Origin: Phaeospirillum sp. | Lineage (GTDB): Bacteria > Pseudomonadota > Alphaproteobacteria > Rhodospirillales > Magnetospirillaceae | NCBI GenBank assembly: GCA_030824585.1 | Contig: JAVBXM010000025.1 | Coordinates: forward strand, 1-49,859 | DNA: 49,859 nucleotides | Direction of reading: 5' to 3' | Shown: piece after piece, positions 1-49,859 of the stretch | Numbering within the stretch: position 1 is the stretch's first letter | Layout: each line of letters begins with the position of its first letter | Notes under the pieces: generated by a model | The model's database searches: none | What the model was told of the DNA's origin: nothing | What the model saw: the letters and a program-made list of their open reading frames with translations, nothing else | Program-made: the position numbers and the translations under genes

Positions 1-288
1 GTGGTGGTCATCTGCGTCGACGGGTCCTCTTTAGCCTCGGGGCAATGGTAGCAGCCCCGGGCAACGGACGCACCCTTCCCGCCACGGCGGAGACTACGGA
101 GCCAAAAAGGTAAAAAACAGCGAATACAAGGAATTGGCAGACCCCATATCCGGCCTCCGTAATCTCCGGAGTGGACCCCCCGGCGCATATTCGGGAACCC
201 TTTGCAGCGACGCACCCCATCGCCGCGAGGCCCGAATGCCCCCTTTCCCCCGTCTGTCCGCCGCTCCCGCCGGGGAATCCCTCCCGTG
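1..288. other. Left-edge segment without a confident gene
   Basis: No complete gene is visible. Bases 1-51 read on the plus strand as a 16-codon open stretch ending in TAG at 49-51, so they could be the tail of a gene cut by the window edge. The same bases can fold as a rod: 1-7 pairs with 79-85 (one G-U), TGCGTC 13-18 with GACGCA 67-72, and CGGGGC 38-43 with GCCCCG 54-59. That would suit a structured RNA or a terminator. I could not match it to a known RNA family. From about 105 to 288 I see only the leader of the universal stress protein gene. Confidence 0.3.
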
Positions 289-1122
289 ATGGCGATCCAG
301 CGAATCCTGCTGGCCACCGACCTGGAACCCCATTCGGACCGGGCCATGGAGCGGGCCGTGCAACTGGCCCGGCAGCATTGCGCCATCCTGACCGCCCTTT
401 ACGCCATCCGCACCGGAGCGGAGCGCAAGCCCCTCGACAATCTGCCGCCCCATCACATCGAGGCGGAGATGGCGCGGCATCTGGAGAGGATTCCCGGCGC
501 CGCCGATCTGCCGCTGGTGGTGGTGGCGACCGGGGGGCCGGTGGGGCCGTCCATGGCCCGCTATGCCGATCTGTGGAACGCCGACCTGCTGGTGGCCGGC
601 CGGGCCGAGCCCGCCGACGGGCTGGGCCTGACCTCCACGGTCGAGAAGATCGGCGTCACCGGGCGCGTCCCCCTGCTGGCCGTGGTGGACAAGCCGTTCG
701 CCCCCTATGCCACCGCCCTGGTTCCGGTGGATTTCTCCGAGCTGTCCCGCCCGGCCCTGAACGCCGCCCTGGCCATGGTTCCCACCGGAACGATCCGGAT
801 ACTGCACGTCTATGACGCCCCGGCCGCCTGCCTGGCGGCGGGGGCCGAACCCTCCGGCGGAAGCTTCGCCGATGATTTCGCCTGGCTGACCGGCACACTG
901 CCCATCCGCGGCCAATCGGTCACCACCGCCATACGCCTCGGCTCGCCCGTCGACGAGATCGTCGGCGAGGCCCTGGCGCCGCCGGCCCCCGATCTCCCGG
1001 CCCCCGATCTCATCGTCATGGGCTCGGCCGGGCGGAGCGGCCTGGGCCGGGCGCTGTTCGGCAGCACCGCCCACGAGGTCCTGGAGCGCATGCCTTGCGA
1101 CGTGCTGATCGTACCGGAATGA
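289..1122 (+). CDS. Tandem-domain universal stress protein (UspA family)
   Basis: Cytoplasmic stress protein of about 277 residues carrying two UspA domains. The first begins at residue 3 (RILLATDLEPHSDRA). The second begins near residue 145 (ALVPVDFSELSRPALNAAL) and ends with the nucleotide-binding signature G-S-A-G-R-S-G-L-G plus G-S-T about ten residues later, as in ATP-binding Usps. The first domain lacks a clear copy of that glycine signature, so only the second half is likely to bind ATP; this asymmetry is common in tandem Usps. An upstream in-frame ATG at 202 would add 29 Pro/Arg-rich residues with no Usp similarity, so I start at 289, although the ribosome site there is weak. It lies 40 bases before the antiporter gene on the same strand and may be co-transcribed with it. 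Confidence 0.85.
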   Translation: MAIQRILLATDLEPHSDRAMERAVQLARQHCAILTALYAIRTGAERKPLDNLPPHHIEAEMARHLERIPGAADLPLVVVATGGPVGPSMARYADLWNADLLVAGRAEPADGLGLTSTVEKIGVTGRVPLLAVVDKPFAPYATALVPVDFSELSRPALNAALAMVPTGTIRILHVYDAPAACLAAGAEPSGGSFADDFAWLTGTLPIRGQSVTTAIRLGSPVDEIVGEALAPPAPDLPAPDLIVMGSAGRSGLGRALFGSTAHEVLERMPCDVLIVPE

Positions 1123-1162
1123 CGCCCGCCCCCCACCATCGCAGAAGGAAAATACCGGCCGC

Positions 1163-2905
1163 ATGCCCCACGCCACCTCGCTGATCACCACCATCGTCGC
1201 CGGCATCGGCCTGGCCTTCGTCTTCGGCGCCATCGCCGTCCGGCTGCGCGTCCCGCCGCTGGTGGGCTATCTGCTGGCCGGCATCGTCGCCGGCCCGTTC
1301 ACCCCCGGCTTCGTCGCCGATCAGGCCCTGGCGCCCCAATTGGCGGAAATCGGCGTGATCTTGCTGATGTTCGGCGTCGGCCTGCACTTCTCGCTCAAGG
1401 ATTTGCTGTCGGTCAGCGCCATCGCCATCCCCGGCGCCATGGTCCAGATCACGGTGGCCACCGCCATGGGGCTGGGGCTGGCCCTGCTGATGGAATGGCC
1501 GGTGGCGGCGGGACTGGTGTTCGGACTGGCCTTGTCGGTGGCCAGTACGGTGGTGCTGCTCCGCGCCCTGCAGGAGCGCCGCGAGATCGATACCAGCCGG
1601 GGCCGGATCGCCGTGGGCTGGCTGATCGTCGAGGATCTGGCCATGGTGCTGGCGCTGGTGCTGCTGCCGGCCCTGGCCCATGCGGTCAACGGCCAAGGCG
1701 GCCTGGAGCGGGACTGGATCGCCACCCGCCTCGACCTGGGCCTCGGCGGCATGCTCGGCCTGACCTTCGCCAAGGTGGCGGCCTTCGTCGCCTTCATGCT
1801 GATCGTCGGGCGGCGGGTGATCCCGTGGCTTCTCCACACCGTCGCCCACATGGGCTCGCGCGAGCTGTTCCGCCTCGCCGTCCTGGCCATCGCGCTGGGC
1901 GTCGCCTTCGGAGCATCCAAGCTGTTCGGGGTGTCGCTGGCGCTGGGCGCGTTCTTCGCCGGCATGGTGCTGAGCGAGTCCGAGCTCAGCCACCAGGCGG
2001 CGCAGGAATCCCTGCCGCTGCGCGACGCCTTCGCCGTGCTGTTCTTCGTCTCGGTGGGCATGCTGTTCGATCCCAGCATCGTCTGGCGCGAGCCGCTGCC
2101 CTTCCTGGGCACCCTGTTCATCATCCTGTTCGGCAAGTCCATCGCCGCCTTCCTGATCGTCCTGGCCTTCCGCCACCCGGTCCGCACCGCGCTGACCATC
2201 TCGGCCAGCCTGGCGCAGATCGGTGAATTCTCGTTCATCCTGGCGGAACTGGGCGTCAACCTGGACCTGCTGCCCAGCCGGGCCCGCGACCTGATCCTGG
2301 CCGGCGCCATCGTTTCGATCCTGCTCAATCCCCTGATGTTCGCCGCCATGGACCGACTCCTGAAGCGCCTGGAAAAGCGCGGAAAGGAGACGGGGCCGGC
2401 AGAGGCCGCGCCGGAAACCATCTCCCCCGCCGACGCGTCCCTGCCGGTCACCTCGCAGGAAGGTCACGTGGTGCTGGTCGGCTATGGCCGGGTCGGCAGC
2501 CTGATCGGCGCGACCCTGCTGGAGCGGCAGACCGGCTTCCTGGTGATCGAGGACACCGACACCATCGTCGCCCAGTTGCGCAAGGCGGGCATCGAGGTGA
2601 TCGACGGCAACGTCGCCAAACCGCAAGTCCTCAAGGCCGCCAATCTGGCCAAGGCCTGCTGCATGGTGGTGGCCATCCCCAACGCCTTCGAGGCCGGGCA
2701 GGCGGTCCAGCAGGCCCGCGCCGCCAATCCGGCCCTGCGGATCATCGCCCGCGCCCATTCCGACCCCCAGGTCGAGCATCTGTCCGGCCTGGGCGCCAAC
2801 GTGGTGGTGATGGGCGAACGCGAGATCGCCCGCGGCATCACCGAGCGGCTGTTCGCCGAAAGCTGCAGCCCCGCACCGAACCCCACAAACATGTCGAGTC
2901 CGTAA
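1163..2905 (+). CDS. ybaL: YbaL/KefB-type monovalent cation:proton antiporter (CPA2) with RCK_N domain
   Basis: Inner-membrane K+/H+ antiporter of 580 residues. About twelve hydrophobic segments fill residues 5-400, including the family segments PLVGYLLAGIVAGPFTPGF and LGVILLMFGVGLHFSLKDL. A charged linker follows, then a cytosolic RCK_N/TrkA-N nucleotide-binding domain from about residue 433 with the Rossmann glycines G-Y-G-R-V-G and an acidic residue ending strand 2 (VIEDTD). Along the transporter domain it matches what I know of E. coli YbaL very closely, and the length is similar. The family exports K+ in exchange for protons, gated by nucleotide or electrophile signals; a regulatory KefF-like partner is not adjacent. 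The start is preceded by AGAAGGA about 15 bases upstream. The stop lies two bases before secDF, implying co-transcription. Confidence 0.9.
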   Translation: MPHATSLITTIVAGIGLAFVFGAIAVRLRVPPLVGYLLAGIVAGPFTPGFVADQALAPQLAEIGVILLMFGVGLHFSLKDLLSVSAIAIPGAMVQITVATAMGLGLALLMEWPVAAGLVFGLALSVASTVVLLRALQERREIDTSRGRIAVGWLIVEDLAMVLALVLLPALAHAVNGQGGLERDWIATRLDLGLGGMLGLTFAKVAAFVAFMLIVGRRVIPWLLHTVAHMGSRELFRLAVLAIALGVAFGASKLFGVSLALGAFFAGMVLSESELSHQAAQESLPLRDAFAVLFFVSVGMLFDPSIVWREPLPFLGTLFIILFGKSIAAFLIVLAFRHPVRTALTISASLAQIGEFSFILAELGVNLDLLPSRARDLILAGAIVSILLNPLMFAAMDRLLKRLEKRGKETGPAEAAPETISPADASLPVTSQEGHVVLVGYGRVGSLIGATLLERQTGFLVIEDTDTIVAQLRKAGIEVIDGNVAKPQVLKAANLAKACCMVVAIPNAFEAGQAVQQARAANPALRIIARAHSDPQVEHLSGLGANVVVMGEREIARGITERLFAESCSPAPNPTNMSSP

Positions 2906-2907
2906 GC

Positions 2908-5424
2908 ATGCTGTATTTCTCCAAGCTGAAATCGGCGCTGGTCTGGGCGGTCTGCGTCCTGGGCGTCATTCTGAGCATCCCCAATTTCGTCAAGCCGGAA
3001 GCCATGCCCGGCTGGTTGCCGCTGACCCGCTTCAATCTTGGCCTCGACCTCCAGGGCGGTGCCTATCTGCTGCTGGAGGTCGACAGCCCGGCGGTGATCA
3101 AGGAACGTCTCGACGGAACCGTCGACGCCGTCCGCACCGGCCTGCGCGCCGCCGGCATCGGCTACCGCGACCTGAATGGAGCCAACGGGACGGTATCCTT
3201 CACCCTGGTCGATCCGGCCCGGATCGCCGAAGCCCGCGCCATCATCCGCCCGGCGACCGAAGGAAGCACGCCGGGCCTGAAGGACTTCACCGTCGAGGTC
3301 AGCGACAAGGGGGCCTTCCGCCTCACCCTCGCCGAGGACGCCATCCGCACCGCGCAATCGCGGGCGGTCGAGCAATCGGTGGAGATCGTGCGGCGCCGCA
3401 TCGACCAGACCGGCGTCAACGAGCCGGTGGTGGCCCGCCAGGGGCGCGACCGCATCCTGGTCCAGTTGCCGGGCATCGACGATCCCGGGCGGATCAAGCG
3501 GCTGCTGGGGCAGACCGCCAAGATGACCTTCCACCTGCTGGCCGACGGGCCGGGCGCCGCCGGCTCCAAGCTGTTGCCGTCGACCGACACGGCCTACGGC
3601 AGCGACAAGATTCCCGTCCGCACCAAGGTGGAACTGGACGGCGCCCGCCTGCGCGACGCCTCCGCCACCATGAATTCCCAGACGGGCGAATGGGTGGTCA
3701 GCTTCGCCTTCGACGGGGTCGGGGCCAAGCGCTTCGCCGACATCACCACCAAGAACGTCGGCCATCCCTTCGCCATCGTGCTGGACGGCAAGGTGATCAG
3801 CGCCCCGGTCATCCGCGAGCCGATCACCGGCGGCCAGGGGCAGATCAGCGGACGCTTCACCGCCCAGTCGGCCAGCGACCTTGCCGTGCTGCTGCGGGCC
3901 GGCGCCCTTCCGGTGCCGCTGACCGTGGTCGAGGAGCGCAGCGTCGGCCCCGACCTGGGCGCCGACGCCATCCGGGCCGGGGTGATCGCCTGCGTGGTCG
4001 GCTTCGCCCTGGTGGTAGGCTACATGATGCTGAGCTACGGCCTGTTCGGCATCTTCGCCAACGTCGCCCTGCTGTTCAACCTGGCGCTGACCCTGGCGGC
4101 GCTGTCGCTGCTCCAGGCCACCCTGACCTTGCCCGGCATCGCCGGCATCCTGCTGACGCTGGGCATGTCGGTGGACGCCAACATCTTGATCAACGAGCGC
4201 ATCCGCGAGGAGGCGCGCAAGGGCGTCTCGCCCGCCGCCGCCATGGAGGCCGGCTTCCGCCGCGCCTTCGCCACCATCACCGACAGCAACCTGACCACCC
4301 TGATCAAGATGATGCTGCTCTATGCGGTGGGCACCGGAACGGTGAAGGGCTTCGCCGTCACCATCAGCTTGGGGATCATCACCTCCATGTTCACCGCCAC
4401 CATCGTCGCCCGCTGGCTGATGGTGGCATGGTTCCGGGCGCGGCGCCCCAAGAGCCTGCCGGTCTCGTGGGGGCTGCGGCTGGTGCCCGAGGTGACGCGC
4501 ATCCCCTTCATGAAGGGGCGCAACGTCGGCCTGATCGTCTCGGTGATCATCAGCGCCGCCTCCATCGGCCTGTTCTTCAAGCCGGGCCTGGATTACGGCG
4601 TCGATTTCGCCGGCGGCACGGTGGTGGAGATCCGGACCGATGGCCCGGCCGACTTCCCCCGGCTGCGCGAGGTCACCGGCCACCTGGGGCTGGGCCAGGT
4701 GTCGCTGCAGCAATTCGGCGCCCCCACCGACGTGCTGGTCCGCTTCGAGCAGCAGCCGGGCGGCGACCAGGCCCAGCAGAAGGCGGTGACCCAGGTCCAG
4801 AAGACGCTGGCCGAGGAGTTCCCGGGCATCTCCATCCGCCGGGTGGAGACGGTCGGCGCCTCGGTCAGCGCCGAACTGTTCCAGGAAGGCATGCTGGCCC
4901 TCGGCCTGGCGGCGGTGGCCATGCTGATCTACATCTGGTTCCGCTTCGAGTGGCAGTTCGGAGTGGGCGCCGTGGTGACCATGCTGCTGGACGTCACCAA
5001 GACGGTGGGCTTCTTCGCCATCACCGGCATGCAGTTCAACCTGACCGCCATCGCGGCGATCCTGACCATCATGGGCTATTCCATCAACGACAAGGTGGTG
5101 GTCTACGACCGGGTGCGCGAGAACCTGCGGCTTTACCGCCGCATGCCGCTGCGCGAACTGATCGACCGCAGCATCAACGAGACCATGAGCCGCACGGTCG
5201 GCACCTCGCTGGCCCTGTTCCTCGCCACCGCGCCGCTGGCCCTGTTCGGCGGCGAGGCCTTGCAGGAATTCGCCCTGGTGCTGCTGTTCGGCGTGGTGCT
5301 GGCCACCTCGTCGTCCATCTTCATCGCCGCCCCCATCCTGCTTTTCCTCGGTGAAAAGCGGCTTCGCCGCACGCCCGCCGAGGAAGAGACGGAGCCGTCA
5401 CCACCGGCGCAAGGCGGGCACTGA
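2908..5424 (+). CDS. secDF: Fused protein translocase subunit SecDF
   Basis: One 838-residue membrane protein carrying both SecD and SecF, the proton-driven accessory of SecYEG that helps pull exported proteins to the outer face. The SecD half (about 1-520) has an N-terminal membrane anchor, the LGLDLQGG motif near residue 47, the large periplasmic P1 region, and the TM block ending in LGMSVDANILINERIREE. The SecF half (about 530-815) starts with MKGRNVGLIVSV, has the GLDYGVDFAGGT motif, and closes with IMGYSINDKVVVYDRVREN. No stop or frameshift separates them, so the fusion is genuine. Fused SecDF is known in Bacillus and some alphaproteobacteria, whereas E. coli has two genes. It starts two bases after the antiporter stop. 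Confidence 0.95.
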   Translation: MLYFSKLKSALVWAVCVLGVILSIPNFVKPEAMPGWLPLTRFNLGLDLQGGAYLLLEVDSPAVIKERLDGTVDAVRTGLRAAGIGYRDLNGANGTVSFTLVDPARIAEARAIIRPATEGSTPGLKDFTVEVSDKGAFRLTLAEDAIRTAQSRAVEQSVEIVRRRIDQTGVNEPVVARQGRDRILVQLPGIDDPGRIKRLLGQTAKMTFHLLADGPGAAGSKLLPSTDTAYGSDKIPVRTKVELDGARLRDASATMNSQTGEWVVSFAFDGVGAKRFADITTKNVGHPFAIVLDGKVISAPVIREPITGGQGQISGRFTAQSASDLAVLLRAGALPVPLTVVEERSVGPDLGADAIRAGVIACVVGFALVVGYMMLSYGLFGIFANVALLFNLALTLAALSLLQATLTLPGIAGILLTLGMSVDANILINERIREEARKGVSPAAAMEAGFRRAFATITDSNLTTLIKMMLLYAVGTGTVKGFAVTISLGIITSMFTATIVARWLMVAWFRARRPKSLPVSWGLRLVPEVTRIPFMKGRNVGLIVSVIISAASIGLFFKPGLDYGVDFAGGTVVEIRTDGPADFPRLREVTGHLGLGQVSLQQFGAPTDVLVRFEQQPGGDQAQQKAVTQVQKTLAEEFPGISIRRVETVGASVSAELFQEGMLALGLAAVAMLIYIWFRFEWQFGVGAVVTMLLDVTKTVGFFAITGMQFNLTAIAAILTIMGYSINDKVVVYDRVRENLRLYRRMPLRELIDRSINETMSRTVGTSLALFLATAPLALFGGEALQEFALVLLFGVVLATSSSIFIAAPILLFLGEKRLRRTPAEEETEPSPPAQGGH

Positions 5425-5434
5425 CCGTCCCGCC

Positions 5435-5471
5435 CCTCCGCCCGGCACGCGGCTGGCTTGCCGGGCGGAGG
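5435..5471. terminator. Bidirectional hairpin terminator between secDF and the ABC-F gene
   Basis: A perfect 13-bp inverted repeat (5435-5447 with 5459-5471, arm CCTCCGCCCGGCA) encloses an 11-base loop between the converging ends of secDF and the ABC-F gene. There is no U-tract on either side, so it may work as a bidirectional hairpin or as 3' end protection rather than as a classical intrinsic terminator. Confidence 0.65.
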
Positions 5472-5479
5472 AAATCCGA

Positions 5480-7102
5480 TCAGCTATGCAGCCCGGGCGC
5501 CTCATGCCCGGTGCGCGCCACGTACTCCATATAGCTGCCGCTATACTGGTGGATGCCCTCGGGCGTCAGCTCCAACACCCGGTTGGAAAGCGCGGCCAGG
5601 AAATGCCGGTCGTGCGACACGAACAGCATGGTGCCCTCGTAGGCCGCCAGCGCGGTGATCAGCATTTGCTTGGTATCAAGATCGAGATGGTTGGTGGGCT
5701 CGTCGAGCACCAGGAAATTGGGCGGATTGAAAAGCATGATCGCCATCACCAGCCGGGCCTTTTCTCCCCCCGACAGGACGCGGCATTTCTTTTCCACGTC
5801 ATCGCCGGAGAAGCCGAAGCAGCCGGCGAGCGCCCGGAGCTGTCCCTGGTTCGCCTGGGGAAAGGAGTCTTCCAGGGACTCGAACACCGTCCGGTCGCCG
5901 TCCAGCAGTTCCATGGCGTGCTGGGAGAAATAGCCCATCTTGACGCTGGCGCCGACGGCGACGGTCCCCATGTCCGGTCCGGTCGCGCCGGCCACCAGCT
6001 TCAGCAGCGTCGACTTGCCGGCACCGTTGGCTCCCATGACGCACCAGCGCTCCTTGCGGCGGATGGTGAGGTCGAGCCCCTGATAGATGGTCCGGCTGCC
6101 ATAGCCCTTGTGCACATTCTTGAGGACCGCCACATCCTCGCCCGAGCGCGGTGCCGGCGGAAAGTCGAAGGATACGACCTGGCGGCGCCTCGGAGGCTCG
6201 AAGCGCTCGATCTTGTCCAGCTTCTTCACCCGGCTTTGAACCTGGGCCGCGTGGGAGGCCCGGGCCTTGAAGCGCTCGATGAACTTCAGCTCCTTCGCCA
6301 GCATGGCCTGCTGCCGTTCGAACTGGGCCTGCTGCTGCTTCTCGTTCAGCGCCCGCTGCCGCTCGTAGAAGGCGTAATCGCCGGAATAGGTGGTCAGCGA
6401 CCCGCCGTCGATCTCGACGATCTTGGTGACGATCCGATTGAGGAACTCGCGATCGTGGGAGGTCATCAGGAGGGCGCCGTCGTAGCCCTTGAGGAATCCC
6501 TCCAGCCAGATCAGGCTTTCGATGTCCAGGTGGTTGCTGGGCTCGTCAAGGAGCATGGCATCGGGCCGCATGAGCAGGATGCGGCCGAGCGCCACGCGCA
6601 TCTTCCAGCCGCCCGACAGCTTGCCCACGTCGCCGTCCATCATCTCCTGGCTGAAGCTGAGCCCGGCCAGCACTTCGCGCGCCCGGCCCTCCAGCTCATA
6701 GCCCCCCAACTCCTCGAACCGCGCCTGCACCTCGCCATAGCGCTCGATGATGGCATCCATCTCATCGGCACGGTCGGGGTCGCACATGGCCGCCTCGAGA
6801 TCGGCCAATTCCGCCGCCACGGCGCTGACCGGCCCGGCACCGTCCATCACTTCCGCCACCGCGCTGCGGCCGGACATTTCGCCGACATCTTGGTTGAAAT
6901 AGCCGATCGAGACCTGCTTCTCGATGGAGACCTGGCCGGTGTCCGGCGACTCTTCGCCGGTGATCATGCGGAACAGCGTCGTCTTGCCGGCACCGTTGGG
7001 ACCGACGAGACCGACCTTCTCGCCCCTGTTGAGCGCCGCGGAGGTCTCGAGAAAGAGAATCCGGTGACTGTTCTGCTTACTGATGTTTTCGAAGCGAATC
7101 AT
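5480..7102 (-). CDS. ABC-F family ATPase (ribosome-associated, Uup/YbiT/EttA group)
   Basis: Soluble protein of 540 residues with two ABC cassettes and no membrane segment, the layout of ABC-F translation factors that act in the ribosomal E site or confer target protection. Cassette 1 has Walker A GPNGAGKTT near residue 34, signature LSGGWKMRVALGR and Walker B LLDEPSNHLD. Cassette 2 has Walker A GANGAGKST, signature LSGGEKARLVMA and Walker B LVLDEPTNHLD. Between them is the charged, Gln/Lys/Arg-rich linker (RALNEKQQQAQFERQQAML) expected of the P-site tRNA interaction motif. The exact subfamily (YbiT-like or other) cannot be decided by eye. The AAGGAGG lying 32 bases upstream of the ATG is too far away to serve it, so the start is slightly uncertain. 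Confidence 0.9.
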   Translation of the reverse strand: MIRFENISKQNSHRILFLETSAALNRGEKVGLVGPNGAGKTTLFRMITGEESPDTGQVSIEKQVSIGYFNQDVGEMSGRSAVAEVMDGAGPVSAVAAELADLEAAMCDPDRADEMDAIIERYGEVQARFEELGGYELEGRAREVLAGLSFSQEMMDGDVGKLSGGWKMRVALGRILLMRPDAMLLDEPSNHLDIESLIWLEGFLKGYDGALLMTSHDREFLNRIVTKIVEIDGGSLTTYSGDYAFYERQRALNEKQQQAQFERQQAMLAKELKFIERFKARASHAAQVQSRVKKLDKIERFEPPRRRQVVSFDFPPAPRSGEDVAVLKNVHKGYGSRTIYQGLDLTIRRKERWCVMGANGAGKSTLLKLVAGATGPDMGTVAVGASVKMGYFSQHAMELLDGDRTVFESLEDSFPQANQGQLRALAGCFGFSGDDVEKKCRVLSGGEKARLVMAIMLFNPPNFLVLDEPTNHLDLDTKQMLITALAAYEGTMLFVSHDRHFLAALSNRVLELTPEGIHQYSGSYMEYVARTGHEAPGLHS

Positions 7103-7303
7103 ATGCGGCTGGGTTCCCGTGGTGCAATTCGGCCTCCTTATGCCACAGGATGGACGACGCCATAGAGTCCCGATCGAAATTTCGGCGAAAACACCCTGCG
7201 CCGGCGGTGGCCCGCAAGGAACTGGCCGAAGCCGGGGAGCGCCGGAGATCTGCCGGATGGTCCGGCGGGGCCGGAACGGCCATGGGTTAGAATCAATCTT
7301 ATT

Positions 7304-7320
7304 TCTACTATTTTAGTAGA
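7304..7320. promoter_or_regulatory. Sulfur-block operator, site a (TCTACTATTTTAGTAGA)
   Basis: Perfect palindrome with 7-bp arms around TTT, 58 bases before the start of the ABC-transporter/CooC/CooS operon. It lies in an AT-rich island within an otherwise GC-rich 276-base gap. The same TCTA-N8/9-TAGA pattern recurs at 14008, 14141, 19390, 19737 and 23741, each in front of a sulfur-block gene. The shared pattern is seen directly; the function as operator is inferred. Confidence 0.7.
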
Positions 7321-7378
7321 CTGATTCATTTTTGACGCTGTATACCGGATCGGCCATCGGATTTCGGAGCAGGCGGTC

Positions 7379-8221
7379 ATGGTTATCGGCAAAGGGGACA
7401 TCGACAGGGGAAGCATCGAGCTTGCGGGCATCGGCCATGCCTTCGGCCGGCATGGTCCGCGCGTGCTGGACGGCATCACCCTGACGGTTCCCCATGGTCA
7501 ATTCCTCGCCCTGGTCGGCCGCAGCGGCTGCGGCAAATCCACCCTTTTGCATGTGATCGCCGGCCTGATCCATCCCCAGGCGGGCGAGGTCCGCATCGGC
7601 GGGCGGGCGGTGCGGGGGCCGTCGGCCAAATGGAACGTCATGTTCCAGTCGCCCTCGCTGCTGCCCTGGATGACCGCCGCCGGCAACATCGCGCTGGGCC
7701 TGCGCTATGCCGGGACGCCGAAGGCGGAGATCGGGAACCGGGTCGAGGAATTGCTGGCCCTGGTCCACTTGTCCGAGCATGCCGGCGACAACGTCCAGGA
7801 CCTGTCCGGCGGCCAGCAGCAGCGGGTCGCCCTGGCCCGGTCCCTGGCCACCCGGCCGGACGTGCTGCTGCTGGACGAGCCGTTCTCGGCGCTCGACCCC
7901 TTCACCCGCGCCACCCTGCAACAGGAGGTGCGGGCCATCGCCACCAGCCTCGGCCTCACCCTGGTGATCGTCACCCACGACGTGGACGAGGCCCTGCTGA
8001 TGGCCGGCCGCGCCGTGGTGATGGCGCCCCGGCCGGGACGCATCGTCGCCGACATCGCCATACCCGAGGCCGAACACGACCGGCGGGCCTTCGCCGAGGC
8101 CCGCGCCGAAGTGCTGGCCCGCTTCGAGGCGGCGCACCCGTCGGCGATCCCGGAGCGGGCCTCGAAGCCCTCCATCCGCCGCTTCTTCTTTCCCGCCCTC
8201 GGGCGGCAACCCCAGTCCTGA
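7379..8221 (+). CDS. ABC importer ATPase, nitrate/sulfonate/taurine (SsuB/TauB/NrtD) class
   Basis: Energy-supplying cytoplasmic subunit (280 residues) of an Ssu/Tau/Nrt-type importer. Walker A is GRSGCGKST, near residue 47. The Q-loop region MFQSPSLLPWMTAAGNIALGL is typical of this class. The signature is [15 protein letters not shown], Walker B is LLLDEPFSALD, and the switch histidine is in VIVTHDVDEAL. The C-terminal about 25 residues (KPSIRRFFFPALG) extend beyond the ordinary end. It is the first gene of a five-gene unit with the binding protein (12 bases later), permease, CooC and CooS-like genes, downstream of operator site a. Sequence alone does not give the substrate; the linkage to CooC/CooS is the main clue. 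Confidence 0.88.
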   Translation: MVIGKGDIDRGSIELAGIGHAFGRHGPRVLDGITLTVPHGQFLALVGRSGCGKSTLLHVIAGLIHPQAGEVRIGGRAVRGPSAKWNVMFQSPSLLPWMTAAGNIALGLRYAGTPKAEIGNRVEELLALVHLSEHAGDNVQDLSGGQQQRVALARSLATRPDVLLLDEPFSALDPFTRATLQQEVRAIATSLGLTLVIVTHDVDEALLMAGRAVVMAPRPGRIVADIAIPEAEHDRRAFAEARAEVLARFEAAHPSAIPERASKPSIRRFFFPALGRQPQS

Positions 8222-8233
8222 CGGAGACGCACC

Positions 8234-9448
8234 ATGTCCGACAGCAGCCCCCTGAAGCGCCCCGTGACGCGGCGCCGTTCCCTCGACATGCTGGCCGGAG
8301 GCGGCCTGGCCGCCTGGCTGGCCACCAAGGGCGGCCCAGGCTTCGCCGCGCCGCCCGAGGACGAGGTGGTGCGCATCGGCCATCTGCCCATCACCGACGC
8401 CACCGCCCTGCTGGTGGCCCACGCCATCGGCGCCTTCGAGGCGGAAGGCCTGAAGACCGAGCCGCCGGTGCTGCTGCGCGGCTGGTCGCCCCTGGCCGAG
8501 GGCTTCGCCGCCGGCAAGTTCAATCTGGTCCACCTGCTGAAGCCCATTCCGGTGTGGATGCGCTACAACAACAAGGTTCCGGTCAAGGTGGTGGCCTGGG
8601 CGCACACCAACGGCTCGGGCCTGGTGGTGGGCGGCAAGACCGGCATCACCTCCTTCGCCGACCTGGGCGGGCGGCAGATCGCCGTGCCGTTCTGGTATTC
8701 CATGCACAACATCGTGCTGCAGATCGGCATCCGCGCCGCCGGCCTGACCCCGGTGATCAAGCCGGCGGGCGAGGTGGTGGCCAAGTCGGAGGTCAACCTG
8801 CAGGTTCTGCAGCCCCCGGAGATGCCCCCGGCGCTCGCCGCCGGCAAGATCGACGGCTACATCGTCGCCGAGCCGTTCAACGCCCTGGGCGAATTGAAGG
8901 CGGGCGGCAGGATTCTGCGCTTCACCGGCGACATCTGGAAGAACCACCCCTGCTGCGTGGTCACCATGCACGAGGCCGATACCGCCAAGCGGCCGGAATG
9001 GACCCAGAAGGTGGTGGACGCCGTGGTCAAGGCGCAGATCTACGCCTCGGCCAACAAGAAGGAGGTGGCGCGGCTGATCTCCCAGGACGGCAAGGGCTAC
9101 ATTCCGCTGCCGGCCGCCGTGGTCGAGCGCGCCATCGGCCATTACGACGACCCCGACTATGACGCCCTGGGCGCCAACCGCCACCGCAAGGAATGGGGCA
9201 ACGGCCGCATCGACTTCCAGCCCTGGCCCTACCCCTCCGCCACCAAGCTGATCGTCGAGGCCATGGGCAAGACGGTGGTCAGCGGCGACAAGGCTTTCCT
9301 CGACAAGCTGTCGCCCGATTTCGTGGTGCAGGATCTGGTGGATTACTCCTTCGTCAAGCGCTCGCTCGACCGCTTCCCCGAGTGGAAAAAGGACCCCAGC
9401 GTCAATCCCGGCGATCCCTTCAGCCGCGCCGAGATCATCCGGGCATGA
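8234..9448 (+). CDS. Tat-exported periplasmic binding protein of the NrtA/SsuA/ThiY superfamily
   Basis: Periplasmic solute-binding protein of 404 residues, partner of the flanking ATPase and permease. The N-terminus has a Tat-type signal: twin arginines in TRRRSLDMLAGGGLAAWL, with cleavage probably after GFAA near residue 40. Tat export suggests folding or cofactor loading before export, or simply follows family habit. The mature start VRIGHLPITDATALLVA is the NMT1/NrtA-like opening, and the length is closer to NrtA/CmpA (about 400) than to SsuA (about 320). The ligand could be an organosulfur or organonitrogen acid or another small anion. The gene ends in an ATGA overlap with the permease start. 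RBS ACGGAGACGCACC precedes the ATG. Confidence 0.85.
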   Translation: MSDSSPLKRPVTRRRSLDMLAGGGLAAWLATKGGPGFAAPPEDEVVRIGHLPITDATALLVAHAIGAFEAEGLKTEPPVLLRGWSPLAEGFAAGKFNLVHLLKPIPVWMRYNNKVPVKVVAWAHTNGSGLVVGGKTGITSFADLGGRQIAVPFWYSMHNIVLQIGIRAAGLTPVIKPAGEVVAKSEVNLQVLQPPEMPPALAAGKIDGYIVAEPFNALGELKAGGRILRFTGDIWKNHPCCVVTMHEADTAKRPEWTQKVVDAVVKAQIYASANKKEVARLISQDGKGYIPLPAAVVERAIGHYDDPDYDALGANRHRKEWGNGRIDFQPWPYPSATKLIVEAMGKTVVSGDKAFLDKLSPDFVVQDLVDYSFVKRSLDRFPEWKKDPSVNPGDPFSRAEIIRA

Positions 9449-10209
9449 CGACGCACCGCCTGTTGTTCTCGGCCCTGGGGGTGGGGCTGCTGGTCGCCGT
9501 GTGGTGGGCGGCGGCGCAAGGGGTGGCCGCCGACCCGCGCACCGCCGCCTTCGCCGGTTTCGCCCCCCGGCCCGCCGTCCAGGCGCTGGTCGCCATGACC
9601 GAAGGCGGTGAACTGAGCCGCGCCATCGGCCCCAGCCTGGGCCGGGTGGCGGCGGGGCTCGGCTGGGCAGCCCTGCTGGGCATCCCGGTGGGAATCGCCT
9701 TGGGGCGCTCGCCGCTGCTGGGCGCCCTGACCCATCTGCCGTTCCAGTTCCTGCGCATGATCAGCCCCCTGGCCTGGATGCCGCTGGCGGTGATGGCCTT
9801 CGCCACCTGGGACGGGGCCATCGTCTTCCTGATCGCCGCCGCCGCCATCTGGCCCATGGTCTTCGCCACCGCCGCCGGGCTGGCCAAGCTGGACCCGCAA
9901 TGGTTCAAGGTGGCCCGCAACCTGGGGGCCGGGGCCTTCCATCTGCTCGCCACGGTGATCGTGCCGGCCATCGCCACCGATATCCTGACCGGCATCCGCC
10001 TCGCGCTGGGCGTCGCCTGGATCGTCCTGGTGCCGGCCGAATTCCTGGGTGTGACCTCGGGGCTGGGCTACGCCGTCAACGACGCCCGCGACACCTTGTC
10101 CTACGACAAGCTGGCGGCCACCGTGCTGGTCATCGGTCTGATCGGCTTCTCGCTCGACGGTGTGTGCCTCGTCCTTGTCCGGCGCTTTTCCTGGCGGAGA
10201 GCGTCATGA
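9445..10209 (+). CDS. ABC importer permease (SsuC/TauC/NrtB class)
   Basis: Inner-membrane channel subunit of 254 residues with about six hydrophobic segments. The family core is VTVIVPAIATDILTGIRLALGVAWIVLVPAEFLGVTSGLGYAV-like: an EAA loop (KVARNLGAGAFHLLATVIVPA) followed by the G-L-G-Y segment typical of SsuC/TauC. I start at the ATG that overlaps the preceding TGA (ATGA); the reading frame is open much further upstream, but that part has no permease similarity. The stop overlaps the cooC start in another ATGA. It is thus translationally coupled on both sides, tying the importer to the CooC/CooS pair. Confidence 0.85.
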   Translation: MTTHRLLFSALGVGLLVAVWWAAAQGVAADPRTAAFAGFAPRPAVQALVAMTEGGELSRAIGPSLGRVAAGLGWAALLGIPVGIALGRSPLLGALTHLPFQFLRMISPLAWMPLAVMAFATWDGAIVFLIAAAAIWPMVFATAAGLAKLDPQWFKVARNLGAGAFHLLATVIVPAIATDILTGIRLALGVAWIVLVPAEFLGVTSGLGYAVNDARDTLSYDKLAATVLVIGLIGFSLDGVCLVLVRRFSWRRAS

Positions 10210-10985
10210 AGATCGCGATCGCCGGCAAGGGGGGCGTGGGCAAGACCACGCTGACCGGCCTCTTGGCCCGCCAGATGGCCGAGGACGGCTACCGCGTCCT
10301 GGCCATCGACGCCGACCCCGACGCCAACCTCGCCTCGGCGCTGCCGCTGGACCAGCCCGGCCCGGTCACGCCGCTGGCCGCGCGCACCGACCTAATCGAC
10401 GCCCTTTCGGGGCGCGGCGCCCTGCCCGGCGGCATGGTGCTGCTCAACCCCGACATCGGGGCGGTCCTTCCCGAGTTCCGCCGGAGCTGGGGCGGAGGAC
10501 ACAGCCTGCTGACGCTCGGCTGGCACAAGGGCGGCGGCGAGGGCTGCTACTGCGCCGAGAACGCCGTGCTGAAACGGGTGCTGTCCGCCGTCCTGCCGGG
10601 CGCCACCGACGTGGTGCTGGTGGATGCCGAGGCCGGGCTGGAACACTTAAGCCGGGGCACGGCGCAGGCGGTCGACGCGGTACTGGCGGTGGTGCAGCCG
10701 GGCAGCCGCAGCGTGGAAACCGCCTTCGCCATCCGCGAGCTGGCCGCCGGCCTGGGCATCCGCGCCGTCTTCCCGGTGCTGGTGGGCGAGCGCGGACCAA
10801 ACGACGTGGACGCGGTGCAGTCCACCCTGGGCGACTGGCCGATCCTGGCCCACCTGCCCTGGGAGGATGCCATCCGCCGCGCCGACCTGGAGGGGCGGCC
10901 GCCGCCCATTCCCGAATCCTTCCGGCCCGCCCTGCGCCGGCTGATCCTGACCCTGGCCTCCGCCTGCCCCCTGGAGCATCCATGA
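10206..10985 (+). CDS. cooC: CooC-type nickel-insertion ATPase for a CODH-like enzyme
   Basis: Cytoplasmic MinD/ParA-family ATPase of 259 residues. It has the deviant Walker A GKGGVGKTT (residues 7-15), the DADPDANL motif at 35-42, and DAEAGLEHLSRGT as the switch II region. CooC proteins bind Ni(II) at a Cys-X-Cys pair and drive Ni insertion into the C-cluster of CO dehydrogenase; here the pair is C114-Y-C116 in GEGCYCAENA, so the metal-binding feature is intact. It overlaps both neighbours by ATGA and is followed directly by the CooS-like gene, its presumed client. Retention of this maturase argues that the CooS-like protein still carries an assembled metal cluster despite its altered ligand set. 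Confidence 0.88.
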   Translation: MKIAIAGKGGVGKTTLTGLLARQMAEDGYRVLAIDADPDANLASALPLDQPGPVTPLAARTDLIDALSGRGALPGGMVLLNPDIGAVLPEFRRSWGGGHSLLTLGWHKGGGEGCYCAENAVLKRVLSAVLPGATDVVLVDAEAGLEHLSRGTAQAVDAVLAVVQPGSRSVETAFAIRELAAGLGIRAVFPVLVGERGPNDVDAVQSTLGDWPILAHLPWEDAIRRADLEGRPPPIPESFRPALRRLILTLASACPLEHP

Positions 10986-12934
10986 CCCCCGATGAGCTCA
11001 AGGCGCACCGCGCCTCCTACCCCTCCCGTGCCCAGGTGCGCGAGACCACTCCCGACCCGGCGGTGCGCGCCCTGCTCGACCTCGCCGCCGAGAAGGGCAT
11101 CTCCACCGTCTTCGACCGCTTCGACAAGCAAAAGAACCATTGCGGCCACGGCCTGACCGGCGTGTGCTGCCGCATCTGCCACATGGGGCCCTGCCAGGTG
11201 ACGCCCCGGGCGCCGCGCGGCGCGTGCGGCGCCGATGCCGACGTCATCGTGGCGCGCAATATCCTGCGCTGGATGGCCGGCGCGGTGGCCGCCCACGGCG
11301 CAAGGGGGCGCGAGGTGATCCTGGCACTCAAGGCCGCCGCCGAGGGCCGCCTGGACCAGCCCATCCGGGGAATCGCCAAGCTGAACGCCGTGGCCAAGGC
11401 GCTGGGCCTGTTCGACGAGGCCAAGAGCGTCCACACCCTGGCCGCCGAGGTGGCCGACGTGCTGCTCGACGACATGAGCCGCACCGTGCCGGGCGACCAC
11501 CGCACGCTGCGCGCCCTGGCCCCGCCCGAGCGCATCAAGGTCTGGGAGGAGCTGGACATCCTGCCCATCGGCTCGCAGCAGGAGGTGTTCGAGGCCCTGC
11601 ACCGTACCGGCGTCGGCACCGACGGCGACTGGCAGAACCTGATGAAGCAGTTCCTGCGCTGCGGCCTGGCCTTTTCCTGGTCGTCGGTGGCGGGCTCGGC
11701 CATCGCCATGGACATCCTCTATGGCCTGCCGCAACGCTCGCGCATCGCCACCAACGTGGGCACCATCGACCCGGCCTGCGTCAACATCGCCGTCCACGGC
11801 CATTCGCCCGTACTGGTCAGCGCCATCGTCGAGGCCGCCGACGACCCCGATATCCAGGCCCAGGCCAAAGCGGCGGGCGCGGCGGGCATCAAGTTCTACG
11901 GCATCTGCTGTTCCGGCCTGTCGGCGCTGTACCGCCACGGCGACGTCCATCCGCTGGCCAACGCGGTGGGGGCCGAGCTGGTGCTGGCCACCGGGGCCAT
12001 CGATTTGTGGGTCGCCGATCTGCAGGACGTCTATCCCGGCATCATGGACGTGGCCGAGTGCTTCCACACCAAGGTGGTGACCACCAGCGATTCCGCCCGC
12101 CTGCCGGGCGCCATCGCCATGGGCTTCGACCATACCCATTCCAACCTGGGCGAGACCCGCGCCATGGCGCGCCGCATCGTCGAGCTGGCCATCGCCAACC
12201 AGCCGCTGAGGAGCGCCGCCAACGTCCATATCCCGCCGGTCACCGCCGAGGCCGAGATCGGCTTTTCGGTCGAGAACATCGGCGAGGCGTGGGGCGGCGC
12301 GGGCGCGCTGCTCGACGCGCTGAAAAGCGGAACGGTGCGCGGCATCGTCAATCTGGTGGGCTGCAACAACCCGAAGATTCCCTATGAGGTGGCCATTTCC
12401 AAGGTGACCGACATCCTGCTGGCCCATGACGTGCTGGTGCTGACCAACGGCTGCGCCTCGTTCCCGCTGCTCAAGCAGGGATATTGCACCACCGGCGCCC
12501 TGGACAAGAGCGGCGACGGCCTGCGACGGGAACTGGGCCAACGGCAGTTGCCGCCGGTGCTGCACATGGGCGAGTGCCTGGACAACGCCCGGGCCTCGGG
12601 CCTGTTCCGCACCCTGGCCGATGCCGCCGGCCGGCCGATCAAGGACATGCCCTTCGCCTTCTCCAGCCCGGAATGGTCCAACGAGAAGGGCGTGGGGGCG
12701 TCGCTCAGCTTCCGCCTTCTCGGCCTCAACTCGTACCACTGCATCCCGGCCCCGGTTACCGGCTCGCGAAACGTCCAGCGCTTCTTCGAGCACGACACCG
12801 CCGACATCCTGGGGGGCGTCATGGTGGTGGACAACGATCCCGAGGCACTGGCCCTGCGCCTGATCGCCGACCTCGACACCCGCCGGGACCAACTCGGCTG
12901 GCCGGTTTCTTCGGCCGGAAATGCCGTGCCATGA
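10982..12934 (+). CDS. CooS-like Ni-Fe-S protein (anaerobic CO dehydrogenase family) with altered C-cluster
   Basis: Cytoplasmic CODH-family protein of 650 residues, the usual length. The D-cluster cysteines (C54, C62) and B-cluster cysteines (C63, C66, C71, C82) are all present. For the C-cluster, compared from memory with Carboxydothermus CODH-II, the counterparts of H261 (VHGHSP, 272-274), C295 (GICCSG, 309/310), C446 (GCNNP, C461), C476 (TNGCAS, C491), C526 (HMGECLDN, C532) and K563 (NEKGVG, K569) are kept. The C333 position (family DYQCIQP) reads DLQDVYP: D349, codon GAC at 12026-12028. Of the CODH-II histidine ladder H93/96/99/102 only the first (H105) remains. A CO-oxidising role is therefore doubtful. 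The operon has no CooF, hydrogenase or CooA but does have CooC and an Ssu-type importer. Confidence 0.85.
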   Translation: MTPDELKAHRASYPSRAQVRETTPDPAVRALLDLAAEKGISTVFDRFDKQKNHCGHGLTGVCCRICHMGPCQVTPRAPRGACGADADVIVARNILRWMAGAVAAHGARGREVILALKAAAEGRLDQPIRGIAKLNAVAKALGLFDEAKSVHTLAAEVADVLLDDMSRTVPGDHRTLRALAPPERIKVWEELDILPIGSQQEVFEALHRTGVGTDGDWQNLMKQFLRCGLAFSWSSVAGSAIAMDILYGLPQRSRIATNVGTIDPACVNIAVHGHSPVLVSAIVEAADDPDIQAQAKAAGAAGIKFYGICCSGLSALYRHGDVHPLANAVGAELVLATGAIDLWVADLQDVYPGIMDVAECFHTKVVTTSDSARLPGAIAMGFDHTHSNLGETRAMARRIVELAIANQPLRSAANVHIPPVTAEAEIGFSVENIGEAWGGAGALLDALKSGTVRGIVNLVGCNNPKIPYEVAISKVTDILLAHDVLVLTNGCASFPLLKQGYCTTGALDKSGDGLRRELGQRQLPPVLHMGECLDNARASGLFRTLADAAGRPIKDMPFAFSSPEWSNEKGVGASLSFRLLGLNSYHCIPAPVTGSRNVQRFFEHDTADILGGVMVVDNDPEALALRLIADLDTRRDQLGWPVSSAGNAVP

Positions 12935-12952
12935 CCAGAAGAAGTCTGGAAT

Positions 12953-12964
12953 ATTGTATACAAT
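12953..12964. promoter_or_regulatory. 12-bp perfect palindrome ATTGTATACAAT
   Basis: A perfect palindrome in the 130-base gap between the converging cooS-like and hydrolase genes. TTGTATACAA cores are typical operators of GntR/FCD-family regulators. With converging genes on both sides it has no obvious promoter to control, so it could be a relic, a site for an unrecognised small transcript, or chance. Only the palindrome is seen; any function is inferred. Confidence 0.3.
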
Positions 12965-13064
12965 CATCGAGCTCTTGCCGCGCCCGGGGGTGAACGCAAG
13001 CGGGCCTTGGGTACACCCATCTTCGCGATATTCGGACACTTCGGATTACGAAGGCAACTAAGTC

Positions 13065-13961
13065 TCACCCTTCGGCGACAGCCCCCAGGAACGGCAGAAG
13101 GTGTTTCAGGACCGCGGCCGGATCCTGCCGCTGGGGAAAATGGGCCAGACCCTCCAGCAGCACGCGGCGATAGGGAGCGGCGAACAGGGCTTCGCGGCCT
13201 TCCGAGGTGGCGGGAGCGTTGCAGGGATCGGCGCCGCCATGCAAGACCAGGGTGGGGACCCGGATGACGGGGGACGCCGCGACCCGCCGTTCCGCCTCGT
13301 CGTAGTGGGGGTCGGCGGGGGCGTGGCCCCACCGCACCCGGTAGGAGTGAAGCGTCACGTCCGCCCAGTCGGGATTGTCGAGGGATTGTGCGACCTCGGC
13401 GAAATCGGCGTCGGGGATGCGCCAGTCCGGACTCCAGATCTCCCACATGTGACGGGCAAACGCCTTCCCGTCGCGGCGCACGATTTGCTCGCCGCGGTCC
13501 AGGGCCATCAGCCAGTGGTACCAGAAGTTTTGCGCCTGCCGCAGGGACAGAGGCTGGTTCGGATTGTTGCCGTCCCAACCCGCCGACATGGCCACGCAGG
13601 CGCGCAGCCGCTCCGGGGCCAGCACCGCCGCGGTATAGGCGGTGCGCGCTCCCAGATCGTGGCCGAAAACGGAAAAGCGTTCGATCCCAAGGACCTCGGC
13701 CACCTGGAGAAGGTCTTGGGCCAGGGCAGCGATCTGTCCCGTACGACGTTGCTCGGGCCGATGAAAGCGCGTGGGGCCGAAGCCACGCAGATAGGGCGCC
13801 AGCGTTTTCCAGCCGGCCGCATGCAGGGCCGGCTCGATTCCCTTCCAGGTGCCGGCGTCATCGGGCCAACCGTGCAGCAGAAAGAGCGGCCGCCCATCCT
13901 CGGGGCCCAAGATGCGGCAGCCGACGCTGAGGAATGGGGTTTCGATCTGGACCAGAGCCAT
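13065..13961 (-). CDS. Alpha/beta hydrolase with Asp nucleophile (epoxide hydrolase/haloalkane dehalogenase type)
   Basis: Cytoplasmic hydrolase of 298 residues. It has the HGWPDD oxyanion motif at residues 30-35, and a nucleophile elbow G-H-D102-L-G in which the nucleophile is aspartate, as in epoxide hydrolases and haloalkane/haloacetate dehalogenases. A likely acid lies near D245 (HGGADP), and the catalytic histidine is H274 (GLAHFPQ). An aspartate nucleophile attacks carbon to form an alkyl-enzyme ester, so the substrate would be an epoxide or halide rather than an ordinary ester. The gene is divergent from the SsuA-type gene at 14182. The palindromic site at 14007 lies 45 bases upstream of its start, which puts it in the presumed sulfur regulon. 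Start ATG is preceded by CCGAGG. Confidence 0.85.
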   Translation of the reverse strand: MALVQIETPFLSVGCRILGPEDGRPLFLLHGWPDDAGTWKGIEPALHAAGWKTLAPYLRGFGPTRFHRPEQRRTGQIAALAQDLLQVAEVLGIERFSVFGHDLGARTAYTAAVLAPERLRACVAMSAGWDGNNPNQPLSLRQAQNFWYHWLMALDRGEQIVRRDGKAFARHMWEIWSPDWRIPDADFAEVAQSLDNPDWADVTLHSYRVRWGHAPADPHYDEAERRVAASPVIRVPTLVLHGGADPCNAPATSEGREALFAAPYRRVLLEGLAHFPQRQDPAAVLKHLLPFLGAVAEG

Positions 13962-14006
13962 GGAGCGACCTCGGATTGGGCGAAATCAGGGCGACGACGC
14001 CACATT

Positions 14007-14024
14007 ATCTACACACCAGTAGAT
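14007..14024. promoter_or_regulatory. Sulfur-block operator, site b1
   Basis: ATCTAC-N6-GTAGAT, with arms extending to TATCTAC/GTAGATA (14006-14025). It lies 45 bases upstream of the minus-strand hydrolase start and 157 bases upstream of the plus-strand importer operon. Core: TCTACACACCAGTAGA. It shares CCAGTAGA with sites b2 and c. The surrounding 14000-14180 region is strikingly AT-rich. Confidence 0.65.
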
Positions 14025-14117
14025 ATAACAATTAGATATTAAATTATTCCATTAACCCGGCAAACCCCATGGATTTACCCGCCAATATCAGGATTAGCTT
14101 AAGCTTATTCAAATCCC

Positions 14118-14146
14118 TTGACTCGGACATGGGCCTTAAATCTATT
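14118..14146 (+). promoter_or_regulatory. Possible sigma-70 promoter overlapping operator b2
   Basis: TTGACT at 14118-14123 followed after 17 bases by TCTATT at 14141-14146 (or after 19 bases by TATTAT). The -10 would lie inside palindrome b2, which suggests repression by occlusion, or an activator with unusual placement. Weak evidence from consensus only. Confidence 0.3.
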
Positions 14147-14158
14147 ATCCAGTAGATT
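14139..14158. promoter_or_regulatory. Sulfur-block operator, site b2
   Basis: AATCTA-N8-TAGATT, 6-bp arms, 24 bases before the SsuA-type start at 14182. Its 16-base core TCTATTATCCAGTAGA is identical to the core of site c at 19390-19405, although the downstream genes lie in opposite orientations, as expected of a symmetric operator. Confidence 0.7.
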
Positions 14159-14181
14159 GATAATCTAAGAAGGGGTCAAGC

Positions 14182-15144
14182 ATGTCCGCATTCAAGATCG
14201 CAAGCTGGGCGGTTGCCGCCGCCCTGGGTTTGGCAAGCCCGGCCCTGGCCGATGAGATCCGTCTGGCCACCCAGCCCATCCCCCATTACGCCCCCATCTT
14301 CGTCGCCAAGCAGAAGAAGTGGCTGGACGAGGAGCTGGCCAAGGTCAAGCCGGGCATCGAGGTCAAGTGGTCGTCCTTCGCCGCCGGCCCGCCGATCAAC
14401 GAATCCTTCGCCGCCGGTCAGCAGGATTTCGGCTTCCTGGGCGACACACCGGCCCTGATCGGCAAGTCGGTGGGTATCGACACCAAGGTGGTCGGCCTGA
14501 CCTCCAGCGGCCCCAAGAGCCTGGCGGTGATCATCGGCGCCGGCTCGGCCATCAAGGACGCCAGGGAGCTGAAGGGCAAGAAGGTGGCGGTGACCAAGGG
14601 GTCCTATGCCCAGCACCTGCTCGCCCTGGTGCTGGAGAAGGGCGGCCTCGGCTTCAGCGATATCGAGCTGGTCAACCTGCCCAACGCCGAGATCGCGCCG
14701 GCCATCATCTCCGGCACCATCGACGCCGGCGCGGTGTGGGAACCGGTCATCAGCAGGTTCGAAGCCCAGAAGGAGATCCGGGTGCTGGCCGACGGCACCG
14801 GCCTCAAGAAGGGAGTGCTGGTGATCATCGCCACCGCCGACTTCGTCAAGACCAAGCCGGAGCAGACCAGGGCGCTTCTCAAGGCCTATGCCCGCGCGGC
14901 CGCCTATATCAAGGCCAATCCGAAGGAAGCCGCCGAACTGGTCAGCGCCGACACCAAGCTGGCGCCCGACCTGCTGGCCCAGGTCTTCGCCAAGTTCGAC
15001 TACAATCCGGTGATCGGCCCCGACGACGTGGAGGAAATCCGCCGGGCCGAAGTCTATCTGCGCACCATCGGCATCCTCAAGACGCCGGTGGACGTGAATT
15101 CCTGGCTGGACCGCACCCTCGTGGCGGAGGGGGGCGCCAAGTGA
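14182..15144 (+). CDS. ssuA: Sulfonate-type ABC periplasmic binding protein (SsuA class)
   Basis: Periplasmic binding protein of 320 residues. A Sec signal peptide (about 1-23, cleavage after PALA) leads into a NMT1/SsuA-type fold (DEIRLATQPIPHYAPIFVAKQKKWL). The central PALIGKSVGIDTKVVGLTSSG and GKKVAVTKGSYAQHLL follow the SsuA pattern. The family captures alkanesulfonates or related organosulfur acids for import. It is the first gene of the operon 14182-17522 with permease, ATPase and Crp/Fnr regulator; the RBS AGAAGGGG lies 8 bases before the ATG. The stop overlaps the permease GTG start. Substrate identity within the organosulfur class is inferred from family and neighbours. Confidence 0.85.
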   Translation: MSAFKIASWAVAAALGLASPALADEIRLATQPIPHYAPIFVAKQKKWLDEELAKVKPGIEVKWSSFAAGPPINESFAAGQQDFGFLGDTPALIGKSVGIDTKVVGLTSSGPKSLAVIIGAGSAIKDARELKGKKVAVTKGSYAQHLLALVLEKGGLGFSDIELVNLPNAEIAPAIISGTIDAGAVWEPVISRFEAQKEIRVLADGTGLKKGVLVIIATADFVKTKPEQTRALLKAYARAAAYIKANPKEAAELVSADTKLAPDLLAQVFAKFDYNPVIGPDDVEEIRRAEVYLRTIGILKTPVDVNSWLDRTLVAEGGAK

Positions 15145-15989
15145 GCGGACTGGTCGCGGCCGTGAGCGGCCCCGGCCCCGTCACCGGCTGGAGGGAGCGC
15201 CTGCGCCCCCTTCGGTCGCTGGCGGCGGCGGCGCGCCGGGGGGCCTTCTATCTGGCCCTGCCGGCGGCGTTGATCATCCTTTGGCAGGGGCTGTTCGAAC
15301 TGGGCCTGATCCGCCCCATCCTGCTCCCGCCGCCCTCGACGGTGGCCCGGACCTTCTGGACCCTGACCGCCAGCGGGGAGCTGCCGCTCCACATCGCCGT
15401 CAGCCTGCTGCGGGTGCTCGAGGGCTTTGCCATCGCCGCCGCGCTGGGGCTGATCCTGGGAATCGGCATCGGGCTGTCGCGGAGCCTGGACCAGGCCACC
15501 GACCTGACCATCCAGTTGATCAAGCCCATCCCGCCCATCGCCTGGATTCCCCTGGCCATCCTGTGGTTCGGCATCGGCGAGGCGGGCAAGGTCTACATCA
15601 TCGCCCTGGGCGCCTTCTTCCCTGTCCTGGTCAATACCATCGACGGCATCCGCCAGACCGATCACCGGTATGTGGAACTGGCCCGCATCCTGGAGGTGAC
15701 CCGCTCCCGCTTCATCGCCCAGGTGGTTCTGCCGGGGGCGCTGCCCTCCATCATGACCGGGCTGCGGGTCGGCCTGATGGTGGCCTGGATCTGCGTGGTC
15801 GCCGCCGAACTGATCGCCGCCTCGCGCGGGGTCGGCTACCTGATCATGGATGCCCGCCAGTTGTCGCAGACCGACCAGGTTCTGGTGGGCATGATCACCA
15901 TCGGCGCCATGGGCAAGCTGCTGGACGTTCTGCTGAAGGCCGCCGAGCATCGGCTCATCACCTGGAAAACCACCTATTCCGGCAACTGA
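15141..15989 (+). CDS. ssuC: Sulfonate-type ABC permease (SsuC class)
   Basis: Inner-membrane subunit of 282 residues with about six TM segments. The EAA loop ELARILEVTRSRFIAQVVLPGALPSIMTGLRVG is close to the SsuC consensus, as is the WIPLAILWFGIGEAGKVYIIALGAF-like core. I chose GTG at 15141 because it overlaps the preceding TGA (GTGA), giving a family-length product; the frame is open further upstream without permease similarity. Partner of the binding protein at 14182 and the ATPase at 16004. Confidence 0.87.
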   Translation: MSGLVAAVSGPGPVTGWRERLRPLRSLAAAARRGAFYLALPAALIILWQGLFELGLIRPILLPPPSTVARTFWTLTASGELPLHIAVSLLRVLEGFAIAAALGLILGIGIGLSRSLDQATDLTIQLIKPIPPIAWIPLAILWFGIGEAGKVYIIALGAFFPVLVNTIDGIRQTDHRYVELARILEVTRSRFIAQVVLPGALPSIMTGLRVGLMVAWICVVAAELIAASRGVGYLIMDARQLSQTDQVLVGMITIGAMGKLLDVLLKAAEHRLITWKTTYSGN

Positions 15990-16003
15990 CGGGGCAAGAC
16001 GCC

Positions 16004-16792
16004 ATGACCATCGCCGCCGCACGGACCGACGACCTCAGGATCGGGCCGCTGTCCAAGACCTTCTCGCTGCCCACCGGCAGCGTTCACGCCCTGGACTCCA
16101 TCCGACTGGACATCCCCGGCGGACGGTTCATCAGCATCGTCGGCGCCTCGGGATGCGGCAAGAGCACCCTGCTGCGCATCATCGCCGGGCTGGAGACGGG
16201 ATATGACGGCCACGTCACCCTGGGAGACAAGCCGATCACCGGCCCCGGCCTCGATCGCGGCGTGGTGTTCCAGGAGCACCGCCTGCTGCCCTGGCTGACG
16301 GTGGAGGCCAATATCGCCTTCGGCCTCAAGAACCTGCCACCCGACGAGATCGCGCGTCGCGTCGCCGAGCATCTGGAGCTGGTCGGCCTGGCCGGCTTCG
16401 CCAAGGCCTATCCACACCAGCTTTCCGGCGGCATGGCGCAGCGGGTGGCCATCGCCCGCGCCCTGGTCAATCAGCCGCAGGTGCTGCTGCTGGACGAGCC
16501 GTTCGGAGCCCTGGACGCCATGACCAAGATCCAGATGCAGCAGGAGGTGCTGCGCATCTGGGAGGTGGAGAAGACCACCATGATCCTGGTCACCCACGAT
16601 ATCGACGAGGCGATCTTTCTCGGCGACGAGGTGGTGGTGATGTCGTCCCGGCCGGGAACCGTGAAGATGGTCCTGCCGGTGGAGCTGTCGCGCCCGCGCG
16701 ACCGCTCCAGCATCGATTTCATCGCCCTGCGCAAGCGCATCCACCGGGAGTTCTTCACCGAGGCCGAATTGCCTTTCGCCTACGAGATATGA
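16004..16792 (+). CDS. ssuB: Sulfonate-type ABC ATPase (SsuB class)
   Basis: ATPase of 262 residues. Walker A GASGCGKST lies near residue 46, Q-loop FQEHRLLPWLTV, signature LSGGMAQRVAIARAL, Walker B LLLDEPFGALD and switch region LVTHDIDEAI. These are standard for the SsuB/TauB/NrtD class, so the importer is complete and presumably active. The gene begins 14 bases after the permease and is followed 16 bases later by the Crp/Fnr gene, so regulator and importer appear to share one transcript. Confidence 0.88.
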   Translation: MTIAAARTDDLRIGPLSKTFSLPTGSVHALDSIRLDIPGGRFISIVGASGCGKSTLLRIIAGLETGYDGHVTLGDKPITGPGLDRGVVFQEHRLLPWLTVEANIAFGLKNLPPDEIARRVAEHLELVGLAGFAKAYPHQLSGGMAQRVAIARALVNQPQVLLLDEPFGALDAMTKIQMQQEVLRIWEVEKTTMILVTHDIDEAIFLGDEVVVMSSRPGTVKMVLPVELSRPRDRSSIDFIALRKRIHREFFTEAELPFAYEI

Positions 16793-16808
16793 ACCCAAGG
16801 AGGCGCCC

Positions 16809-17522
16809 ATGACGTTCATCCCTCGCCACCCCTCCCTGCTGCTGAGCGAGAGTTCCCGCGCCGACGGCATCCCGCCGGAGGTGCTGCTGGGAGAGAGCGA
16901 ATACGCCCAATTGCGGAAGGTCTCGACGCCATGCCGCTTCGCCGCGGGCGAGTCGGTGTTCCAGCAAGGCGACCACCACAACGGCATCTACCTGATCCTG
17001 TCGGGCCAGGTCCGCATCTATTATGCCGGCCCGTCGGGACGCGAGATCACCCTGGCCTACTGGTCGCCGGGCAATTTCGTCGGCGGCCCGGAAATTTTCG
17101 GCGGCGGCCCGCACATGTGGTCGGGCCAAGCCATCCGCCCCACCGAGCTGCTGCACGTCAAGGGGGCCGCCCTGCGCCGGGTGGTGGAGGGCAACCTCCG
17201 GCTCGCCTTGGCTCTGCTCGACATGTCCGTGCACAAGGGAAAGTGCTTTTCCTCCCTGATCCAGATGCTGGGCACCCGCTCGGCGGCCCAGCGGCTGGCG
17301 CGGTTATTGGCCTTGATGGCCGACATGGACGGCACAAGACGCAAGGACGGCATCGTCATCGGCCGCTCGCTGACCCAGGAGGACCTGGCCAAGATGGTGG
17401 GGGCCACCCGGCAATGGGTCTCGGCCACCCTGGAGCGCTTCCGCGAGGGTGGCTTGGTGGACTTCGCCCCCAACCGTATCCTCATCCTCGATCTCGACGG
17501 CCTGCGCACCCAGGGCGGATGA
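16809..17522 (+). CDS. Crp/Fnr-family transcriptional regulator with atypical recognition helix
   Basis: DNA-binding protein of 237 residues. The N-terminal cyclic-nucleotide-binding-type beta roll covers about residues 30-150 (FAAGESVFQQGDHHNGIYLILSG). A long dimer helix follows, then a C-terminal winged helix from about 165 (IGRSLTQEDLAKMVGATRQ). No N-terminal Fnr-type four-cysteine set is present, and the cAMP-contact signature of Crp is not obvious, so the ligand is unknown. The recognition helix reads ATRQWVSATLERF where Crp has CSRETVGRILKML: the DNA-contacting Glu is Gln and Arg185 is Ala. That predicts a target other than TGTGA or TTGAT. It ends operon ii, with the strong RBS AAGGAGG. 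It is the best local candidate for binding the TCTA-N8-TAGA sites (inference). Confidence 0.85.
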   Translation: MTFIPRHPSLLLSESSRADGIPPEVLLGESEYAQLRKVSTPCRFAAGESVFQQGDHHNGIYLILSGQVRIYYAGPSGREITLAYWSPGNFVGGPEIFGGGPHMWSGQAIRPTELLHVKGAALRRVVEGNLRLALALLDMSVHKGKCFSSLIQMLGTRSAAQRLARLLALMADMDGTRRKDGIVIGRSLTQEDLAKMVGATRQWVSATLERFREGGLVDFAPNRILILDLDGLRTQGG

Positions 17523-17524
17523 GC

Positions 17525-18382
17525 TCAGGACAGGCCCAGCTTGAGGACCCGGTCGGCATTGCCGAACAGCACCGCCTCCAGGACCTCGTCCCGGAGTCCC
17601 AGGCTTAGGACGTCGTCGACGGTCTGCTTCATGGGCCGGAACGGGTACGAACTGCCGAACAGCAACTGATCGCGCATGAAGCCGTTGGCCGCCTCGACAT
17701 AGAGCCGGCTGCCGGGCAGGAACAGGTACATGTCGGGGACCAGGAAGACGTTTTCGTGGCGGAACGCCACCCCGACGATTTCCGCCACGCGCGGCCAGAA
17801 GCCGTGGTGGCAGACGATGCGCAGTCCGGGGAAATTCAGCGCCACCCGCCCGATGGCGGCCGGATCGTTGAAATCCGGGTCCGGCGTGGTCGGGCCCGAC
17901 ATCACGAAGACCGGCACGTCCAGATGCCGGCAGGCATCGTAGACCGGCGACAGCAGGGGATCGTCGGCTTTCAGCGGCGAGGCGCCGAAGCCGGGTTCCA
18001 CGTTGACGGCTTTCAGACCCAGACCGTTGACGGCCCGTTCCACCTCGGCCACCGCGCCACGCGCCCCCTGGGCCTGCGGGTCCACCGAGGCGATGCCGAC
18101 CAGTTCCGGGTGATCGGCCGTCAGTTGGGCGATGGTGTCGTTGGGAATCCATAGAGCGGGGGTATCGCGGCCGACCACCACGGCGCGGGTGATGCCCGCC
18201 GCCTGGACCTCGCCCACGAAGCCCCCCAGGCTGTGCGAGGCGACGAAGTGGCTGTCGTCCTTGGACCCCACCCGCCGGTTCAGCCAGCGGGCCGTTTCGA
18301 ATGCGGCGGTGCCGGGGCTGGCTCCGTAAAAGTCATGCAAGAAGGCTGGGCGGCTCCGCATGTCGATGATCCTGCGCGGCAC
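17525..18382 (-). CDS. Amidohydrolase-family (amidohydro_2/ACMSD-like) TIM-barrel hydrolase
   Basis: Soluble protein of 285 residues with an amidohydrolase-2 pattern: it opens IIDMRSRPAF, has a central GLKAVNVEPGFGASPLKADDP, a metal-type histidine pair in IVCHHGFWP, and the conserved end LLFGSSYPFRP where the family often has GSDYP. The opening HxH metal motif is replaced by D-M-R-S-R and the usual GSDYP aspartate by Ser. Metal binding and catalysis may therefore differ from the canonical decarboxylase/hydrolase, or be absent. The GTG start at 18382 has the strong RBS AAGGAGG 8 bases upstream. Its stop lies two bases from the stop of the converging Crp/Fnr gene. The substrate is unknown; the context suggests breakdown of an imported organosulfur compound. 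Confidence 0.75.
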   Translation of the reverse strand: MPRRIIDMRSRPAFLHDFYGASPGTAAFETARWLNRRVGSKDDSHFVASHSLGGFVGEVQAAGITRAVVVGRDTPALWIPNDTIAQLTADHPELVGIASVDPQAQGARGAVAEVERAVNGLGLKAVNVEPGFGASPLKADDPLLSPVYDACRHLDVPVFVMSGPTTPDPDFNDPAAIGRVALNFPGLRIVCHHGFWPRVAEIVGVAFRHENVFLVPDMYLFLPGSRLYVEAANGFMRDQLLFGSSYPFRPMKQTVDDVLSLGLRDEVLEAVLFGNADRVLKLGLS

Positions 18383-18416
18383 TTGCGCCTCCTTATCCTA
18401 TGTTCGCGAAGCGAAT

Positions 18417-18445
18417 CCGAGGCTCCCCGCAAGGGGGAGCCTCGG
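18417..18445 (-). terminator. Hairpin terminator after the minus-strand TauD gene
   Basis: Perfect 12-bp stem (18417-18428 with 18434-18445) around a 5-base loop, 12 bases past the stop of the dioxygenase gene read on the minus strand. Only a short T-containing stretch (ATTCGCTT) follows, so termination may be partial, allowing some read-through into the amidohydrolase gene. Confidence 0.6.
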
Positions 18446-18457
18446 CCCTTCTCCGCC

Positions 18458-19327
18458 TCAGAACGCCTTGTCTTCACCGAAGGTGACGCGGTGCAGCAGG
18501 CGGTACTCGGTGTAGTCGGTCACCGCGTAGTGGGTGGTGGCGCGGTTATCCCAGATGGCGACGTCGTTATTCCGCCAGCGCCAGCGGGCCTGGGCCTCGG
18601 GCTTCTCGAACAGCGAGAACAGGAAGGTCAGCAGCGCATCGCTCTCCTGGCGCGACAGGCCCCGAATGCGCAGCGTGAAGTTGGGACTGACATAGACGAA
18701 CTTGCGGCCGGTGATGGGGTGGGTCTGAACCACCTTATGGATGACCGGCAGATGGTCGGCGCGGGCCTGGCGATACAACTCCTCGCCGTTGGGCTGGGTC
18801 AGGAACCATTCGGGCCAGCCGCTGTGCTCGATGCTGTGCACGGCCTCCAGCTTCTCCAGGTACTGCCCCAGCGCCGGGTTCAGCCGGTCGTAGACATAGG
18901 TTCCGCTGGCCCAGGCGGTATCGCCGCCGATGGCGGGCACGTCGCGGGCGTGCAGCACGGTGCCGGTGGGCGGGTTGGCCTCGAAGGAAATATCGGCGTG
19001 CCACTGGTCGGTGCCATAGGTGGGCAGGCCCGGCTTGAATTCGATCAGCTCGATCAGCTTGTTGGCTTCATGGCGCTTGAAATACGCCTTGGCCTTGTCG
19101 GGATCGCCGAAGATGCGGGCGACGTCGATCTGCTGCTCGGGCGTCAGCGACTGATCGCGGAAGAACAGCACCTGATACTCGGCCAGCGCCCGCCTCAGAT
19201 CGGCGCGCACGCTCTCGCCGGTGGCGTCCTTGAGGTCGAAGTCGTGAACGATGGCTCCGATAAAGGGATTGTAGGGCTCCAGCTTGAAATGGGTGAACTG
19301 GGAAGCGCGGGTGTCGATCTTGGTCAT
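18458..19327 (-). CDS. tauD: TauD/TfdA-family Fe(II)/2-oxoglutarate dioxygenase, copy 1
   Basis: Cytoplasmic dioxygenase of 289 residues. TauD-type enzymes hydroxylate the carbon next to a sulfonate (or sulfate ester), releasing sulfite. The iron facial triad is visible as H110-X-D112 (QWHADISF) and the distal H266 (TTHYAVTDY), with the 2-oxoglutarate arginine in EYRLLHRV. Three ATGs are possible (19345, 19336, 19327); I chose 19327 because AAAGGAT lies about 8 bases before it. Operator site c is 62 bases upstream. The gene is divergent from dioxygenase copy 2 and has a hairpin terminator behind it. The substrate (taurine, another sulfonate, or an alkyl sulfate) cannot be assigned from sequence. 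Confidence 0.88.
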   Translation of the reverse strand: MTKIDTRASQFTHFKLEPYNPFIGAIVHDFDLKDATGESVRADLRRALAEYQVLFFRDQSLTPEQQIDVARIFGDPDKAKAYFKRHEANKLIELIEFKPGLPTYGTDQWHADISFEANPPTGTVLHARDVPAIGGDTAWASGTYVYDRLNPALGQYLEKLEAVHSIEHSGWPEWFLTQPNGEELYRQARADHLPVIHKVVQTHPITGRKFVYVSPNFTLRIRGLSRQESDALLTFLFSLFEKPEAQARWRWRNNDVAIWDNRATTHYAVTDYTEYRLLHRVTFGEDKAF

Positions 19328-19388
19328 GGGGCTCATCCTTTCCATGGCGGGGGCCGCTGGGGCTTGCCGCGCCCCGCGCCTCCTGTTT

Positions 19389-19406
19389 ATCTATTATCCA
19401 GTAGAT
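19389..19406. promoter_or_regulatory. Sulfur-block operator, site c
   Basis: ATCTA-N8-TAGAT (core TCTATTATCCAGTAGA, identical to site b2), followed by a further AT-rich ATAATAGATTATT. It lies upstream of the minus-strand TauD copy 1. A TATTAT hexamer inside it could serve as a -10 on either strand. Confidence 0.7.
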
Positions 19407-19597
19407 AATAGATTATTTAGCCACAGGTGGAGAGCAATTACTTGCGCCGCAACCATCCCCATTCGGACTCCACCCGCAACCGGTTTGCCACGAGGAGGCT
19501 TGGGCCGCTTCCCTGCCCCGCCGCCGGCGGTTCTCAGGGACAGCGGCGAGCCAAGCTTCTACCATAACGGCCGCCATCTCGGACCCGACGGAAGCCA

Positions 19598-19729
19598 TCA
19601 CCCGATTCCGGCGGAATAGGCCTTCAACACCGTCAGCACCGCCTCGGGCCGCTTGGCCATCAGCCTGTGGCCGGCGCCGTCCAGGACCTCGATCCCGGCA
19701 CCGGGGATCAAGGCGGCCAGGGTGTCAAC
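19598..19729 (-). pseudogene. C-terminal fragment of an alpha/beta hydrolase gene
   Basis: Read on the minus strand, this 43-codon stretch runs VDTLAALIPGAGIEVLDGAG, then HRLMAKRPEAVLTVLKAYSA, and stops at TGA (19598-19600). That is the usual C-terminal end of an alpha/beta hydrolase, including the histidine-bearing GAGH motif. There is no start codon, nucleophile elbow or upstream body; the homology ends exactly where operator site d and the TauD2 promoter begin. I read it as the remnant of a hydrolase gene cut when the neighbouring unit was inserted. It does not resemble the C-terminus of the hydrolase at 13065 closely. The remainder of this divergent gap (19430-19597) holds no gene I can support. 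Confidence 0.6.
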
Positions 19730-19735
19730 ACTTTT

Positions 19736-19753
19736 ATCTAAAATCTACTAGAT
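19736..19753. promoter_or_regulatory. Sulfur-block operator, site d
   Basis: ATCTA-N8-TAGAT (core TCTAAAATCTACTAGA), 67 bases before the TauD copy 2 start. The preceding bases GTCAACACTTTTATCTA nearly repeat those in front of site e at 23741 (GTCAACACTCTTTTATCTA), so the similarity between d and e extends beyond the palindrome. Confidence 0.65.
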
Positions 19754-19820
19754 TGATGTTGTTTGGCGGAATTCACCGCGCTATGGTTTTCGCATTCCAG
19801 ATCAGAGGGAGCCCACCGAG

Positions 19821-20735
19821 ATGAGTTTCTATCGTGACTTCAATGATAAGACCGCCATCGCCACCTGGAATTCGCAGGAGCGCAAGCCCTACGAGACCAT
19901 CACGGTCACCCGGCTTTCCCCGGCGGTTGGCGCCGAGATCTCCGGCGTGGACCTCGGCAAGGACGTCTCCGATGCTCAGTTCGCGGAAATCCGCCGCGCC
20001 ATCGACGAAAATCTGGCGGTAATCTTCCGGGACCAGAAGCTCGGCCGCGAGCAGCACAAGCGCTTCGCGCTGCGCTTTGGCGGCAACCTCCACCGCCATG
20101 AACTGGCGGCCAGCAAGCTGGCGGAAGGCACCACCTATGACCCGGAATTCCTGTCCTGGCGCACCGGACCGGAATCCCGCTTCACCGCCGGCGACGGCTG
20201 GCATCCCGACGTGTCATGCGACCCGGAGCCCATTTTCGTCTCGCTGCTGCATGTGACCAAGACTCCGCCCCTGGGCGGCGACACCGCCTTCGCCAATTCG
20301 TATCTGGCCTATGAATCCCTGTCAGAGCCGTTCAAGGCCTTTCTCTCCGGCCTGACCGCCATCCATGACGGGGCCGAGGGTTGGAGCGCCAGCTATGGCG
20401 CCCAGCCCGAGGATGGCAAGAGCTTCCCCGCCTCGGAGCATCCGGTGGTGGTCACCCATCCCCGCACCGGCCGCAAGTTCCTTTACGTCAACCGCTCTTT
20501 CACCACCCATATCGTCCAGTTGACCCGCAAGGAAAGCGACGCGGTCCTGGCGGAGCTGTTCCGCCATGTGGAAGCCCAACTTCCCTTCCAGACCCGCATC
20601 CATTGGACGCCGGGCTCCCTGCTGGTCTGGGACAATTGGGCCACCCAGCATCATGCCGTCTGGGACTATTACCCGCACGAGCGCTGGGGTGACCGGGTAT
20701 CGGTGGTGGTGCCCGGCCAGCGCCCCACGGCGTGA
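19821..20735 (+). CDS. tauD: TauD/TfdA-family Fe(II)/2-oxoglutarate dioxygenase, copy 2
   Basis: Cytoplasmic dioxygenase of 304 residues with the iron ligands H128-X-D130 (GWHPDVSCD) and distal H277 (WATQHHAVWDYYP), and an arginine in HERWGDRV suited to 2-oxoglutarate. It is only distantly similar to copy 1; the N-termini and the substrate-lid region around 90-125 differ completely, so the two probably take different sulfonates or sulfate esters. It is the first gene of the unit 19821-23375, translationally coupled (GTGA overlap) to an ATPase, permease and binding protein. That arrangement matches a tau-like system with the dioxygenase placed first rather than last. The RBS AGAGGGAG is somewhat far from the ATG. 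Confidence 0.87.
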   Translation: MSFYRDFNDKTAIATWNSQERKPYETITVTRLSPAVGAEISGVDLGKDVSDAQFAEIRRAIDENLAVIFRDQKLGREQHKRFALRFGGNLHRHELAASKLAEGTTYDPEFLSWRTGPESRFTAGDGWHPDVSCDPEPIFVSLLHVTKTPPLGGDTAFANSYLAYESLSEPFKAFLSGLTAIHDGAEGWSASYGAQPEDGKSFPASEHPVVVTHPRTGRKFLYVNRSFTTHIVQLTRKESDAVLAELFRHVEAQLPFQTRIHWTPGSLLVWDNWATQHHAVWDYYPHERWGDRVSVVVPGQRPTA

Positions 20736-21535
20736 TCATGCCGTTCGACGCCGGTCCCCCTCTGCTGGCGGCGGAGGGACTGACGCTCCAGTACAAGACC
20801 CGGACCTCGCTGGTCACCGCCACCTGGCGGGTGGATGTGGCGGCGGGACGGGGCGAGCGGGTGGTCCTGCTGGGGCCTTCGGGCTGCGGCAAGTCCTCGC
20901 TTTTGAAATGCGTCGGCGGCTTTTTGCCCCCGGTGGAGGGCCGCGTGATGTTGGCCGGGCGCGAGGTCACCGCGCCCGGCCCCGACCGCATGATGGTGTT
21001 CCAGGAATTCGACCAGTTGCTGCCGTGGAAGACGGTGCGCGGCAATATCGAATTTCCGCTGATCCAGGCGCGGCCCGGCTGGTCGCGCCGCCATATCGCC
21101 GACAAGGCCGCCCTGTATATGGATAAGGTCGGACTGTCCAAGTTCGCCGAGTCCCATCCCCATCAGCTCTCAGGGGGCATGAAGCAGCGGGTCGCCATTG
21201 CCCGGGCCATGGCCATGGAGCCTGAAATCCTGCTGATGGACGAACCTTTCGCCTCGCTCGATGCCCTGACCCGGCGCCGCATGCAGGAAGAACTGCTGCA
21301 ATTGTGGCTGGATACCCGCTTCACCTTGCTGTTCGTCACCCACTCCATCGAGGAGGCGATCATCATCGGCAGCCGTATCGTGGTGCTGTCGCCCCATCCG
21401 GGCCGGGTCAAGGCGGTGCTGGATTCCGATTTCGCCGCCGACGACGCCCTGGGTCCGACCCACAGCCAGGCCTTGCAGGACGAAATCAGCGCCATGTTGT
21501 TTTCCGACCGCTTCGAGAACGGGAGCGGCATATGA
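20732..21535 (+). CDS. tauB: ABC importer ATPase (TauB/SsuB class) of the TauD2 unit
   Basis: ATPase of 267 residues with Walker [11 protein letters not shown]-loop FQEFDQLLPWKTV, signature LSGGMKQRVAIARAM, Walker B LLMDEPFASLD and switch histidine VTHSIEEAI. The start is taken as the GTG at 20732 overlapping the preceding TGA; the ATG at 20738 is an alternative. It forms a full importer with the permease (ATGA overlap) and the binding protein, placed directly after the dioxygenase that presumably processes the imported substrate. Confidence 0.86.
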   Translation: MIMPFDAGPPLLAAEGLTLQYKTRTSLVTATWRVDVAAGRGERVVLLGPSGCGKSSLLKCVGGFLPPVEGRVMLAGREVTAPGPDRMMVFQEFDQLLPWKTVRGNIEFPLIQARPGWSRRHIADKAALYMDKVGLSKFAESHPHQLSGGMKQRVAIARAMAMEPEILLMDEPFASLDALTRRRMQEELLQLWLDTRFTLLFVTHSIEEAIIIGSRIVVLSPHPGRVKAVLDSDFAADDALGPTHSQALQDEISAMLFSDRFENGSGI

Positions 21536-22374
21536 ACCGGATCGCCCCCGTGGGAGCCGATCCCTTGGCCGTGGTCGAACGCCCGTTGTCTCATTGGGAA
21601 CGGCTATGGGGCCATGCGCCGCTCCGCCGGGGTGTCATCCTCGTCCTGCTGGCCCTGCTGTGGCAGACCTATGGAATCCTGGCCAACAATCCCCTGATGT
21701 TCCCCTCGTTTTCGGCCACCGCGACGGCGTTTTCGGACGCCATCATCCGGGGGACCTTGCTGAAAAAGGCGTGGACCTCGGTTCAGGTGCTTCTGTTGGG
21801 CTACGGCATCGGCATGTCCATCGCCTTCGTCCTGGCGGGACTCGCCGCCTCGACCCGTATCGGCGAGGACATCCTGGCGACGCTGACCGCCATGTTCAAT
21901 CCCCTGCCCGCCATCGCCCTGCTGCCGCTGGCGCTGCTGTGGTTCGGCCTGGGAACGCCGTCGCTGCTATTCGTGCTGGTCCATGCCGTGGTATGGCCGC
22001 TGGCGCTGAATACCTCGGCGGGCTTCGCCGCGGTCTCCGAGACGCTGCGCATGGCCGGGCGCAATTACGGCCTCTCCGGTTGGCGTTATGTCGCCCGCAT
22101 TCTGGTTCCCGCCGCCTTCCCCGCCATCCTGACCGGCCTGAAGGTGGGCTGGGCTTTCGCCTGGCGCACCCTGATCGCCGCCGAACTGGTGTTCGGCGTC
22201 GCCTCGGGCTCGGGCGGGCTGGGCTGGTTCATCTTCGAGAACAAGAACCGGCTGGAGACCGACTACGTCTTCGCCGGATTGGGAACCGTCATCCTGATCG
22301 GCCTCCTGGTCGAGGGACTGATTTTCCGCACCATTGAACGCCACACCATCCGCAAATGGGGGATGCAACGATGA
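21532..22374 (+). CDS. tauC: ABC importer permease (TauC/SsuC class) of the TauD2 unit
   Basis: Inner-membrane protein of 280 residues with about six TM helices. The EAA loop is RMAGRNYGLSGWRYVARILVPAAFP, followed by AILTGLKVGWAFAWRTLIAAEL; the end GLGWFIFENKNRLETDYVFAG is shared by TauC-type permeases. The ATG overlaps the ATPase stop (ATGA) and the stop overlaps the binding-protein start, so the three importer subunits are translationally coupled. Confidence 0.86.
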   Translation: MNRIAPVGADPLAVVERPLSHWERLWGHAPLRRGVILVLLALLWQTYGILANNPLMFPSFSATATAFSDAIIRGTLLKKAWTSVQVLLLGYGIGMSIAFVLAGLAASTRIGEDILATLTAMFNPLPAIALLPLALLWFGLGTPSLLFVLVHAVVWPLALNTSAGFAAVSETLRMAGRNYGLSGWRYVARILVPAAFPAILTGLKVGWAFAWRTLIAAELVFGVASGSGGLGWFIFENKNRLETDYVFAGLGTVILIGLLVEGLIFRTIERHTIRKWGMQR

Positions 22375-23375
22375 AACTCTTCCACCTGGGGGCCGCCATC
22401 GCCCTGTCCGGCCTGATGCTGGCCGGAACCGCCCGAGCCGAGGTCAAGGAACTGCGCGTCAGCCAGCAATTCGGCATCGGCTACCTGCCGCTGCAGGTGG
22501 CCAGGAACAAGGGATTGTTCGAGAAACACGCCAAGGCCGAAGGCGTCGACGATCTGAAGGTCAGCTTCGTCACCCTGGGCGGCGGCGCATCCACCAACGA
22601 CGCCCTTCTGTCCGACAGCATCCACATCGGGACCGGCGGTGTTGCCCCCTTTCTGGCCGCCTGGGCCAAGACCAAGGGCAACCTCGATATCCGGGGCGTG
22701 GCGGCCATCACCACCATGCCCATCGCCCTGGTGACCACTAATCCGGCCATCAAGAGTCTGAAGGACTTCACCGACAAGGACCGCATCGCCCTACCCTCGG
22801 TCAAGGTCTCGATCCAGGCGGTGACGCTGCAGATCGCGGCGGAAAAGGTCTTCGGCCCCGGCCAGCACGACAAGCTGGACGGACTGACCGTCTCGTTGAA
22901 GCATCCCGACGTCTATGCCGCCCTGGCCTCGGGCAAATCGGAGATCACCGCCCATTTCGGCGCCCCGCCCTTCCAGCAGCAGGAACTGCTCCTGCCCCAT
23001 GGCCACAAAATCACCGATTCCTACCAGGCGCTGGGCGGTCCGGTGACGCTGAACGTGGCTTGGGCCAAGGCTTCGTTCCGCGAGCAGAACCCTAAGGTGT
23101 TCAAGGCCTTCATCGCGGCCTTGCGTGAAGCAGACACGTTCATCGCCGCCCACCCGGACGAAGCGGCCAAGATTCACCTGATCGAAGAGGCGGGCAGCGC
23201 CAACGAATCGCTTGTGCTGTCCATCATCAAGGATCCCGAATCCGTCTTCTCGGTAGCTCCGGTCAACACCACCAAGTACGGCGATTTCCTGTTCCGCACC
23301 GGCCAGATCAAGGCCAAGGCGGAAAGCTGGAAGGATCTGTTCTTCGCGGACATCCACGGGGAATCGGGATCTTGA
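22371..23375 (+). CDS. tauA: ABC periplasmic binding protein (TauA/SsuA class) of the TauD2 unit
   Basis: Periplasmic binding protein of 334 residues. It has a Sec signal peptide (MKLFHLGAAIALSGLMLAG, cleavage after ARA), then VKELRVSQQFGIGYLPLQVA, the NMT1/SsuA-like opening. The start at 22371 is set by the ATGA overlap with the permease and by GGGGGATG just upstream; an ATG at 22356 would add five residues. Its sequence differs strongly from the binding proteins at 8234, 14182 and 30182, pointing to a different ligand. The unit ends here at a strong hairpin. Confidence 0.85.
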   Translation: MKLFHLGAAIALSGLMLAGTARAEVKELRVSQQFGIGYLPLQVARNKGLFEKHAKAEGVDDLKVSFVTLGGGASTNDALLSDSIHIGTGGVAPFLAAWAKTKGNLDIRGVAAITTMPIALVTTNPAIKSLKDFTDKDRIALPSVKVSIQAVTLQIAAEKVFGPGQHDKLDGLTVSLKHPDVYAALASGKSEITAHFGAPPFQQQELLLPHGHKITDSYQALGGPVTLNVAWAKASFREQNPKVFKAFIAALREADTFIAAHPDEAAKIHLIEEAGSANESLVLSIIKDPESVFSVAPVNTTKYGDFLFRTGQIKAKAESWKDLFFADIHGESGS

Positions 23376-23390
23376 CCGTCACGGCGCCAT

Positions 23391-23427
23391 GAAGAGGGGG
23401 GCGCCGCAATCCGGCGCCCCCCTTCAT
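23391..23427. terminator. Hairpin terminator after the TauD2 unit
   Basis: GGGGGGCGCCG (23397-23407) pairs perfectly over 11 bp with 23413-23423 around a 5-base loop, extended by a bulged GAAG/CTTC pair. It sits 16 bases after the binding-protein stop and in front of the converging small ORF, so it can act on both strands. Confidence 0.7.
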
Positions 23428-23448
23428 TCGGCATTGAACGCGATGGCG

Positions 23449-23661
23449 TCAGTTGACCGCCGGACGCGGCACGGTCACCTGGACGACCAGATCGCCGGTC
23501 CTGGATTTCTTGCCCAGCGCCGCAGCCGGCTGCTTGGCCTTGGCGGGCGCGGACACGGCGGGGCGCGAGGAGGCTTGCACGCCCTTCGCGACCGATGGCG
23601 CATCCGGGGCGGGAGTGACGGCCAGCATCGCGACCAGCACCTGGTGCAGCAGGCAATCCAT
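23449..23661 (-). CDS. Possible small Ala/Pro-rich protein of unknown function
   Basis: A 70-codon ORF on the minus strand (open further upstream to 23760). From the ATG at 23661 it reads MDCLLHQVLVAMLAVTPAPD, a short hydrophobic stretch, then an Ala/Pro/Lys-rich segment ending TGDLVVQVTVPRPAVN. GGAGGGG lies just before two adjacent ATGs. It could be a short secreted or membrane-tethered protein, or a spurious ORF. It lies between the TauD2 terminator and operator site e and would be divergent from the sulfur-oxidation operon. Nothing in it matches a family I know. The rest of the gap 23662-23852 holds only operator e and a short G-run leader. Confidence 0.3.
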   Translation of the reverse strand: MDCLLHQVLVAMLAVTPAPDAPSVAKGVQASSRPAVSAPAKAKQPAAALGKKSRTGDLVVQVTVPRPAVN

Positions 23662-23740
23662 CATCCCCTCCATCGAGCGCCGTTCATTTCCACGAGAACC
23701 TTTATTCCACACAGATCGGCGCACCGTCAACACTCTTTTA

Positions 23741-23757
23741 TCTACTATTTTTATAGA
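23741..23757. promoter_or_regulatory. Sulfur-block operator, site e
   Basis: TCTACTATTTTTATAGA, 95 bases before the first gene of the sulfur-oxidation operon. It shares its first 11 bases with site a and has the same N9 spacing. Preceded by GTCAACACTCTTTTATCTA, nearly the same as at site d. Confidence 0.65.
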
Positions 23758-23852
23758 CATATGCCGGTGACGAGGCTATACGGATTCGGCGGCGGCGGCC
23801 GGAGGTTGAATGACCCCGCCCCCGCCGGACACGCAAAGGGGGGGGGGTACGC

Positions 23853-25055
23853 ATGCCTTTTGTTCGCACGACATTCGGGGCGGTTTTCGCCTTGGGACTG
23901 GCGGTTGGCGCCGCCCTTCCCGCCCACGCCGACTATGACCGCAAGAAGCTGGACGGCATCGCCGAGACGGCGGTCAAGTCGCTTTCCAGCCCCGACCAGG
24001 CCAAGGAATTCGCCACCCTGGTGACGCCGGAAACACTGGCGATCTGGGTGCATTGGCTGTCCGACAAGGACACCATCGCCGGCCTGCTGACCCAGGCCGA
24101 TCCCGCCAATCTGACCCGCTGGGTCCAGGTGATGACCAACCCGGCGCTGGTGTCCAACGTGCTGGCCGCCGCCGACCCCAAGCTGGCGCAGGAATGGATC
24201 GCCGGCCTTTCCGACCCGCGCCTGCTCGACGCCGTCATCGCCCTGGGCGATCGCAAGGTTCTGGACCGCTGGATCAAGGTCTTCACCAGTCCCCAGTTGA
24301 TCGACCAGTTGGTCAAGCTGGGCGATCCGGCCCTGACCGGCCAATGGGTCGCGCTGCTGTCCAACCCAAAGCTGGTGGACGTCATCGTCGCCTGGGGCGA
24401 TCCCAAATACTTCAATGCCCTGCTCCTGACCCTGTCGGACCCCAAGCTGATCGAGCCGTTCGCCGGCTCCGCCCAGGGCGAGCAATGGGGCGGCTGGCTG
24501 CGTACGGTGACCGACCCGCGCCTGTTCCAGACCTTCGCCAAATTCGCCGACGACAAGGCCATCGCGGCTTATGCCCGCGCCTTCGCCGATCCGCGCGTGG
24601 TCGACGCCACCCTGCGGCTGATCGAGCCCAAGCAGTTGGAGGCCTGGCTGCGCATCGCCACCGACCCCAAGCTGGTCAAATCGGCGCTGAAGCTGAACGA
24701 CCCCAAGCTGTTCAGCGGCTGGATCACCGCGCTGACCAGCCCGCGCAGCATCGAGACCATCACCCGTTTCAGCGACCCCAAGCTGGTGAACCAGTGGCTG
24801 CTGGCGCTCACCGACCGCAAGCTGATCGACAGCGCGCTGGGCTATGGCAACCCCGCCTATCTCACCCCCTATCTCGACGCCCTGACCGAGCCGCGCGTTC
24901 TGGACGCCCTGCTGCTGTCGGCCGATCCGCAATACCTGGACGCCACCCTGCGCGCCGCCGCCACCGCCTTGCGGGCTGGACGCGACGGTGCCGCCGCGGT
25001 CAGCAAGGAGTCTGGCAACAAGGCATCGGGCGCCAAGCCCGGGAAGGAGAAGTGA
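23853..25055 (+). CDS. Periplasmic solenoid protein built of about twelve 25-residue W-DP repeats
   Basis: Exported protein of 400 residues: a Sec signal peptide (about 1-26, cleavage after AHA), then about twelve tandem 25-residue units from near residue 68 to 370. The unit pattern is W-h-x-x-L-S/T-D-P-x-L-h-D-x-h-h-x-h-x-D-P-K-x-h-x-x (examples WIAGLSDPRLLDAVI, WLRIATDPKLVKSAL). The Trp is sometimes Tyr or Leu. The composition predicts two short helices per unit, hence an alpha solenoid suited to protein binding. The tail is Lys/Gly/Ser-rich and disordered. I do not recognise the family. It leads the operon with DUF302, a second repeat protein, SoxYZ and FccAB, so a scaffold or chaperone role for periplasmic sulfur carriers is an inference. 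Confidence 0.75.
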   Translation: MPFVRTTFGAVFALGLAVGAALPAHADYDRKKLDGIAETAVKSLSSPDQAKEFATLVTPETLAIWVHWLSDKDTIAGLLTQADPANLTRWVQVMTNPALVSNVLAAADPKLAQEWIAGLSDPRLLDAVIALGDRKVLDRWIKVFTSPQLIDQLVKLGDPALTGQWVALLSNPKLVDVIVAWGDPKYFNALLLTLSDPKLIEPFAGSAQGEQWGGWLRTVTDPRLFQTFAKFADDKAIAAYARAFADPRVVDATLRLIEPKQLEAWLRIATDPKLVKSALKLNDPKLFSGWITALTSPRSIETITRFSDPKLVNQWLLALTDRKLIDSALGYGNPAYLTPYLDALTEPRVLDALLLSADPQYLDATLRAAATALRAGRDGAAAVSKESGNKASGAKPGKEK

Positions 25056-25056
25056 C

Positions 25057-25710
25057 ATGCGAGCGTTAAAGATCCTTCCCGTCATCGCCGCCCTGGTCTT
25101 GGGGCTGGCTTCGGCCCAGGCGGCCGATAGCAAGGACCCGGTGCCGGAAAAGCTGACCTTTCCCTCGGCATCGAAGAAAGCCCACCGCCCCAATACGGTG
25201 CTGGACCCCATCTCGCCCGAGGCGCGCAGCAAGTTCGCCCAAAGCACCTTCGCCGCCACGCCGCTCAGCCTGCGCGACCTCATCAACCTGCTGACCTACA
25301 AGGTGCGGGTGAAGGACGGCGTCACCTATGACGACGTGGTCTCGTCCATGAAGGCCAGGGCCAACAAGCTGAATTTCAAATTCGTCGGCTCCAACGCCAT
25401 CTACAAGGACGTCTCCGCCCTGTCGGGCGAAACGGCCCGCAAGGTCGAGGTGTTCAATTTCTGCGACGCCCAGGTGGCGCGCGAACTGCTCGACTACAGC
25501 CTGGAATTCGTCGTCTTCCTGCCCTGCCGCATCGCCGCGGTCGAAGATACCGACGGCAAGCTGTGGCTGATGACCTTGGACTGGAACGTCAACTGGCTCG
25601 ACACCTCGCCCAATCCCGACCGCCTGCCCGACAGCCTGCGCAATGCCGCCGGCAAACTGCGCGAAGGCCTGGTGGAGATCATCCGGGCCGGCGCCGAAGG
25701 CGAACTCTGA
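25057..25710 (+). CDS. Exported DUF302-domain protein
   Basis: Periplasmic protein of 217 residues with a Sec signal peptide (cleavage after AQA near 22). A DUF302-like domain occupies about residues 85-180: TYDDVVSSMKARANKLNFKF, then VEVFNFCDAQVARELLDYSL, and the end FVVFLPCRIAAVEDTDGKLW. DUF302 proteins often sit beside sulfur-oxidation genes, but their function is not established. Two cysteines (in NFCDA and LPCRI) could form a disulfide or a thiol site. The ATG at 25057 lies one base after the preceding stop, with RBS GGGAAGGAGAAG; the frame is open further upstream but without signal peptide logic. It sits between the two repeat proteins. Confidence 0.8.
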   Translation: MRALKILPVIAALVLGLASAQAADSKDPVPEKLTFPSASKKAHRPNTVLDPISPEARSKFAQSTFAATPLSLRDLINLLTYKVRVKDGVTYDDVVSSMKARANKLNFKFVGSNAIYKDVSALSGETARKVEVFNFCDAQVARELLDYSLEFVVFLPCRIAAVEDTDGKLWLMTLDWNVNWLDTSPNPDRLPDSLRNAAGKLREGLVEIIRAGAEGEL

Positions 25711-25722
25711 GGGGGGAAGACC

Positions 25723-26679
25723 ATGCTGAGAAAAATCCTGACCGCCGCGGCCGTCAGCGCCGTCCTGAGCGTCGGTGCCGCCCAGGCCGCCGAGCATCCG
25801 CTGGACGTTACCGCCCTCAACCGCATCGTGACCGAGCTTTCGGCCGGCGGCACCACCATCGACCGCAAGCAGATCGAGGAATGGACCGCCGCCCTGGTCT
25901 CGCCCGCCGCGCTGAAGTCGGTGGTGGAAAGCAACGACGGCACCTATGTGGAAGCCTGGCTGCGCGCCGCCTCCGACCCCAAGGTGATCGACGCCGCCCT
26001 GCGCGCCGCCGACCCCAAGCTGCTGGACCACTGGCTGAAAAGCGTCACCGATCCCCGCCTGGTGGCATCGCTTACCCGGCACGCCGACGCCAAGGTCATC
26101 GCCGCCTGGCTGGACGGCGCCTTTTATGCGCCGCTGATCGACCAACTGGCCGGCGCCCAGCCCGGCGGCGACCGATTCAAGTCGTATGCCGACGCCCTGG
26201 TCAGCCCGGCGGCGGTCAATCTGGGCCTCAAGCTCTCTGACCCGGTGGTGGTGGAAAAATGGGTCCGCGCCGTCACCGATCCGCGCTTCGTCACCGCCGT
26301 GGCGGCCTCGGGCCAGCCCAAGCTGATCAACGCCTGGATCAAGGCGCTGAGCAGCGACAAGACCATCGCCGCCGCCACCGCCCTGACCCAGCCCGCCGCC
26401 ATCCAGCAATGGCTGCTGGCCCTGACGGTGGTGACCCAGGACCAGAACCTTCTGAAATACCTCGACCCCGCGACGCAAAGCGCCTGGGCCGCCTCGCTGG
26501 CCAATCCCAAGGTCATCGAAAGCCTGACCAAGCTGGGCGACGCCCGGATCTCCGGCCGCTGGGTCCAGGCGCTGTCCGATCCCCAGGTGGTCACCGCCCT
26601 GGTCGCCAGCGTCAAGCCCGAGGTGCTGATTTCCTTCATCCGCGCCCTGGCCGCCGTCAAGGAAGGGGCCAAGCCGTGA
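25723..26679 (+). CDS. Second periplasmic W-DP repeat solenoid protein
   Basis: Exported protein of 318 residues: signal peptide MLRKILTAAAVSAVLSVGAA (cleavage after AQA), then about ten 25-residue units of the same kind as the protein at 23853 (WLRAASDPKVIDAAL, WLKSVTDPRLVASLT, WVRAVTDPRFVTAVA, WVQALSDPQVVTALV). The copies are more diverged and the unit near residues 125-145 is irregular. The shared period and motif show the two proteins are paralogues, one probably arising from the other with repeat loss or gain. The stop overlaps the SoxY GTG start, so its synthesis is coupled to the sulfur carrier. Function unknown. Confidence 0.75.
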   Translation: MLRKILTAAAVSAVLSVGAAQAAEHPLDVTALNRIVTELSAGGTTIDRKQIEEWTAALVSPAALKSVVESNDGTYVEAWLRAASDPKVIDAALRAADPKLLDHWLKSVTDPRLVASLTRHADAKVIAAWLDGAFYAPLIDQLAGAQPGGDRFKSYADALVSPAAVNLGLKLSDPVVVEKWVRAVTDPRFVTAVAASGQPKLINAWIKALSSDKTIAAATALTQPAAIQQWLLALTVVTQDQNLLKYLDPATQSAWAASLANPKVIESLTKLGDARISGRWVQALSDPQVVTALVASVKPEVLISFIRALAAVKEGAKP

Positions 26680-27128
26680 CACTGGCCCGCCGCCGGTTCC
26701 TGCGGGCGGTCCTGGCGCTGGCGCTGGCCGGCGTCACCCGCTCCGCCTGGGCCACCGCCGAGCGCGCCGTCAACGCCTTCAACGGCCGCAGCGTCGAGTC
26801 CGCCCTGGGGGCCCTCGACCTGCCGGCCGCCGAGGACAGCGCCTTGATCGACATCGACGCACCCGATGTCGCCGAGAACGGCGCCAACGTGCTGATCGAG
26901 ATCACCGTGCGCATTCCCAGTGTCGAGCGGGTCCTGGTGCTGGGGGAGCGCAACGTCTTTCCGCTGCTGGCCGATACGCGCTTCGGCCCCGGCGTGGTGC
27001 CGTGGTTCGAACTGAAGGTGAAGCTGGGCGAAACCTCGCATGTGCGGGTCTTCGCCCTGGCCGATGGCCGCCTGTACACCGCGTCGCGGAAGGTACGGGT
27101 GATCGTCGGCGGCTGCCTGCCGGGCTGA
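26676..27128 (+). CDS. soxY: Sulfur carrier protein SoxY
   Basis: Periplasmic sulfur-oxidation carrier of 150 residues. The N-terminus is a Tat signal (LARRRFLRAVLALALAG), as expected for SoxY, which is exported folded with SoxZ. The body DIDAPDVAENGANVLIEITV, then VPWFELKVKLGETSHVRVFA, is the SoxY Ig-like fold. The sulfur-binding cysteine sits at the extreme C-terminus in GGC147LPG; most SoxY proteins end GGCGG, so the last residues are a variant, but the cysteine that carries sulfur intermediates is kept. It starts with GTG overlapping the previous stop and is followed by soxZ. No soxA, soxX, soxB or soxCD lies in the window. Confidence 0.88.
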   Translation: MTLARRRFLRAVLALALAGVTRSAWATAERAVNAFNGRSVESALGALDLPAAEDSALIDIDAPDVAENGANVLIEITVRIPSVERVLVLGERNVFPLLADTRFGPGVVPWFELKVKLGETSHVRVFALADGRLYTASRKVRVIVGGCLPG

Positions 27129-27143
27129 GGGAGGACAACAGCC

Positions 27144-27458
27144 GTGGCCGACAACACTTTCCGCCTACAGGCCAAGCGCATCGGGGACGGCATCGTTCAG
27201 GTCAAGGCCTTGATCCGCCACCCCAACCACAACGGCCTGGGCCGCACCGCCGAGGGCGAGCCCATCGCCCCCCATCACCTGACCGAGGTGACGGTGGCGG
27301 TCAACGATCAGCCGCTGCTGACCGTCCACACCGGATCGGGCATCGCCGCCAATCCGCTGCTGGGCTGGAAAATCAACGCAGGCGAGGGGAACCGCGTCTC
27401 CGTCGCGTGGACCGACAATCTTGATGAAAGCGGGCGCGCCGAAGTCACGGTGGCTTGA
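27144..27458 (+). CDS. soxZ: Sulfur carrier partner SoxZ
   Basis: SoxZ of 104 residues, the partner that holds SoxY and helps present its cysteine arm. The family start (RLQAKRIGDGIVQVKALIRH) and PHHLTEVTVAVNDQPLLTVH are clear, followed by NPLLGWKINAGEGNRVSVAW. No signal peptide, as expected because it is carried out with SoxY through Tat. GTG start with RBS GGGAGGAC. Length is normal. Confidence 0.92.
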   Translation: MADNTFRLQAKRIGDGIVQVKALIRHPNHNGLGRTAEGEPIAPHHLTEVTVAVNDQPLLTVHTGSGIAANPLLGWKINAGEGNRVSVAWTDNLDESGRAEVTVA

Positions 27459-27484
27459 AGCGCGCCAGACCAAAGGAGGAGCCA

Positions 27485-27796
27485 TTGTACAAGTCGCTTC
27501 CCATCGCCATCGGACTGCTGCTGGCAGCACCGGCCATGGCCGCCGATCACCCCGCCGCCGCGTCGGGGTCCACCACCCTGCTGGCCAGCAACTGCTTCAA
27601 TTGCCACGGCACCGACGGCAGGACCACCCACGCCATTCCCCCGCTGGCCGGTGTGGCCAAGCCCCATCTGATCACCCTGCTGAAGGAGTACAAGGAGGGC
27701 AAGCGCGAGGCGACAATCATGCACCAGCTCGCCAAGGGCTATACCGACGAGGAGATCGACGGTATCGCCGATTATTTTTCCAAGCAGAAGCGCTGA
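27485..27796 (+). CDS. fccA: Monohaem class I cytochrome c, probable FccA-type electron acceptor of FccB
   Basis: Periplasmic cytochrome c of 103 residues: signal peptide to about residue 20 (MYKSLPIAIGLLLAAPAMAA), haem site C37-F-N-C40-H41, and a likely axial methionine M79 in REATIMHQLAKGYT. A TTG at 27485 is used as start because AAAGGAGGA lies 4 bases upstream; an in-frame TTG at 27455 would overlap soxZ and adds residues before the signal peptide. It lies 13 bases before fccB, so the natural reading is the small subunit of flavocytochrome c sulfide dehydrogenase, passing electrons from sulfide to the respiratory or photosynthetic chain. Confidence 0.85.
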   Translation: MYKSLPIAIGLLLAAPAMAADHPAAASGSTTLLASNCFNCHGTDGRTTHAIPPLAGVAKPHLITLLKEYKEGKREATIMHQLAKGYTDEEIDGIADYFSKQKR

Positions 27797-27809
27797 CGGA
27801 GGCATCATC

Positions 27810-29099
27810 ATGAGCCTGTTCGATCCCACCCGCCGCCAACTCCTGGGGGGCGCCGCCGCCGGCCTGGGTCTCGGCCTGTTGCCGTCCCTGTCCTTCGCCG
27901 CCGCCAAGTCCAAGCCCATCGGCCGCGTCGTCGTGGTCGGCGGCGGCTTTGGCGGCGCCACCGCCGCCAAGTACCTGCGCAAGCTGTCGGGCGGCACCAT
28001 CGAGGTCACCCTGATCGAGCGCCGCAAGGAGTTCATCTCGTGCCCGACCTCCAACGAGGTCATCGCCGGCTTGCGCGATTACAAGAGCATCGTGCACGGC
28101 TATGAGGGCCTGAGGAAAAATTGGGGCGTCAAGGTGGTGCATGCCGCCGTGATTGGCCTGGACGCCGAAAAGCGCCGGGTCCGCACCGATACCGCCGGCG
28201 AGTTCGCCTATGACAAGCTGATCCTGTCGCCCGGCATCGATCTGGATTTCGAGAAGGTCGCGGGCTACGATTCCAAGGCCCAGGACACCATCCTGCATGC
28301 CTGGAAGGCCGGATCGCAGACCCTGGCGCTGCGCAAGCAACTGGCGGATCTGCGCGACGGCGGCGTCTATGCCCTGACCATCCCCAAGGCGCCCTATCGC
28401 TGCCCGCCCGGCCCCTACGAGCGGGTCAGCCTGATCGCCCATTACCTCAAGACCCATAAGCCCAAGTCCAAGGTGCTGGTGCTTGACGCCAACGAGAAGG
28501 TGCAGTCCAAGGAAAAACTGTTCACCGGCGTGTGGGCCAAGGACTATGCCGGCATCCTGGAATACCGCCCCAACTGGAACGCGGTGGCCGTGGATGGCGC
28601 CAACAAGACGGTGACCAGCGAACTGGGCGACAAGGTAACGGCCGATGTGCTCAACATACTGCCGCCCCAGCGCGCCGCCGACATCGCCCATATCATCGGC
28701 GTGGTCAACGTCAATGGCCGCTGGTCGGATGTGGACTGGACCACTTTGGCCTCCACCGCGGTCCCCAACGTCCATGTCATCGGCGATGCGCTGCAGGCGG
28801 CGCCCTTGATGCCCAAGTCGGGCCATATGGCCAACCAGCACGGCAAGCTGGCGGCGGCGGCCATCGTCGATCTGCTGTCGGGGCGCATCCCGCAGCCCGG
28901 CGTCATCGCCAATACCTGCTATTCCCATGTGGACGGCGCCCGCGCCATCCATGTGGACTCGGTGCACCGCTATGACGCGGAGAAAAAGACCTTGCTGGTG
29001 GTCCCCGGTTCGGGCGGCGTGTCCAAGGAGCCGTCCGAGGCCGAGGGCATCTATGCCCGCGCCTGGGCCGACACCATCTGGGCCGACACGCTGGTCTGA
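27810..29099 (+). CDS. fccB: Flavocytochrome c sulfide dehydrogenase flavoprotein subunit FccB
   Basis: Periplasmic flavoprotein of 429 residues that oxidises sulfide to sulfur or polysulfide. A Tat signal (TRRQLLGGAAAGLGLGL) precedes the FAD-binding VVVGGGFGGATAAKYLRKLS. All three functional cysteines expected from Allochromatium FCSD are present: C78 (FISCPTSNE, the FAD-attachment position), C198 (YRCPPGPYER) and C370 (IANTCYSHVD), the last two forming the redox disulfide. The C-terminal FCSD domain is complete. Together with the cytochrome and SoxYZ upstream it gives a sulfide/thiosulfate oxidation module. RBS ACGGAGG. Confidence 0.93.
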   Translation: MSLFDPTRRQLLGGAAAGLGLGLLPSLSFAAAKSKPIGRVVVVGGGFGGATAAKYLRKLSGGTIEVTLIERRKEFISCPTSNEVIAGLRDYKSIVHGYEGLRKNWGVKVVHAAVIGLDAEKRRVRTDTAGEFAYDKLILSPGIDLDFEKVAGYDSKAQDTILHAWKAGSQTLALRKQLADLRDGGVYALTIPKAPYRCPPGPYERVSLIAHYLKTHKPKSKVLVLDANEKVQSKEKLFTGVWAKDYAGILEYRPNWNAVAVDGANKTVTSELGDKVTADVLNILPPQRAADIAHIIGVVNVNGRWSDVDWTTLASTAVPNVHVIGDALQAAPLMPKSGHMANQHGKLAAAAIVDLLSGRIPQPGVIANTCYSHVDGARAIHVDSVHRYDAEKKTLLVVPGSGGVSKEPSEAEGIYARAWADTIWADTLV

Positions 29100-29109
29100 T
29101 TGCGGCAAA

Positions 29110-29133
29110 GGGGCGGGATCGCGGTCCCGCCCC
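29110..29133 (+). terminator. Intercistronic hairpin between fccB and yeeE
   Basis: GGGGCGGGA (29110-29118) pairs perfectly with 29125-29133 around a 6-base loop, between fccB and the YeeE-type gene. There is no long U-tract, so partial termination or mRNA end protection is more likely than full termination. Confidence 0.5.
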
Positions 29134-29148
29134 CTCTTCGGGGGAACC

Positions 29149-29574
29149 ATGGAGATCGACTGGTCCAACTTCACGCCATTCCAGGCCCTGGCGGGCGGCG
29201 GCCTGATCGGCGCGGGCGCCGGCCTGTTGCTGCTGGCCAACGGCCATATCGCGGGCATCAGCGGCATCCTGGCCCATGGCCTGGACCGCAGCCTGTGGCG
29301 CGCCGCCTTCATCCTTGGGCTGATCCTGCCCGCCGCGCTGTTGACCCTGGCGGGACAGGCCGGAGGATTCTCACCCCGGCTCGCGCTGGATGGCCCGGCC
29401 GACTGGCTGCGCCTTGGCACCGCCGGCCTGCTGGTCGGTATCGGCACCCGCCTGGCCAACGGGTGCACCAGCGGCCACGGCATTTGCGGCCTGGCCCGGC
29501 TGTCGCCCCGCTCCCTGGTGGCCGTGCCGGTCTTCATGCTGGCCGCCATGGCGGTGGTGGCGGTGAAGCCGTGA
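29149..29574 (+). CDS. YeeE/YedE-type sulfur transport half-protein, first
   Basis: Membrane protein of 141 residues with about four hydrophobic segments and the family motif [20 protein letters not shown] near residues 104-123, whose cysteine lies in the pore of the YeeE/TsuA thiosulfate channel. This is half the length of E. coli YeeE. The second half-protein follows with a GTGA overlap, so the two likely assemble as the two-piece PmpA/PmpB type. RBS GGGGGAAC before the ATG. Probably moves thiosulfate or another reduced sulfur species across the inner membrane. Confidence 0.87.
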
Positions 29575-29972
29575 CCTCCCTCCGCCTCCTTGCCACCGCC
29601 TTCGCCGCCGGATCGCTGTTCGGCCTGGGGCTGATCATCAGCGGCATGAGCCGCCCGGAGAAGGTGATCGGCTTCCTGGATATCGGCCGGCATTGGGACC
29701 CGTCCCTGGGGCTGGTCATGGCCGCCGCCCTGGCCGTCGCCGCTCCGGCCTTCGCCTGGGCCCGCCGTCGGGGCCGCACCCTGGACATCCCGGCCAACCG
29801 CACCGTCGACCGCAAGCTGGTGGCCGGCAGCGTCCTGTTCGGCCTGGGCTGGGGGCTGATCGGCCTGTGCCCCGGTCCCGCCCTGGTCAGCCTGGGATTT
29901 GCCTCGCTTCCTGGCGCCATTTTCGTTGCCGCGATGATCTTCGGACAGAAAATCGGCGCGAGGTATCCGTAG
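29571..29972 (+). CDS. YeeE/YedE-type sulfur transport half-protein, second
   Basis: Membrane protein of 133 residues with about four hydrophobic segments: GSLFGLGLIISGMSRPEKVI and GLGWGLIGLCPGPALVSLG carry the family G-x-x-x-S-G-M and G-L-C-P-G-P motifs, including the conserved cysteine. GTG start overlapping the preceding TGA. As in other two-piece YeeE/YedE systems, each subunit supplies one half of the pore. It is the last gene of the sulfur-oxidation operon. Confidence 0.87.
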   Translation: MTSLRLLATAFAAGSLFGLGLIISGMSRPEKVIGFLDIGRHWDPSLGLVMAAALAVAAPAFAWARRRGRTLDIPANRTVDRKLVAGSVLFGLGWGLIGLCPGPALVSLGFASLPGAIFVAAMIFGQKIGARYP

Positions 29973-30181
29973 CAAGGCGAGGAAAGCCCCACCACAGCCG
30001 CAGCGTCGATTCCTCGGGAAGCGGCGGCATTGGTGCGGCGGCGAATGGCGTTGCGCCAAATCCGCCACAAAACCATCACTCTATAGGCTTAATAGGTTTA
30101 TTATTGACGCGCTATCCGATCGCATCGTAGTGTTATTTCACTAGATACTACCGCAATAACCTGTTGTTTGAGGGGCGCTCG
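29973..30181 (+). promoter_or_regulatory. Leader of importer iv with weak operator-like sequences
   Basis: A 209-base gap whose right half is AT-rich. TCTA-N9-TAGG at 30080-30096 is one base off the sulfur-block operator pattern. A separate inverted repeat TAGTG-N6-CACTA lies at 30128-30143, followed by CTAGATACTA. These may be a diverged operator for the importer at 30182, but the match is clearly weaker than at the other sites. The left half holds nothing I can support. Confidence 0.3.
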
Positions 30182-31171
30182 ATGCTTTTTTCCACGCTTT
30201 GGACCCGTACCCTTCGCGCCAGCCTGGCGGCAGTGGCCGCGCTCAGCCTGTCCGGGGCGGCGATGGCCGCCGATAAGGTCGAAGAGATCAAGATCGACTA
30301 TGCCTATTACAACCCGGTCAGCCTGGTGCTGAAGGACAAGGGCTGGCTCGAGCAGGAATTGGCCAAGGACGGCATCAAGGTCCGCTGGGTGCTGTCGCTG
30401 GGCTCCAACAAGGCCCTGGAATTCCTCAACGCCAAAAGCCTGGATTTCGGCTCGTCGGCCGGTGCCGCCGCTTTGCTGGCCCGCATCAACGGCAATCCGG
30501 TGAAGTCCGTCTATGTCTATTCCAAGCCGGAATGGACCGCCCTGGTGACGGCCAAGGATTCCTCCATCCAGAAGGTCACCGACCTCAAGGGCAAGCGCGT
30601 CGCCGCCACCCGCGGCACCGATCCCCACATCTTCCTGACCCGCACCCTGGCGGAAAACGGCCTGACCGAGAAGGACGTCAAGATCGTCCTGCTGCAGCAT
30701 CAGGACGGCCGTCTGGCCCTGGCCAAGGGCGATGTCGACGCCTGGGCCGGCCTCGATCCGCTGATGGCCCAGGCCGAGCTGGACGACGGCGCCCGCATCT
30801 TCTACCGCAATGCCGACATCAACACCTGGGGCGTCTTGAACACCCGCGAGGACTTCATTGCCAACCATCCGGAACTGGTTTCCAGGGTGCTGGCGGTCTA
30901 CGAGAAGGCCCGGGCCTTCGCCATCGCCAACCCGGCCGAGCTGAAGAAGACCATCGTCGAGCAGGCCAAGCTCAACGACGCCGTCGCCGCCCGCCAGTTG
31001 GAGCGCACCGATCTGTCCACCGCCGCCATCGGCGAGCGTCAGAAGAAGACCATCGAGGGCGCCGGCCTCGCCCTGCAGCAGGCGGGAGTCATCCCCGCCG
31101 ACGTGAATGTTCCCTCGGTTGCCGCCGCCCTGGTAGACTCGTCCTTCGTCACCAAGCTGGGCGTCAAGTGA
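30182..31171 (+). CDS. ssuA: Sulfonate-type ABC periplasmic binding protein (SsuA class), importer iv
   Basis: Periplasmic binding protein of 329 residues: signal peptide to about residue 29 (cleavage after AMA), then EEIKIDYAYYNPVSLVLKDK and GIKVRWVLSLGSNKALEFLN, the SsuA-type opening; the end QAGVIPADVNVPSVAAALVD is also typical of aliphatic-sulfonate binding proteins. The ATG at 30182 is favoured by GAGGGG seven bases upstream; an in-frame TTG at 30164 would lengthen the signal peptide. First gene of a unit with permease, ATPase, acyl-CoA synthetase, OsmC and a PLP enzyme. Confidence 0.87.
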   Translation: MLFSTLWTRTLRASLAAVAALSLSGAAMAADKVEEIKIDYAYYNPVSLVLKDKGWLEQELAKDGIKVRWVLSLGSNKALEFLNAKSLDFGSSAGAAALLARINGNPVKSVYVYSKPEWTALVTAKDSSIQKVTDLKGKRVAATRGTDPHIFLTRTLAENGLTEKDVKIVLLQHQDGRLALAKGDVDAWAGLDPLMAQAELDDGARIFYRNADINTWGVLNTREDFIANHPELVSRVLAVYEKARAFAIANPAELKKTIVEQAKLNDAVAARQLERTDLSTAAIGERQKKTIEGAGLALQQAGVIPADVNVPSVAAALVDSSFVTKLGVK

Positions 31172-31181
31172 GGTCGTCACC

Positions 31182-32006
31182 TTGTCATCCGTAAACTCCT
31201 GCGCCGCCTCCACTTTGGAGGCGGCGCTCCCGTCTCGGCGCCCCAACCTCAAATGGCTGCTGGGCTTCATCCTGCCGGTGGGCCTGGCCCTGGCCTGGGA
31301 AGTGGCGGTCGCCCTGAAATGGGCCGACGGCCGCCTGCTGCCCACGCCATCCCGGGTGTTCACCACCCTGGCCGGGCTGGCCAGGACCGGTGAGCTGGCC
31401 GCCCATGTGCTGGCGACCCTGCAGCGCGTGGCGCTCGGATTCGGGTTCGGCGTCGCCGCCGGCACCGTGCTGGGCGCGGTCAGCGGCTATTGGACCCTGG
31501 CCCGGCGGCTGATCGATCCCATGCTCCAGGCGCTGCGCAACATTCCCTCCATCGCCTGGGTGCCGATGTTCATCCTGTGGTTCGGCATCTTCGAGACCTC
31601 GAAGGTGATCCTGATCGCGGTCGGCGTGTTCTTTCCCATCTATCTCAGCCTGTCGGGCGCCATCTTGGGGGTGGACCGCAAGCTGGTGGAGGTGGGGCGC
31701 ATCTTCCGCTTCAGCCACCGCGAGATGATCACCCGCATCCTGTTGCCCGCCACCCTGCCCGCCTATGTCATCTCGCTGCGCTCCGGCCTGGGGCTGGGCT
31801 GGATGTTCGTGGTGGCCGCCGAGTTCATGGGCGCCGAGGAAGGCCTGGGCTTCCTGCTGGTCGACGGCCAGCAGACCGGCCGGCCGGCGGTGATCCTGGC
31901 CTCCATCACCGCCTTCGCCATCCTGGGCAAGATCACCGACTGGCTGCTGGCCTCGGTCTCGGCCCGGTTCCTGACCTGGCAAGATTCCTTCAAGCCGGCG
32001 GAGTAG
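31182..32006 (+). CDS. ssuC: Sulfonate-type ABC permease (SsuC class), importer iv
   Basis: Inner-membrane permease of 274 residues with the SsuC-type core: ALRNIPSIAWVPMFILWFGI, then the EAA loop EVGRIFRFSHREMITRILLPATLPAY and FMGAEEGLGFLLVDGQQTGR. The TTG start at 31182 has GTGAGG about 9 bases upstream; no ATG fits better. It precedes the ATPase by four bases. Confidence 0.86.
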   Translation: MSSVNSCAASTLEAALPSRRPNLKWLLGFILPVGLALAWEVAVALKWADGRLLPTPSRVFTTLAGLARTGELAAHVLATLQRVALGFGFGVAAGTVLGAVSGYWTLARRLIDPMLQALRNIPSIAWVPMFILWFGIFETSKVILIAVGVFFPIYLSLSGAILGVDRKLVEVGRIFRFSHREMITRILLPATLPAYVISLRSGLGLGWMFVVAAEFMGAEEGLGFLLVDGQQTGRPAVILASITAFAILGKITDWLLASVSARFLTWQDSFKPAE

Positions 32007-32010
32007 AGCC

Positions 32011-32781
32011 ATGCTCGGCATTTCCAATGTGGACAAGCGCTACCCCAACGGCCTGCTGGCCCTGTCCGGCCTGAACCTCGACGTGGCGGAAGGCGAGATC
32101 CTGGCCATCGTCGGCGGCTCGGGCTGCGGCAAGAGCACCTTGCTGCGCCTGATCTCGGGGCTGGACACGCCCACCGCCGGAACCGTCGCCCTGGACGGAA
32201 CCCCGGTCACCGGGCCGCGCCCGGAAATCGGCCTGGTATTCCAGGAGCCCCGGCTGATGCCCTGGCTGACCATCGACCAGAACGTCGCCTTCGGCATCCG
32301 CCACCTGCCCCAGGCCGAGCAAAAGGCCCGCGTCTCCGAGAGTCTGGCCCGGGTCGGGCTGGCCTCCCATGTGGGCCATTGGCCGCGCGAGCTGTCGGGC
32401 GGGCAGGCCCAGCGCGTCGCCCTGGCCCGCGCCCTGGTGGGACGGCCCAAGGTGCTGCTGCTGGACGAGCCGTTCTCCGCCCTGGATGCGCTGACCCGCG
32501 GCGACCTGCAGGACCATCTGCTGGACCTGTGGGCCTATGACCGCCCGACCATGATCCTGGTCACCCACGACATCGAGGAGGCCCTGGTCCTGGCCGACCG
32601 CATCGTGGTGATGCAGCCCAATCCCGGACGGGTGCGGGTCGAGGTCACGCCGCCCCTGGCGCGGCCACGCGATCGCCTGGACGCCGAATTCCTGCAATGG
32701 AAATACAAGCTGCTGGGCGATCTCGACCATGCCAGCCGACCGCCCACCGGCGACGAATCCTTCCCCGCCGTAGCCATCTGA
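32011..32781 (+). CDS. ssuB: Sulfonate-type ABC ATPase (SsuB class), importer iv
   Basis: ATPase of 256 residues with Walker A GGSGCGKST, Q-loop FQEPRLMPWLTI, signature LSGGQAQRVALARAL, Walker B LLLDEPFSALD and switch LVTHDIEEAL, all intact. It completes importer iv. The acyl-CoA synthetase begins eight bases after its stop, so import and activation genes share a transcript. Confidence 0.88.
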   Translation: MLGISNVDKRYPNGLLALSGLNLDVAEGEILAIVGGSGCGKSTLLRLISGLDTPTAGTVALDGTPVTGPRPEIGLVFQEPRLMPWLTIDQNVAFGIRHLPQAEQKARVSESLARVGLASHVGHWPRELSGGQAQRVALARALVGRPKVLLLDEPFSALDALTRGDLQDHLLDLWAYDRPTMILVTHDIEEALVLADRIVVMQPNPGRVRVEVTPPLARPRDRLDAEFLQWKYKLLGDLDHASRPPTGDESFPAVAI

Positions 32782-32788
32782 GGGCACC

Positions 32789-34737
<1,949 letters not shown>

Positions 34738-34741
<4 letters not shown>

Positions 34742-35250
34742 ATGCCGATGAGTTGCGCAGCCTTCAGGCGCCGCTGAAGGACAGCTACAAGACCGCCCCC
34801 GAAGTCGCCCGCATCACCTTGAAGTCCAAGGGCGAGCTGGATTCCGACGATGTGGTCTGCCGGGTCGAGACCGGCCGCGCCCTGGTGGAAGCCGGTCTGC
34901 ACCCGGCCACCGGCGGTACCGGTGCTTTCGCCTGTTCCGGCAACATGCTGCTGGATGCCCTGGTGGCCTGCGCCGGCGTCACCTTGAAGGCGGTGGCCAC
35001 CGCCATCGAGTTCGACCTCAAGGGCGGCACCGTCGCGGCCGAAGGCGATCTGGATTTCCGAGGTACCCTGGGCGTGGCCAAGGATGCGCCGGTGGGCTTC
35101 GGCGAGATTCGCCTGACCTTCGATCTCGAGACCTCCGAGCCGCAGGAGCGCATCGACCAGTTGACCAAGCTGACCGAACGCTATTGCGTGGTGTTCCAGA
35201 CCCTGGCCAAGCCCCCGGTCCTGGCGCTGACGGTCAAGAGCCGTGGCTGA
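34738..35250 (+). CDS. OsmC/Ohr-family thiol-dependent protein
   Basis: Cytoplasmic protein of 170 residues with the OsmC fold pattern. A first reactive cysteine lies in LLDALVACAGVTLKAVA (near residue 80) and a second in LTERYCVVFQTLAKPP (near residue 146), the spacing expected for the peroxidatic/resolving pair. The family reduces organic hydroperoxides or detoxifies reactive sulfur and electrophiles. It overlaps the synthetase stop by ATGA and the PLP gene by eight bases, so it belongs to the same unit; a role in handling sulfane sulfur or peroxides formed during organosulfur use fits but is inferred. Confidence 0.85.
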
Positions 35251-36385
35251 AGACGGCAAGCGGCCAGAAACCCTGGCGGCCCACGCCATGGGGCGGATCG
35301 ACGGGGCGACGGGGGCGGTCATTCCCCCCATCCATCCCTCGGCCACCTATGAGCGCGACGCCGATCTGGGGTATTCCAGGGGCCGCTGCTATTCCCGCGC
35401 CGACAACCCCACCTACGACGCGGCGGCGGATACGCTGACCGCGCTGGAGGGCGGCGCCCAGACCCTGCTGTTCGCCTCGGGCATGGCGGCGGCGACGGCG
35501 GTGTTCCAGTCCCTGGAGCCCGGCGATCATGTGCTGGTGCCCAAGGTGATGTATTGGGCGCTGCGCGGCTGGCTGCACGGCTTCGCCACGCGGTGGGGGT
35601 TGGCGGTCGAGGCGGTGGACACCTCCGATCTGGAGGCGGTGCGCGCCGCCCTTCGGCCCGGCACCACCCGGCTGATCTGGGTGGAAAGCCCGGCCAACCC
35701 GCTGTGGGTGATCAGCGATATCGCCGCCCTGGCCGAACTGGCCCATGGCGCCGGCGCCCGTCTGGCGGTGGATTCCACCATCGCCACCCCGGTGCTGACC
35801 CGGCCGCTGGACCTGGGCGCCGATCTGGTCATGCATTCGGCCACCAAATACCTCAACGGCCATTCCGACGTGGTCGCCGGCACCCTGACCACCGCCGTCA
35901 AGGACGAGGCCTGGGCACGGATCAAGGCGGTGCAGACCCAGATCGGCGGTGTACTGGGGCCGTTCGAGGCCTGGCTGCTGCAGCGCGGATTGCGCACCCT
36001 GTTCGCCCGCGTGCGCTGGCAGTGCGCCTCGGCCCTCGACCTCGCCCAGCGCCTGTCAAACCACCCGAACGTGGCGGAGGTTCTTTATCCCGGCCTGCCC
36101 TCCTTCGCCGGCCACGCCGTCGCGGCGCGCCAGATGAGCGGCGGCTTCGGCGGCATGCTGTCCATCCGGATCGGGGGCGGTCGTGACAAGGCCATCGCCG
36201 TGGCCGCAGCCACGCGGGTCTGGACCCGCGCCACCTCTCTTGGCGGCGTCGAAAGCCTGATCGAGCATCGGGCCAGCATGGAAGGCGCCGGCTCGCCGGT
36301 ACCCGACGATCTTCTTCGGCTATCGGTGGGGTTGGAAGCCGTGGACGACCTTTACGCCGATCTGGAGCAAGCCCTCGGTCTATGA
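35243..36385 (+). CDS. Cys/Met-metabolism PLP enzyme (cystathionine gamma-synthase/beta-lyase family)
   Basis: Soluble PLP enzyme of 380 residues. The PLP-binding loop SGMAAATAVFQSLEPGDHVL, the aspartate in LAVDSTIATPV, and the Schiff-base lysine in MHSATKYLNGHSDVVAGT (near residue 205) are all present, as is the C-terminal SVGLEAVDDLYADLEQAL. The family includes cystathionine gamma-synthase, beta-lyase, gamma-lyase and sulfhydrylases, which by eye I cannot separate; the preceding importer suggests assimilation or release of sulfide. GTG start at 35243. Its stop overlaps by six bases the stop of the converging sulfhydrylase fusion gene, itself a member of the same family. Confidence 0.85.
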   Translation: MAEDGKRPETLAAHAMGRIDGATGAVIPPIHPSATYERDADLGYSRGRCYSRADNPTYDAAADTLTALEGGAQTLLFASGMAAATAVFQSLEPGDHVLVPKVMYWALRGWLHGFATRWGLAVEAVDTSDLEAVRAALRPGTTRLIWVESPANPLWVISDIAALAELAHGAGARLAVDSTIATPVLTRPLDLGADLVMHSATKYLNGHSDVVAGTLTTAVKDEAWARIKAVQTQIGGVLGPFEAWLLQRGLRTLFARVRWQCASALDLAQRLSNHPNVAEVLYPGLPSFAGHAVAARQMSGGFGGMLSIRIGGGRDKAIAVAAATRVWTRATSLGGVESLIEHRASMEGAGSPVPDDLLRLSVGLEAVDDLYADLEQALGL

Positions 36386-38188
36386 AATGGCCGACAGGGC
36401 CTGATCCAGGTCGCGAATGATGTCGTCGGCGGTTTCCAATCCCACCGACAGACGAACCACGTCGGGACCGGCTCCGGCCGCGATGCGCTGCTCGTCGCTG
36501 AGCTGGCGGTGGGTGGTCGACGCCGGGTGCAGGATCAGCGAGCGGGTATCGCCCACATTGGCCAGATGGGAGAACAGCCGCACGCCCTCCACCATCTTGA
36601 TGCCCGCCTCATAGCCGCCCTTGACCCCGAAGGTGAACACCGAGCCGGCGCCGCGCGGCAGATACTTGGCCGCCAGATCGAAATAGGGACTGGATTTGAG
36701 CCCGGCATAGGACACCCACGCCACCTTGGGGTGGCCTTCCAGGAACTCCGCCACCTTGCGGGCATTGTCCACGTGGCGCTCCATGCGCAGCGGCAGGGTC
36801 TCGATGCCGGTGATGGTCAAAAAGGCGTTCATGGGCGCCATGGCCGGGCCGAAATCCCGCAAGGCCACGGCACGGGCCTTGGTGGTGAAACCGAAATCGC
36901 CGAAGGTCTCGTAGAAGGTCAGGCCGTGATAGGCGGGCTCGGGCTTGGTCATGGACGGAAATTTGTCGTTCTGCGCCCAGTCGAAGCGGCCCGATTCCAC
37001 CACCACGCCCCCTAAGGAATTGCCGTGTCCGGCCAGGAACTTGGTGGTGGAATGGCAGATGATGTCGGCGCCCCATTCGAACGGGCGGCAGAGATAGGGG
37101 GTGGCCAGGGTGTTGTCGACCACCAGGGGAATGCCCGCCTCGTGGGCCACGGCGGCGATGGCTTCCAGGTCCACCACGATGCCGCCGGGATTAGCCAGGC
37201 TTTCCACGAAGATGGCCTTGCACTTGGGCGTCAGCGCCTTCCTGAAATTGTCGGGGTCCCTGGGGTCGACGAAATGGCAGGTCCAGCCCAGCTTGCGGAA
37301 CGACAAGCCGAACTGGGTCAGCGAGCCGCCGTAGAGGTTGCGTGACGCCAGGAACTCGTCGCCGGGCTCCAGCAGGGTGAAGAAGGTCAGGAACTGCCCG
37401 GCATGGCCCGAGGCGGCGGCGACGGCGGCGCGCCCGCCTTCCAGGGTCGCCACCCGCTCCTCCAGCACCGAGACGGTGGGATTGGTCAGCCGCGAATAGA
37501 TATTGCCGAAAGTGTGCAGGTTGAACAGCGACGCCGCCTGCTCGGCATCCTCGAACACATAGGACGAGGTCTGGTAGATGGGAGTGATGCGCGCCCCCGT
37601 GGCCGGGTCGGGCGCCGCGCCGGCATGGATCGCCCGGGTCTCGAAGCCGTAGCCCTGGTTGCGCGGCGGCATGGCCCGCTCCTTCTGGCTCCGGGCGCGC
37701 GGCGCCTCGGGAGCCTGATTGCGGATCAGGCCGGTGTTCACCCCGCTCCAGCCCAATTCGCCGCCCAAGCGGCCGAACTCGATCTTGGGGCAGCGGTCCA
37801 TCACCACGTGGAGCCCGGCCGCCTCGGCGCGCGCCGCCGCCTCGTCGTTGCGAACCCCCAACTGCATCCACAACACCTTGGCACCGATGGAGATGGCCTC
37901 GTCAGCCACCGGTCCCACCTGATCGGACCGGCGGAAGACATCGACCAGATCGACGGGCTCGGCGATCTCGGACAGGCTGGCCCGCACCGTCTCGCCCAGA
38001 ATCTCCTGCCCGGCGGCGGCGGGATTGACCGGGATCACCCGGTAGCCCTTGGCCTGCAGGTACTTCATGACGAAGTAGCTGGGACGGTTCCAGTTGGTGC
38101 TGGCCCCCACCATGGCGATGGTCCGCGTCTCGGCGAGAATCCGCCGCAGCATGGCGTCGCTGTAAGTAAGAAGTGCGCGGTCGGCCAT
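36380..38188 (-). CDS. metY: Fusion of a CoA-binding (YccU-type) domain with O-acetylhomoserine sulfhydrylase (MetY)
   Basis: One frame of 602 residues. Residues 1 to about 140 are a CoA-binding Rossmann domain of YccU type (TIAMVGASTNWNRPSYFVMK, VIPVNPAAAGQEILGE). From residue 173 it is a full-length O-acetylhomoserine sulfhydrylase of about 430 residues: GYGFETRAIHAGAAPDPATG, Schiff-base lysine in CHSTTKFLAGHGNSLGG, end SVGLETADDIIRDLDQALS. MetY makes homocysteine from O-acetylhomoserine and sulfide. No stop separates the parts, yet AAGGAG stands six bases before an internal ATG (37672), so free MetY may also be made. I start at 38188 (GAGG five bases upstream); the open frame reaches 38350. 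The CoA-binding half may sense or bind a CoA-type ligand (inference). Confidence 0.87.
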   Translation of the reverse strand: MADRALLTYSDAMLRRILAETRTIAMVGASTNWNRPSYFVMKYLQAKGYRVIPVNPAAAGQEILGETVRASLSEIAEPVDLVDVFRRSDQVGPVADEAISIGAKVLWMQLGVRNDEAAARAEAAGLHVVMDRCPKIEFGRLGGELGWSGVNTGLIRNQAPEAPRARSQKERAMPPRNQGYGFETRAIHAGAAPDPATGARITPIYQTSSYVFEDAEQAASLFNLHTFGNIYSRLTNPTVSVLEERVATLEGGRAAVAAASGHAGQFLTFFTLLEPGDEFLASRNLYGGSLTQFGLSFRKLGWTCHFVDPRDPDNFRKALTPKCKAIFVESLANPGGIVVDLEAIAAVAHEAGIPLVVDNTLATPYLCRPFEWGADIICHSTTKFLAGHGNSLGGVVVESGRFDWAQNDKFPSMTKPEPAYHGLTFYETFGDFGFTTKARAVALRDFGPAMAPMNAFLTITGIETLPLRMERHVDNARKVAEFLEGHPKVAWVSYAGLKSSPYFDLAAKYLPRGAGSVFTFGVKGGYEAGIKMVEGVRLFSHLANVGDTRSLILHPASTTHRQLSDEQRIAAGAGPDVVRLSVGLETADDIIRDLDQALSAIS

Positions 38189-38441
38189 GACGTCCTCAAT
38201 GTCCATGTGCGGCAGGGGGGAGAGCATAACATGCCCGAACAGCCGCGCCAGACCGGATGACGCTTGCCGATAAAGACACCGTTTCCCTCGAGGGCATCGG
38301 CCAGGGACCATTCGGCCTGCCGGCAGAAGCCGCGATCTTGAGGATCGCAACGAGCGATTTGAATAGCCCGAGCATGTTTGCGCTTCGGGGCTTCCCCTAT
38401 GCTTACCCGCCTCATCCGCTCAATTTGGTCTCAAAATCAAA

Positions 38442-38472
38442 AAGCCCGCTATCTTTTGGAGATGGCGGGCTT
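38442..38472 (-). terminator. Intrinsic terminator, minus strand
   Basis: AAGCCCGC (38442-38449) pairs with GCGGGCTT (38465-38472). Read on the minus strand the stem is followed by TTTTTGATTTTG, a good U-tract. It would end a transcript coming from 38.5-39.0 kb, where only degraded frames are left, and so marks a lost or unrecognised minus-strand gene. Confidence 0.6.
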
Positions 38473-38797
38473 AATTTTGTTGCGAGAGCGGCAGCCAGCG
38501 TCACTTGCACTTCGATAAGGCGCCCAGTCGGGGACCTGGCCATGGGCCTCGAAATAATGCAGCGGAAAGGAAAAAGCCGTGGTCGATGCCCACCAGGGAG
38601 GGGATGGCCGATGGCCTTGCCTGCGGCCTGCATCGGATTGAACGGCTGATGCGCCGCGACGCCTTGCGCGCCTCTCCACGTCGACGCGGCTTGCCCAAAG
38701 CACAAGGCCGAGAGAATTGCATGCAATACGCTGGACGGCTGGCCGTCGTGCCGATGGGCGCCCGGCGGGCGGTAGCGATGGTCGGCGCAAACATTCA

Positions 38798-38899
38798 CAC
38801 CTCACCGGCCTTCACCGCACCTATATCAGCGGCATCGAGCGCGGCGTCCGGAACCCGACCATCCAGATCATCAAGGGCCGCCATTTTGCTGCTGACTGG
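38798..38899 (+). pseudogene. Fragment of an XRE/Cro-type helix-turn-helix regulator
   Basis: The plus-strand frame reads HLTGLHRTYISGIERGVRNP followed by TIQIIKGRHFAADW, an unmistakable core of an XRE-family helix-turn-helix (family: GLHRTYISGIERG-RNPT). The upstream part is out of register with any start, and the frame continues into unrelated sequence and stops at 38957-38959. Only helices 2-4 remain. A relic of a regulator gene. Confidence 0.65.
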
Positions 38900-39106
38900 G
38901 TGTCCTGCTGTCCCCGGCAATCCCTTGCCGAGAAGGAGGTCCATGGTGGATCGGCATAATGCCGCAGAGGTAAACGTGGCTCCCGCTGAATTCGCGCCCC
39001 ACCTAGCCCGTGAATGTTTTATGTCAGGCCAACCGCACCATGGCAGACGCCGCCAACCCTGATTAGGCTGCCGCCGGAGTCACCCCAGAGCAAATTGGAG
39101 CGCCCC

Positions 39107-41458
39107 ATGGAATTCTTTCGCCGCCTGACCTTCCTGGTCTGCGCTCCCGCTTTCGACACCGATGACCTGGAGGGCGTGCGGGTCCAGCAGATCATCACCG
39201 AGGTCGAGCGCCTGGGGTTCGAGGTGGTGCGGGCCCGGCGGATCGAGGATGCGGAAATCGCGGTACAGACCGACGCCGCCATCGGCTGCGTCCTGGTGGA
39301 TTGGGAAAAGGGCGGCAAGGGGGCCGAAGCCACCGCCCTGATCAACCTGATGCGCCGTCGCGGCCTGGAAATGCCCATCGTCATCCTGGTGCGCGGCGAG
39401 CGCTTCGAGGACATCCCGGTGGATGTTCTCGACTATATCGACGGCTACGTCTTCCTGGCCGAGGAGACGCCCGAGTTCATCGCCAAGAATCTGGTCAGCC
39501 GGTTGAAGCAGTTCGCCGAGACCTTGAAAACACCGTTCTTCGGCGCCCTGGTGGATTATGCCGAGGAAGGAAACCAGCTGTGGACCTGTCCCGGCCACAA
39601 CGGCGGCATCTTCTACAACCGCAGCCCCATCGGGCGGATTTTCGTCGAGCATCTGGGCGAGGCGGTGTTCCGCGATGACCTCGACAACTCCGTCCTGGAA
39701 CTGGGCGATCTGCTGACCCACGAGGGACCGGCACTGCAGGCCCAGAAGGAAGCCGCCAAGATCTTCGGGGCCGAGAAGACCTATTTCGTGCTGAACGGCA
39801 CCTCGGCCTCCAACAAGATCGTGCTGTCGGCCCTGGTGGCCGAGGATGACCTGGTGCTGTTCGACCGCAACAACCACAAGGCCGCCCATCATGGCGCCCT
39901 GCTGCTGGGCGGCGGCATTCCCATCTTCCTCGAGACCGACCGCAACGCCATGGGCATGATCGGCCCCATCTACACCGAAGCCTTCGACGAGCAGGCGATC
40001 CGCGCCAAGATCCGCGACAATCCCCTGGTGAAGGACCCGGAAGCCTGGAAGAAGCCCCGCCCCTTCCGGGTGGCGGTGATCGAGCAGTGCACCTATGACG
40101 GCACCATCTACAACGCCGAGCGGATCCTCGAGCGGATCGGCCACCTGTGCGACTACATCCTGTTCGATGAGGCCTGGGCCGGGTTCCTCAAGTTCCATCC
40201 GCTGTTCCGCGGCTGCTACGGCATGGGGCTGAAGGATCGCCTGGACGAGAACTCGCCCGGCATCATCTCGACCCAGTCCACCCACAAGCAGATGGCCGGC
40301 TTCTCCCAGGCCTCGCAGATCCACGTGCGCGACCGCCATATCAAGGGCCAGGGCCGCCGCATCGAGCATCGCCGCTTCAACGAGACCTTCATGCTGCACG
40401 CCTCCACCTCGCCGTTCTATCCGCTGTTCGCGTCCCTGGACGTGGGCGCCCAGATGATGCGCGGCCGCTCGGGCGAGGTGCTGTGGGACGACACCATCGA
40501 TCTCGGCATCGAACTGCGCAAGAAGATCAGGGCCATCAAGCGGGAATTCGGCGAGAAGGAAAAAGATGCCGCCCGCCATTGGTTCTTCGAACCCTTCGTG
40601 CCCGACCGGGTGACTCCGCCCGAAGGCGGCGAGACCATGGTGGCCTGGGAGGACCTGCCCACCGAGACCATCGCCGCCGACCCGCGTTGCTGGGAATTTA
40701 CCCCCGGCGCCCAGTGGCACGGCTTCAAGCATGTGAGCCAGCCGGGCTACGCCATGACCGACCCCAACAAGTTGACCCTGATCACGCCGGGCTTCGACCG
40801 CCAGACCGGGGCTTACGCCGATTACGGCATCCCCGCCCCGGTGGTCGCCCAGTACCTGCGCGAGAACCGGGTGGTGCCGGAGAAGAACGACCTTAATTCC
40901 ATGCTGTTCCTGCTGACCCCGGGCGTGGAATCCAGCAAGGCGGGCACCCTGCTCAGCGCCTTGGTGGCCTTCAAGCGCCGCCATGACGAGAACGCCCTGC
41001 TCGACGACGCCATCCCCGAATTCGTCCAGCGGCGGCCGCAGCGCTATCGCGGCCAGCGCATCCAGGACCTGTGTGCCGAGATGCACGCCTTCTTCCGCGA
41101 CCGCAACGTCAGCACCCTGCAGCGCGCCCAATTCTCGCCCGAACACCGTCCCCACATGGTGATGCGCCCCAATGACGCGGTCCGTATGCTGACCCGCAAT
41201 CAGGTGGACTACCTGCCCATCGACCGGATCGAGGGACGCATCGCCACCACGCTGTGGGTGGTTTATCCCCCCGGCATCGCCACCATCATCCCCGGCGAAC
41301 GCCTGTGCGAACGCGCCAAGCCCATGCTCGACTATCTCAAGATGTTCGAACGCAGCGCCAACCTGTTTCCCGGCTTCGAGGCCGAGATCCAGGGGCTCTA
41401 CCGCGAGATCGAACAAGACGGATCGATCCGCTTCTACACCTATGTCGCCAAGGAGTAG
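39107..41458 (+). CDS. Orn/Lys/Arg decarboxylase (PLP fold type I, SpeF/AdiA family)
   Basis: Cytoplasmic decarboxylase of 783 residues. An N-terminal wing of receiver-like fold (about 1-130) is followed by a PLP core with the Schiff-base lysine in STQSTHKQMAGFSQASQIHV and the family LHASTSPFYPLFASLDV, then the C-terminal domain. The STHKQ-AGFSQ-SQIH motif and the following IKGQ resemble ornithine decarboxylases (SpeC/SpeF) more than the lysine or arginine enzymes, but the length is close to AdiA, so substrate is open. It makes a polyamine or polyamine precursor and consumes a proton. I start at ATG 39107; the frame is open to 39014 without similarity. An agmatinase-family gene lies 7.5 kb downstream. 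Confidence 0.88.
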   Translation: MEFFRRLTFLVCAPAFDTDDLEGVRVQQIITEVERLGFEVVRARRIEDAEIAVQTDAAIGCVLVDWEKGGKGAEATALINLMRRRGLEMPIVILVRGERFEDIPVDVLDYIDGYVFLAEETPEFIAKNLVSRLKQFAETLKTPFFGALVDYAEEGNQLWTCPGHNGGIFYNRSPIGRIFVEHLGEAVFRDDLDNSVLELGDLLTHEGPALQAQKEAAKIFGAEKTYFVLNGTSASNKIVLSALVAEDDLVLFDRNNHKAAHHGALLLGGGIPIFLETDRNAMGMIGPIYTEAFDEQAIRAKIRDNPLVKDPEAWKKPRPFRVAVIEQCTYDGTIYNAERILERIGHLCDYILFDEAWAGFLKFHPLFRGCYGMGLKDRLDENSPGIISTQSTHKQMAGFSQASQIHVRDRHIKGQGRRIEHRRFNETFMLHASTSPFYPLFASLDVGAQMMRGRSGEVLWDDTIDLGIELRKKIRAIKREFGEKEKDAARHWFFEPFVPDRVTPPEGGETMVAWEDLPTETIAADPRCWEFTPGAQWHGFKHVSQPGYAMTDPNKLTLITPGFDRQTGAYADYGIPAPVVAQYLRENRVVPEKNDLNSMLFLLTPGVESSKAGTLLSALVAFKRRHDENALLDDAIPEFVQRRPQRYRGQRIQDLCAEMHAFFRDRNVSTLQRAQFSPEHRPHMVMRPNDAVRMLTRNQVDYLPIDRIEGRIATTLWVVYPPGIATIIPGERLCERAKPMLDYLKMFERSANLFPGFEAEIQGLYREIEQDGSIRFYTYVAKE

Positions 41459-41653
41459 ACAGTAATAGAATAGCCTGGAAACAACAAAGCAGGCTCACTA
41501 TCACAATGATGTGATGAATTTTTTATTTCACCGCATTAAGCAGTTCAACCGCATACCGAATAAGGGGATAAATCTGAGACAGTCTCCTGAAGCCTTGCGG
41601 CGGCACGGTGACGGAAGCCGCTGGTCTCCTTATTAATCCATCCGAGGTTCGTA
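41459..41653 (+). terminator. Intergenic gap with a candidate terminator after the decarboxylase
   Basis: AT-rich gap of 195 bases. AGCCTG (41472-41477) can pair with CAGGCT (41490-41495), and ATCACA-ATGA-TGTGAT (41500-41515) forms a small hairpin followed by GAATTTTTTATTT, a plausible intrinsic terminator. Further on GAGACAGTCTC (41576-41586) is an 11-base palindrome. No pho box was recognised before pstB. Confidence 0.4.
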
Positions 41654-42436
41654 ATGCTGGCTGTTGAGCCGCTTCCCAATCGCAGCAAGGTATCCGCTCG
41701 AGGCCTGAACGTTCATTATGGAGAGAAGCAGGCCCTTTTCGATGTGGATCTGGACATCCCCATCGGACAGGTCACCGCCCTGATCGGCCCGTCGGGCTGC
41801 GGCAAGTCCACCTTCCTGCGCTGTATCAACCGGATGAACGATCTGGTCGCCATCGCCCGGGTGAGCGGCTCCCTGTTTCTGGACGGCGTCGATATTCAAG
41901 ATCCCTCCATGGATGTGGTGCAATTGCGGGCCCGGGTGGGGATGGTGTTCCAGCGGCCCAACCCCTTCCCCAAATCCATCTACGAGAATGTCGCCTTCGG
42001 GCCGCGGCTGCATGGTCTTGCCGCGAACTCCGCCGAACTGGACGAGATCGTCATCTCCAGCCTCGGCAAAGCCGGGCTGTGGAACGAGGTCAAGGACCGC
42101 ATGGATGAAACCGGCACCAGCCTGTCCGGGGGACAGCAACAGCGGCTGTGCATCGCCCGGGCCATTGCCGTGGCGCCCGAGGTGATCTTGATGGACGAGC
42201 CCTGTTCCGCGCTCGATCCCATCGCCACCGCCGCCGTGGAAGAACTGATCGACGAGCTGCGCGGCGCCTACACCATCGTGATCGTCACCCATTCCATGCA
42301 GCAGGCGGCGCGGGTCTCGCAACGGACCGGCTTCTTTCATCTCGGCAAGCTGATCGAGGTGGGGGAGACCGAGAAGATATTCACCAGTCCGCAGCACAAC
42401 CTGACGCAGGGCTACATCACCGGCCGGTTCGGCTGA
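41654..42436 (+). CDS. pstB: Phosphate ABC transporter ATPase PstB, without adjacent pstSCA
   Basis: ATPase of 260 residues with the PstB hallmarks: Walker [40 protein letters not shown], signature [15 protein letters not shown], Walker [12 protein letters not shown] and switch [12 protein letters not shown]. PstB powers high-affinity phosphate import through PstSCA and takes part in PhoR signalling. Here no pstS, pstC, pstA or phoU is adjacent, so this is an orphan copy, perhaps shared by a pst system elsewhere. Start ATG has GAGG 8 bases upstream. The neighbours are c-di-GMP signalling genes and a PhnD-like binding protein. Confidence 0.92.
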
Positions 42437-42563
42437 CCTCCGCCCTTCGGACAGTGAACTTTTTCTGACGAGCCCACGCCCCGCGTGTTTGTTCATTACC
42501 AATTTGGCATGATGCCGCGGTGCGGTCGCCATTTGTGGTGGCAGCGGATCGCAAAGCCGTGTC

Positions 42564-44327
42564 ATGCCTCCTCATCTTGAACTGAATTCTGGATTTCCAG
42601 GCCTCCGTCTGGCCTTCCAGGCCATCGTCAACGTCCATACCGGACAGTGTTTCGGTCATGAGGTGTTGCTTCGCGGCTGGGAGGGATGCCAGGACCTGGC
42701 CGCGCTCGAATTGCTCGACCATTGCCACGCGGCGGGGCGCCTGCTGGACCTGGAGATCGCCATCCGCAGCAAGGTCGGCGAGATGGCTCCCCTGTTTCCC
42801 GTCCTCGCCCAGGGAGCGCTGTTCCTCAATCTCGACGCCCGCTCGGCGGACCATCTGGAGGTGCTGCTGGGAAGCGTCCAGGGCAAGCTGCAAGGCGCCT
42901 TCGCCCATGTGGTCACCGAGATCGCCGCCATGCCGGCCGGGGAGGGCGACTCGGCCTACCCGGCCAAGCTGATGCGGCGCGGCGGCGGGATGGTGGCGGT
43001 GGACCGGTTCGGGGCCACGCCCCATTCCCTGGCGCTGCTCACCGGATGCAACCCCGACTTCATCAAGATCGACCGGTCCCTGATCACCGGTCTGGATCGC
43101 GATGCCCGAAAACGGGTGGTTCTGGCCCAGATCATCGGAATGGCCCATACCCTCGGCGTCGAGGTCATCGCCGTCGGCATCGAGAACGGCCGCGAGCTGA
43201 TGGTCTGCCGGGAACTGGGGCTGGACCTGGTTCAGGGCAATTTCATCAATTCGCCGCAGGAAGACCTGCAACGCCTCTCCTCCGGCTATACCCATGTGGA
43301 GGTGCTGGCGCGCGAAGACCGCCGGCAGCGGCAGATCGACCAGAAATGGGTATTGCAGCAGATGGACCAGGTGCCGGCCATCCTGGCCGACGCCCCCATG
43401 AGCGAAATCTTCGAGCGCTTCGCCCGTTCGTCCGACAATGCCTATGCACCGGTCGTCGATCACTCCGGGCGGCCGCTGGGCATCGTGCGGGAACGCGACA
43501 CCAAGAACTACGCCTATTCGAGCTTCGGCAAGGACCTGATCGCCAACAAGTCGTTGGGGCGGCAGGTCCGCGATTTCATCGTACGCTGCCCCATCGCCGA
43601 CATCGGGACGCCGCTCGATCAGATGCTGGCGCTCTATGCCGCCGTCGAGGAAACCGAAGGAATATTGCTCAGCGACCACATGGTCTATCGCGGCTTCTTG
43701 AGCGCCCGCTCGCTGATCCGCGCCATGCACGAGAAGACCCTGGCGCGGGCCCGGGACGAAAATCCGCTGAGCAAATTGCCGGGCAACGTGGTCATCAACG
43801 AATACGTGGCCGATTGCGTCACCGGCGGGGCCGGAGCGGTGCTCGCCTACATCGATTTCGACAATTTCAAGCCGTTCAACGACACCTATGGCTTTCGCCA
43901 AGGCGATCGAGCCATCCTGTTGTTCGCCGAATTGTGCCGCAAGCGAGCCGATCCGCAGACCTGGTTCGTCGGCCATATCGGCGGCGACGATTTCTTCGTC
44001 GGCATCAGCCACACCAGCCGCGACGAAGCCGTCGAAGCCATCGGCGGGCTGATCGAGCGCTTCGCCTCGGACGCTGAAAGCTTCTACGACCACGAGGCGC
44101 GCCAGCGCCGCTGCATCACCGCCCAGGACCGCGAGGGGCACGTCAAGTCGTTCCCCCTCCTGTCCGCCAGCGCCGTCCTGTTCGTCCTGCCGCCCGGATG
44201 CTGCGACATCTCCGTGGACGACGTCGCGTCGGCCATCGCCGCCCGGAAGAAGGAGGCCAAGGCGTCACCGAACAAGCTCGTCGTCGTCGAGGCCATCTCG
44301 GCTGATCAGGAGGCCGCGGGGAGTTAA
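42564..44327 (+). CDS. EAL-CBS-GGDEF protein with altered catalytic motifs
   Basis: Cytoplasmic c-di-GMP protein of 587 residues without membrane segments. An EAL domain covers about residues 15-240, a CBS pair about 270-400, and a C-terminal GGDEF domain about 420-570. The EAL motif reads EVLLR, the family DDFG reads VDRFG (one metal Asp lost) while KIDRS is kept; the GGDEF site reads GGDDF, and the glutamate usually found at the fourth position is Asp. Both catalytic sites are thus off consensus, so the protein may be a c-di-GMP or nucleotide sensor rather than an active enzyme. CBS pairs often bind adenine nucleotides. Its stop codon overlaps the CtrA-type box of the following operon. Confidence 0.85.
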   Translation: MPPHLELNSGFPGLRLAFQAIVNVHTGQCFGHEVLLRGWEGCQDLAALELLDHCHAAGRLLDLEIAIRSKVGEMAPLFPVLAQGALFLNLDARSADHLEVLLGSVQGKLQGAFAHVVTEIAAMPAGEGDSAYPAKLMRRGGGMVAVDRFGATPHSLALLTGCNPDFIKIDRSLITGLDRDARKRVVLAQIIGMAHTLGVEVIAVGIENGRELMVCRELGLDLVQGNFINSPQEDLQRLSSGYTHVEVLAREDRRQRQIDQKWVLQQMDQVPAILADAPMSEIFERFARSSDNAYAPVVDHSGRPLGIVRERDTKNYAYSSFGKDLIANKSLGRQVRDFIVRCPIADIGTPLDQMLALYAAVEETEGILLSDHMVYRGFLSARSLIRAMHEKTLARARDENPLSKLPGNVVINEYVADCVTGGAGAVLAYIDFDNFKPFNDTYGFRQGDRAILLFAELCRKRADPQTWFVGHIGGDDFFVGISHTSRDEAVEAIGGLIERFASDAESFYDHEARQRRCITAQDREGHVKSFPLLSASAVLFVLPPGCCDISVDDVASAIAARKKEAKASPNKLVVVEAISADQEAAGS

Positions 44328-44339
44328 TCAAACATTAAC
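44324..44339 (+). promoter_or_regulatory. Perfect CtrA-type binding box TTAA-N7-TTAAC
   Basis: TTAATCAAACATTAAC matches exactly the alphaproteobacterial CtrA consensus TTAA-N7-TTAAC. It lies 67 bases before the PhnD-like/GGDEF-EAL operon, and its first half includes the stop codon of the upstream gene. CtrA commonly controls motility and c-di-GMP genes in this class. The match is seen; binding is inferred. Confidence 0.6.
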
Positions 44340-44406
44340 CGTACATCTGGTCGTACCACGCTATTTTGCGTCGCGGGATGGGGCTTGCGTTTCGAGGATC
44401 AAAGGG

Positions 44407-45453
44407 ATGGCCATGCTCGACTCCTTCGCCATGCGGAGAACGCGGACGGGCTTTTCCGCACTGGCGGTCTGTCTGGCGGTCACCATGGCCGTTCGGGTCG
44501 CCCACGGCGCCGAGGCCCCGGAAACATTGCGAGTCGCCCTCATCTCCCCGCAATCCAGGCAGGAAATGGAGGCCAATTGGGGCCCGGTCCTGACCGCGCT
44601 GGGCAAGCATCTCGGCATGCCGACGACGACGGAAGTCTCGGCCGACTATGCCGGGGCGATCTGGAGCCTGCGATCCGGCCGGGCCCATCTGGCCTGGCTG
44701 GGCAACAAGGCGGCCATCGAGGCCGTGGACCATGCCGGGGCCGAGGTGTTCGCCAAGGAAACCTACCCCTCCGGCCTTGGCGGCTATTACACCTACCTGA
44801 TCGTCCATAGGGACTCCCCCTATTTCAGCGCCGACGACGTCATTGCCCACGGGCCGGGGCTGAGCTTTGCCCAAGGGGATGTCAACTCGACCTCGGGCAC
44901 GGTGGTTCCCGGCTACTATCTCTTCGCCAGCCGGCAGTTGGAGGCCCGCAAGCTGTTCAAGCGGGTCGTCCACGCCAATCACGAGGAAAACATCCGGGCG
45001 GTGGCCGAGGGACGCACCGACGCCGCCACGGTGGCCAGCCTGGTCCATGACCAGATCAAGCGGCGGGAGCCGGGACTCGTCGAGACCATCCGCATCGTCT
45101 GGCGCTCTCCCCTCATCCCGGCCGATCCCCTGGTCCGGCGTGGCGATCTACCGCCCGAGCTGAAGACGCGGATCGCCGATTTCTTCTTCGGCTATGGGCA
45201 GGCGGCGGCCGGCAAGCCGGCGGCGGTGCTGGCCGAGGAACGGGCGGGCCTGGAGCGTCTCGACATCAAGAGCTTCGTGCCGTCCGACAATCGGCAACTG
45301 ATCTCGGTGCGATTGATCGAGACGGCCAAGCGACGGATGCAGGCCGAAGCGGATTCGTCGCTGCCGCCCGATGAACGGCGCCGCCGCATGGAGGATGCCG
45401 ACCGGCAGATCGCCGAGTTTGAGAGGTTGGGCGGCAACGGGGGCGGACAATGA
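44407..45453 (+). CDS. PhnD-like periplasmic phosphate/phosphonate-type binding protein, probable sensor subunit
   Basis: Exported protein of 348 residues: signal peptide with MRRTRTGFSALAVCLAVTMA, cleavage after AHG, then a PhnD/PBP2-type fold (ETLRVALISPQSRQEMEANW, AHLAWLGNKAAIEAVDHAGA, YYTYLIVHRDSPYFSADD). The family binds phosphonate, phosphite or phosphate, but no permease or ATPase is linked. Instead its stop overlaps (ATGA) a membrane GGDEF-EAL gene, so it likely acts as a periplasmic ligand sensor for that protein. The C-terminal Arg/Glu-rich 40 residues (PPDERRRRMEDADRQIAEFE) look like a helix for contact. Start choice: ATG 44407 or, with AAAGGG six bases before it, ATG 44413. Confidence 0.83.
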   Translation: MAMLDSFAMRRTRTGFSALAVCLAVTMAVRVAHGAEAPETLRVALISPQSRQEMEANWGPVLTALGKHLGMPTTTEVSADYAGAIWSLRSGRAHLAWLGNKAAIEAVDHAGAEVFAKETYPSGLGGYYTYLIVHRDSPYFSADDVIAHGPGLSFAQGDVNSTSGTVVPGYYLFASRQLEARKLFKRVVHANHEENIRAVAEGRTDAATVASLVHDQIKRREPGLVETIRIVWRSPLIPADPLVRRGDLPPELKTRIADFFFGYGQAAAGKPAAVLAEERAGLERLDIKSFVPSDNRQLISVRLIETAKRRMQAEADSSLPPDERRRRMEDADRQIAEFERLGGNGGGQ

Positions 45454-47516
45454 GCATTTCCCTGGTCCATCGGACGCCCCTCGCCATCGGCCGCAAGCTC
45501 CTTTTGATCGTCCTGCCGTCCTTGCTGTTCGGAACGATCGTGATGTTCTCGCTGTTCGAGCATTACAGCGTCCGCGACCGGCTGTCGGCGCTCAATGCCC
45601 GCCTCGACAGCTTCGCCATCACCCAGGGGGCTTCCCTGGTCAAGCCGCTGTGGGAATTCGATTCCGCCGCCGTCGAACGGCAGTTCCAATCCTATGCCGA
45701 CGTTCCCGAACTCTTCGAGGCCAGGGTCCATGGCATCGACGGCGCGGTCATCGCCTCGGTGGAGGGACGTGACCGGGATGGGCGCCGCGATGTCTTGCGC
45801 AAGGTCATCCCCCTGGTGCAGCAGACCCCCGGCGGCGACTATTCCATCGGGCGCCTCGAGGTGGCCTTCCATGACGGAAGGGTGCGGAATGAACTCGGAC
45901 GCCTGCGGACCGGGGCGGCCATCGTCCTGTCCGGCGCCTTCCTCCTGGTTGCCGCCGTCTCCCTGGCGGCGGTACGCCATCTGGTCACCGGCCCGCTGAC
46001 CCGGCTGCGAAATTCGCTGAATCACAATGCCTCGATCCTGATGCGCGAGCCCCTGGTGTGGTCGAGCCGGGACGAACTGGGAGAGGTGGTCGACGCCTAC
46101 AACCAGCTTCTGGCCGAGATCGACCAGCGGACCGAGGACATCCATCAACTGGCCTACCATGACCTGCTGACCGGCCTGCCCAACCGGCGCCTGCTGGAGG
46201 ACCGCATCGGCCACGCCATGGCGCTGGCCGGGCGCCAGCACCGCTCCATCGCCCTGCTGTTCGCCGACATCGACAATTTCAAGGTGGTCAACGACACGCT
46301 GGGGCACAAGCAAGGCGACGCCCTGCTGAAGATCATCGCCGAACGGATCAATACCATCATGCGCGGCATGGACACCGTCGCCCGGTGGGGCGGCGACGAA
46401 TTCGTGATCATGGTGGAGAGCCTGAATTCGGCGGGCGAGGCCGCCAGCGTCGCCGAAAAGCTGATCGAGACCATCGGCGTTCCGGTCCAACTGGGCAGCA
46501 ATCTCCTCCGGGTCGGCGTGTCGGTGGGCATCAGCATGTTTCCCCAGGACGGTGCGGACATCACCACCCTGATCAAGAATGCCGACATGGCCCTGTTCGA
46601 GGCCAAAGGCCGGGGGCGCAACACCTTCCATTTCTTCGACCAGGCCATGAATGCCCGGGCGCTCCGCCGCCTCGACATCGAGATGGCGCTCCGCCAGGCC
46701 ATCCCCCAGAACCAGCTGGAACTGCACTACCAGCCGAAGATCGCCTCGGCCAACGGCGCCCTGGCCGGGGTGGAGGCGCTGGTGCGCTGGCGCCGGCCCG
46801 GCGAGGGGCTGGTGCAGCCCGACGAGTTCATCCCCCTGGCGGAGGAAAGCGACCTGATCGTCGCGGTGGGCGAGTGGGTGCTGCGGGAGGCCTGCGCCCA
46901 GATCAAGGCCTGGGAGGCCAAGGGATTCGGGGAGGTTGCCGTGGCGGTCAATCTCTCCCCCCGCCATTTCCTCCACGAAAAGGACGTGGACGGCATTTTC
47001 CGTATCGTCGCGGAGGCCGGGATACGGCCCGAGCTGATCGAAATCGAAGTCACCGAATCCACCTTCATGCACGAGCCGGAAAAGGTGATCGGCTACCTCC
47101 ACCGCCTGCGCGACCGGGGCTTCGGCATCGCCATCGACGATTTCGGCAGCGGCTATTCCAACCTGTCGTATCTGCGCCGCCTGCCCATCACCACGCTGAA
47201 GATCGATCGCACCTTCGTGATGGATATCGAGCACAACGCCGACAATGCCGAGATCATCCGCGCCATCATCGCCATGGCCAACGCCATGGGGCTGGGGCTG
47301 ATCGCCGAGGGGGTGGAGAACCGGCACCAGTTCGAGTTCCTGCGCCATGCCGATTGCGGCGTGGTTCAGGGGTATTACTTCTCGCGCCCCTTGCCGCCCG
47401 CCGATCTTGAAGCGCAGTTGGTCCGCATGGAGCCGGAATCCATCACGCAGTTGTCGCTGCGCCAGCCGCAAGGCGGGGTGGGAGCCCCCCTTTCCCCGGC
47501 CTTGGCCACCAGTTGA
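45450..47516 (+). CDS. Membrane GGDEF-EAL protein (diguanylate cyclase/phosphodiesterase) with HAMP
   Basis: Inner-membrane protein of 688 residues. TM1 is near residues 18-35, a periplasmic region of about 120 residues follows, then TM2 near 155-175, a HAMP-type segment (HLVTGPLTRLRNSLNHN), a GGDEF domain with ARWGGDEFVI near 310, and an EAL domain with GVEALVRW, DDFGSGYSNL and KIDRTFVMD, all intact. Both activities are possible; such tandem proteins usually run in one direction at a time. It is coupled by ATGA overlap to the PhnD-like protein, the likely ligand-bearing partner of its periplasmic region, and both sit behind a CtrA box. Confidence 0.9.
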   Translation: MSISLVHRTPLAIGRKLLLIVLPSLLFGTIVMFSLFEHYSVRDRLSALNARLDSFAITQGASLVKPLWEFDSAAVERQFQSYADVPELFEARVHGIDGAVIASVEGRDRDGRRDVLRKVIPLVQQTPGGDYSIGRLEVAFHDGRVRNELGRLRTGAAIVLSGAFLLVAAVSLAAVRHLVTGPLTRLRNSLNHNASILMREPLVWSSRDELGEVVDAYNQLLAEIDQRTEDIHQLAYHDLLTGLPNRRLLEDRIGHAMALAGRQHRSIALLFADIDNFKVVNDTLGHKQGDALLKIIAERINTIMRGMDTVARWGGDEFVIMVESLNSAGEAASVAEKLIETIGVPVQLGSNLLRVGVSVGISMFPQDGADITTLIKNADMALFEAKGRGRNTFHFFDQAMNARALRRLDIEMALRQAIPQNQLELHYQPKIASANGALAGVEALVRWRRPGEGLVQPDEFIPLAEESDLIVAVGEWVLREACAQIKAWEAKGFGEVAVAVNLSPRHFLHEKDVDGIFRIVAEAGIRPELIEIEVTESTFMHEPEKVIGYLHRLRDRGFGIAIDDFGSGYSNLSYLRRLPITTLKIDRTFVMDIEHNADNAEIIRAIIAMANAMGLGLIAEGVENRHQFEFLRHADCGVVQGYYFSRPLPPADLEAQLVRMEPESITQLSLRQPQGGVGAPLSPALATS

Positions 47517-47637
47517 GGCGTCAACGGACTCCGGATGATCGCTTCCGGCTGTCGTCCTGACACGACCATTCAGAATCGGCCCCCTCCTGCCAGGCGGTGT
47601 CCCTCGCATTCGCCCGGGATGACAAACGGATTTCGTG

Positions 47638-48150
47638 TCAGGCGCCGACCTGGCGGTGGATGGTCTCGGCCTGCAGGCGCATGGCCAGGGCGTCCAGCTT
47701 GTCCATGGGCAATTCGGCGAACAGCTCGACCCGGCGGCGGATCATCCGCACGGTCTCGGCGAGGCGGGAGCCACGCTCGGCCGGCGAGCCGCTTTCCATG
47801 ACGGGATGGGGAATCGGCCAGGACACGACCACCGGCGTGCCGGGCAGGGCAATGGCCCCGCAATTCTCGTAGGCCTCGGTCAGGTTGAAGACGAAGTCCA
47901 GGCGGGGCGCCTCGGGCAGATGGAAATCGGCGAGCCCCACCGCCTGGACGCCCCCGGACGGGATGCCGGCGATCCTGAGCGCGTCGATCGTCGTCGCCGG
48001 AATAGATGCCGCCGGATGGATTCCGGCGGAAAAGGCGCGGAATTCGTCCCCCTTGCAGGCATTCATGGCGGCGGCGGCGATGGGAGCCCGAATGGCTCCC
48101 TCGACACTGACGAAGAGTACGGTGACCGTCTTATGGCTGAGTTCGGCCAT
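47638..48150 (-). CDS. ArsC/low-molecular-weight phosphatase-like protein with lost catalytic residues
   Basis: Cytoplasmic protein of 170 residues with the LMW-PTP/ArsC fold pattern: strand 1 VTVLFV, phosphate loop, then FRAFSAGIHPAASIPATTID as in ArsC. The loop C-x5-R reads S15-VEGAI-R21, so the nucleophilic cysteine is serine, and the general-acid DP motif reads HP in SWPIPHPV. Arsenate reductase or phosphatase activity is therefore not expected; a binding or regulatory role is more likely. The ATG at 48150 has AGGGGG nine bases upstream; a TTG two codons earlier is possible. It is convergent with the GGDEF-EAL gene. Confidence 0.8.
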   Translation of the reverse strand: MAELSHKTVTVLFVSVEGAIRAPIAAAAMNACKGDEFRAFSAGIHPAASIPATTIDALRIAGIPSGGVQAVGLADFHLPEAPRLDFVFNLTEAYENCGAIALPGTPVVVSWPIPHPVMESGSPAERGSRLAETVRMIRRRVELFAELPMDKLDALAMRLQAETIHRQVGA

Positions 48151-48323
48151 GTCCAAATCCCCCTGCGGGCTATGGCAACCGTCCTGCAGTATAATCGGGA
48201 GGGATGGCCGGTGGTGTTACACTTCGCCTGCGGTCACCTCCTCCTACGCCTTATCCCGGTGGTCGCAACCGATCACCGGGACCACCCTCAAGCGGCGGGC
48301 GCGGCCCCTTGGGCCTGACGGCC

Positions 48324-48503
48324 CTATTTCCGGCCCAGCAGGGAGTTGGTCCGCGCCACCGCCTCGCGGGCGGCGCCCAGCAGGCCTTCCTTGGTGATCA
48401 CCGCCGCCGTGGAAATGGTGGCGACCTCGGCGGCCCGGTCCAGCAGGTCGAAGGCCTGGGCCAATTCGCGGCCGGCGTCGATCAGTCGGGTCCAATTTTC
48501 CAT
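48324..48503 (-). CDS. Small conserved-looking protein of 59 residues, function unknown
   Basis: A short ORF with a very good ribosome site, GGGGAGGATATC-ATG. It reads MENWTRLIDAGRELAQAFDL, then LDRAAEVATISTAAVITKEG, and ends LLGAAREAVARTNSLLGRK. The Ala/Leu-rich heptad-like pattern predicts one or two amphipathic helices; there is no signal peptide and no membrane segment of full length. GC-rich third positions support coding. I do not recognise it. It lies 174 bases from the ArsC-like gene on the same strand and may share a transcript. Confidence 0.6.
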   Translation of the reverse strand: MENWTRLIDAGRELAQAFDLLDRAAEVATISTAAVITKEGLLGAAREAVARTNSLLGRK

Positions 48504-48927
48504 GATATCCTCCCCTCTTCTTGCTTGGTTCGCGTCATATCAAAAATCAGGCCGCCCGGCGGGTGCGGTAGCGGATGACGTTCATGGCGATGGCTCCCCC
48601 CTGAACAGGGATGAATCCATCCGTTCCCCGGACCGAGCCGGGGAAACGGAAACCTTCAGCATGGCGACGGCCGGGGTTCGATCAGACGAACGCCGGAACC
48701 GTCCTCACATACTGAGGCAGCGTCCAGGATTGAATAGGGGGATTGCGCCCAAGACGTGGGTCGTCAACATGTCCACCTCCCTTTCGGGTACCGGCCCATT
48801 TCTGCCGGCTCCTCCAAAAAGGACGCGATCGTCGTTGCATAACCTACTAAGGGCCATCGGCACGTGCGTGTGCGTCACTAAATTGACTTATAGTCCTTCC
48901 TGGGACGGCGGACAATATGGAGAATTG
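48504..48927. other. Intergenic region with a hairpin leader and a tiny Arg-rich ORF
   Basis: No full gene in these 424 bases. On the minus strand a hairpin (CCGTTCCCCGG 48621-48631 against 48638-48649, one bulge) precedes GGGGGAG and a 12-codon frame at 48547-48585. From 48650 to 48927 nothing convincing is seen apart from an AT-rich patch near 48880-48945 around the 3' end of the agmatinase-family gene. Confidence 0.4.
48547..48585 (-). CDS. Possible 12-residue leader peptide MNVIRYRTRRAA
   Basis: A tiny frame with GGGGGAG eight bases before its ATG, ending TGA, 43 bases upstream of the 59-residue ORF. Four of its twelve residues are arginine. It could be a translated leader controlling the following small gene or a remnant of an Arg-rich small protein. 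Evidence is limited to the ribosome site and position. Confidence 0.25.
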   Translation of the reverse strand: MNVIRYRTRRAA

Positions 48928-49821
48928 TTACAATTTTCCAGGATGTTGGAGGGTCAGGTACTGCCACACGATGGAGGCCGCCGCCAGGGCTGTAATCTCG
49001 CAATGGTCGTAGGCCGGGGCCACCTCGACCACGTCCATGCCGACGAAACGAATTCCCGCCAGGCGGCGCAGGATGGCCATGACCTGCCAGGTGAACAGGC
49101 CGCCGATTTCGGGCGTGCCGGTGCCGGGTGCCTGGCCCGGGTCGATGGCGTCGATGTCGAAGCTGAGATAGGTCGGGCCGTCGCCGGTCACCCGGCGAAT
49201 GGCCTCGGCCACTCCCTCCGGCCCCCGAAGGTGGACCTGTTCGGCGGTGACGATGGTCACGCCCTGCGCCACCGTCCAGTCATAGACCTCCCGGGGCATG
49301 GGGGAGCGGATACCGATCTGGATCATGCGCCGGGGATCGACCAGCCCCTCCTCGAGGGCATGGAAGAACGGCGAGCCGTGGGCCAGGGGCTGGCCGAAAT
49401 TGTCCGGCCAAGTATCGACATGGGCATCGAAATGAACCAGCCCGACCGGGCCGGTCCGCCTGGCCAGGGCGCGCAGCAGGGCCAGGGTGACGGTATGGTC
49501 GCCGCCGATGGCCAGCAGGTGGGCGATACCGCTTGCCTGGCGCTCGATCATCTCCAGCGACTTGGGAATGTCGCCGAGCGCCAGGGAGAAATCGCCGATG
49601 TCGGCAATCGAAATGTCCGCAGGGTCCGTCCAGCCGGCCGGATTGGCGCCGTCGGCCAGCATGCGGCTGGCCCGGCGCACCGCGTGCGGCGCCTCGCGGG
49701 CGCCGGAGCGGTTGGTCACGCCGAGATCAAAGGGGATCCCGGCGATGCAGAAGGTCGCGGAGTTCGGGTCCGACGTGCACCCGCCGAGGAAGCCCGGCGG
49801 CAGGGAAAATGTCGGCAGCAC
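48928..49821 (-). CDS. Agmatinase/ureohydrolase family protein
   Basis: Mn-dependent ureohydrolase of 297 residues. The metal motifs are all present: GGDHTVT near residue 107, HFDAHVDT near 130, and SFDIDAIDP near 215. The family hydrolyses agmatine, guanidinobutyrate, guanidinopropionate, formiminoglutamate or guanidine; by eye I cannot choose, and the loop sequence HVDTWPDNFGQPLAHGSPF fits agmatinase-like members. Its presence 7.5 kb from an Orn/Lys/Arg decarboxylase would suit a polyamine route if that enzyme takes arginine. GTG start at 49821 with RBS AAGGGAGG. Upstream, GCCCGCC/GGCGGGC (49844-49859) begins an inverted repeat cut by the window end. Confidence 0.87.
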   Translation of the reverse strand: MLPTFSLPPGFLGGCTSDPNSATFCIAGIPFDLGVTNRSGAREAPHAVRRASRMLADGANPAGWTDPADISIADIGDFSLALGDIPKSLEMIERQASGIAHLLAIGGDHTVTLALLRALARRTGPVGLVHFDAHVDTWPDNFGQPLAHGSPFFHALEEGLVDPRRMIQIGIRSPMPREVYDWTVAQGVTIVTAEQVHLRGPEGVAEAIRRVTGDGPTYLSFDIDAIDPGQAPGTGTPEIGGLFTWQVMAILRRLAGIRFVGMDVVEVAPAYDHCEITALAAASIVWQYLTLQHPGKL

Positions 49822-49859
49822 GCTTTCCTCCCTTGAACGTTTCGCCCGCCCCGGCGGGC

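Follow-up and report, generated by a model that had tools for sequence, protein, structure and literature searches.

A clade B Ni-CODH homologue of Phaeospirillum sp. lies in an importer operon with a predicted operator common to cysteine synthesis genes

The closest described relatives of the protein analyzed here are the clade B Ni-CODHs. In the accessible text of Inoue 2019 (PMC6344411), these proteins are described with an aspartate in place of the second C-cluster cysteine (Cys2) and with a NitT/TauT importer, for which nickel import was guessed; neither the Cys-to-Asp change nor the importer is therefore new. Surveys up to 2026 term the function of clade B undeducible or unknown in the parts available (PMC13056359, PMC13240472), a 2026 survey among them stating that the role is not deducible from gene context. 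Bohm and Land 2026 assigned ABC transporters to 64% of clade B operons, no neighbour to 24% and regulators to 12%, sulfur genes not being named above the 10% line, and ABC transporter genes are tied to clades D-F as well (PMC8776680). 'ABC transporter' and 'cysteine synthase' are given as separate, unlinked cooS contexts in the available part of Katayama 2024, and a link between CooS and sulfur was absent from the titles and abstract openings among the literature matches listed.

Two further systems were compared. CooS-V of C. hydrogenoformans (clade D-1) has the CODH fold and has also lost one C-cluster cysteine, but in that protein C295 is replaced by Glu and the acid-base His by Tyr, and only slow hydroxylamine reduction and no CO activity are known (PMC9311411). 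The NWMN_0115-0119 operon of S. aureus, a member of the CymR regulon, encodes a putative TauB/A/C importer and is repressed by sulfide through the cysteine regulator; in the accessible text of PMC5480029, CooS is not listed and a formate dehydrogenase-like protein is found instead.

The locus studied here was found in a contig of 49,859 nucleotides (JAVBXM010000025.1, the whole stretch analyzed, hereafter the window). Five genes on the + strand encode an ABC importer ATPase of the NitT/TauT type (7379..8221, based on the ORF and a profile match), an NMT1_2/NrtA-like substrate-binding protein with an RR signal recognized by eye and a conserved CC pair, C240-C241 (8234..9448), an importer permease (9445..10209; SaoP-like ABC_perm profile, 145 bits, short of the cut-off of 295), a CooC-like ATPase with C114-Y-C116 (10206..10985) and the CooS-like protein (10982..12934). 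The last four genes are joined by ATGA overlaps, read in the sequence at 9445, 10206 and 10982, and all ORFs and overlaps of the single unit described in a first-pass annotation were confirmed. The operon itself contains no sulfur enzyme gene; its link to sulfur is the operator.

The CooS-like protein matched TIGR01702 with 500.6 bits (cut-off 478) and also Pfam PF03063. Alignment bore out the residues read in the first-pass annotation: the D/B-cluster cysteines (C54-X7-C62-C63, C66, C71 and C82), the C-cluster ligands H272, C310, C461, C491 and C532 and the acid-base pair H105 and K569 are retained, and Cys2 is D349 (codon GAC, 12026..12028, + strand). We take D349 to be the C333 position of CODH-II, whose residue numbers are used for C295, C333 and positions 96, 99 and 102. 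The complete ligand set of CO-oxidizing Ni-CODHs of the clade A, E and F type (His and five Cys) is thus not present. Cysteine occupied this position in 43/43 other CooS proteins compared, and aspartate was found in 80/80 related loci kept by the search, which excludes chance, as well as in the search centre and in 8/8 clade B proteins of a Bacillota genome draw. The remaining C-cluster ligands together with H105 and K569 were invariant in 90/90 rows with D349. Beside the Ni-ligand cysteine C532, E531 (codon GAG, 12572..12574, + strand, by alignment) was found in 90/90 D349 rows, against T, S, A or P in the 43 other CooS proteins and G in 12/12 Cys-intact sisters; its constancy in the searched loci is partly selected, since the E531 motif was among the search patterns, and the drawn proteins show E531 too. 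Loss of the proton-relay histidines had also been proposed. The substitutions R108, E111 and L114 are as stated, and position 96 is informative, with His in 42/43 other CooS proteins and 12/12 Cys-intact sisters and Arg in 82/90 D349 rows, but positions 99 and 102 vary among other CooS proteins, and the argument from these two positions was rejected. The structure model of the protein had a mean pLDDT of 86, with residues 50-73 below 50.

These features agree with clade B. Groups B-1 to B-3 (accessible text of PMC6344411) have Asp or Glu at Cys2, a type II D-cluster (Cys-X7-13-Cys-Cys; C-X7-CC here), the acid-base His and Lys and an adjacent NitT/TauT importer, all of which were found in the window, and all three importer genes were present in 69/80 relatives. 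The protein follows the group B-2 pattern (no His-rich end). It differs from most of clade B in that its sublineage has CooC, and from the published nickel guess in that its operator is common with cysteine genes and its relatives are found among sulfur-assimilation genes. A FastTree tree of 145 rows, built without the Inoue reference accessions, recovered the D349 proteins as a clade of 90 (support 0.87), which with the Cys-intact sisters formed a clade of 102 (1.0). The D349 clade holds loci of Caldicoprobacter and Ruminiclostridium (L043 and L049), genera that PMC6344411 names for B-1. The sisters are 12 proteins (L253-L264) called B-4-like by their pattern; they have the same importer and binding-protein pattern but carry Cys at the C333 position and Gly at 531, with cysK directly upstream of CooS in 11/11 loci fetched. 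Clade B Ni-CODHs from many phyla were among the search matches, and many of the hosts look like diazotrophs by name.

The importer had been called Ssu-type. An importer with a binding protein is indeed present, but the term is loose: the binding protein scored 91.8 bits against SsuA_fam (cut-off 163.5) and is nearer to NrtA/CmpA and S. aureus 3un6. Its model (pLDDT 87.7) had NrtA, 3un6 and CmpA as fold relatives, and of the solved binding proteins, 3un6 from S. aureus gave the strongest profile match; it is presumably the binding protein of the NWMN_0115-0119 locus. In SsuABC/TauABC with SsuD/TauD, an importer and a cytosolic enzyme likewise stand under sulfur control, but those enzymes are O2-dependent oxygenases, whereas a CODH-fold Fe-S protein is encoded here, together with a binding protein that does not reach the SsuA cut-off. 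The binding-protein pattern was the same in the D349 and Cys-intact groups. Homologues with Asp do not always adjoin an importer, as had been suggested for testing: its genes were absent in 3/80 loci (one of them, L068, on a short contig) and in 5/8 drawn Bacillota clade B loci, two of which have cysE-cysK beside the gene. A constant association of Asp with the importer was rejected on these Bacillota loci.

A predicted operator with a palindrome, TTTCTACTATTTTAGTAGAC (7302..7321, + strand), lies 57 bp before the ATPase start, with about zero copies expected in the window. A second copy with 3 mismatches (23739..23758, + strand) lies 94 bp before the gene at 23853-25055, ahead of a sox-like block. 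Searching the 4.94 Mb genome with the 20-mer at ≤3 mismatches gave three sites, before the CooS operon, cysK and gene 23853, and the reversed control gave 0. The cysK operator lies 58 bp before the cysK start, and 26 consecutive bases are identical with the operon site. The palindrome core was found at two further genome sites, both ≤150 bp before cysE; the genes behind the shared sites were identified with 425.7 bits (cysK) and 228.1 bits (cysE). In P. marisnigri, the same operator precedes its operon copy, and cysK directly follows CooS. The shared sulfur operator reported earlier thus held when checked across the genome, and its presence in front of cysteine synthesis genes suggests, from the site sequence, that the CooS operon would be switched together with them.

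Sulfur genes also recurred beside homologues. CysK, PF01053, CysE or sulfate-ABC genes were found in 35/80 clade B loci, 4/40 other-CooS loci and 0/20 control regions taken from clade B genomes around weak hits (Fisher, 1.6e-4 and 1.1e-4, respectively, with non-independent loci and unmatched control taxa). The 40 loci termed 'other CooS' are themselves unclassified; in a set of 43 that overlaps with them, 26 are clade D-1 like in carrying Glu at the C295 site. With core sulfur families limited to ≤1.5 kb on the same strand, the counts were 22/80 for clade B and 0/40 for other CooS; adding SirC and HcyD seeds gave 23/80, and the core-family count was preferred in view of the SirC-like genes near CooS in two control loci. 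No tested sulfur gene was found in 45/80 clade B loci, many on short contigs. Clade B is not alone in having sulfur neighbours: in the other-CooS loci L193 and L194, a gene for sulfite reductase C (466.8 bits) or one that matches it in part (76.3 bits) lies ≤250 bp away. In the Geobacteraceae locus L010, sulfate transporter, MetY-like, ThiF-like, JAMM-like and sulfite-reductase-like genes surround CooS. The Cys-intact sister loci, obtained from the Bacillota genome draw, have the importer downstream in 10/11. In three other loci (L267, L270 and L271), the importer and all of the sulfur genes tested for are absent. Asp had been tied to the importer and sulfur setting; as the Cys-intact sisters share that context, it is no marker of either.

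A role in plain sulfur supply is very likely, and a role in sulfur acquisition in which the CooS-like protein is the enzyme is probable. The proposal that the operon serves a sulfur-related import rather than CO oxidation stands as regards the operator common with cysK and cysE and the recurrent sulfur neighbours, but the importer is not obligatory and Asp is not defining. The clade B homologue (B-2 pattern) would have its role in acquiring sulfur, probably under low oxygen, and not in CO metabolism. The NrtA/CmpA-like importer may take up a small sulfur-containing anion, presumably the substrate of the enzyme; low-potential electrons would reach the cytosolic CooS-like enzyme through its D and B clusters, and a reductive step at the D349-modified C-cluster may release inorganic sulfide or a precursor, which O-acetylserine and O-acetylhomoserine sulfhydrylases (CysK, MetY) would fix. 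The operon would be expressed with the cysteine genes through the common operator. The substrate is tentatively a thiocarbonyl/C1-thio anion, less plausibly a sulfonate, with an inorganic S-oxyanion unlikely and any other compound less likely again. COS reduction by CODH was reportedly described by Ensign in 1995. There is an even chance that clade B as a whole, including the Cys-intact B-4-like proteins, comprises CODH-fold sulfur-assimilation enzymes forming an O2-independent counterpart of SsuD/TauD, in which a Ni-Fe-S or Fe-S-O cluster frees sulfide (e.g., from a C1-thio anion such as hydrated COS, or from a sulfonate) for CysK/MetY and the Cys-to-Asp change is later tuning. If true, the CODH scaffold would perform sulfur chemistry, broadening the known range of this metal cluster, and a scavenging route free of any O2-dependent step would be open to anaerobes. 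A position of clade B in the cysteine/methionine supply network would also advise caution against tallying its genes as CO metabolism in surveys.

An ordinary CO/CO2 enzyme that forms or oxidizes CO, providing electrons for sulfite reduction or C1 units for cysteine/methionine synthesis while the importer carries a separate sulfur source, is improbable. The His/Lys pair in all 90 D349 rows and the full C-cluster of the sister group would suit it, and the sulfite-reductase-like gene in L010 and the SirC gene or partial match beside other-clade CooS in L193 and L194 fit electron supply; the C-cluster Cys is, however, Asp throughout the derived clade, CooF, hydrogenase and ACS were not noticed in the five-gene unit, and their association with clade B is not reported in the accessible text of PMC13056359 and PMC6344411.

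Only a slim chance is given to nickel supply (Inoue 2019; accessible text of PMC6344411), in which the importer would bring Ni or another metal and CooS would be a Ni-CODH matured with it. The close solved binding protein 3un6 is named in its title as zinc-bound, and His-rich N-termini were read in some clade B proteins. The CooC CxC, from which a Ni-type cluster had been expected, is present in the window operon, but CooC was found in a minority of related loci (11/80) and homologues of the window CooC were absent from 18/20 clade B genomes searched (E 1e-8). The operator common with cysK/cysE, the adjoining cysK in 11/11 sister loci and the nitrate/bicarbonate/sulfonate fold of the binding protein argue further against metal import.

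An HCP-like stress enzyme for hydroxylamine, NO or peroxide, resembling CooS-V with its Fe/S/O cluster, is very unlikely: one ligand change can make the C-cluster a [4Fe-3S-nO] cluster (PMC9311411), and the missing CooC in 18/20 genomes may mean that some members lack Ni, but the changed ligand is at the C333 position and not at C295, where C310 is retained instead of Glu, and the neighbouring genes belong to cysteine synthesis rather than to nitrogen stress. A catalytically dead sulfur sensor or degenerate CooS travelling with a sulfur importer is hardly credible, as H105, K569 and all the remaining C-cluster ligands are the same in 90/90 rows, despite a patchy distribution (2/17 genomes of the genus) and the mention of degenerated function in the available part of PMC13056359.

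RNA elements were also searched. No riboswitch was found in the window, and the first nine loci scanned gave nothing but tRNAs and one unrelated c-di-GMP aptamer. The S-boxes in L028 and L030 and the T-box in L060 face away from CooS, and the T-box in L268 and L269 may not reach CooS because a terminator-like hairpin, identified by reading, sits between cysK and CooS. In 1 of the 44 loci scanned, the Cys-intact sister operon L276, a SAM riboswitch heads the gene order CGS-CGS-cysK-CooS-importer.

The first-pass annotation described a five-gene unit with ATGA overlaps, and its ORF coordinates and overlaps were verified in the window. The genes encode an importer ATPase (7379-8221), a binding protein (8234-9448), a permease (9445-10209), CooC (10206-10985) and a CooS-like protein (10982-12934), the last four being linked by the overlaps. 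The CooS-like protein scored above the TIGR01702 cut-off (500.6 versus 478 bits) and was the only match to this model in the 4.94-Mb window genome; 2/17 genomes of the genus, this one counted, contained a match over the cut-off. A perfect palindrome, ATTGTATACAAT, lies at 12953-12964, directly 3' of the CooS stop and between convergent genes; we take its shape to be that of a GntR-like operator.

Of 93 relatives found by searching, 80 were kept as clade B loci and aligned with the window protein (82 rows, the window entered twice). The B- and D-cluster cysteines (with a gap in one truncated row), H272, C310, C491, H105 and K569 were conserved across the 80 loci, and C461 and C532 were also invariant in a larger alignment with other CooS. 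The proposed replacement of a C-cluster cysteine by Asp349 was borne out, as the Cys2 position was Asp in 80/80 related loci and Cys in 43/43 other CooS proteins. The accompanying argument from altered proton-relay histidines stood at position 96, which was His in 42/43 other CooS and 12/12 Cys-intact sisters and Arg in 82/90 D349 rows, and fell at positions 99 and 102; only position 96 is informative, because the other two vary among other CooS. The 90 D349 rows comprised the window, the 80 loci and nine proteins from a Bacillota genome draw, and 88 were distinct, since L244 and L252 duplicate genes already included as L012 and L013. E531 stood beside C532 in 90/90 D349 rows, a residue partly selected in the 80-locus set because the search patterns contained HMGECLDN; it was also present in all nine clade B proteins of the draw.

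In a FastTree analysis of 145 rows, the D349 rows formed a single clade (support 0.87). Its sister comprised twelve Cys-intact proteins (support 1.0) with about 40% identity to the window protein, labelled B-4-like by pattern in a tree built without Inoue's own reference accessions, and the two groups together had support of 1.0. The residue change and the importer beside clade B CooS are already known, since both are described in published clade B work. In the sections consulted, Inoue 2019 (PMC6344411) reports Asp/Glu at Cys2, retained acid-base His/Lys and a type II D-cluster for groups B-1 to B-3, as well as NitT/TauT importer components with all clade B groups, for which Ni import was proposed. 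ABC transporter genes are likewise tied to clades B and D-F in the relevant part of PMC8776680, and among the cooS contexts in the excerpt of Katayama 2024 (PMC11338639), 'ABC transporter' and 'cysteine synthase' are listed separately. The role of clade B is stated as unknown in the passage at hand of PMC13240472. The available portion of Bohm and Land 2026 (PMC13056359) regards its function as not deducible from gene environment, lists ABC transporters (64%), no neighbour (24%) and regulators (12%) for its operons, and does not name sulfur genes above the 10% line. A role of clade B CooS in sulfur supply was not found in the literature searched, which covered titles and abstract openings for part of the matches.

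Gene context and sequence comparison point to such a role. The sulfur operator suspected by the first-pass annotation was recovered in a genome scan. Apart from its centre, CTACTATTTTAGTAG (7305-7319) is fully palindromic, and about 0 occurrences are expected in the window. The extended operator TTTCTACTATTTTAGTAGAC, allowing up to three mismatches, had three sites in the whole genome (reversed control, 0): upstream of the CooS operon, of a cysK on another contig (58 bp; an unbroken stretch of 26 identical bases, AGAATCAATCTTATTTCTACTATTTT; C165, L116; TIGR01139, 425.7 bits) and of window gene 23853-25055 (94 bp). CTACTN4TAGTAG with one mismatch gave two additional sites, each no more than 150 bp upstream of cysE (C6, L082; TIGR01172, 228.1 bits); its reversed control was common (59 and 54 matches) but differs in kind from the AT-centred operator word. 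In Paramagnetospirillum marisnigri (L002), the operator lies upstream of the operon copy and cysK directly 3' of CooS. Across the genus, 5/17 genomes carried eight sites in total and 12/17 none. Two of the eight stand ahead of CooS operons and two ahead of cysK, with one ahead of 23853. Of the remaining three, one precedes by 231 bp an ORF that matches Rrf2 weakly (28.8 versus 30 bits), one lies about 70 bp before an opposite-strand gene for an HTH-cupin regulator, and one yielded no ORF in the scripted search. The set is most simply read from sequence as a putative cysteine-type regulon. Operator-like sites near an HTH-cupin gene (L292:1591-2454) and the weak Rrf2 match (L293:754-1269) in another genome of the genus make these two regulators candidates for the cysteine regulator. 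Gene 23853-25055, with its operator copy, and 25723-26679 are a related pair (~25% identity) with signal-like starts, and neither gave a confident Pfam or NCBIfam match in the profile search.

Physical linkage to sulfur genes was observed beyond the genus. CysK, PF01053, CysE or sulfate-ABC genes occurred in 35/80 clade B loci, 4/40 other-CooS loci and 0/20 regions around weak TIGR01702 matches in clade B genomes, which we presume to be HCP-like (Fisher 1.6e-4 and 1.1e-4, respectively, uncorrected for relatedness or taxon, the other-CooS controls being mostly Bacillota). Core sulfur genes lay on the same strand within 1.5 kb in 22/80 clade B versus 0/40 other-CooS loci, where the nearest was about 3 kb from CooS. 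Against a role in sulfur supply, 45/80 clade B loci were without the tested sulfur genes. Other CooS can also adjoin a sulfur gene, because two control loci have a sulfite reductase C match within 250 bp of an other-clade CooS (L193:10113-11129, minus strand, 466.8 bits; L194:9991-10638, plus strand, partial, 76.3 bits). Matches to this seed numbered 2/80 in clade B and 3/40 in controls, and a second CooS-sulfur link outside clade B is possible. Among representatives, cysK, OAH sulfhydrylase, CysE family, sulfate-binding protein, CysT and CysW exceeded curated cut-offs, either the model's own or a related model's. CooS and importer sit inside a sulfate-assimilation cluster in a Geobacteraceae locus (L010), where curated models also supported ThiF/MoeB-like, MetY-like and sulfite-reductase-like genes, the last two with scores below the family cut-off. 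The order in two Chlorobi loci (L025/L027) is MetY, response regulator, CysK, CysE, CooS, importer and PF01053.

The Bacillota draw (398 genomes including the centre G003, searched with the window protein at 1e-130) returned 23 matches: nine clade B proper, centre included, all with Asp at Cys2; twelve B-4-like, all with Cys; and two others. Eleven B-4-like loci were fetched with 8-kb flanks, the twelfth (L260) being at a contig end. In 11/11, cysK stood directly upstream of CooS, two of the cysK genes having been checked against curated models. The spacing could be read in ten loci and was about 10 to 192 nt; the script misplaced the CysK stop of L281, and the CooS start of L274 could not be placed. 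The importer followed CooS in 10/11, the L281 contig ending first. Linkage to the importer was looser in clade B proper. All three importer genes were complete in 69/80 loci, partial in eight whose contigs end nearby, and absent in three (L067, L068 on a 4.8-kb contig, and L074), and in the draw the importer was present in 3/8 loci and absent in 5/8, which counts against both a sulfur-supply role and the expectation that Asp homologues always lie beside an importer. Of these five, L268 and L269 have cysE-cysK just upstream of CooS, L271 has an MFS gene of lactate/oxalate type in the vicinity, and none of the tested genes occurs in the 8-kb flanks of L267 or L270. The L269 CooS carries a long His-rich N-terminus (L269:7728-7980, HDHDH-type repeats), like group B-1 of Inoue.

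RNA leaders were scanned in 44 loci and the window. A SAM riboswitch (87.5 bits) lies 60 nt ahead of a one-strand CGS-CGS-cysK-CooS-importer series (L276), the only one heading a CooS operon (1/44 loci, 1/10 B-4-like loci scanned). T-box leaders with a UGC (Cys) specifier, read by eye from the alignment, head cysE-cysK in L268/L269; because a terminator-like hairpin, also read by eye, intervenes between cysK and CooS there, we do not assign CooS to T-box control. The S-boxes found in L028/L030 and the T-box in L060 serve other-strand genes.

The label 'Ssu-type' fits the importer only loosely. Its binding protein fell below the SsuA cut-off (91.8 versus 163.5 bits); a profile of 26 relatives placed S. 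aureus 3un6 first (1.8e-71), followed by NrtC, CmpC and NrtA, and Foldseek returned NrtA, 3un6, CmpABCD parts and CmpA, with SsuA from rank 10. YLPIT, W84, H124, S156, H158, VA[E/D]PF and CC240-241 were common, with few exceptions, to the 26 and to 12 further binding proteins, ten from B-4-like loci, so that the importer ligand is probably the same for the D349 and the Cys-intact enzymes. The invariant neighbouring pair C240-C241, also aligned in 3un6, may shape the ligand pocket. We assume that 3un6 belongs to the S. aureus TauABC-like CymR operon. The section consulted of PMC5480029 places a TauABC-like operon with formate dehydrogenase in the CymR regulon and describes this operon as repressed by sulfide.

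The first-pass annotation also deduced a probable Ni-type cluster from CooC. On sequence grounds this is plausible for the window type, and the argument applies to a minority of the clade: CooC was found in 11/80 clade B loci, and a homologue of the window CooC was absent (1e-8) from 18/20 clade B genomes searched, the exceptions being P. marisnigri (operon copy) and a genome with three matches at 32-35%. No other CooS exceeded the cut-off in 17/24 clade B genomes; the 20 comprised 15 of these 17 and five importer-less genomes, the seven with a further CooS being left out. Elsewhere in clade B the cluster may be free of Ni. A single ligand change can yield an Fe/S/O cluster in CooS-V, according to the part consulted of PMC9311411, although a different ligand is changed there.

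Building on the observed operator shared with cysteine genes, physical linkage and conserved ligand set, the importer would take up a sulfur-containing anion, the modified cluster would perform two-electron chemistry with electrons passing via the D and B clusters, and the sulfide released would pass to CysK or MetY. A C1-thio compound is an attractive substrate, because CODH chemistry is C1 chemistry and the binding protein belongs to the bicarbonate/nitrate family; COS reduction by a CODH is known. A sulfonate comes close behind in likelihood. Since the Cys-intact sisters have the same context, replacement by Asp probably adjusts an existing function rather than giving rise to it.

A sulfur island at 14182-36385 of the window holds two binding proteins over the SsuA_fam cut-off (14182, 204.5 bits; 30164, 245.1 bits), TauD dioxygenases (18458 and 19821), SoxZ (27144) and flavocytochrome c sulfide dehydrogenase (27810). 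Its segment 30164-36385, in which acetyl-CoA-synthetase-like, OsmC-like and PF01053 genes come after an importer, looks like another organosulfur operon. An acyl-CoA dehydrogenase-like gene lies between importer and CooC in L004 (5882-7036) and L005, and elsewhere at L009, L018 and L070; Pfam confirmed the N-terminal domain in the L004 and L009 genes. This acyl-CoA dehydrogenase-like gene could be a DszC/SfnB-like aerobic counterpart.
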